Positions 1 through 33,824 of a stretch of 33,824 nucleotides of DNA are shown here, one piece after another. Source of the DNA: Candidatus Saccharimonadota bacterium. Its GTDB lineage: Bacteria > Patescibacteriota > Saccharimonadia > Saccharimonadales > EFPC-124. Numbering within the stretch: position 1 is the stretch's first letter; the number at the start of each line of letters is the position of its first letter. The notes under the pieces were generated by a model. It saw nothing but the letters and a program-made list of their open reading frames with translations. It made no database searches and was not told where the DNA came from. Made by a program: the position numbers and the translations under genes. Location of the stretch: assembly GCA_029288315.1 (NCBI GenBank), contig JARIHL010000011.1:1-33824 (forward strand), read 5' to 3'.

Positions 1-1820
1 GCTTCTGCTAAATAAAAACCATCCTGAGATTGTTCCAGCTCAAGGAGCCGCTCGGACGGTTTTTTGCCACTTGAAGGAATCAGATAACAGTAACTTTGAT
101 GAGCTCCGCGCCCCACACGCCCACGCAGTTGATGGAGTTGAGCTAATCCAAATTGCTCTGCTCCTTCAATCAGCATGACTGTAGCATTTGGCACATCAAC
201 ACCAACTTCGATAACTGAAGTTGCAATCAGTACATCAATGTTGCCCGCCTTAAATTGCCGCATAATCTGGTCTTTCTCTTCTGCCTTTAACTGACCATGC
301 AACATTGCAAGTCGCCGATGCTCAAAAATGGTTGCCTTTAGACGTTCGTATTCTATTTGAACGCTCTTTATTTCTGCCTGTAAACCTTCGCCAATCAGGG
401 GACACACAACGTATACTTGGCGGCCAGCTGCAATTTGTTTTTCAATAGTGGCATACACCTGCTTACGCGCATACGGTGAATGGAGTTGCGTTACTATGGG
501 TTGTCGCCCAGCGGGAAGTTCGTCGATGATGGAGATTTCTAATTCACCATACACAGTTAGCTGTAGGCTACGTGGTATAGGTGTGGCTGTCATACTGAGT
601 AAATGCGGCATACATTCACTTTTATGAAGCAATTGTGTGCGCTGTTCAACACCAAAGCGGTGTTGCTCATCGATCACTACAAAGCCAAGTCTTTTAAAAC
701 GAACATCTTTTTGGATAAGTGCGTGCGTGCCGACCACAATATCGACTTCCCCGTTGGCAAGCCTTCCATGCAACAATTGTTTAGCCTTCGGCTTGAGAGA
801 GCCGACTAAGAGGGCGATGCACACCTTAAGTGGCTCAAGAATTTTTATCAGCGTTTCGGCGTGCTGTGAGGCTAAAATTTCTGTTGGTGCCATAACGGCA
901 ACCTGATAGCCTTGTTTTATTGCCATAAATGCAGACATTGCCGCTACAACGGTTTTGCCAGAGCCAACGTCACCTTGCAAGAGACGATTCATAGGCATGC
1001 CTTGTTCAAAATCTTGCAATATTTCCCAAACGACTCGCTTTTGTGCACCTGTTAGTGAAAACGGCAAAGCCATGATAAATTGATCAGCTAATCTTTTTTC
1101 AAATGGAATGGTGTAGCCCTTGAGCACCGCGTTGTCTTGCTTATTAAACAAACTGGCGAGCAACAAGGCGAGCAATTCTTCAAACGCTATGCGTTGCTTG
1201 GCTGCAGCCAATTGGAGTGTAGTTTCAGGGAAATGCAATTGTTGCAGCGCCTCGTTAATAGATACTAGTTTCTCGCGCTGCAAGAGGTTATGAGGTAATG
1301 TCTCTGGCAGCATCTGCATAATAGGCAATAATTTGCGTACAACTCGCCGGATCTGTGCTGATTTTAAGCCCTTCGTTTCTGGATAGATCGGCACAATACG
1401 GCCCGTACTGACGCCAAAATCTGCACTTCGCTCGACAGCGGGATTGCTTAAAACATAGCGATCGCGCTGTAACTCATAACTGCCTGAAAAATAGAATAAC
1501 TCGCCTTTTTTAAGATGTTCAGCGCGATACGGCTGGTTAAACCAAACTGCTCGGGTTTTTGCTGTGCTATCAGCTAATACTGCCTCAGTTATGTGTAATC
1601 CTCGGCGCAGGTACCGCCCAGTGACTGATTCAACCATTGCTTTAATGGTGACATTACCTGGCTCGATACGCGTAATCGGTATAATGTTTGAAAAATCATC
1701 ATAGCGGCGCGGAAAAAAGTAGAGCAAGTCTTCAATGGTTTCTACTCCTAAATGTGCCAATTTGCTAGCCGTTTGATCACCAATGCCTTTCAGTGACGTC
1801 AGTGGATTCTCTAATTTCAT
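1..1820 (-). CDS. recG: ATP-dependent DNA helicase RecG (3' part truncated by window edge)
   Basis: Reverse-strand ORF open to the window edge; starts MKLENPLTSLKGIGDQTASKLAHLGVETIEDLLYFFPRRYDD, typical of the RecG N-terminus; helicase motifs downstream. Confidence 0.9.
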   Translation of the reverse strand, partial: MKLENPLTSLKGIGDQTASKLAHLGVETIEDLLYFFPRRYDDFSNIIPITRIEPGNVTIKAMVESVTGRYLRRGLHITEAVLADSTAKTRAVWFNQPYRAEHLKKGELFYFSGSYELQRDRYVLSNPAVERSADFGVSTGRIVPIYPETKGLKSAQIRRVVRKLLPIMQMLPETLPHNLLQREKLVSINEALQQLHFPETTLQLAAAKQRIAFEELLALLLASLFNKQDNAVLKGYTIPFEKRLADQFIMALPFSLTGAQKRVVWEILQDFEQGMPMNRLLQGDVGSGKTVVAAMSAFMAIKQGYQVAVMAPTEILASQHAETLIKILEPLKVCIALLVGSLKPKAKQLLHGRLANGEVDIVVGTHALIQKDVRFKRLGFVVIDEQHRFGVEQRTQLLHKSECMPHLLSMTATPIPRSLQLTVYGELEISIIDELPAGRQPIVTQLHSPYARKQVYATIEKQIAAGRQVYVVCPLIGEGLQAEIKSVQIEYERLKATIFEHRRLAMLHGQLKAEEKDQIMRQFKAGNIDVLIATSVIEVGVDVPNATVMLIEGAEQFGLAQLHQLRGRVGRGAHQSYCYLIPSSGKKPSERLLELEQSQDGFYLAE

Positions 1821-1848
1821 ACCTTACAGCCTACCAGCCTGAGCAGGC

Positions 1849-3063
1849 TTATCGTACCAAGACAAAACTGTTTTTACCTTTTTTGATGAGAGAAGGCGAG
1901 GTTATCATCACCATATCGTTGGTTATTTTTTTGCCATTGACTTCGATTGCACCGCTAGCAATGAGGCGGCGTACGGCATTTTTCGAACTTGCTATTCCAG
2001 TTGCAATGAGCAATTCATCAACGCGTCCTGAACTCATTGAAGGTATTTCTTTTCCAAGTTCATCAAGAGCTTCCTTATCCAAATCTTCAAATTTACCTTT
2101 TCCAAATAAAACGTCACTAACATGCTGTACTGCTTTCGCCCGCCTTTCACCATGTACAAGCTTTGTTACTTCGAAGGCTAGTATCTTTTGCGCTTCTCGT
2201 CCGCCGGCATTCGTTTTGACAGCTTGTTCAAGACGTTCAATTTCCTGGCGAGATAGTAATGTATAGATTTTCAAATAATGGACAACTCCAGTATCATCGG
2301 CATTTAGCCAAAATTGATAGAACTTGTAAACGCTGGTTTTATATTCATTCAACCACACGGCTCCATCTTCGGTTTTTCCAAATTTTTTGCCAGTGGTGGT
2401 ATTGATAATGAGTGGTCCAGTCCATATGTGGGCTTCCTGGCCTTCAAGCTTACGAATTAATTCAACACCAGAGAGACTATTCCCCCATTGGTCGGCACCA
2501 GCTATCTGCAGCGTGGCATGATACTGACGGAATAAATGCAAAAAATCGTACCCTTGAATGAGTGAGTAACTAAACTCAGCATAGCTAATTCCCTTGCCGC
2601 CCCGGCCAATACGTGATTGCACAAAGTCCCGATCCAGAAGCTGTGTCATCGAGAAATGCTTGCCAATATCACGCAAGAAATGAAGATACCCTATATCCTT
2701 AAACCAGTCATAGTTATCGACAAGCGTAAATCGTTCGCCTACAAAAATACGCTTATATTCCGCTGCAATGCCGGCTTTGTTTTTTTCAATTTCTTCAAGA
2801 GACTTAAGCTGTCGTTCTTCTACTTTACCATCAGGGTCGCCAATCATACCGGTTGCTCCGCCCACTAAAAGTACTGCTTTGTGGCCGTAATCAATGAAAT
2901 GTCGTACCATCATAGCCATTGCCAAATTACCGACAGTCATGGAGTCGGCGCTGGGATCAACCCCCCAGTAAAAAGTAATAGGTTGCTTATCAAGCTCAGT
3001 AATAGTAGGCAGTGTCGTTTGATTCACAAATCCCCGCCACTGTAATTCTTCAGAAAGTGTCAT
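1849..3063 (-). CDS. tyrS: Tyrosyl-tRNA synthetase
   Basis: 404 aa; class I aaRS features (YWGVDPSADSMTVGNL, KFGKTEDGAVWL) and C-terminal S4-like domain. Confidence 0.96.
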   Translation of the reverse strand: MTLSEELQWRGFVNQTTLPTITELDKQPITFYWGVDPSADSMTVGNLAMAMMVRHFIDYGHKAVLLVGGATGMIGDPDGKVEERQLKSLEEIEKNKAGIAAEYKRIFVGERFTLVDNYDWFKDIGYLHFLRDIGKHFSMTQLLDRDFVQSRIGRGGKGISYAEFSYSLIQGYDFLHLFRQYHATLQIAGADQWGNSLSGVELIRKLEGQEAHIWTGPLIINTTTGKKFGKTEDGAVWLNEYKTSVYKFYQFWLNADDTGVVHYLKIYTLLSRQEIERLEQAVKTNAGGREAQKILAFEVTKLVHGERRAKAVQHVSDVLFGKGKFEDLDKEALDELGKEIPSMSSGRVDELLIATGIASSKNAVRRLIASGAIEVNGKKITNDMVMITSPSLIKKGKNSFVLVR

Positions 3064-3191
3064 AACTGTTAACCTTTATAATAACTGTTTCAATCTGATG
3101 GCATTATAACGAAATTGATTTGTTTGTGCTATGTAAATGCTATAATGAAGCGTAAGATTCGCTAATGCTTGGAAAGTTTTAGAAGATCACT

Positions 3192-5885
3192 ATGAGACGC
3201 CGTTTAAAGGGCTTGAGCGTTTACGCTAATTTGTCGGCTCGCCGCAAAACCAAGGCTGATGCTAAAAGCCGGCGCAAAGCCGAATATTTGGCTAGTCTGC
3301 CAAAGCAGCCGCTACAAAGACTACTCTATCGCTTGCATCCCAAGCGCATTCTTCGTTATTGGTTCAGTAAAGAAGGCGCGTTAATGGCACTCAAATTAGC
3401 CGGCGTTGCGTTGGTTATTTTTGCCATTTTTATTGGCGCCTTGTTTGCTTATTATCGCCGTGAGCTTGACGCACTGAAACCAAGTGAAATTAGCAAACGC
3501 GTACAAACAACTGTCACCAGATACTATGACCGCAATAACCAGCTACTGTGGGAAGATAAAGGCCTCGATAATTATAAGCTTGTAGTTGAATCTCAAAATA
3601 TTGCCCAGGTTATGAAAGAGGCAACCATTGCTATTGAAGATAAGGATTTTCGCAACCACCCAGGTATTAGCGTGAACGGCATGTTGCGAGCGGCCATCAA
3701 TAATGCTATTGGTAGGGGTAGTACGCAAGGGGCATCTACCTTGACCCAACAACTTATTAAGAACATATTTTTTGCCAATGATGCAGCCGAAAATCGCCTA
3801 AATATTTCGCGCAAGATTAAAGAAATGATCCTTGCCATAGAAGTTGAACGCATGTACAACAAGGATCAAATTTTGACTCTCTACCTCAATGAGGTACCGT
3901 ACGGCGGAAGACGAAATGGCGTAGAATCTGCTGCACGAACCTATTTTGGCAAGCCTGCAAAAGATTTGACGCTTCAGGAAGCGGCTCTGATCGCTTCAAT
4001 TCCACAAAATCCACCACTTTATAATCCCTATTATGTTGAAGGCAATAAAGCACTCATAGAGCGCCAACACGCCGTACTTGACCGCATGGAAGAGCAAGGT
4101 TACATTACAAAACAACAAGCTGACGAAGCGAAGAAATTCCCCATCCTTGATACCCTCAAAGATGAACTGGAAGGCACTGAAGGCATGAAAGCACCGCACT
4201 TTGTGCTAACAGTTCGCCAAGAGCTTGAACGAGAGTTTGGGCAAAAATTTGTACGTACCGGTGGATTAACGGTTAAAACAACCCTTGACTGGCGCATGCA
4301 AGAAATGGCTGAAAAAGCAGTGAACGATAGTTATAATAAATATATTGCCACGGGCCGGGCAAATAATGCCGATAATATCGCCTTCTCTGCTGTAGACGTT
4401 CCCACTGGTCAGATCCTCGCTATGGTTGGCAGTTATGACTTTAACAATAAAGAGTACGGTGCTACGAATGCTGCTACTTCACTTATTCAAACAGGTTCAA
4501 GCATTAAGATATTTGATTACGGTGAACTGTTTAAGCAGCGTCAGGGTCAAAATTATGGCGCAGGCAGTGTGCTTGCCGATGAAGATATTAGCAGCATATA
4601 TAAGAGTAAGCTTTCGAACTTCGATGGCCGGTTCTTTGGTAATATCCCGATACGTGAAGCGCTTGGTAACTCCCGCAACCCACCTGCCGTAAAAGCTGCC
4701 TATATTGCTGGTATCGATAATATCGTCAAATTTGCGCGTGATATGGGTAACCATTCCTACTGCGTCCACGAGGACTATGGTTTATCAGCGGCGATTGGTG
4801 CATGCCGGGCACGACTTATTGAACATACCAATGCCTATGCTTCAATGGCTCGAGGCGGTGTGTATAAGCGAGAATCCTATCTCTTGGAAGTAAAAAATGC
4901 GCAAGGCCAAACCCTGAAACAATGGAAAGATGAATCAAAACGTGTTGTTGACCCACAAATACCTTACATTATCAGCGACATACTGAGCGACCCTAAGGCG
5001 CGCTCTCGAGTCTTCGGCAATAACCCCCTTGGTATGAATATTAATGGTGTTAAAACTGCCACTAAAACTGGCACAACTGACAACGGCCAGGATAAAGCCA
5101 AAGATAACTGGATGATGAGTTATTCGCCCCAAATAGCCACAGGAGTGTGGGTTGGCCGTCATGATGGTGGCCCTTTAACTGGCATATCAACAGCCGTGCC
5201 CGGAAGTATCGTCAATGATTTCATGAGTAGAAGTCATAAAGAAATTCTGCAACCCGAGGGTAAATGGAAGCCAAATGATTGGTTTACACGCCCAGCAGGC
5301 ATCCAGACCGTTACGGCAAATGGCAGAACCGACATCTACCCTTCTTGGTATGTCAAACCGCAGAATGCTGAGGGCCAGAAAATGGCATTCGACCGAGTTT
5401 CGAAGAAAAAGGCTACAAGCTGCACACCTGAGCGCGCTAAAGTTGAAGTAGTCGTACAAACATATGAAGACCCAGTCACCAAGAAAAAAACTTCTTATGG
5501 AGCTGACGGTTACGATGTTAACGCTGACGACGATGCGCACAAATGTGACGACGTAAAACCATTTGCCTCAATTAGCACACAACCACTGGGCGGAGGCAAA
5601 TACCGTATCACCGCTAATGTTAATCAAGGTACCTTTGGCTTACAAACAATTGAGATAAGTGCTGATGGCCAAGTGATCTCAAGTCAGCCAGCAGGTGGAA
5701 CAGGCACCTTCACAGCCGAACATACCTTTACCTCAGTTGGTGATAAAAATGTTTCAGTTACAGTTATTGACCAAGGCTTCTACGATGCAACCGTCACTAA
5801 AACAATTAACGTTTCCTTGAGCCAAAATAATGAAGAAACACTACGCCAACTTATCAATACGCGCCGATCTCGGCAGGGCGGTTAA
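3192..5885 (+). CDS. Class A penicillin-binding protein (transglycosylase/transpeptidase)
   Basis: 897 aa; N-terminal TM; GT51 motifs (AIEDKDFRNHPGI, GASTLTQQLIKN); transpeptidase motifs TGSSIK, SRN, KTGTT. Confidence 0.95.
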   Translation: MRRRLKGLSVYANLSARRKTKADAKSRRKAEYLASLPKQPLQRLLYRLHPKRILRYWFSKEGALMALKLAGVALVIFAIFIGALFAYYRRELDALKPSEISKRVQTTVTRYYDRNNQLLWEDKGLDNYKLVVESQNIAQVMKEATIAIEDKDFRNHPGISVNGMLRAAINNAIGRGSTQGASTLTQQLIKNIFFANDAAENRLNISRKIKEMILAIEVERMYNKDQILTLYLNEVPYGGRRNGVESAARTYFGKPAKDLTLQEAALIASIPQNPPLYNPYYVEGNKALIERQHAVLDRMEEQGYITKQQADEAKKFPILDTLKDELEGTEGMKAPHFVLTVRQELEREFGQKFVRTGGLTVKTTLDWRMQEMAEKAVNDSYNKYIATGRANNADNIAFSAVDVPTGQILAMVGSYDFNNKEYGATNAATSLIQTGSSIKIFDYGELFKQRQGQNYGAGSVLADEDISSIYKSKLSNFDGRFFGNIPIREALGNSRNPPAVKAAYIAGIDNIVKFARDMGNHSYCVHEDYGLSAAIGACRARLIEHTNAYASMARGGVYKRESYLLEVKNAQGQTLKQWKDESKRVVDPQIPYIISDILSDPKARSRVFGNNPLGMNINGVKTATKTGTTDNGQDKAKDNWMMSYSPQIATGVWVGRHDGGPLTGISTAVPGSIVNDFMSRSHKEILQPEGKWKPNDWFTRPAGIQTVTANGRTDIYPSWYVKPQNAEGQKMAFDRVSKKKATSCTPERAKVEVVVQTYEDPVTKKKTSYGADGYDVNADDDAHKCDDVKPFASISTQPLGGGKYRITANVNQGTFGLQTIEISADGQVISSQPAGGTGTFTAEHTFTSVGDKNVSVTVIDQGFYDATVTKTINVSLSQNNEETLRQLINTRRSRQGG

Positions 5886-5902
5886 CGGATAGTGACATTC
5901 AT

Positions 5903-5945
5903 GCAGTACTGGAGTGTAATCATACACCTTACACTCCAGTACTGC
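5903..5945. terminator. Perfect 16-bp hairpin between convergent genes (candidate bidirectional terminator)
   Basis: GCAGTACTGGAGTGTA / TACACTCCAGTACTGC with 11-nt loop; no clear U-tract. Confidence 0.6.
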
Positions 5946-5980
5946 TCCCAAAAGCTATCGATGCTGAGGGCATTATTTCC

Positions 5981-6250
5981 TCATGCTCGCCTAAACCTGC
6001 AAAAATCAAGGCTCATGGTGCCAATAAATACTCCGCCATCTCGGCCTTCGCAGTAGAAGGTTGTTAATCCTTCTCCATAACGATGCTTAATGATTCGATA
6101 AATAGTGACATCACACTGCTGCCTACCTCTGACAATCGTCAGTGTTAGATCCTGAGCCTTTCTCGGCCGTACCTTTCTAACAATACGATCCCATGCTTCC
6201 CACTCGACTGGCTGATAATCAACTCCCACTCTGGGGTTACGAGACGCCAT
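5981..6250 (-). CDS. Small hypothetical protein (89 aa)
   Basis: ORF MASRNPRVGVDYQPVEWEAWDRIVRK...; no family recognised. Confidence 0.65.
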   Translation of the reverse strand: MASRNPRVGVDYQPVEWEAWDRIVRKVRPRKAQDLTLTIVRGRQQCDVTIYRIIKHRYGEGLTTFYCEGRDGGVFIGTMSLDFCRFRRA

Positions 6251-6382
6251 AATAATTACCCTTCACACTCGAAGCTGCAGGTCAGAGTAGCATAGCAAAC
6301 TTCACGAAGCAATTCAAATTTACTGCTTACTTAAATCTCGAAATCCTTGTAGAAAAGACCCGGCTACTTTGAGATATAGAGA

Positions 6383-7249
6383 TTACTGCGTATGCCGTGA
6401 TTGATCAAGTGCTTTCAGTAGCGATTCTTCAGGATTAATCTTGCGTTTTTGTGGGCGAGGCTGCTGAGTATGCTGCAGGCGTGTTTTATGTTTAGTTTTC
6501 TGGTGCATTGGCCGCTCTTTCGGGATAGGCACCGCTACAGGACGTGTAGCAACAGGTTTGGGTTCGCTCGATTGATAGTGCAGCTCTTTAGTAGGTATGT
6601 GTTGCGGCTTTTGATTCGTAACAATAGTAGCAAACATCATCTTACCCGCTTGGGTCTGCAGCATGCGCTTGCACTCTACTAAAATGCGCTGGCCAACTTT
6701 ATTGCCACCTTCTTCAACGACTACCATGGTACCATCTTCGAGATAGCCGACACCTTGGCGATTATCTTGACCAACTTGAATAATTTTGATCTCAGCACGT
6801 TCACCAGGCAGCCACAAGGGACGGAGTGCTTGGGCGAGTTCATTGACGTTTAATACTGTGACGCCTTCAATTTGCGCTACTTTATTAAGGTTATAATCGG
6901 TGGTATAAAGCTGCGCGCCAGCACCAAACTGCTTAGCAAGGGCAATTAATTTATCATCAACTTCTTTAACTTGCTTAAATTGTTCGCGGGCAATGGTGAC
7001 ATCACTCTGCCTTAATTCTTGTAGTTCACGAATGACGTCCAGCCCATAGCGGGCACGTTCGCGCTTATGGCTGTCACCTTTATCAGCTAAAAATTGCAAT
7101 TCGGCCACAATAAATTGTGGAATAATGATATTCTGTGGCACAAAGCCTGCTTTCACAATTGCTATAATCCTACCATCAATCAAGGCGCAGGTGTCAAGAA
7201 TAAGCGCCTGTTGCTGGGCGTTAGATTTATATTTTTTAAATGGATTCAT
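6383..7249 (-). CDS. PIN domain + TRAM domain protein (YacL/PilT N-terminal-like)
   Basis: 288 aa; LDTCALIDGRI... PIN N-terminus; YTTDYNLNKVA; TRAM-like GVGYLEDGTMVVVEEGGNKVGQ; basic tail. Confidence 0.88.
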   Translation of the reverse strand: MNPFKKYKSNAQQQALILDTCALIDGRIIAIVKAGFVPQNIIIPQFIVAELQFLADKGDSHKRERARYGLDVIRELQELRQSDVTIAREQFKQVKEVDDKLIALAKQFGAGAQLYTTDYNLNKVAQIEGVTVLNVNELAQALRPLWLPGERAEIKIIQVGQDNRQGVGYLEDGTMVVVEEGGNKVGQRILVECKRMLQTQAGKMMFATIVTNQKPQHIPTKELHYQSSEPKPVATRPVAVPIPKERPMHQKTKHKTRLQHTQQPRPQKRKINPEESLLKALDQSRHTQ

Positions 7250-7292
7250 AATTTTTCACTTTCTTACATAGTGATGAGCTATTACTAGCTTA

Positions 7293-8645
7293 CTATGTCT
7301 TCTTTAAATACGTAATAAGCGCGTCGCGCATAGACACCACTGGCCGTACAAAATCATTTTTTGTAGCGCTTCGAGGGCCAATCGCATAGGAGAAGCCAAG
7401 TTTTTTGGCCTCAGAAGAGCGACGATCAGTATTTGCGACCGAGCGAACCTCGCCGCTTAAGCCTACCTCGCCAAATACTACGGCTGATTCGTCAAGCTGC
7501 ATTTCTTTAGCGGCTGACGCAATTGCCATGCATACTGCCAGGTCGGCGGCGGGATCTTGTAATTTTATGCCACCAACCACATTGATATAAATATCGTTAT
7601 CAGATAAGTTTAACTTTGTACGTCGCTCTAATACGGCGACCAGCACATTCAGCCGGTTTAAATCAAAACCTGAGGCAGTACGCTTAGGATACCCGAAATG
7701 TGTCTTATTGACAAGTGCCTGAATTTCTACTAAGAGCGGTCTATTACCCTCCATCGTCGCAAATACCACCGAACCATCAGATGATAATCGTTCTTCAAGT
7801 AATGCAGCCGAAGGATTATTGACCGGTAGAAGACCAGTGTCTTGCATTTCAAAAATACCAGCTTCGTTGGTTGCACCATAACGATTTTTAATCGCTCGAA
7901 GTACTTTAAAGCCGCCGTAGCGGTCTCCTTCTAGGTTAATCACCACATCTACCATATGTTCCAAAACCTTTGGCCCAGCGATACTTCCCTCTTTGGTAAC
8001 ATGGCCAACCACTATCAAAGCTGTGTCACTCGCTTTTGCGGCTTGGGTTAAAAGGTTTGCAGAATTTGTGATTTGACTCACGCTTCCCGCTGCGGACGAG
8101 AGTTCAGCCATGGTGAGCGTTTGGATAGAGTCAACAATTACCACTTTATGCGCACCTTGTTTGATAGTAGCCGCAATGTCATCGGCTGAAGTTGATGCCG
8201 CAAGCTGCAGTGCATCATGTTCCACCCCTAAACGATCGGCTCGCACTTTTACTTGCCCCGGTGATTCTTCACCACTGACGTATAATACCGGTATTCGGGC
8301 AGACATAGCCTGCGCTAACTGCATCAGTAACGTTGACTTACCAATGCCTGGTTGGCCGGCAATCAATAGAATACTGGCTGGCACAATACCGCCGCCCAGC
8401 ACGGTATCAACATCGTCAATACCAGTTCTTATGCGTCCGGCTTGGCCGCTTGGCGTAATGTGTGTGATTGATTGAGCGGTGAGTGGCTGGCCTTTGCTTG
8501 CTGCAACCACATTTGCACCCGTCGTTTCAATTGCTTGCTCAATAAAACTGTTCCAGGCACCACAGTTATCGCAGCGCCCGCTCCACTTGCTGCGCTGGGC
8601 ACCGCATTGTTGACAAACAAATTGAACGACATTCTTTTTGGTCAT
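7293..8645 (-). CDS. radA: DNA repair protein RadA
   Basis: 450 aa; zinc finger CQQCGAQRSKWSGRCDNCGAW; Walker A GQPGIGKST; KNRYGATNE (RadA KNRFG-like motif); Lon-like C-terminus. Confidence 0.96.
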   Translation of the reverse strand: MTKKNVVQFVCQQCGAQRSKWSGRCDNCGAWNSFIEQAIETTGANVVAASKGQPLTAQSITHITPSGQAGRIRTGIDDVDTVLGGGIVPASILLIAGQPGIGKSTLLMQLAQAMSARIPVLYVSGEESPGQVKVRADRLGVEHDALQLAASTSADDIAATIKQGAHKVVIVDSIQTLTMAELSSAAGSVSQITNSANLLTQAAKASDTALIVVGHVTKEGSIAGPKVLEHMVDVVINLEGDRYGGFKVLRAIKNRYGATNEAGIFEMQDTGLLPVNNPSAALLEERLSSDGSVVFATMEGNRPLLVEIQALVNKTHFGYPKRTASGFDLNRLNVLVAVLERRTKLNLSDNDIYINVVGGIKLQDPAADLAVCMAIASAAKEMQLDESAVVFGEVGLSGEVRSVANTDRRSSEAKKLGFSYAIGPRSATKNDFVRPVVSMRDALITYLKKT

Positions 8646-8702
8646 AGCAGTTTCTATTTTAGCACTGCTTTTATCACTGTAGAATGAAATCAGAATAGGT
8701 TT

Positions 8703-8741
8703 GGACCAACCCTGATAGCGTGACGCTATCAGGGTTGGTCC
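8703..8741. terminator. Perfect 18-bp-stem hairpin between pspA-like gene and radA
   Basis: GGACCAACCCTGATAGCG-TGA-CGCTATCAGGGTTGGTCC; immediately 3' of the pspA-like stop; no U-tract. Confidence 0.6.
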
Positions 8742-8752
8742 GCGAGAAGATG

Positions 8753-9565
8753 TTAGGCAGTCTCGGCCCGCTTATCATCAGGAACAGCGTGGAGTGGTGT
8801 TGGTTGGCCAGCAGTTACCTGATCGGCAGCAGGCGTGCCACGCATTGAAGCCCGGATTTGTTCCAGCCGCGAGTGCCCAGCCATATCCAGAGTCGATTGC
8901 TGTACCTCCAACATCCGAACCTGCACTGAGCCTTGAGTCAACTCTGTAGCTCCAACAGCATTGGCATAGCGGCGTTCGATCTTGTCGCGCACCTCGTCGA
9001 GTGATGGTGTAGTACCCGGAGCGGCCAGCTCAGTCATTGAACTCAGTGCAGCGGATACCTGCTCCTGCATCTTGGCTTGCTCCAGCTGGCTGAGCAGCTT
9101 GGTGCGCTCTGCAAGCTTTTGCTGCAATACCGCTGCATTACGATCTACTGCTTGCTTGGCTTGGCCTGCCGCCTGCAACGACTGGTCATGCAGGGTCTTG
9201 AGATCCTCGACCGACTGCTCCATGGTTACCAGTTGGGTAGCGAAGGTCTCTGCGGTACGTTCATACTCCGCTGCCTTGGCTTCGTCGCCTTTGCCTCGAG
9301 CCTCTTCGGCAAGTACCAATGCCTGGCGAGCCGAAGCATGGAGGCGTTCAAGCTCATCGAGTTGCCGATTCAGCTTCATCTCCAGCTGGCGCTGGTTGCC
9401 GATTACTGCGGCTGCCTGCTGAGACAGTGCCTGATGTTGGCGCTGCGCATCTTCGATGGCTTGCTGGATTTGCACCTTCGCATCGGCATGCTCGTCGATC
9501 TTATGCGAGAACGCCGCCATCAGATACTTCCACAACTTCACAAATGGGTTAGCCACCTGGACCAT
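8753..9565 (-). CDS. pspA: PspA/IM30-family protein
   Basis: 270 aa, mostly coiled-coil; [60 protein letters not shown] resembles the PspA N-terminus. Confidence 0.75.
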
Positions 9566-9648
9566 CCTCTCTATGAAAATAGCACAAGGATGTGCTATCA
9601 GAAGATTATAATATCATGAATAAGTAGCAATTCAAGATTATGGCTGTA

Positions 9649-9817
9649 TCAATCCCTTGAGGGCTGCATTGTCCAATTCCTTTTAACACTGGGGTGGCAC
9701 GCGGCGGGGCAGCACCCAAAAAATTTTTTCTGTAATCAGAAAACAATTTTTTAGGGGCGGACCGCGTGACAGGATCCCTTCTATAGGAATTGGACAATGC
9801 AGCCCTCAAGGGATTGA
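9649..9817. repeat. Long intergenic inverted repeat A (33-bp perfect arms, about 103-nt structured loop)
   Basis: TCAATCCCTTGAGGGCTGCATTGTCCAATTCCT (9649-9681) is the exact reverse complement of 9785-9817. Inner stem CACGCGG (9698-9704)/CCGCGTG (9762-9768); apical hairpin 9715-9757 with TAAT loop. Confidence 0.95.
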
Positions 9818-9842
9818 CCCTTTAATACTGGTATGTCATAAT
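9814..9842 (+). promoter_or_regulatory. Candidate promoter TTGACC-17-CATAAT
   Basis: -35 overlaps the distal end of repeat A; precedes the ORF at 9900. Confidence 0.5.
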
Positions 9843-9872
9843 ATAGAAGTTTCAGACAGAACGTTAACATCA

Positions 9873-9889
9873 CCTCCTGAGTAAGGAGG
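9873..9889 (+). promoter_or_regulatory. Shine-Dalgarno-sequestering hairpin
   Basis: CCTCCT-GAGTA-AGGAGG, perfect 6-bp stem covering the SD upstream of the GTG start at 9900. Confidence 0.6.
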
Positions 9890-9899
9890 GAGGAAGCCA

Positions 9900-10904
9900 G
9901 TGAGAAAAATCGCATTACTAGCGACCCTATGTTTGTCGATGTTGAGCATATCCACTATGGCATCGGCAGCTGGGCCGCTCGATGACGTGCTTGCCTGCCT
10001 CAAGCAGCAAGCAGTCTGTGTGATGGAAGGAGCTGAAGACGCCACACCCGACACTCCGCGCGAACTCGCCAGTCAGCTCGCGAATGACGACCGGATCGTT
10101 ATCGTTATGCTGCCTGCAAGTAGCGTCGCGAGTATCAATGGTGGCTTATCAGCCGTCGCCCGCAGTTTGGACGAAGCAACCCAACAGCACTATATCATCA
10201 GTTTGTCAGCTGGCGATGAAGCTGTCGGCTATTCGTCTATACTACCCCCTGGAGTTGCGGCTGACCTGATGGAGCGCGCAGTAAGCGTGTCCACCAACAT
10301 GCCAGAAACACACGGTACCTTTGCCAGGAACATTCACAACTGGCAGGAGGTACACCCCGAAGCCACTCCGCCACCGCCAACGTCACCTGATGAGGATGAG
10401 TTTCCAGTCGGAATTCTCTCGATTGGCGTACTTTTCTTTGCTGGTGGAATTGGCTTTATTGTCACACGGCGGCGGCAGCTCGCCCGAGAAAGGAGAGAGC
10501 GCATTCCGCAATTCACTGCACCGCATGCGGTGAAAGAACTGCTGGAAGCGATTATGATGCTGCGGCATCAAATTAATGACACTGCATTTAGCTCTCAGCT
10601 TGAGCAAACGTGCCGTGACACTGATGCCTATTTCATGCGCAACCAGCAGTCAAGACACATTGGCGCTGACATCGAGATGTTCAGTGGGCACTTACAAAGG
10701 GTCCTTGACGTTTTGAGTCAGTACATCGATGTGCAAAACCATCCGCGCTACTACCGTACGCCCACCGCAAGCATGGCACAGGGCCGCACAGCCGTTGAAG
10801 GCTACGCGGCGTTCGTGCTGAGCAACATTCAGCGCGGCGTTGACTTGCGCATGGTTGACTTCACCGTTAATACTGACATACTGTCGACGCAGCGGGGAGT
10901 CTAG
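9900..10904 (+). CDS. Secreted/membrane protein of unknown function (signal peptide, one internal TM)
   Basis: 334 aa from GTG with SD AAGGAGG; MRKIALLATLCLSMLSISTMASAA signal; TM FPVGILSIGVLFFAGGIGFIV. Confidence 0.8.
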   Translation: MRKIALLATLCLSMLSISTMASAAGPLDDVLACLKQQAVCVMEGAEDATPDTPRELASQLANDDRIVIVMLPASSVASINGGLSAVARSLDEATQQHYIISLSAGDEAVGYSSILPPGVAADLMERAVSVSTNMPETHGTFARNIHNWQEVHPEATPPPPTSPDEDEFPVGILSIGVLFFAGGIGFIVTRRRQLARERRERIPQFTAPHAVKELLEAIMMLRHQINDTAFSSQLEQTCRDTDAYFMRNQQSRHIGADIEMFSGHLQRVLDVLSQYIDVQNHPRYYRTPTASMAQGRTAVEGYAAFVLSNIQRGVDLRMVDFTVNTDILSTQRGV

Positions 10905-10920
10905 CTTTCTGTGCGCAATA

Positions 10921-10944
10921 AACGATGGGTATTCGCCCATCGTT
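10921..10944 (+). terminator. Intercistronic hairpin
   Basis: AACGATGGG-TATTCG-CCCATCGTT just after the ORF at 9900-10904. Confidence 0.5.
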
Positions 10945-10969
10945 CCAGTGAGAGAAAGGTACTTCACTG

Positions 10970-11911
10970 ATGAAAATCAGCCGAAGATTCGTAAGGGCCG
11001 GTGTTTTACTAGCCGCTCTGGCCGTAGGTGTCGGCACGACTGTTGGATGCAGCACCACCACTCCGGAAGCGATGTGTGCTTTCGTGGTGGGCGACGGCCA
11101 GGCGGGCAATGATGCCAAGCTGCACCGAGTGGTGCAGCCCGGCGAGAGCATTGGCGAGAGCACTGGTGAGATCGTTCGTTTTGTACCATGCAACTCGCGC
11201 AACTACAAGATCAACGACGGCACCGTGGTCAATGCCAATAAAGAGCAGGTTGGCGACCGTTTCGTGCCAACTCTCGCTTACACCCGGGATGGCACGCCAA
11301 TCTCGATATGGACTGACTCGTACTGGACATTGAACCAGAACGAAGCAATTCTCGAGAAATTCTATGAGCTGTGCTACAAATACAGTTGCTACAGTGAATC
11401 GCGAGAAGGTGGTGCTGCCAACTACTCCACGCCTGGCTGGAATGGTATGCTTGGCGAAAACTTCGGCCCGAACATCGACGATATCGCTATTGAGGCAGCA
11501 AGTCTGATCAGTGACGATATCTGGCGCAACCAGGATGCAGGCCTACGCGATGAACTCGGCGACAAGATGTCCGCGCTCTTTGCGGCAAACATGCGGGAAA
11601 AGTTTGGGTACGCCGAAGATTTCTTCTGTGGTTCCGGCAACTCTGGTTTCAATCCAGACGGCACCTACAACTGCACGCAGGTGCGTGTGGACGTAGTGCG
11701 CGTAGACCGATACGTACCAACGACAGAGGAAGCTGCATCAAATCCTGATGCCCAGGCCCGGCTCAATGCTGAACGTCTGCGGGTCGCTGAAGCGCTCTAC
11801 GGCCCTTCAGCAGGTTACTGGCTGGGTGTACAGGACAGCATCAACGCCTGCCGGAATGCTCAGACACCTTGCCAGATCATGATCGGTCAGGTTCCTGTGC
11901 CGACTGGTTAA
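10970..11911 (+). CDS. Putative lipoprotein of unknown function
   Basis: 313 aa; N-terminal signal and lipobox-like VGTTVGCS; possible SPFH-like C-terminal part (weak impression only). Confidence 0.75.
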   Translation: MKISRRFVRAGVLLAALAVGVGTTVGCSTTTPEAMCAFVVGDGQAGNDAKLHRVVQPGESIGESTGEIVRFVPCNSRNYKINDGTVVNANKEQVGDRFVPTLAYTRDGTPISIWTDSYWTLNQNEAILEKFYELCYKYSCYSESREGGAANYSTPGWNGMLGENFGPNIDDIAIEAASLISDDIWRNQDAGLRDELGDKMSALFAANMREKFGYAEDFFCGSGNSGFNPDGTYNCTQVRVDVVRVDRYVPTTEEAASNPDAQARLNAERLRVAEALYGPSAGYWLGVQDSINACRNAQTPCQIMIGQVPVPTG

Positions 11912-11921
11912 TCTGAAATGA

Positions 11922-12050
11922 TCCTATCGTGCGAATAGGAACTGCTGCGCTGATAAGCGCCGCATCGCACTGGCCGGGATGAGCCACTAATCATCCTTGC
12001 GAGGGCGCCCGTGCCCGTAGCCGATAAAGCTACGGGCACGCGGCTCCTCG
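11922..12050 (+). ncRNA. Chain of predicted RNA hairpins upstream of the hammerhead ribozyme (unknown structured RNA/UTR)
   Basis: HP1 TCCTAT/ATAGGA (11922-11940), HP2 TGC-t-GCGCT/AGCGC-c-GCA (11943-11964), HP3 GGATGA/TCATCC (11977-11996), HP4 CGTGCCCGTAGC/GCTACGGGCACG (12010-12040). Confidence 0.55.
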
Positions 12051-12051
12051 A

Positions 12052-12108
12052 TTGACTCCATAGATGTAAACGAAGCTATGCTGATGAGCCGTAGACGGCG
12101 AAAGTCAA
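12052..12108 (+). ncRNA. Hammerhead ribozyme, type III (stem III open)
   Basis: Stem III UUGAC (12052-12056)/GUCAA (12104-12108); U16.1-H17 = UC (12057-12058); stem I CAUAG (12059-12063)/CUAUG (12076-12080); core CUGAUGA (12081-12087); stem II GCCG-UAGA-CGGC (12088-12099); GAAA (12100-12103). Confidence 0.9.
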
Positions 12109-12190
12109 GAAATTAGTTTAGCAGAACACTGCTCTCTATGTTATTATTATCTCTTCTCATGTCTAGCACCGAGCTACGAGGAGGCAAAAG

Positions 12191-12415
12191 ATGGCCAAGG
12201 GTGACAACGAGATCACTCCCGATGACATTCAGAAACTTACACCTGCAGATATTGAAGGAGACGAAATTCTCTTAAAGGCACTGTTTCGAAAAGTTGCGAG
12301 TGACCCTCAGGCTCTGGAGAAATTACTCACCGAGGCGGTTCGGAGGAATCCAGCGCTCAAGCGACGTCTCATTGGTATCATCCGCAAGAAGAAAAGAAAG
12401 CGTAAGGCTAGGTGA
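12191..12415 (+). CDS. Small protein with strongly basic C-terminal tail (74 aa)
   Basis: Strong SD GAGGAGG; ends RRLIGIIRKKKRKRKAR. Confidence 0.75.
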   Translation: MAKGDNEITPDDIQKLTPADIEGDEILLKALFRKVASDPQALEKLLTEAVRRNPALKRRLIGIIRKKKRKRKAR

Positions 12416-12423
12416 TGAGAATC

Positions 12424-12451
12424 GGTTGGGCGGCAGGCCTGCCGCCCAACC
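12424..12451. terminator. Perfect 28-bp palindrome between convergent genes (bidirectional terminator)
   Basis: GGTTGGGCGGCAGGCCTGCCGCCCAACC followed by ATATCGTTTT. Confidence 0.75.
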
Positions 12452-12470
12452 ATATCGTTTTAAGCACTCG

Positions 12471-13445
12471 CTAATTTTGAGGCACCGCTTGATACCGGCT
12501 ATCAAGCTGATGATACAAATCGCTTTGGGCTGCGGCTTCACGATTACGCTCTTTCACGAAGACATTGAATTGCTCGACAAGTTGTTTATTTTGTGCCACA
12601 AGCACGTTAAATTCACGCACCTTGGCATTATAACTAGGAACTGCTTGGTTATAGGCGGCAGGATCACGCTGCCGAAATATATTTAAACGGTTCATCTCGC
12701 GTTCAAGCTCGGTCTGTTTTGCCTCTAAAATTGTATTATTTGCTTCAACCTGGGATCGTAAAGTTTCAAGCCGCGCATCAAGCTCAGCAATTCGCGCCTG
12801 TGACGCGCTAAAAATTGACTCATACTGCTCAGAATACCCAATGACTTTTTGACGATCAGCAAAGTATTGCTTGTAGTAACTTTCTAGTGCGGGCGATAGT
12901 TCACGGTATTCAGTGCCGAGGATTGAGTGCATTTCATTATATAATTCGCCGGGTTCTTGTTTATTGTAAAGCTTAATGAGATTCGTCAGTCGCGCATCTG
13001 ATAGTTTATCAATTTGATCTTTCAGTAAAGGGTTAATTCGCTCCTTTTCTTCCCGGCTCATTCGCTCGTAGGCAGCATGGAGCATTTCATGTGCCGCCGT
13101 TACTTCCTCCACACCATTGAGCCGCGGGTCAGTGACGTCAAACAGATATATTTGCTGCAGCTTATAGCAGCCCAGCACAATCGTTTGTTCACTGTGGTTG
13201 GTGCAGTGTTCGTTAAATAGTTGCCCGCCTTCAACCACTGGCGCTGACAAATAAAATAATTCTCGGCCCCGTTCGTGCATGGTAGTATTATCCGCAAGTT
13301 GCAGAATTTGAGGTGAGGGTTTGTAAGATTGCAGCCGCCACCAATCAACCACAGTTTGCCGATTGGTGACCGCCCACAGTCCAATAACAACAATAGCAAT
13401 TGTAAAGAAAATACTGCCTATGCTACTGAATGTTTGTTTCCTCAC
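12471..13445 (-). CDS. Membrane-anchored protein with HExxH motif and coiled coil
   Basis: 324 aa; N-terminal TM; AAHEMLHAAYERM (HExxH); long Glu/Gln-rich coiled coil. Confidence 0.75.
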   Translation of the reverse strand: MRKQTFSSIGSIFFTIAIVVIGLWAVTNRQTVVDWWRLQSYKPSPQILQLADNTTMHERGRELFYLSAPVVEGGQLFNEHCTNHSEQTIVLGCYKLQQIYLFDVTDPRLNGVEEVTAAHEMLHAAYERMSREEKERINPLLKDQIDKLSDARLTNLIKLYNKQEPGELYNEMHSILGTEYRELSPALESYYKQYFADRQKVIGYSEQYESIFSASQARIAELDARLETLRSQVEANNTILEAKQTELEREMNRLNIFRQRDPAAYNQAVPSYNAKVREFNVLVAQNKQLVEQFNVFVKERNREAAAQSDLYHQLDSRYQAVPQN

Positions 13446-13456
13446 GCTTTAATTGC

Positions 13457-15937
13457 CTAACCTGCTGTTACGGTAAATACTAATTCGCCCTTCCTGTTAT
13501 TAACACGGATAACATCACCTCGATTATAGCGCTCTTCAAGCAATCCGCTCGCAATTTCGTCTTCAATCATATCTTGGATAGAACGTCTTAATGGCCGAAC
13601 ACCATTTTGCGCGTCATAGCCTTTTTCAAGTAGCAATTTTTTAGCTTGAGGCAACAGCATTACATTCACACCGCGTTGATACAATCGCTGACTTAGCTCA
13701 TGCAGCTGAAGGTCTAAAATGCGGGCCACTTCCTTTTTCGTTAAGGCCTTGAAGACAATTATCTTATCAAGCCGGTTAATGAGCTCGGGGCGCATAAAGT
13801 CCTTGAGGGCTTTCATAGAAGCTTCGGCATTTTGTTCATGTACTGAACTTAGTTCATCAAGATCCTTGGCAGTCGTTGCGTGAAAGCCTAAGTTTGCTTC
13901 GCGCTGCATTTTTGATGCACCAAGGTTACTCGTAAGGATGATAATAGTGTTCGTAAAATCAACCTTACGGCCTTTGGCGTCAGTTAAACTACCATCCTCC
14001 AATATTTGCAGTAACATGTTCAATACTTCAGGGTGGGCTTTTTCAATTTCATCAAACAGTATCAAGCTATAGGGCTGACGCCGCACTTTGTCTGTCAATT
14101 GACTACCATCTTCATAACCAACATAACCCGCTGGCGCACCGACTAACCGCGAGGTCATATGCCGTTCGCTAAATTCACTCATGTCAATTTTTATCATGGC
14201 CTCGGCCGAACCCAGCACTTCACGTGCCAGCACGCGCGCCAGTTCAGTTTTACCAACGCCAGTTGGGCCCATAAAGATAAATGATCCGATTGGCCGGCGT
14301 TCATCGGCAATACCTGAGCGATTTCGCCGGATAGCTCGCGCTACGGCATTAATAGCATCTGCTTGCCCAATAACATGTTTGGTTAAGTGTTTTTCAAGCT
14401 GCAAAAGATATTTTGCTTCAGACTTCATTACTTTTTGCACGGGCACGCCCGTCATTATGGCCACTGTTTTAGCCACATCTTCAGGAGTAATTACCAGTTT
14501 TTGTTGCTGATCTTGCTCTTGGCGCATGGTACTGAGCTTGGCGTTAATCTGGCTCATGCGCGTCTTGTATTGAGCTGCTCGTTCATAATCTTCGGCTTCA
14601 ACCGCTTCTTCCATACGGTCAGTCACAATTTTGAGTTCACGCGTGAGCTTGCGTGCTTCAAGCGGCGTTTTGCCGCGTTCAATTTTGACATGCGCCGCAG
14701 CTTCATCAAGTACATCAATCGCTTTGTCGGGCATATAACGATCATTAATATAGCGTTGAGCTAATTTGGCAATGTCACTAACTACTTCGTCAGATACTTC
14801 AACACCATGGTGCTTTTCATAATGACCTTTTAAGCCGCGCAGAATAGCAATCGACTCCTGAAAGGTAGGTTCTGGCACAACTACTGTTTGGAAACGACGT
14901 TCAAGTGCTGCATCTTTTTCAATATGTTTGCGATATTCATCAAGCGTGGTAGCACCAATCATGCGCAACTTACCGCGCGCCAGTGCAGGTTTCAGCATAT
15001 TCGCCGCGTCAATCGCGCCTTCGGCTGCTCCAGCCCCGACAAGTAAGTGCAATTCATCTACAAACACAATAACATTTTTGTCATTTATTAATTCTTCAAG
15101 CAACTTCTTCAAGCGCTCTTCAAATTCGCCACGGTATTTAGTGCCAGCTATCATACCCGCCAGGTCAAGCATAATGACACGTTTATCAAGCAGATGCTCA
15201 GGCACTTCTTCAATGACAATTTGTTGCGCCAATCCTTCAACAATAGCTGTTTTACCTACACCTGGCTCACCAATAAGAACAGGATTATTTTTGGTGCGGC
15301 GTCCTAAAATAGTGACCATACGTTTAATTTGCTTTTCGCGGCCCACCACAGGGTCAAGCTCGCCAAGACGCGCTTTTTCAGTTATATCAGTACCAAAAAA
15401 ATCCAGCACTGTTTGGCGCTTACTGCGCCGGCGCCCAGTACGTACATTTTCTTTGTTAGTATCATAGCTGTTTTGTTGTCGATTTAGATATTGCTCTATC
15501 TCAGCTGTCAGGTCGTCAATATCAATACTCATATCTCTTAACAGTACCGTTGCGCGCGCGTTTTTCTGGTTTAGAATACTATAGAGGATGTGTTCGGTAC
15601 CGCAATAGTCTTGATTAAATTCTTGGGCAACATCCCAACTTAATTTTAAGGTTAGCTTGGCCGTCTCACTCAATCCTTTTGCGCCAGTACTTACCACGAG
15701 TGCCCGAGGTGTTAAATTGAGTGCTAGACGCGCACGATCAAGCGTTACGCCAACCGTTGCTAGCATTTTAGCGCCAACTGAACCATCTTGGCTTAACACA
15801 CCTAACAATATATGCTCAGTGCCAATATAAGCAGAACCAAGACTGCGCGCAATGCCATCGGCATGTTGCAAACTCGAACGAGCGTTATCAGTTAAATGTT
15901 GTACGAAGTCTGCGAATTCACCCTGTTGTGGTAACAT
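13457..15937 (-). CDS. clpC: ATP-dependent Clp protease ATP-binding subunit ClpC
   Basis: 826 aa; Clp_N repeats; two AAA modules ([31 protein letters not shown]); UVR-like middle domain. Confidence 0.96.
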
Positions 15938-15989
15938 ATTTCTATTCTAGGCCTCTCATTACAATAAGTACTAATTCAGTATAAGCCAA

Positions 15990-16016
15990 TTAGCACTCTA
16001 CATGCAAGAGTGCTAA
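15990..16016. promoter_or_regulatory. CIRCE operator (HrcA binding site) upstream of clpC
   Basis: TTAGCACTC-N9(TACATGCAA)-GAGTGCTAA, exact match to the CIRCE consensus. Confidence 0.95.
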
Positions 16017-16693
16017 TTATTATTTTTAGAAGCTATTGAAGGCAAAGAATCAACAAGCTCAATAAGCTCTTTTTTATCCTTTAGAGGTAAACGTTTAAAT
16101 AATTGGTTCATGGTGAATTCAAGCTGGGTTTTTTGCGCTATAAAGCGGCCAAGCGCTACCCCCGGCAATAGTGTAATACATGAAAAACCAAGTAGCATCA
16201 GCAAGCCAATAAAACCTTCTAAATCAGCGGTAGGAAAATCGCTCGTCAAAATGCTTATCTCAGTAACCGCCAGGCAAAATGTGGCCAGAATCAATCCAAT
16301 ATAAAGTTCTGTACGATTATTTCTTAACCGGTGAGCCACGTAGGCCGAAACAATAGTCATTACCCCGCCCATAAAAAGCAACATCAGCAGTGCTTTTAGT
16401 GGTATCTCTTCGTATTCACTTGTTTTTAAATAGTGGTCAATTAAAGGCATGATGGTCAACAAAGCCACACTCCAGGCAATTTGCAGAATAGCTAAAGCAT
16501 ATAGGAACACGACAATTGTCGGCCGATGAGTTTTATTTTTTATATCAAGCACCATTTCTTGTTTTGTAGTACTTTTTTCGGCGCGGTTCATATAAAACCG
16601 TAAGTAGATGACACTTAATGCGCCTATTGCGGCACCAAGCAAATGGCCAATAGTGTTAGAGATTATATTTTGCAGCATATCATTCTGACCCAT
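16013..16693 (-). CDS. Multi-pass membrane protein of unknown function
   Basis: 226 aa with several hydrophobic segments. Confidence 0.7.
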   Translation of the reverse strand: MGQNDMLQNIISNTIGHLLGAAIGALSVIYLRFYMNRAEKSTTKQEMVLDIKNKTHRPTIVVFLYALAILQIAWSVALLTIMPLIDHYLKTSEYEEIPLKALLMLLFMGGVMTIVSAYVAHRLRNNRTELYIGLILATFCLAVTEISILTSDFPTADLEGFIGLLMLLGFSCITLLPGVALGRFIAQKTQLEFTMNQLFKRLPLKDKKELIELVDSLPSIASKNNN

Positions 16694-16832
16694 TATTAGT
16701 AAGTATGTTTTATACTACCGCGCTCGTCAATGTTAGATAGGCATTAATTATAGACTTAGTCGTTTTTAGAACATAAAATATACTTACCTAGAAAAGCACT
16801 AGGCGAGACAGATCAAACAGAGAGGGCCAGAT

Positions 16833-17273
16833 ATGAGCCGCCGTAGTGATCCGCCCACAAAGAAACAGCTGTCACGCGCAGCTGAACTTGGTATAGAGGT
16901 TCCGGCAGGAGCAACTTCCGCGCAACTGAGCAAACTAATGGGGGAAGCGCCTGCTAGCGAAGAGCAGAAACGATACGCGCGCGACCTGGGTATCAACTTT
17001 GACTCAGACATAACTTCTGAAGCAATGAAGGAACTGCTGAGAGAAGCCACACCTCGGAAAAATAAAGAGACAATCAAAGCGCGTGGATTCACGGAGGGAG
17101 ACGTACTCAAGCATGATGGCCAGACGTGGCTCATCATAAAGGTATGGGGGCGTACTCATGGGAGGTTAACTGTTAAGTTGGCTACTATCAGTGAGGGGAA
17201 AGTTACTACTCATGGCCGTGCACAAGTGAGAGGCGCCTTCTATTTTAAGGATGCCCAGAAGCTTCGGCTGTAG
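16833..17273 (+). CDS. Hypothetical protein with two tandem helical repeats
   Basis: 146 aa; PTKKQLSRAAELGIEVPAGATSAQLSKLMGEA repeated as ASEEQKRYARDLGINFDSDITSEAMKELLREA. Confidence 0.75.
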   Translation: MSRRSDPPTKKQLSRAAELGIEVPAGATSAQLSKLMGEAPASEEQKRYARDLGINFDSDITSEAMKELLREATPRKNKETIKARGFTEGDVLKHDGQTWLIIKVWGRTHGRLTVKLATISEGKVTTHGRAQVRGAFYFKDAQKLRL

Positions 17274-17339
17274 CCTTTTGCTGTAATTACCGGCTTCAAA
17301 AGTTGAAACGATGCAGCATACTCTGCATGCGTAGCCACA

Positions 17340-17367
17340 AAACCCCAGGCAGTAATGCCTGGGGTTT
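17340..17367. terminator. Bidirectional terminator between convergent genes
   Basis: AAACCCCAGGCA-GTAA-TGCCTGGGGTTT followed by CTACCTTATTTT. Confidence 0.8.
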
Positions 17368-17397
17368 CTACCTTATTTTAAGTGAGATTATGATAGC

Positions 17398-18552
17398 TTA
17401 ATTCTTATTTTCAGTCACTTCCTCTGAAGATGCCTCGATTGCCGAAAGCAAGGAATCTTCAACATTCTTCTTAGGGCGAGGTGGAATTGGTTTTGCATTA
17501 ACAACCTCGCCATTGCTCGCTTCTATATCAAGCTCATAACCGGTCAAACGGGAAGCTAGGCGTACGTTCTGGCCACCGCGGCCGATGGCAATCGAAAGCT
17601 GATCTTCAGAAACGCGTACTTTAGCGCGTTTTGTCGTTTCGTTAATTTCAATACGCAGCGCTTCTGCAGGACTGAGCGCATTCGCAATAAATGTCTTTGG
17701 ATCTTCACTATAGGTAACGATGTCAATCTTTTCTTGCTCGCCAATTTCGTTCATAACAGCCTGTACACGCGTACCATGACCGCCGACAAAAGTACCAACA
17801 GGATCAACCCCTGGAATTGTGGAGTGTACGGCGATTTTAGTACGCTTACCAGCTTCACGAGCGAGCGCTTTGATCTCGACCGCGCCATTTTCCATTTCTG
17901 GTACTTCTTGTCGAAAGAGATATTCAATAAAAGCCTCATTGGCGCGGCTTAGGATAAGTTGTGGCCCACGTGTGCTCCGTTCGACATCCTTTAAATAAAC
18001 TTTGACACGAGAGCCGATAGAGTAATACTCACCAGGAATTTGTTCGCTTTGCGGAATAATTCCTACAGCTTTACCTAGTTCTACGCGAACAACACGTGGC
18101 TCTATGCGTTGTATCGTACCAACAATAACCATGCCCACCTTATCTTCATACTCTTCCATAACAACTTCGCGCTCGGCTTCGCGTAGTTTTTGCAGAATAA
18201 CTTGCTTGGCTGTTTGCGCGGCCACGCGGCCAAACACGGTTGGCTGGTCAATTATCTCAACGGTGCCATCAATCTCTGCTTTTGGATCAATTTTTTTAGC
18301 ATCTTCAAGTGAGATTTCAAAAGCCGGGTCGCCAACCTTCTCTACAACATCTTTTGTGGTATAGACCGTTACTTCGCCAGTATGGGCATTCATTATGGCG
18401 CGCACTTCCTGTTCGCGGTCGCCAAAATCACGACGATAGGCGGCAGCAATTGCTTGCTCGATAATATCGTGCACTGTTTCTTCTGGCAGGTTTTTTTCTT
18501 CAGCGATTTGTTTGAGCGAAAGCGCAAGCTGCTTGAGATTTAAATCTTGCAT
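17398..18552 (-). CDS. nusA: Transcription termination/antitermination factor NusA
   Basis: 384 aa; S1 and KH domains (GPQLILSRAN, VDPVGTFVGGHGTRVQAV, IAIGRGGQNVRLASRLTGYELDIE). Confidence 0.96.
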   Translation of the reverse strand: MQDLNLKQLALSLKQIAEEKNLPEETVHDIIEQAIAAAYRRDFGDREQEVRAIMNAHTGEVTVYTTKDVVEKVGDPAFEISLEDAKKIDPKAEIDGTVEIIDQPTVFGRVAAQTAKQVILQKLREAEREVVMEEYEDKVGMVIVGTIQRIEPRVVRVELGKAVGIIPQSEQIPGEYYSIGSRVKVYLKDVERSTRGPQLILSRANEAFIEYLFRQEVPEMENGAVEIKALAREAGKRTKIAVHSTIPGVDPVGTFVGGHGTRVQAVMNEIGEQEKIDIVTYSEDPKTFIANALSPAEALRIEINETTKRAKVRVSEDQLSIAIGRGGQNVRLASRLTGYELDIEASNGEVVNAKPIPPRPKKNVEDSLLSAIEASSEEVTENKN

Positions 18553-18578
18553 GTATACCCCTTTCTTATCATTTCAGC

Positions 18579-18604
18579 AAAAAATCCGACCTTGGGCGGC
18601 CGGA
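18579..18604 (-). terminator. Intrinsic terminator in nusA 5' leader (candidate attenuator)
   Basis: Minus strand: TCCGGCC-GCCCAA-GGTCGGA-TTTTTT. Confidence 0.75.
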
Positions 18605-18616
18605 CATCTGTATTTT

Positions 18617-18645
18617 AGTATACTGCAATTTCGAACACGCAGCAA
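18617..18645 (-). promoter_or_regulatory. nusA promoter TTGCTG-17-TATACT
   Basis: -35 at 18640-18645, -10 at 18617-18622 on the minus strand, spacing 17 nt. Confidence 0.65.
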
Positions 18646-18680
18646 GGCTTTTTGGCAATCTATTTTATTTATAATGTTTT

Positions 18681-18798
18681 ATTATTATCAGACGGCAGGC
18701 TGCCTATTATAGAAGAACAGTCCGATCGCAAAAGCTCGCTGCCTTCCTCCCGGGAAGGTCGAGCTTCTATAATAGGCAGCCTGCCGTCTGATAATAAT
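18681..18798. repeat. Long intergenic inverted repeat B (35-bp perfect arms)
   Basis: ATTATTATCAGACGGCAGGCTGCCTATTATAGAAG (18681-18715) is the exact reverse complement of 18764-18798; inner stem AAGCTCG/CGAGCTT and CCTTCC/GGAAGG. Confidence 0.95.
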
Positions 18799-18822
18799 CT
18801 CCCACATGATACGATTGGTACT

Positions 18823-21369
18823 ATGACTATCCGACAACTTCATAAAATTTTTACACCCCAGCATTACAAACTGCACCTGAGTCTCCAACGCATAGACCGT
18901 CATTTTGCTGGCACAGTCACTATCGCTGGCTTTTTACCTAAAATGGCACAAGAGATCGTACTCCATGCAAAAGAGCTATCCATTCAGACAGTGACTATCG
19001 ATAAGCAACAAGCCACCTGGAAGCGAGGCACTCTTGATGAGTTGATTCTTACTACCGGCCACGCATTGCTAGCCGGTGATCATAGTGTGCACATAGAATT
19101 TTCTGGAAACATTACCGACACGATGAATGGTCTATATCCAAGCTATTTCACGCTAGATGGCCAAGCCGAAGAGCTGCTCACTACACAGTTTGAGAGCAAT
19201 TATGCCAGAGAAGTTTTTCCTTGCGTAGATGAGCCTGCAGCCAAAGCAATATTTGATCTGACACTGACCACCGAGAAAAAGGTGACTGTTATAGCTAATA
19301 CTCCGATCAAGCAGCAGATAGAAACTAAAGACGCTCTTGAAACTACATTTGAGACGACACCACTTATGAGCACCTATTTACTTGCTTGGGTAGTTGGAAA
19401 ACTTGAATATACCGAGGCTACAACCAAACACGGCGTACTTGTACGCGCTTATGCAACGCCCGACAAAGTTAATAAAACACTTTTTGCACTCGAAACCGGC
19501 GTTCGTCTGCTTGATTTTTATGACGATTACTTTGGAGTTGCCTATCCATTACCAAAATGCGATATGGTGGCTTTACCTGATTTCAGTGCTGGGGCCATGG
19601 AAAATTGGGGCTGTATTACGTACCGCGAAAATTGCCTTCTGATTGATGAAGATTCGGTAATGAGTAGCCGACAATACGTCGCTATGGTAATTGCCCATGA
19701 ACTCGCGCACCAATGGTTTGGTAATTTAGTTACCATGAAATGGTGGAATGACTTATGGCTTAACGAGAGTTTTGCAACATGGATGGCTTATTCTGCATCT
19801 GACCAACTCTTTCCGGAATGGCAGGTGTGGACAAATTTTTACACCAAAGAGACGATGAGGGCATTTGACCGTGATAGCCTTGCAAATATACAGCCAGTCA
19901 GGCAACAAGTCGATAACCCGCAGGAAATACCAGTATTATTTGACGGGGCGATTGTATATGCGAAGGGCGCATCATTACTCCGCATGCTCCATGCCTACCT
20001 TGGTTTTGAACAATTTCGGGATGGTTTAAGGCGATATATTACACTCCATCAATATGCGAATGCCGATACACAAGATCTTTGGGAGGCACTCAGCTACGTA
20101 ACTCAAAAAAATATTAATGAGTTTATGTGGCCATGGATCACCCAGCCGGGGCATCCACTTCTAACAGTGGACATAAGCGAACGTACTGTCGTCTTACATC
20201 AGCGCCGATTCTACAACAATCCAAAACAAGCAGCGCTGCATGATGCAACCACCTGGCCAATACCGCTGCTCGCTAATACGAGTCTTCCCACTGAACAATT
20301 AACCGATCCATCAACAACTACAGAATCTATTGCACAAAGTAATGACCCTCTGCTGCTCAATTATGGTCGAACTGGTTTTTATCTTACCATGTATAGTCGC
20401 GAGCACTTGCAGCGCATTACCCAGCTTATTCGTACTGATACATTATCAGTGTTCGACCGCTTAGGATTGTTATATGAAGGATATGAGCTGGCCCGAGCAG
20501 GACAACAATCAACCAAACAATTGCTTGAACTGCTGGATGCCTATCAAAAAGAAACAAGCCAGCCTGTCTGGAGTGTTATTGCCACTATTGCCTCAGCTTT
20601 GCGCATGCTCATAAATGAAGATCCGGCCTTTAAACCATATCTGCAACAATTCGAATGGCAGCTCATTAAAACCCAATTTGAACGCCTGGGCTGGAAGCGT
20701 AAACTCCATGAGCCCTATCTTGATGAACTATTACGTCCAATTATCATCGCTATGAGCTGCTACAGTGAAAATACAAGCACCATCGAATATGCTCAACAGC
20801 TTTTCACTGCCGCTCAACAGCCTGAAGATATCTTGAGTGACATACGCACTAGTGTGCTCGCAGTCAACGTAAAGTTTGGTGGTCAGCCAGCTTTTCATAA
20901 GGTGCTTACATGGTATAAACAAACAAGCTCTGCCGAATTGCGTGTGCAATTAGCCGCAGGATTGGCTGCTATACACGACAAACAGCACATCCAGCAACTA
21001 CTCGCTTTACTCACTACTAAAACCATAAAACCACAGGACTTTTTCTATTGGTTTAACTATCTTTTGCGCAGTCATGCCGCACGACAATTAACGTGGGAAT
21101 GGATGCAAGATAATTGGGCATGGATTGAAAAAATGTTTGGAAACGACCTTCGTTTTAGTGATCTGCCACGCTATAGCGCCGATGCTTTTAGTGAGCGGTA
21201 TGAATTGGCGCTTTACCGGCAATTCTTTGAACCGCTTTTGCATAACTCAGCCCTCACGCGCAGCATTAAATTGGGTATGGAACTTATCGAGGCTAAAGCC
21301 CAGTGGCGTGAACGTGACCTGACAGAAATTACGGATTATTTAAAAAATGCCACTAAAATTACGTCATAA
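18823..21369 (+). CDS. pepN: M1-family metallo-aminopeptidase (PepN-like)
   Basis: GAMENWG and HELAHQWFGN(18 aa)E motifs; start placed at MTIRQLHKIF because the longer ORF start (18652) translates through repeat B. Confidence 0.93.
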   Translation: MTIRQLHKIFTPQHYKLHLSLQRIDRHFAGTVTIAGFLPKMAQEIVLHAKELSIQTVTIDKQQATWKRGTLDELILTTGHALLAGDHSVHIEFSGNITDTMNGLYPSYFTLDGQAEELLTTQFESNYAREVFPCVDEPAAKAIFDLTLTTEKKVTVIANTPIKQQIETKDALETTFETTPLMSTYLLAWVVGKLEYTEATTKHGVLVRAYATPDKVNKTLFALETGVRLLDFYDDYFGVAYPLPKCDMVALPDFSAGAMENWGCITYRENCLLIDEDSVMSSRQYVAMVIAHELAHQWFGNLVTMKWWNDLWLNESFATWMAYSASDQLFPEWQVWTNFYTKETMRAFDRDSLANIQPVRQQVDNPQEIPVLFDGAIVYAKGASLLRMLHAYLGFEQFRDGLRRYITLHQYANADTQDLWEALSYVTQKNINEFMWPWITQPGHPLLTVDISERTVVLHQRRFYNNPKQAALHDATTWPIPLLANTSLPTEQLTDPSTTTESIAQSNDPLLLNYGRTGFYLTMYSREHLQRITQLIRTDTLSVFDRLGLLYEGYELARAGQQSTKQLLELLDAYQKETSQPVWSVIATIASALRMLINEDPAFKPYLQQFEWQLIKTQFERLGWKRKLHEPYLDELLRPIIIAMSCYSENTSTIEYAQQLFTAAQQPEDILSDIRTSVLAVNVKFGGQPAFHKVLTWYKQTSSAELRVQLAAGLAAIHDKQHIQQLLALLTTKTIKPQDFFYWFNYLLRSHAARQLTWEWMQDNWAWIEKMFGNDLRFSDLPRYSADAFSERYELALYRQFFEPLLHNSALTRSIKLGMELIEAKAQWRERDLTEITDYLKNATKITS

Positions 21370-21705
21370 ATCATCGAGCCATTCGCTTATTGTGAAATCC
21401 GACCCTTTAACTTCAATGGCACCCAAACGATAATCATAATCGTCACGACCATATTGGCTCAGCCAGAAACTGGCCGCAAACTGCATTTGTTGCAATTTTT
21501 TAGTAGTTATGTAGTCAAAGCCAGTGCCCTGAAGGGTTGTGCTGCGATACTTAACCTCAATAAAATATACGGCAGTGTCTTTTTGGGCGATAATATCAAT
21601 TTCACACCACCGCGTCCGCCAATTTTGCTGAATAATTTTGAAGCAATTCTGCTGTAAATACTGAGCTGCCTTTTCTTCAGCCTGACGGCCTACATCAGTC
21701 GACAC
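21364..21705 (-). CDS. yraN: UPF0102/YraN-family endonuclease-like protein
   Basis: 113 aa; GRQAEEKAAQYLQQN...WRTRWCEIDIIAQKD...FIEVKYR. Confidence 0.9.
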   Translation of the reverse strand: MSTDVGRQAEEKAAQYLQQNCFKIIQQNWRTRWCEIDIIAQKDTAVYFIEVKYRSTTLQGTGFDYITTKKLQQMQFAASFWLSQYGRDDYDYRLGAIEVKGSDFTISEWLDDL

Positions 21706-22252
21706 GCCTTATTCCTTGAAGTGGCATAAAACTCATTCGATGCAACGGGCATGGTCCATGAGCAAGTAATGCAGCTTTATGAATAACCGTGCCATAACCA
21801 ACGTGTCGCTCAAAACCATACACCGGATAGAGTCTGCTCATGCGCGCCATATAAGCATCCCGCGCAACCTTGGCAATAATTGAGGCGGCAGAGATTGATG
21901 GCACTAGATCATCACCATTAATGATAGTTTTAACCCGAGCTTCACCAATATAATTATGGTTGCCATCTAGTAATACCGTTTCAATTGGTTGCCTAGTAGC
22001 TATTAAAGCTTTTTTAGCAGCGTAGGCCAGTGCCGCCGTTAGCCCAAACTGATCAATATAGCTATGTGGCGCCCAACCAATACCGATTGCCTGTGCATGG
22101 TATTTGATTTGTCGTGCAAATGCCTGGCGTTTGAGAGGATTTAATTTTTTGGAATCCTTCAATCCAGAAATAGTATTATTAAGCACTACAGCAGCAACGC
22201 ATACAGGCCCGGCCAAACAACCTCTTCCAACTTCATCTACACCAGCTATCAT
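21695..22252 (-). CDS. rnhB: Ribonuclease HII
   Basis: 185 aa; MIAGVDEVGRGCLAGPVCVAAVVL; DGNH; SAASIIAKVARD. Confidence 0.95.
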   Translation of the reverse strand: MIAGVDEVGRGCLAGPVCVAAVVLNNTISGLKDSKKLNPLKRQAFARQIKYHAQAIGIGWAPHSYIDQFGLTAALAYAAKKALIATRQPIETVLLDGNHNYIGEARVKTIINGDDLVPSISAASIIAKVARDAYMARMSRLYPVYGFERHVGYGTVIHKAALLAHGPCPLHRMSFMPLQGIRRVD

Positions 22253-22361
22253 AGCTTGGAGTATACGTGCCTTTGATGGTATACGAAATATTGCTAAAAT
22301 TTTGAGATATGATGTTGTAGGTATTGTAATTTACACCACCCTCACTGCCGTTTTGTAAAAA

Positions 22362-22868
22362 TTATTTTTTATCAGCTTTTTCAGCCTGAATGGCTTCTTT
22401 TGCATCACTTACATATTCGCCAGATTCATGTTTTTCGGCAATTTCTTCTTTGATATGTTCAAGCTCAGCCTCGGCTTCACGGCTCGCAACGTCATTGACC
22501 TTTGTTTTATCAAAATCAATCGCCGTTAAACGAGCTGATTTGCCACTTCGCTCACGTAGGAATGATAGATATTTACGGCGAACTTTACTCCGTTTTACAA
22601 CTTCTACTTTTAAGACAAGTGGTGAGTGAAGTAAATAGCTTTTTTCGACACCCACACCACTAGAAATGCGACGCACTGTTATACTATTTGTCAGACTTTG
22701 CTTACGATCAGTTCGGATAACTACGCCTTCAAATATCTGGATACGCTCTTTATTGCCTTCTTTGACTTTCTGGTGCACACGAACAGTGTCGCCCGTCCGC
22801 GCGTCAACTATTTTAGCCTTGCGATACTTGGCTTCTACCTTTTGAATTAGCTGGTACATTCTTAACAT
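22362..22868 (-). CDS. rplS: Ribosomal protein L19 (with C-terminal acidic/Lys extension)
   Basis: GDTVRVHQKVKEGNKERIQIFEGVVI...GVGVEKSYLLHSP...KRSKVRRKYLSFLRERSGKSAR. Confidence 0.95.
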   Translation of the reverse strand: MLRMYQLIQKVEAKYRKAKIVDARTGDTVRVHQKVKEGNKERIQIFEGVVIRTDRKQSLTNSITVRRISSGVGVEKSYLLHSPLVLKVEVVKRSKVRRKYLSFLRERSGKSARLTAIDFDKTKVNDVASREAEAELEHIKEEIAEKHESGEYVSDAKEAIQAEKADKK

Positions 22869-22903
22869 TACCTCTTAACTATTACCACTTTGCATTGGTC
22901 ATA

Positions 22904-22931
22904 ATTGTACCATATACCCTGTACAATTCAA
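22904..22931 (-). promoter_or_regulatory. Candidate rplS promoter TTGAAT-16-TACAAT
   Basis: Minus strand, 36-64 nt upstream of the rplS ORF start and just outside repeat C. Confidence 0.5.
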
Positions 22932-22947
22932 ACTTTACAGTGTGTCT

Positions 22948-23060
22948 ATACATCTGCTGTCTCTCATCCCTTTGTCAAACCGTGCTACCTGATCAAACAG
23001 ATCAGGTAGCACCGCCGGGAAGGCGGCGTTTGACAAAGGGATGAGAGACAGCAGATGTAT
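22948..23060. repeat. Long intergenic inverted repeat C (33-bp perfect arms enclosing a two-hairpin core)
   Basis: ATACATCTGCTGTCTCTCATCCCTTTGTCAAAC (22948-22980) exact reverse complement of 23028-23060; inner hairpins GTGCTACCTGATC/GATCAGGTAGCAC (22982-23012) and CCGCC/GGCGG (23012-23026). Confidence 0.96.
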
Positions 23061-23089
23061 TTGACATAAACTAATTTTAGTTGTTAATA
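23061..23089 (+). promoter_or_regulatory. Candidate promoter TTGACA-17-TTAATA directly abutting repeat C
   Basis: -35 begins one base after the IR; alternative -10 TATAAT at 23090. Confidence 0.45.
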
Positions 23090-23179
23090 TATAATAGTCA
23101 GTCTATCGAAAGGTATTCATAGCGATCTTGAATGCTCAGTTATTTCAGATTAACCCCACTGCAGAGAGGTTTCGAAATC

Positions 23180-23584
23180 ATGAGTAATAACGTAACGAGA
23201 ATGCTGTTCAGTGAGGTGAGCAGCCTACTTCAAGCACTGGAGGGGGCTGGGTTAACTACTGACCTGGTGAGACGACTGACGAGCGATTCATCGCTGGCCC
23301 AAGCTGTAGTGGAGCTTGTACAACGTGGCCACACCCAAGTTGATTGGAGTGATATACGTTATATCCAGCCGACTTCAGCCTGGCACGAAGTTGCGCCAAC
23401 AGTAGAGACCCTACTCATTCCCGGTGGGAGTATACTTTCTTACCGTCTTGAAACGCCGACGGGAATTACCAAAGCTCGACGCTTTGAACCGACGGATGAC
23501 TGGCAAGATATCAAGCCAGGAATGGTACAACTCCGCCGTTCGCCAACTCGCCCCGGTTTCATCGAAATCAGGCATAGGCTCTAA
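23180..23584 (+). CDS. Hypothetical protein (134 aa)
   Basis: MSNNVTRMLFSEVSSLLQALEGAGL...; start chosen by SD-like GAGAGG; no family recognised. Confidence 0.7.
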   Translation: MSNNVTRMLFSEVSSLLQALEGAGLTTDLVRRLTSDSSLAQAVVELVQRGHTQVDWSDIRYIQPTSAWHEVAPTVETLLIPGGSILSYRLETPTGITKARRFEPTDDWQDIKPGMVQLRRSPTRPGFIEIRHRL

Positions 23585-23621
23585 TCAGCCCCGCCCTCGC
23601 AGCTAAAAGCATCATTTAACC

Positions 23622-23661
23622 ACAAATATGCCTTCGCTGCAGTCTGGCGGGGCATATTTGT
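23622..23661. terminator. Terminator-like hairpin between convergent genes
   Basis: ACAAATATGCC / GGCATATTTGT with inner CGC/GCG, followed by TTCTAAAAA. Confidence 0.65.
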
Positions 23662-23673
23662 TTCTAAAAATAC

Positions 23674-24144
23674 TTAGTGCGCTGTGCCAACATGGTCAGT
23701 ATTAAAATCAACAAATTGCACATAATATTGCCACGCAGCTTGTTCATCGGCACTCAGTGTTCTCGCTTTATCAACCCATTGCTTAACAGTTGATTCATTG
23801 ATCTCAACTTTTTGGTCAGCAACAAGCATGGGCAAACCAGCTTGTAGGGTTAGGTTAGTTTCAGCGTAAACAATTTGCGCTTGGCTGAGCTTTACGGTAG
23901 CCTTCTTACCGTAGGTCTGCACTGCTTTTCGAGCTATGTAAGAGTAGGTATCGCCTGGTTGCGCTGTATAGGTGTATACAACCGCTTGATTATTTGATGA
24001 CTGACCCTGTACTTGTACAACTTGTGCATGCACTTGACCATCATGAGCAATAACAATGTGGCCGTCTTTTTTAATGGCACCATCCATCATTACGCCCGCT
24101 ACTGCGAATACCATTACAAGTACTGTTTTTACAATAAATTTCAT
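23674..24144 (-). CDS. Secreted LysM-like protein
   Basis: 156 aa; N-terminal hydrophobic segment; YTAQPGDTYSYIARKAVQTYG resembles LysM. Confidence 0.65.
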   Translation of the reverse strand: MKFIVKTVLVMVFAVAGVMMDGAIKKDGHIVIAHDGQVHAQVVQVQGQSSNNQAVVYTYTAQPGDTYSYIARKAVQTYGKKATVKLSQAQIVYAETNLTLQAGLPMLVADQKVEINESTVKQWVDKARTLSADEQAAWQYYVQFVDFNTDHVGTAH

Positions 24145-24282
24145 AATCTTCGTTTTACCCTCCTGCCCACACTGAAATTTAACTGATTAACGTTCATTAT
24201 AGTAAATCAAAGCTGCAGACTTCGCAAGTTTCTGCGCTTATATGAAATACACACGAAAGGTGGTTTAGCGTACAATAATGGC

Positions 24283-24717
24283 ATGACTGGCTTTAATCAT
24301 GTTTTGACTGGTGTGACTATCGCTGTCGTGGTTCAGCAGCCCGTACTTGCCCCTCTTGTTGCCTTAGCTTCTCACTTTTTACTTGATATGATGCCACATT
24401 TCGGTGGTTTGACCTGGTTCAATAACTGGGGCAAGCAATTGATAGTCTTGACTGTTATGGATGCTTTGTTATGTACCATTTTTTTACTGCTTGGTATTAC
24501 ATTTTTTCCGCAGCACATTCATCTGATCCTCCTTTGTGCGGTATTTGCCATTTTGCCAGATCTGTTATGGATATTTCATTATCGGTATGGCGTTCAGCAT
24601 CGCTTTTTTGTATTTCATCAAGCCATACAGCGATATGAACGTCCGTGGGGAGCTTTCGTTGAGGTAGCTTTTTGCGGTCTGTTACTATCGTTATTATGGC
24701 TTATTATAAATCGTTAA
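24283..24717 (+). CDS. Small multi-pass membrane protein (YdjM/membrane-bound hydrolase-like)
   Basis: 144 aa; MTGFNHVLTGV... ASHFLLDMMPHFGG. Confidence 0.65.
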   Translation: MTGFNHVLTGVTIAVVVQQPVLAPLVALASHFLLDMMPHFGGLTWFNNWGKQLIVLTVMDALLCTIFLLLGITFFPQHIHLILLCAVFAILPDLLWIFHYRYGVQHRFFVFHQAIQRYERPWGAFVEVAFCGLLLSLLWLIINR

Positions 24718-24728
24718 AGGACTTACAG

Positions 24729-25862
24729 ATGAACATTGATGAACAAGCATTACACTTGCATAAAAAGTATGCCGGCAAAATCACGACTGCACTGCGCGAT
24801 ATCCCAGACAGCAAGGAAAAATTAAGTGCTTACTACACTCCCGGCGTAGCTGCTGTCTCTCGGCACATTGCCGAACACCCCGAGCAGCTACGCGATTATA
24901 CCTGGACAAACAACCTTGTCGCCGTTATCTCTGATGGTTCAGCAGTTTTAGGTCTTGGCAATATTGGCCCAGAAGCTGCTATGCCCGTCATGGAAGGTAA
25001 GGCATTGCTTTTTAAACACTTTGCGAATATTGACGCCGTGCCTATCGTACTGAGTGTACATAGCGTTGACGAAATTGTAGCTACCATCAAAGCGATTGCA
25101 CCGAGCTTTGGTGGTATTAACCTGGAAGATTTCGCTTCACCTCAATGTTTTGAAATAGAACAGCGTCTTAAACAAGAATTGACAATCCCAGTCATGCATG
25201 ACGATCAACATGGTACGGCAGTTGTCGTTCTCGCCGGTCTTATTAATGCTATGAAAGTTGTTGGTAAAAAACTAACCGATACTAAAATCGTACTCATTGG
25301 CGCTGGAGCTGCTGGCGTCGCTGTTGCGAAACTCCTCTATCTTTACGCCAAGCCAGAGATTATCACCGTTGACAGTAAAGGAATCATTGGGCCAAACCGG
25401 GCTGATCTTACTGAAGAAAAGCGTTACCTGGCGAATCTTCATTCAAATTACTATCATTCCGGCCAACTTCGAGACGCCCTGAAAGAAGCTGATATTGTAA
25501 TTGGTATAGCCCGTGGGAATATGCTTACACGCGAAGATATTGCGGTTATGAATAAGCAACCCGTTGTTTTTGCTCTTGCTAATCCGACGCCTGAGATTAT
25601 GCCTGATATCGCCAAACAAGCCGGGGCAGCAATTATCGCCACTGGCCGTAGCGACTTCCCAAACCAGGTTAATAATGCACTTGCATTTCCAGGCATATTT
25701 AGAGGAGCACTTGATAACCATGTGACACGGATTACTGATGAGCATAAAATGGCTGCTGCTGAAGCTATTGCTTCGCTGATCGATAAGCCGTCGGCTTCAT
25801 TCATTATCCCTTCAGTGTTCGATGAACGGCTTGTGCCAACTATTGCCAAACACATTCAATAA
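24729..25862 (+). CDS. NAD(P)-dependent malic enzyme
   Basis: YYTPGVAAVSRHI, SDGSAVLGLGNIGPEAAMPVMEGKALLFKHFANIDAVPI, MHDDQHGTAVV, GAGAAGVAV. Confidence 0.95.
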   Translation: MNIDEQALHLHKKYAGKITTALRDIPDSKEKLSAYYTPGVAAVSRHIAEHPEQLRDYTWTNNLVAVISDGSAVLGLGNIGPEAAMPVMEGKALLFKHFANIDAVPIVLSVHSVDEIVATIKAIAPSFGGINLEDFASPQCFEIEQRLKQELTIPVMHDDQHGTAVVVLAGLINAMKVVGKKLTDTKIVLIGAGAAGVAVAKLLYLYAKPEIITVDSKGIIGPNRADLTEEKRYLANLHSNYYHSGQLRDALKEADIVIGIARGNMLTREDIAVMNKQPVVFALANPTPEIMPDIAKQAGAAIIATGRSDFPNQVNNALAFPGIFRGALDNHVTRITDEHKMAAAEAIASLIDKPSASFIIPSVFDERLVPTIAKHIQ

Positions 25863-25869
25863 AGGATAA

Positions 25870-26115
25870 CTACGAGGTTCCGACAGGGAATTCAGCTTTA
25901 ATACGTTCGATTAATTTTGGGGTTACCTTACCACTGGCAGCCAACCGATCAAGTTCAGCATGCAGCTCTTCTGGTTTTCGCCGGAAATAACTTCTCGCCT
26001 GCGAAGTAAGATCCAGCCAATTGACTACGGTTTCATACAGTGCATTCAGTGCTATATCTCTTGCTTCGGCTTGGCTTAACGTTTGGTATGTTTCTCCAGG
26101 TTGTAGTCGTTCCAT
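25870..26115 (-). CDS. Small hypothetical protein (81 aa)
   Basis: ORF MERLQPGETYQTLSQAEARDIALNALYETVV...; upstream of pilB-like gene on other strand side, no family recognised. Confidence 0.6.
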   Translation of the reverse strand: MERLQPGETYQTLSQAEARDIALNALYETVVNWLDLTSQARSYFRRKPEELHAELDRLAASGKVTPKLIERIKAEFPVGTS

Positions 26116-26145
26116 GAATCTAGTCTACTGTAAGAAATTGGCAAA

Positions 26146-27765
26146 TCAAATAACACGATTAACTTCTTCGAGCGTGGTTATGCCTTGAAGAGCTTTTAAT
26201 AGGCCATCTTGCTCCATGGTAATCATGCCAGCTTTTTTAGCAGTTTGTTCAATAAGTGACGTATCAATATCTTGCACTTCACCGCGCAAAAATGCTTGAA
26301 TAGTGTGGCTCACGCTCATTTGCTCCATAATAACAATGCGGCCAACATAACCAAATGGTGCCGCCTCTGAACTGCCGGGTTTATAGAGTGTTACATTGGT
26401 AAGGTCGGGTTTTTGAATATTCGGTGGTAGATCGTGAAGGATGCCGGCAATATATTTTTGCGTGGCTTCATCTGGCTGGTATGGCACCTTGGTGGCATCG
26501 TCGAGACGACGCACTAATCGCTGACCCACAACTAAGCGTATTGCTGTAGAAAAAATTGGATTCTGACCAATCATATCAATAATGCGACTAAATGCGGCTG
26601 CGGCCGTGCTGGCGTGAAAAGTGCTCAGTACCAAATGCCCCGTAATTGATGCTTGAATAGCTGTACGAGCGGTGTCAACATCGCGAATTTCACCAACCAT
26701 AACCACATCGGGGTCGAGCCGTAACACTGCACGCAACTTTTCGGCAAAGCTATCGCCTTGGCCAGTATTAACTGGGATTTGGCTAATTCCTGGAATGCTA
26801 TATTCGACCGGGTCTTCAAGAGTAATAATTTTTCGGCCAGGATCGTTGAGCGCATTAATCATGGAATAGAGGGTGGTAGACTTGCCAGAACCCGTTGGCC
26901 CAACGATCATTACCATGCCATGTGGCCGTTCGATAATAGCTTCAAATTCACGGCGCTGCCATTCGTTCATGCCTAAGTTTTTGAGATTTAACAAGTTATT
27001 GTCGAAGTTGAATAGACGAATAACAACATCCTGGCCATAAACCGTCGGCACCGTTTCGATGCGCATGTTCAATACATGCTGAGTGCCATCTTCTTTCCGT
27101 ATGTCTTGCAGCATATGGCCAGTTTGCGCATCAGTTGAGGCAGTTGATATGTTTCCCCGGCTGGCTATCGACGCCAAAAGAATTCTATATTTCTCGCTGG
27201 TTAATTGTGCTACCGGATGCAAAGCACCGTCAACACGAAATCGAATTCGCACATTATCACGCTGACATTCTAAGTGAATATCTGAAGCATTCAAACGATC
27301 AGCTTGTGTGATTAAATAATTTAAAATGTCGTCGGTACGAACAGTATCAAGTGTTTTGGAAACTTCGGCTATAGTAGCACTATCGCCTTGACTAGCAATC
27401 TTAACATCATCGTAGACAACTTTCTTGGGTGGATCATAGCGTAGCATGAATTCTTTAAAACCCAGCAAGCTAATCATCCAGAATTGTACAGTCCGTTCCT
27501 GAAAACGTTCGCGTAATTCACGCAGCAAGCGTTGAGGAGTTTGCACCGTAATACCAAACAGCAGCGGAATATTTTCGCTGCCATCACTTAGAGGCACGAT
27601 GTAGCCTTGGTACATCTCTTGCACATTCAAAATATTTTGAAAAAGTGGTGCATTGGCCACTTTGCCGCGCGTATCAAAATACTGCAAACCGAGCAATGCC
27701 GCACGTTTTTGAGTATTGAGCTCATCCTGCTCGCGAAACTTAGCCTGTGCTTCGGCTTCACTCAT
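26146..27765 (-). CDS. pilB: Type II secretion/type IV pilus assembly ATPase (GspE/PilB family)
   Basis: Walker A GPTGSGKSTTLYSMINAL; EDPVEYSIPGISQ; VGEIRDVDTARTAIQASITGHLVLSTFH. Start set to MSEAEAQAKF; the longer ORF start lies inside repeat D. Confidence 0.92.
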   Translation of the reverse strand: MSEAEAQAKFREQDELNTQKRAALLGLQYFDTRGKVANAPLFQNILNVQEMYQGYIVPLSDGSENIPLLFGITVQTPQRLLRELRERFQERTVQFWMISLLGFKEFMLRYDPPKKVVYDDVKIASQGDSATIAEVSKTLDTVRTDDILNYLITQADRLNASDIHLECQRDNVRIRFRVDGALHPVAQLTSEKYRILLASIASRGNISTASTDAQTGHMLQDIRKEDGTQHVLNMRIETVPTVYGQDVVIRLFNFDNNLLNLKNLGMNEWQRREFEAIIERPHGMVMIVGPTGSGKSTTLYSMINALNDPGRKIITLEDPVEYSIPGISQIPVNTGQGDSFAEKLRAVLRLDPDVVMVGEIRDVDTARTAIQASITGHLVLSTFHASTAAAAFSRIIDMIGQNPIFSTAIRLVVGQRLVRRLDDATKVPYQPDEATQKYIAGILHDLPPNIQKPDLTNVTLYKPGSSEAAPFGYVGRIVIMEQMSVSHTIQAFLRGEVQDIDTSLIEQTAKKAGMITMEQDGLLKALQGITTLEEVNRVI

Positions 27766-27825
27766 GTGACTTATTGTAGCAAAGCATAAGCTTAAAAGAC
27801 AGTTTGTAAGATATAACTGCACCAC

Positions 27826-27911
27826 CCTTATTTCCCTTCCCAAACCGTGCTACCTGACCAAAAGGTCAGGTAACGCCACCGGAAAGGCTGTGTTTGGGAA
27901 GAGAAGTGAGG
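27826..27911. repeat. Intergenic inverted repeat D (20-bp arms, homologous core to repeat C)
   Basis: CCTTATTTCCCTTCCCAAAC / GTTTGGGAAGAGAAGTGAGG (2 G-U, 1 mismatch) enclosing TACCTGACC-AAAA-GGTCAGGTA and GCC/GGC hairpins. Confidence 0.88.
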
Positions 27912-27928
27912 CGCCCAGAAAATATAAA

Positions 27929-27957
27929 TTGTAAAAATTTTTGAAATATTGTATAAT
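27929..27957 (+). promoter_or_regulatory. Promoter TTGTAA-17-TATAAT
   Basis: Consensus -10 and 17-nt spacing, upstream of the ORF at 27990 and outside repeat D. Confidence 0.65.
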
Positions 27958-27989
27958 ATTATTGGCTGCTACAACCTTTGGAGGTACAG

Positions 27990-28241
27990 ATGGCTGAGCC
28001 GCGCGAAACGTCCCGTCGAAATGCCCAGGAAGTGAGAGCTTCAAAAATTCAAGCCTTCCGCGAGACTGTTCAGAAAGAACATGATGCGGCAGTAAGCAGA
28101 GGGGAAGATACCTTCAGCGTTCACATCCAATTTGATTTGCCGCTCGGCTGGGAAGAGGAGGTTGCCCAAGAATGGCGTAGGGAGGGCTGGACAGTCACTC
28201 GCAAGCAACAGCACACTGACAGTTATCTCTATTTCGCCTAA
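27990..28241 (+). CDS. Small hypothetical protein (83 aa)
   Basis: SD TGGAGGT; MAEPRETSRRNAQEVRASKIQAFRETVQKEHDAAVSRGED... Confidence 0.75.
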   Translation: MAEPRETSRRNAQEVRASKIQAFRETVQKEHDAAVSRGEDTFSVHIQFDLPLGWEEEVAQEWRREGWTVTRKQQHTDSYLYFA

Positions 28242-28253
28242 GCGGTTAACAAT

Positions 28254-28299
28254 CCTTGTACCCGGCGGGCTCACGTGTTGAGTCCAGCCTGGTACAAGG
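28254..28299 (+). terminator. Hairpin terminator
   Basis: CCTTGTACC / GGTACAAGG with inner GGCTCA/TGAGTCC, followed by CAATTTTGTT. Confidence 0.65.
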
Positions 28300-28362
28300 C
28301 AATTTTGTTGAGACATCATACTAACGGCGTGACTTTTTTATTAATTACTCTAAACTTTGAAT

Positions 28363-28857
28363 ATGAAATTAGTTGTTATAGCTCATAATATTCGCAGTAT
28401 TTATAATGTCGGATCAATTTTTCGTACCTCTGACGGGTTTGGAGTTGACCATCTCTACCTCACTGGCTATACACCACATCCTGAAATTCAGCATGATACT
28501 CGCCCGCCTCATGAACGTCAGAGAATAACAAAACAAATACATAAAACGGCTCTTGGCGCTGAACACAGCCTCAACTTTGCATACCGCCAAGATCCATTAC
28601 CGCTACTAGCTCGCTATCGCACATTAGGGTATACGCTCGCCGCGCTTGAACAGGCATCAAAATCCATTATGCTCTCGGACTATAAAGTTATACCCTCAAA
28701 ACTAGTACTCATATTGGGCGAGGAGGTACAAGGTATTAGCACTCATCTACTCGAACGTTGCGACGTGACACTTGAAATTCCAATGGTTGGTAAAAAAGAG
28801 TCGTTTAATGTGAGCGTGGCAACGGGCATAGCATTATATGCGCTAACCGTGCATTGA
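28363..28857 (+). CDS. SpoU-family RNA 2'-O-methyltransferase
   Basis: VVIAHNIRSIYNVGSIFRTSDGFGVDHLYLTG; LILGEEVQGIS; IPMVGKKESFNVSVATGIALYAL. Confidence 0.93.
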   Translation: MKLVVIAHNIRSIYNVGSIFRTSDGFGVDHLYLTGYTPHPEIQHDTRPPHERQRITKQIHKTALGAEHSLNFAYRQDPLPLLARYRTLGYTLAALEQASKSIMLSDYKVIPSKLVLILGEEVQGISTHLLERCDVTLEIPMVGKKESFNVSVATGIALYALTVH

Positions 28858-28954
28858 TCATTTGCTATCGCGCGTTCGCAAGAGAAATAATGTAAGCCCA
28901 TTGTGCAAAAATTACTAGCCAAAATGAACTCGCTCAGGCATACTTAAAAACAAC

Positions 28955-29800
28955 ATGAAAAAACAAAAAGCGCCCTCAAGAGCAGCTCTTCATTTACAGG
29001 CATTACATCGGCGGCGAACAGGTTGGTTTGCGGTCCTGCTTGTTGGCCTTTTGCTGATACAATTTGTTTATAATATTCATAATGGTCAGCCACGCATTCT
29101 GGGCTACAGTGCTAAAGTTGAATCCGCGCAGCTACACCAAGAAACAAATCAAGCCCGTGCCAGGCAAAGACTCGCCCCATTACAGCATAATGCAACATTG
29201 AGTAAGGCGGCTCAGGCTAAGGTTGAGGATATGGTTGCCAAAAAATATTGGGGGCATGTCGCGCCGGACGGTACAACACCATGGCATTTTTTTGAGCAAG
29301 CTGGCTATAGCTATCAAGCTGCCGGCGAAAACTTAGCTTATGGCTTTTTAAGTAGTAACGAAGTAATTGGGGCTTGGATGCAAAGTGAGTCGCATCGCGC
29401 AAATGTGCTTGGTGACTACACAGAAGTGGGGTTTGGCGTCAAACGAGCAACTAATTTTGAAGGGAATGACACCATTGTAGTTGTAGCCTTTTATGGTACG
29501 CCAAAAACGAGCCAAACAAGTGCCAAGGCAGTTGAAGGAGCTACAATCACGTCACCATCCTCCCACAAAGTGAATGGTTTCGCCGTTATTGCCTCGGGAG
29601 GTGCTAGTTGGGCAATGTATGCCAGCTTTGGGTTACTCATCGCTGCAACTCTTGGTTTTATCGTTACTCATTTAGAGCTGCTTCGACTTGGCTGGTACCG
29701 CAGCAAGCGCTATGTAGCCTTGCACCCCGTGTTCGATACTGCCGTTATTGTTATTATTGCAATCGTGCTTGCCTTTACCGCTGGTGGTAACATTTTATAA
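28955..29800 (+). CDS. CAP/SCP-domain protein with N- and C-terminal TM segments
   Basis: TNQARARQRLAPLQHNATLSKAAQAKVEDM...YWGHVAPDGTTPWHFFEQAGYSYQAAGENLAYG...SESHRANVLGDYTEVGFGV. Confidence 0.9.
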   Translation: MKKQKAPSRAALHLQALHRRRTGWFAVLLVGLLLIQFVYNIHNGQPRILGYSAKVESAQLHQETNQARARQRLAPLQHNATLSKAAQAKVEDMVAKKYWGHVAPDGTTPWHFFEQAGYSYQAAGENLAYGFLSSNEVIGAWMQSESHRANVLGDYTEVGFGVKRATNFEGNDTIVVVAFYGTPKTSQTSAKAVEGATITSPSSHKVNGFAVIASGGASWAMYASFGLLIAATLGFIVTHLELLRLGWYRSKRYVALHPVFDTAVIVIIAIVLAFTAGGNIL

Positions 29801-29833
29801 ACTTACATCTTAAATCAGATTTGAATTCATATA

Positions 29834-32800
29834 TTATTGCAGAGCAACACAGTCTTGACCATATAGGCGAGTAATTTGTTGATGCAACTCTTCTGCTGCG
29901 TTCACGGTAAATGGCATACGGATGGCTGATTTTTTTTCATGGCCCAACACTAGAATAACCTCGCTATCGCCGGGGTGTTGATTGAATGTTTGTTTTAACT
30001 TAAGCAACATCTCATGGTCTGCAGGATTTTTAATATGTATGTATAATTTTGGCACCGTCAGCGGTTTTATATCCTCAACTGGCTGATAGACCATGTGCTG
30101 CTCTGGCTTGTCCGCCGCTACCTTGGCAGCGGCTACTTTTCGCCTCCCTGATTTTGGCCCAGCTTGCGGGTTGGCTAGAGGCAGCCCTGTTGGTTCATAT
30201 GTTTCGAGGGCCTGGGCAGTAATTTCTTTGATTGTATCAGCTAGGACCTTTACTTCATCACCGAGATTACCATTGCGGTCTTTGGCACTGAGCGTACCAG
30301 TTGCAACAATAATTTTATCCTGTATAAGCAATTCTTGGCATGATTCGTACGTTTTTGGAAAAATAATTAATTCTATTTCACCGGTTTTATTTTCAATTTT
30401 TACAAATGCCATTTTATCGCCGTTTTTAGTGGCTATTTGGCGAACAGCAGTAATAACACCACCAACCGTCACTGGCACATCATCAAATTCTGGCATCAGA
30501 ACCGTTAAATCATGAGTTTGCTCGCGCAAGTATTCATCAAAAGCATCAAGAGGATGACTGGATAGATAAAGCCCTAACAATTCTCGTTCCCACTGCAACC
30601 GCTCTTGCTCTAGCGTCGGAGCTGGCGCTTGTTCAAGCTGGAGAGCAGTGACGGGCAGAGCCGTCTCTCCAAATAAATTAACCTGACCGCTCTCTGCTTC
30701 CCGTTGCAGCTTACTTGCAAAGCTAAGAATAGCGTCTAGGTTAAAGAGTAGTGTCGCACGTTCACCATAGCGATCAAATGCACCTGCCTTCATTAAGCTT
30801 TCCAGATTTTTACGATTAACAATCCGCACGTTAACCCGCTTTGCAAAGTCTTCGAGTGTGACAAATTCACCACCATCAGCCCGGGCACGAAGGATCTCTT
30901 CCACGGCATTAGTACCGACATTCTTAACAGCATTTAAACCAAAGCGAATCTGATTTGTATCGGGTACAACCGCAAACTCTGCAAATGATTCATTAACATC
31001 AGGAGCAAGTACTTCTAAACCCATGTGTTTACATTCAGTAATTTCAATCGCCAGCCGGTCAATGTCATCTTGATCACTAGTCATGAGTGCTGCCATAAAA
31101 GCTGCAGGATAGTGCGCCTTTAAATAAGCTGTCCAATAGGCAATGAGCGCGTAACAGGCTGCGTGAGCCCGGTTAAAACAGTAAGCTGCAAATTCTTCTA
31201 ATTGTTTCCAAAACGTTTCCATGACCTCACGTTTGGCACCACTCAGTTTTATCGCCCCTTCAATAAAATCGATCTTCATCTTCTGCATAACATCTATTTT
31301 TTTCTTACCAATGGCCTTGCGCAACGTATCGGCTTGACCGCCCGTGAAGCCGCACAAATCTTTGGATATTTGCATTACCTGTTCTTGGTACAGCAATACA
31401 CCATACGTTGTTTTCAGAGCTTCCTCCATTTTTGGATGAAGATAGCTGATCTCTCTCTTACCATTTTTACGTGCAATAAATTCTTCAATAAATTGCATAG
31501 GCCCTGGACGATACATGGCTACCATAGCAATCACATCGTCGAATACTCGCGGCTTTAATTCCTTTAAGTAGCGCTTCATCCCGGCTGATTCAAGTTGGAA
31601 GACGCCTGTGGTATCAGCGCGTGCCAGGAGCTCAAATGTTTTTTGGTCGTCCATCGGCATAGCGGTAAGATCAATCTGCACATTGTGCACTTTTTTTATA
31701 ATGCGCATGGCATTTTTAATGATTGTCAAGTTTGAGAGGCCAAGAAAATCCATTTTAAGCAAGCCGAGTTCTTCAATTGGGAACATTGGAAACTGTGTGG
31801 CTACCACGCCCTTTTGAGCCATTTCAAGCGGCACATACTTAACCAGTTCTTCCGGCGCAATCACCACACCAGCAGCATGCACCCCATGCGAACGTATAGT
31901 GCCCTCAAGCCGAATAGCGAGATCGATCACTCGTTTGCTGGTGGGATTATTCTGATATTCTTTTTTAAGGTCAAGATCATCCTGAATTGATTTAGCCAGC
32001 GGAATATGACGTCCTTGTACTGGTTGCGGAATCATTTTAGCCAAACGGTCAGCATCACCGTATGGCACTTCCAGAGTTCGGGCCACATCACGCACGGCAG
32101 CCCGGGCCGCCATCTTGCCAAACGTTACAATATTAGCAACGCGCTCACTCCCATATTTAGCGGCGCAGTAGTTAATAACTTCATCGCGTCTTGTATCTTG
32201 GATATCAATATCAATGTCGGGCATACTAATACGGTCTGGATTGAGAAAGCGCTCAAACAGCAAATCGTATGCAAGCGGATCAAGATCAGTAATACGCACA
32301 GCATAGGCAATGATTGAACCCGCCGCTGAACCTCGCCCTGGCCCAAACACAATACCTTGGTCTTTCCCCCAGTTAATAAAATCTTGCACAATTAACATGT
32401 AGCCATTAAAACCCATACCATCGATGACACTTAATTCATATGAAGCTCGTTCTAAGACTTCTGGTTTGAGATTTTGTTTGGCCGCTTCAATACTTAATGT
32501 AGTCGCTTCTTCTCTTTCAATACCCCCGTATCGTTCAGCGAGCCCCTGATATACAAGTTTATCCAGATAGGTCTTTTCGGTCTCGCCTTCAGGCACGGCA
32601 AATTTAGGAATTAAAATGCCACCCAGTTCAAACTTTATGTCACAACGCTCGGCTATAGCCTTTGTATTACGAATCACCTCAGGATATTGAGTGCCCCAGC
32701 GAGTAATAATAGCTGCTGGATCCTCAACAAATAAATCAAAATCTTTCAAGGTAAATCGCCCGTCGTCGCTGAGATTAGCTCCAGTCTGTACGCAAAGCAA

Positions 32801-33502
32801 GATTTCGTGAGCATCTTTATCGGCTGGTTGAGCATAATGAGCATCACAGGTGACGACTGCCGGAATTTCCAATTCTGCGGCTAGTTTGAGCAACTTTTTA
32901 TTAACGGCAACTTGTTCACTCCATTTATGTGGGTGATCGGGATGGCCGTGATCTTGGACTTCAATATAATACCGGTCACCAAAAATTGATTTATACCACT
33001 TGGCAAAGTCGTATGCTTTCGCATCTTGGCCATTTCGCAAATGCTCGCCTACTTCACCACCGATACAGCCCGATAGTACGATAAGACCTTTGTTGTACTT
33101 CTCAAGTAGCTGGTGGTCAATGCGCGCCTTATAGTAATAGCCTTCAAGGTTAGCAATTGAGCTAAGGCGGAAGAGGTTCTCGAGGCCTTGTTGATTCATA
33201 GCGATAAGAATAAGGTGGTAACGGGCTTTATCTTTAGCTGGATCTTTGTCGGCAATTGTCCGTGGCGCCACATATGTTTCCATGCCAATAATTGGTTTGA
33301 TTTCTTTGGCAGTTGCTTCTTTGTAAAATTCAATTGCACCTGAAAGCGTGCCGTGATCGGTAATAGCCACTGATTGCATGCCGAGTGCTTGAATGCGATC
33401 TAACATTTCAGGTACTTTTTGCAAACCATCAAGCACACTGTAGTGTGTATGGTTGTGTAAATGCACATAATCAGCAGCTGACAACTTGGCCGGTTCGGGC
33501 AC
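29834..33502 (-). CDS. dnaE: DNA polymerase III alpha subunit
   Basis: 1222 aa; PHP domain HLHNHTHYSVLDG...; GPGRGSAAGSIIAYA; PDIDIDIQDTRRDEVINY; OB-fold region. Confidence 0.97.
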   Translation of the reverse strand: MPEPAKLSAADYVHLHNHTHYSVLDGLQKVPEMLDRIQALGMQSVAITDHGTLSGAIEFYKEATAKEIKPIIGMETYVAPRTIADKDPAKDKARYHLILIAMNQQGLENLFRLSSIANLEGYYYKARIDHQLLEKYNKGLIVLSGCIGGEVGEHLRNGQDAKAYDFAKWYKSIFGDRYYIEVQDHGHPDHPHKWSEQVAVNKKLLKLAAELEIPAVVTCDAHYAQPADKDAHEILLCVQTGANLSDDGRFTLKDFDLFVEDPAAIITRWGTQYPEVIRNTKAIAERCDIKFELGGILIPKFAVPEGETEKTYLDKLVYQGLAERYGGIEREEATTLSIEAAKQNLKPEVLERASYELSVIDGMGFNGYMLIVQDFINWGKDQGIVFGPGRGSAAGSIIAYAVRITDLDPLAYDLLFERFLNPDRISMPDIDIDIQDTRRDEVINYCAAKYGSERVANIVTFGKMAARAAVRDVARTLEVPYGDADRLAKMIPQPVQGRHIPLAKSIQDDLDLKKEYQNNPTSKRVIDLAIRLEGTIRSHGVHAAGVVIAPEELVKYVPLEMAQKGVVATQFPMFPIEELGLLKMDFLGLSNLTIIKNAMRIIKKVHNVQIDLTAMPMDDQKTFELLARADTTGVFQLESAGMKRYLKELKPRVFDDVIAMVAMYRPGPMQFIEEFIARKNGKREISYLHPKMEEALKTTYGVLLYQEQVMQISKDLCGFTGGQADTLRKAIGKKKIDVMQKMKIDFIEGAIKLSGAKREVMETFWKQLEEFAAYCFNRAHAACYALIAYWTAYLKAHYPAAFMAALMTSDQDDIDRLAIEITECKHMGLEVLAPDVNESFAEFAVVPDTNQIRFGLNAVKNVGTNAVEEILRARADGGEFVTLEDFAKRVNVRIVNRKNLESLMKAGAFDRYGERATLLFNLDAILSFASKLQREAESGQVNLFGETALPVTALQLEQAPAPTLEQERLQWERELLGLYLSSHPLDAFDEYLREQTHDLTVLMPEFDDVPVTVGGVITAVRQIATKNGDKMAFVKIENKTGEIELIIFPKTYESCQELLIQDKIIVATGTLSAKDRNGNLGDEVKVLADTIKEITAQALETYEPTGLPLANPQAGPKSGRRKVAAAKVAADKPEQHMVYQPVEDIKPLTVPKLYIHIKNPADHEMLLKLKQTFNQHPGDSEVILVLGHEKKSAIRMPFTVNAAEELHQQITRLYGQDCVALQ

Positions 33503-33651
33503 TCTACCTCCTTTTGCTATCTAGTATAAACGAGCAAGCCATGCATCAACAACCTGCATAGTAAAAACTGCTTAACCTTGGTAGAGTTCTATGCTACCGT
33601 TAAGAAATTCTGAGAGTATGCCTAATAGAATTAACCTTAGTAAAAGTTGTG

Positions 33652-33785
33652 GCAAGTATACCCCTACGCCATGGAACGTCAAGCGGAGTGCAACCCGGCG
33701 AATATATACCCAGGTAAATTTTTAAAAATTTACCTGGGTATATATTCCCGAGTGAAGCGTGTCCATGACGTAGGGGTATACTTGC
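33652..33785. repeat. Long intergenic inverted repeat E with 46-bp perfect central palindrome
   Basis: Outer arms GCAAGTATACCCCTACG (33652-33668)/CGTAGGGGTATACTTGC (33769-33785), continuing CATGGA/TCCATG after one mismatch; central AATATATACCCAGGTAAATTTTT|AAAAATTTACCTGGGTATATATT (33701-33746). Confidence 0.95.
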
Positions 33786-33824
33786 TAAAGTTGTAGTATA
33801 TTAAACTGTTTTTCGTCTAGGCTT

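Follow-up and report, generated by a model that had tools for sequence, protein, structure and literature searches.

Type III hammerhead ribozymes with an adjoining GC-rich stem as candidate mRNA 3'-end elements in Saccharibacteria

The window, the whole stretch of 33,824 nucleotides that was analysed, corresponds to contig C37 in a draft genome (G000) of 1.2 Mb that is 94% complete. By inspection, the genes of the neighbourhood are chromosomal housekeeping genes, with tyrS, clpC, nusA and dnaE nearby and no prophage. The features considered here are collected in Table 1. They lie in and around the 279 nt that separate two co-directional genes, of which only the second is followed by a terminator. 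The predicted lipoprotein encoded by the first gene has no Pfam match and no relative in 60 members of the order or in the genome contig collection, and the protein encoded by the second has no relative in 20 genomes. A DNA search with the sequence between the two genes (11912-12191) in 60 relatives found no intergenic homologue; besides the genome's own copies, it returned one chance match in a relative's coding sequence.

Table 1. Features of the locus (positions in the window)
Feature	Position	Strand	Basis
Predicted lipoprotein gene, 313 aa, orphan	10970..11911	+	ORF
HP1, claimed hairpin, not predicted to form	11922..11940	+	pair probability 0.01-0.02 in the 11912-12058 ensemble
HP2	11943..11964	+	pair probability 0.98-1.0 in the 11912-12058 ensemble
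HP3	11976..11997	+	pair probability 0.99-1.0 in the 11912-12058 ensemble
HP4 in full, member of the recurring stem-beside-ribozyme element	12000..12050	+	stem 12000-12021 / 12029-12050, loop 12022-12028
Type III hammerhead ribozyme	12052..12108	+	sequence; covariance model R1; family covariation
Weak promoter-like site, possible start of the next transcription unit	12118..12147	+	consensus scan, 9/12
74-aa orphan gene, ribosome-binding site GAGGAGG	12191..12415	+	sequence
Intrinsic terminator behind the 74-aa gene	12424..12451	+	terminator scan

The initial annotation placed a hammerhead ribozyme downstream of the lipoprotein gene, and this identification holds: judged by its sequence and by the covariation of its family, the element is a real hammerhead of type III. 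Stem III (12052-12057/12103-12108), stem I (12059-12063/12076-12080) and stem II (12088-12091/12096-12099) enclose the core segments CUGAUGA (12081-12087) and GAA (12100-12102), and the cut is predicted between C12058 and C12059. The full core consensus is present (UUGACU/AGUCAA, CUGAUGA, GCCG/CGGC, GAAA and NUC), and the type III catalytic core (CUGANGA ... GAAA ... UH, with the A15.1-U16.1 pair) spans 12057-12103. The family resembles Rfam RF00008 (Hammerhead_3) in its core (CUGANGA, GAAA, NUH), its three helices and its open stem III. It differs from RF00008 in that its copies score below the Rfam cut-off and are found in chromosomal 3' UTRs, not in satellite or viroid RNA. None of the six genome copies reaches the RF00008 gathering cut-off of 48.5 bits, which is a detection threshold and not a biochemical feature; the best scores 45.4 bits and the window copy 13.3 bits, and three have E values of 4.6e-9 to 4.6e-6 yet remain below the cut-off. 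An Rfam scan of the window and of 14 loci likewise called no hammerhead at gathering level. Because none passes this cut-off, annotation pipelines would miss these hammerheads.

Using the core pattern and then a covariance model (R1), we identified five canonical type III hammerheads in the window genome, on contigs C2, C6, C12, C17 and C37. R1 was built from these five copies, so that the window hammerhead, which scores 70.6 bits, is one of its training sequences. Contig C45 carries a sixth hammerhead (L022 1490-1542) with the core CGGATGA, changed at U4; it adjoins a perfect 14-bp stem and is likely inactive or altered. R1 matches were found in 79 of 295 genomes of the order, with up to 19 copies per genome, and in 33 of 380 genomes drawn from the phylum. 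The exact core pattern occurs in at least 117 stretches over all genome contigs, and samples only part of the family because its stem II is fixed; among the listed matches, nearly all that are named are Patescibacteria (Saccharibacteria, Parcubacteria and Microgenomates groups). The same list holds oddities in bins named Polynucleobacter, Smithella and Phycisphaerales (L096, L177 and L082), which may be misplaced Patescibacteria contigs or true transfers. In a second set of loci, drawn mostly from named genomes, a strict motif search produced 112 matches, against none in reversed sequence.

Comparison of 70 loci, in an alignment fitted to the model, demonstrates a ribozyme family at the level of sequence. 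In the helices 97.9% of cells are paired, while slid controls fall to 29-50%, and 325 cells are compensatory versus 97 in shuffles; double changes occur at 13 of 15 pairs, and stem III is open. The full core is kept in 65 of the 70 members. The loops AAUGYGUAUU (loop I) and NAAA (loop II) look conserved, by inspection only. In viral contigs (IMG/VR), two core patterns were found in 0 and 4 contigs, respectively. One viral contig, IMGVR_UViG_3300042472_000140, carries an R1 match of 46 bits (L199 4081-4133).

Between the lipoprotein stop codon and the ribozyme, four tandem hairpins had been proposed as a single chain. All of the named motifs are found where they were placed: TCCTAT 11922-11927 / ATAGGA 11935-11940 for HP1, GCGCT 11947-11951 / AGCGC 11956-11960 for HP2, GGATGA 11977-11982 / TCATCC 11991-11996 for HP3, and CGTGCCCGTAGC 12010-12021 / GCTACGGGCACG 12029-12040 for HP4. 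The stretch 11912-12058 folds at -72.2 kcal/mol, compared with -48.2 kcal/mol for shuffled sequence (z = -5.85; 0 of 200 shuffles as good). In the predicted ensemble the pairs of HP2, HP3 and HP4 have probabilities of 0.95-1.0, so that these three hairpins should form, whereas HP1 should not. Moreover, HP1-HP3 have no counterpart at other loci or in relatives, and the chain is therefore not supported as one unit; HP2 and HP3 are local additions. HP4 is indeed GC-rich and in its described place, but its 12-bp core is only part of it: the lower part extends to CGAGG/CCTCG, the symmetric stem search described below gives 22 columns, the full stem has a folding energy of -39.3 kcal/mol, and it ends 1 nt before hammerhead stem III. 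Since the full stem reaches this far, the predicted tail after cleavage is 8 nt and not the 18 nt originally given. Perfect 12-bp hairpins are not rare in themselves and occur at about eight places in the window. No U-tract stands directly behind HP4, where the sequence after 12050 is ATTGACTC, and the terminator scan calls nothing at HP4.

What HP4 shares with other loci is its place beside the ribozyme. The 90 nt on the 5' side of the ribozyme have a mean fold z of -4.3 (below -2 in 60 of 69 loci). The 3' side has a mean z of -0.8, and other genes' 3' ends in these genomes, which also bear hairpins, -2.0 (p = 1e-9). The last paired base lies a median of 2 nt from the ribozyme, for a predicted tail of about 9 nt across loci. 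For a closer comparison we used a symmetric stem search that scores G-U and A-C alike and is stricter than a lenient version, which gave long stems in control windows too. Of 70 loci, 57 had a stem scoring at least 9 on the upstream side; on the downstream side 9 of 69 did. Among the upstream stems there are 100 G-U against 36 A-C combinations (p = 4e-8). Such a bias would be expected of RNA from the ribozyme strand but not of a DNA palindrome, and it indicates selection on the stem as RNA, in the same sense as the ribozyme. The adjoining stem is less general across the wider Patescibacteria set (score at least 9 in 43 of 88) and the downstream control shows some G-U excess too (47 versus 22 A-C), but strong stems within 3 nt of the ribozyme again prevail upstream (26 of 43, versus 3 of 28 downstream; p 2e-5).

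One stem subfamily, to which the C6 copy in the window genome belongs, has the arm GUCUGCUUGUCA in common between unrelated genes and genomes. The homologous 12-bp stem of this subfamily has seven pairs with double changes, a number reached in 1 of 500 shuffles; the arms were picked as the best complement, which favours pairing, and the shuffles address co-change and not arm choice. Outside this subfamily the stems share no loop sequence.

The ribozymes also occupy a consistent position relative to genes, as called by a simple coding-score script rather than a dedicated gene finder. The upstream gene is co-directional in 63 of 69 loci (p = 4e-13) and in 80 of 84 loci of the second set (p = 2e-19). 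The distance from stop codon to ribozyme has a median of 106 nt and falls between 50 and 150 nt in 45 of 63 loci. The downstream gene, by contrast, points either way (38 co-directional and 26 convergent, of 64), so the ribozyme is not a 5'-UTR element; convergent genes often end less than 20 nt from it. Within 125 nt after the hammerhead, a TANAAT box on the sense strand is present in 25 of the 38 loci with a co-directional downstream gene, and over all 69 loci such boxes number 30 on the sense and 13 on the opposite strand. Taken together, orientation, stop distance, downstream genes and TANAAT boxes assign the ribozyme to the end of the upstream unit. On comparative sequence evidence, what recurs is thus a single strong stem immediately followed by a hammerhead, the two standing just behind a stop codon.

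Under a strict scan, only 7 of 69 ribozymes have an intrinsic terminator behind them, but such terminators are scarce after other genes as well. As the scan finds neither enrichment nor depletion behind ribozyme-bearing genes relative to others, it gives no support for a replacement of terminators by the ribozyme.

The upstream proteins are mutually unrelated except for three pairs, and they are mostly orphans: a Pfam match was obtained for 7 of 46, versus 8 of 20 control neighbours (p = 0.05). Two of the 46 have a Pfam match to Tad4, an anti-Thoeris protein of a phage counter-defence family (best E 3.2e-34); they are probably the products of two related genes just upstream of hammerheads (L054 9217-9549 and L044 1657-2061). 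The orphan character of these genes, together with the stem sequence that one subfamily has in common behind unrelated genes, is what would be expected if palindrome and ribozyme were a DNA-level mobile or recombination site (an integron attC-like site, transposon end or retrozyme) travelling with orphan genes and serving no host gene. We regard this as extremely unlikely, because G-U exceeds A-C as for RNA on the ribozyme strand, compensatory changes maintain the ribozyme helices in nearly all copies, and the ribozyme's orientation towards the gene hardly ever varies. An integron attC site or cassette was rejected on the same wobble asymmetry, which is unexpected for a folded single-stranded DNA palindrome. 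A viroid-like or retrozyme tandem element was rejected too, as the other copies stand behind unrelated genes on other contigs and a search with the 280-bp query turned up no further full-length copy in the genome.

We consider it probable that the lipoprotein mRNA has a 3'-end cassette made up of HP4 together with the hammerhead, which delimits and stabilises the message through self-cleavage. RNA polymerase would pass the stop codon and transcribe first the stem and then the ribozyme, which would cut itself after C12058. The upstream mRNA would then end in a GC-rich stem followed by 8 nt and would bear a 2',3'-cyclic phosphate in place of a 3' hydroxyl, while the downstream RNA would begin with a 5'-OH and would be separately transcribed or degraded. 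PNPase is phosphorolytic, needs a 3'-OH and stalls at stable stems, and poly(A) polymerase likewise needs a 3'-OH. The combination of stem and cyclic phosphate should resist both PNPase and poly(A) addition, and we propose that this is how the message is delimited and stabilised. Cleavage in the cell, the stabilising effect and what becomes of the downstream RNA are inferred.

The nuclease repertoire of the window genome bears on this scheme. Its only processive 3' exonuclease detected is a 716-aa PNPase-like protein with two RNase_PH domains (contig C73); neither RNase II/R (RNB, PF00773) nor RtcB (PF01139) was detected in this 94% complete genome. A PNPase-like protein in the company of neither an RNB exonuclease nor RtcB favours protection of the end and speaks against circularisation by RtcB; a circular mRNA formed by that enzyme was accordingly set aside.

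A different outcome of the same cut, the splitting of a polycistronic transcript into separate mRNAs with different fates (here the lipoprotein and the 74-aa messages), seems to us unlikely. The arrangement of the two genes at this locus, co-directional with a terminator only after the second, is in its favour, and Perreault et al. (2011, PMC3088659) proposed this kind of transcript processing for clusters of hammerheads in prophages. However, 26 of 64 downstream genes are convergent, a -10-like box of its own often follows the ribozyme where the downstream gene is co-directional, and the strong adjoining stem is on the 5' side only.

The earlier suggestion that the ribozyme produces a stable mRNA 3' end is well supported by comparison, in that a single strong stem stands directly 5' of a hammerhead just past the stop codon of dozens of unrelated genes; the recurring unit is this pair of stem and hammerhead and not the whole four-hairpin chain. 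The pattern suggests that Saccharibacteria form some of their mRNA ends by RNA self-cleavage. Somewhat more speculatively, and just short of what we would call probable, hammerheads in Patescibacteria may serve chromosome-wide for the protein-free formation and protection of the 3' ends of selected accessory mRNAs, with stem and self-cleavage standing in for terminator and end-trimming where 3' exonucleases are reduced to PNPase.

Several known systems share parts of this arrangement. An intrinsic (Rho-independent) terminator leaves a similar GC-rich stem followed by some 7-9 nt, as at the predicted mature end here, but the present element has no U-tract, and its end would arise by RNA cleavage with a cyclic phosphate and not by polymerase release. 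The glmS ribozyme is also a self-cleaving element in a bacterial mRNA; it acts in the 5' UTR, where its cleavage is controlled by a metabolite and makes the message less stable, whereas the predicted cleavage here would fall in the 3' UTR. In the prophage clusters several hammerheads stand beside unrelated, often hypothetical genes (PMC3088659), as they do here. The hammerheads described here differ in being chromosomal among core genes, consistently at 3' ends, and in having a strong stem directly against the 5' end of the ribozyme. A prophage cluster was rejected for the window because its genes are chromosomal housekeeping genes and viral contigs are nearly devoid of the core patterns.

Among open papers, we found none that pairs hammerhead ribozymes with Saccharibacteria or Parcubacteria, none that pairs self-cleaving ribozymes with TM7, and no report of a chromosomal 3'-end use of hammerheads across Patescibacteria. 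What hammerheads do in bacteria has been described as an open question ever since they were discovered (PMC6155905). The observation is of interest because it is general across loci, and the consistent context (past a stop codon, with a 5' stem selected as RNA) allows the question to be put directly: do hammerhead cuts define mRNA ends? If so, bacteria would possess a route to mRNA 3' ends that depends on a ribozyme. The question is testable, since Saccharibacteria are cultivable and genetically tractable (PMC10633639).

Finally, the ribozyme could release or mature a discrete non-coding RNA (11912-12058) that acts in trans. At this locus we hold this to be very unlikely: the strong folding of the stretch would fit such an RNA, as would a structured stretch of about 550 nt preceding the C17 copy and the hammerhead arrays with no called ORFs between them on Parcubacteria contig L092, but no homologue exists in 60 relatives, and at most loci the roughly 100 nt from stop codon to ribozyme are filled by a stem that shares no loop sequence outside the one subfamily.

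Both of these other loci merit a brief description. The C17 stretch (L016 6182-6736, minus strand) is strongly folded and has no called gene; it is flanked by a 440-aa orphan gene on one side and by the C17 hammerhead on the other, upstream of pyrG, and together with the ribozyme has a fold z of -4.2. On L092 (2475-3825 and 5889-6527; Parcubacteria S40-23), eight strict hammerheads, and more by model, form an array with a spacing of about 90-440 nt, in which most gaps have no called ORF. A short GC hairpin precedes each hammerhead, and repeated structured stretches lie between them, so that the array looks like a set of ribozyme-delimited non-coding RNAs.

Follow-up and report, generated by a model that had tools for sequence, protein, structure and literature searches.

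The window, by which we mean the whole 33,824-nt stretch of DNA that was analysed, contains a two-gene operon followed by a structured 3′ UTR, a hammerhead ribozyme motif, and a small downstream ORF:

9814–9844, + strand: predicted σ70-type promoter of the two-gene operon (TTGACC, TATGTCATAAT), from its consensus match
9900–10904, + strand: first operon gene, a 334-aa ORF with a GTG start; no Pfam match; 34% identity to a homolog in genome G141
10970–11911, + strand: second operon gene, a 313-aa predicted lipoprotein; no Pfam match
11929–11970, + strand: 3′ UTR helix GUGCGA (11929–11934)/UCGCAC (11965–11970); GUGUGA/UCACAC in G141, a compensatory change
11976–11997, + strand: 3′ UTR hairpin GGGAUGA-GCCACUAA-UCAUCCU; motif AGCCAYUAA conserved in G141
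12000–12049, + strand: long G+C-rich hairpin flush against the ribozyme; a hairpin of different sequence at the same place in G141
12052–12108, + strand: type III hammerhead ribozyme, from base-by-base reading, covariance model, covariation, and core constraint
12191–12415, + strand: 74-aa basic ORF, outside the conserved unit; no homolog beside the G141 copy

The 334-aa product, with a signal peptide and one membrane span recognised by eye, is a predicted membrane protein. The lipoprotein gene has a GC3 of 0.61, as compared with about 0.40 in its neighbours. The sequence-only reading had described the region as housekeeping-type, a description that suits the farther neighbours but not the adjoining operon, which is G+C-rich accessory DNA. 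A PspA/IM30 family gene (PF04012, 8753–9565), divergent from the operon, has an equally raised GC3 (0.60). Just upstream of the operon promoter is a perfect 33-nt inverted repeat (arms 9649–9681 and 9785–9817) enclosing about 100 bp that recur in more than 20 places in the genome at 75–98% identity; 9649–9817 is thus a repeat element within a hairpin, the outer arms of which are mostly not common to the other copies.

Base-by-base reading reveals how the hammerhead is built. Stem III is formed by UUGAC plus U16.1 (12052–12057) and A15.1 plus GUCAA (12103–12108); stem I by CAUAG (12059–12063) and CUAUG (12076–12080), with a 12-nt loop I (12064–12075); and stem II by GCCG (12088–12091) and CGGC (12096–12099), with loop II UAGA. 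The core strands are CUGAUGA (12081–12087) and GAAA (12100–12103), C17 is at 12058, and the predicted cleavage site lies between C12058 and C12059. The two strands of stem III enclose stems I and II and leave the open end at stem III, giving the type III topology. The copy has the hammerhead core CUGANGA…GAAA with U16.1 and H17, and compensatory change supports its three helices. The core nucleotides, stems, and coordinates of the sequence-only reading are all correct, and its type III assignment is supported.

A search with the Rfam hammerhead models, which that reading had proposed as a check, gave no significant match: nothing on the window copy at the gathering threshold, no useful match at either threshold tried, and an RF00008 alignment of 13.3 bits against a cut-off of 48.5, the cut-off being an annotation convenience that stands outside the definition of a hammerhead ribozyme. 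An isolated 61-mer folds as a hammerhead, with a stability that is ordinary relative to shuffles (z = −0.9). Because the Rfam scores are sub-threshold and the fold is not more stable than shuffled sequences, a claim made from this single sequence would have had the match as its only support, and we turned to comparison.

Scanning the source assembly (1.2 Mb, 89 contigs) for the pattern CTGATGA…GAAA identified four further places with stem II hairpins, each of which is a complete type III hammerhead. The five copies share a common core and have different stems, with two-sided compensatory change in 11 of 15 pairs. A covariance model built from these five copies (R1) added a sixth own-genome copy, on contig C45, bringing the total for this Saccharimonadia ('Saccharibacteria') genome to six, and two copies in another genus of the same family. 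As a safeguard against circularity, a second model (R2) was built from 70 sequences of other genomes, none of them from the source genome. With R2, the score of the window copy is 58.7 bits (E = 7.9e-14 for a search space of 86 kb, Infernal E-values being rough), and all other own-genome copies are recovered as well; with a lineage model scoring so high, the RF00008 miss is probably due to the limit that the Rfam model sets on stem and loop lengths. Across the 70 aligned sequences, pairing is kept in 98.2% of pair cells, and two-sided compensatory cells number 320, versus 89 in shuffles; the sequences had been collected with R1, which biases the alignment towards the hammerhead fold, and slid controls show the real register standing out. 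Given the R2 match and the covariation, the window motif is more than chance: by sequence comparison the element at 12052–12108 is a genuine hammerhead motif, with cleavage predicted.

At the level of the order, 93 of 393 genomes contain R1 matches; the counts are 80 of 296 for the class and 36 of 384 for a sample of the phylum (mostly metagenome assemblies, the genome groups being samples rather than a census). The richest genome, G141, has 19 copies. In a pattern scan of named genomes, 11 of 14 matches are Saccharibacteria or Saccharimonadia records, which identifies the lineage as Saccharimonadia, within the Patescibacteria; a Spirochaetia MAG also gave matches, on two very short contigs that are taken as misbinned. 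Collections of viral, phage, and plasmid sequences gave no match to the ribozyme, and the association with phage genes or viral contigs was not found. The copy had been called unusual and away from phage: the second point stands, whereas the copy is not isolated, being one of six in its genome and a member of a lineage-wide family.

Selection for catalysis is visible in the sequences of the 103 copies compared. Position 7, the only free core position, varies in 22 copies, while C3, G5, A6, G8, A9, G12, A13, and A14 have variants in 0–4 copies each. Position 17 is C in 78 copies, A in 14, U in 11, and G in none. R1, having been trained on C17 and U7 only, had no reason to rank G below A or U there, and the chance of finding no G in the 25 non-C cases is about (2/3)^25 = 4e-5 if the three bases are equally likely and independent. 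The pattern of core variation is the mark expected of working ribozymes, short of proof of activity. Certain loop types also tend to occur together: a loop I that ends in AG is mostly combined with a loop II starting with U (in the window, AUGUAAACGAAG/UAGA), and loop I AUGNGUAU occurs mostly with loop II AAAA or GAAA, co-occurrences that are only suggestive of tertiary contact.

The surroundings of the copies tie the ribozyme to the gene upstream. The window lipoprotein has a single homolog among 385 genomes of the order, in G141, which belongs to another family (45% identity), and this sole homolog carries a hammerhead; the refuting outcome named in the sequence-only reading, a lack of the motif in relatives with the flanking genes, was thus not seen when checked for the upstream gene. 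The order at the G141 locus (334-aa gene, lipoprotein gene, structured 3′ UTR, hammerhead) is that of the window, and the window's downstream genes are missing there. Because operon, structured UTR, and ribozyme are kept together, the ribozyme belongs to the 3′ UTR of the operon. Its distance from the stop codon at 11911, 140 nt, is within the same-strand range of about 50–170 nt for the family. Specifically, a same-strand ORF ends upstream of 73 of 75 copies, at a median of 99 nt from the ribozyme; across the 103 copies, with gene starts as called by a simple ORF caller, the nearest upstream gene is on the same strand in 86 and is not in 17, while the nearest downstream gene is on the same strand in 51 and on the opposite strand in 48. 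Many downstream genes converge on the ribozyme, as rpoC does in contig C6. Promoter-like sites directly follow the ribozyme in 26 of 74 units (versus 7–11), and intrinsic terminators follow it in 10 of 74. As the ribozyme is tied to the upstream gene, and as operon and ribozyme recur without the downstream ORF, it most likely makes an mRNA 3′ end. The defined 3′ end that the sequence-only reading had predicted for the lipoprotein RNA is thereby supported, in position and conservation, and would extend to the family at large (86/103; G141).

Roughly half of the units can form a helix of 10–17 bp between the 5′ leader and the segment immediately preceding the ribozyme, with sequences that differ between units. 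In particular, UGACAAGCAGACA in the leader and UGUCUGCUUGUCA, whose end lies 2–3 nt before the ribozyme, are reverse complements; other matching leader/3′ pairs are GAUAGGUGUUUGU/ACAAACACCUAUC, UGACAAUCCGUUC/GAACGGAUUGUCA, and GGCAGAUUUUGAAACA/UGUUUCAAAAUCUGCC, and GACAAACGGUAAUAGA/UCUAUUAUCGUUUGUU on contig C12 of the source genome. RNAduplex proved too permissive for this pairing, and a strict ungapped test was used instead. Searching 2.6 kb upstream, a range that reaches the neighbouring unit in a few arrays, it finds the helix in 53 of 103 units, as compared with 3 when the 3′ segment is reversed; at a stricter score the numbers are 41 and 0. When 3′ ends are swapped between units, 2.1 helices are expected, as compared with 36 observed among 93. 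The 36 helices fall into 16 clusters of 3′-end sequence and include G–U pairs, for which reason an RNA helix fits better than transposon ends; transposon-like terminal repeats were considered as the main reading and set aside, in view of these G–U pairs and of the variation in the sequence pair among units. The leader-strand pattern by itself is at chance level in the source genome. The window unit has no significant 5′–3′ helix (p = 0.31) and has the local hairpin before the ribozyme instead; the only leader pairing it has, GAGGAaGCC/GGCUCCUC, is bulged and covers the ribosome-binding site. In the commonest type, the 3′ strand can, as judged by eye, also pair with a nearby upstream strand through several G–U pairs, making a switch between local and long-range pairing of the 3′ strand possible. 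At least one unit in G245 (L071 17040–17560) has leader UGACAACUCGUUC and matching GAACGAGUUGUCA after the gene, with no ribozyme behind; as this unit keeps the 5′–3′ helix, the ribozyme is not indispensable.

We assign a probability of roughly two in three to the reading that the hammerhead, located in the 3′ UTR of the operon, cuts co-transcriptionally to give the mRNA a fixed 3′ end, a role it would have family-wide for accessory genes. The identity of the motif, the selection acting on it, its tie to the upstream gene, and the 5′–3′ complementarity are drawn from comparative genomics; we infer intracellular cleavage, the nature of the ends (established hammerhead chemistry), and protection. 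In the window, the ribozyme would fold during transcription of the operon at 9900–11911, cut after C12058, and release the RNA beyond; the 3′ end would then be fixed a few bases beyond a strong hairpin and would bear a 2′,3′-cyclic phosphate. The family would form 3′ ends in the same way for numerous accessory genes in Saccharimonadia and, sparsely, elsewhere in the Patescibacteria, and in about half of its members the cut would yield an mRNA with its 5′ and 3′ ends kept paired by the 10–17 bp helix. The probable purpose would be 3′-end formation without a terminator, together with protection of the message from exonucleases. Because terminators are few and the next promoter-like sites close, the ribozyme may stand in for termination; and a cyclic-phosphate end beside a helix should resist those exonucleases that require a free 3′-OH.

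The most serious alternative, to which we give somewhat less than even odds, is that promoter, leader, cargo, hairpin, and ribozyme are transferred together as a mobile cassette, the role of the ribozyme being to insulate or mobilise this DNA unit and not to serve the cargo. Most of the 73 proteins encoded upstream are unrelated to one another and unassigned to a family; exceptions include glycosyltransferases, a NUDIX protein, and two proteins that match the Thoeris inhibitor Tad4. Yet both the leader preceding the gene and the segment that precedes the ribozyme are about 80–90% identical across genera, the leader comprising a promoter-like sequence, a conserved UUGAG…CUCC motif able to form a hairpin, and, in many copies, UGACAAGCAGACA, the strand that pairs with the 3′ end. 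One whole unit is the difference between two species of one genus at the same locus: G245 has an extra unit relative to G324, beginning right behind one ribozyme and ending at the following promoter, in a tandem arrangement. The window operon itself is found in only 2 of 385 genomes of the order, in different families. Cargo GC3 lies 12–26 points above that of neighbouring genes in nine genomes, and in three genomes UUA accounts for 1% of leucine codons in cargo versus 20%; because the GC3 of the window rplS is only 0.32, this codon bias is unlike the usual bias of highly expressed genes. Against mobility, the complementary ends are not constant across units, as the ends of a transposon recognised by a single enzyme would be; no recombinase was noticed beside the units, and the phage, plasmid, and viral collections gave no match. 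Integron cassettes are single orphan genes with a structured element after each stop, in variable arrays; the units resemble them in the orphan genes and the structured post-stop element, and differ in carrying their own promoter and leader, with no attC site or integrase noticed. A mobile cassette and 3′-end formation are compatible, both can be true, and our confidences in them overlap.

Several further observations concern the units. Relative to synonymous shuffles, the coding regions of the cargo have slightly more structure (z −1.40 vs −0.74, p = 0.012), a weak effect. L062 3093–3827 and L071 16093–16812 are homologous cargo in two species, and the two matches to Tad4, a type I Thoeris inhibitor, are probably these homologues, an anti-defence cargo. 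Long inverted repeats or hairpins lie directly upstream of the promoters of other units (L076 520–640; L078 about 4030–4080; L062 about 2910–2950) and are perhaps insulating terminators. A 79-nt stretch, 90–100% identical between two species (L062 5391–5469 and 7921–7999; L071 17797–17875), adjoins the unit array; as the L071 copy coincides with a tRNA-like sequence, these stretches are probably tRNA genes. Beside the C6 copy, a resemblance by eye to a tRNA end was rejected: ARAGORN finds no tRNA there, and the resemblance is explained by the 5′–3′ helix motif.

Three other readings are improbable, to different degrees. The geometry of helix plus ribozyme would suit a circular message, in which the ends, brought into line by the helix, are sealed by a ligase acting between the cyclic phosphate and the 5′ terminus. 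RtcB is a ligase for such RNA ends; it is absent from the source genome and from 14 of 14 ribozyme-rich relatives, whereas the same search is positive in 9 of 14 control genomes, making circularisation by RtcB unlikely, and no second ribozyme that would make a 5′-OH was noticed. Equally speculative is an end-sealed class of mRNA, combining hammerhead and 5′–3′ helix on mobile units, whose messages would be stored or passed to, and read in, an actinobacterial host, as the cargo codons (almost no UUA, high GC3, unlike the organism's own ribosomal-protein gene) and the anti-defence cargo might suggest. Less likely still is that the cut serves mainly to generate the 5′ terminus of the downstream gene's transcript, the 5′-OH mRNA that the sequence-only reading had proposed for the 12191 ORF. 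That ORF is on the same strand and, as correctly counted there, 83 nt downstream, but the orientation of downstream genes across the family is random (51:48) and often convergent, promoter-like sites follow the ribozyme, and the ORF is not kept in G141. A chance or decayed look-alike, to which the sub-threshold Rfam scores might point, is rejected at the level of sequence by the independent-model E = 8e-14, the covariation, and the core constraint.

Type III hammerheads of RF00008 (plant satellite RNAs, viroids, some bacterial intergenic regions) have the same core, three stems, open stem III, and NUH triplet; the window copy differs in having a short stem II and short loops, in scoring below the Rfam threshold, and in its position in a chromosomal 3′ UTR of accessory genes. 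Bacterial hammerheads are largely phage-linked and occur in clusters near small, non-conserved ORFs of unknown function, with cleavage shown for such clusters and a purpose that is not settled (Perreault et al. 2011, PMC3088659; PMC6155905); circular or spliced products were sought and none found (Perreault et al. 2011, PMC3088659). The Saccharimonadia set is similar to the clustered bacterial and prophage hammerheads (PMC3088659; PMC6155905) in that several lie close together beside small non-conserved ORFs. Unlike the phage-linked clusters, it has no viral match, sits about 99 nt after the stop codon, is spread through Patescibacteria, and has a conserved leader and 5′–3′ complementarity. 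Theta (HDV-like) ribozymes of gut phages are also small ribozymes tied to RNA processing in prokaryotic DNA, and differ in being of another class, linked to tRNA rather than mRNA, and in phage rather than the chromosome (PMC10879173). If mobile, the units would resemble retrozymes (PMC4918200) as mobile DNA with hammerheads; they differ in their protein-coding cargo, in the absence of paired circle-releasing ribozymes, and in that no long terminal repeats were noticed.

A literature search, whose scope left out most subscription journals and bioRxiv, found nothing on hammerheads in Saccharibacteria or Patescibacteria, or on self-cleaving ribozymes in the candidate phyla radiation. Provisionally, then, the ribozyme class is known, and its placement, the paired ends, and the spread through the phylum appear to be new. 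The purpose of bacterial hammerheads has been an open question since their discovery, and the family described here provides a large chromosomal set with a fixed position at mRNA 3′ ends, a matching 5′ element, and long-range complementarity. Some members of the Saccharimonadia can be grown together with their hosts. A set of this kind makes the role directly testable by 3′-end sequencing and, if the reading is true, self-cleavage would be added as a route to bacterial mRNA 3′ ends.
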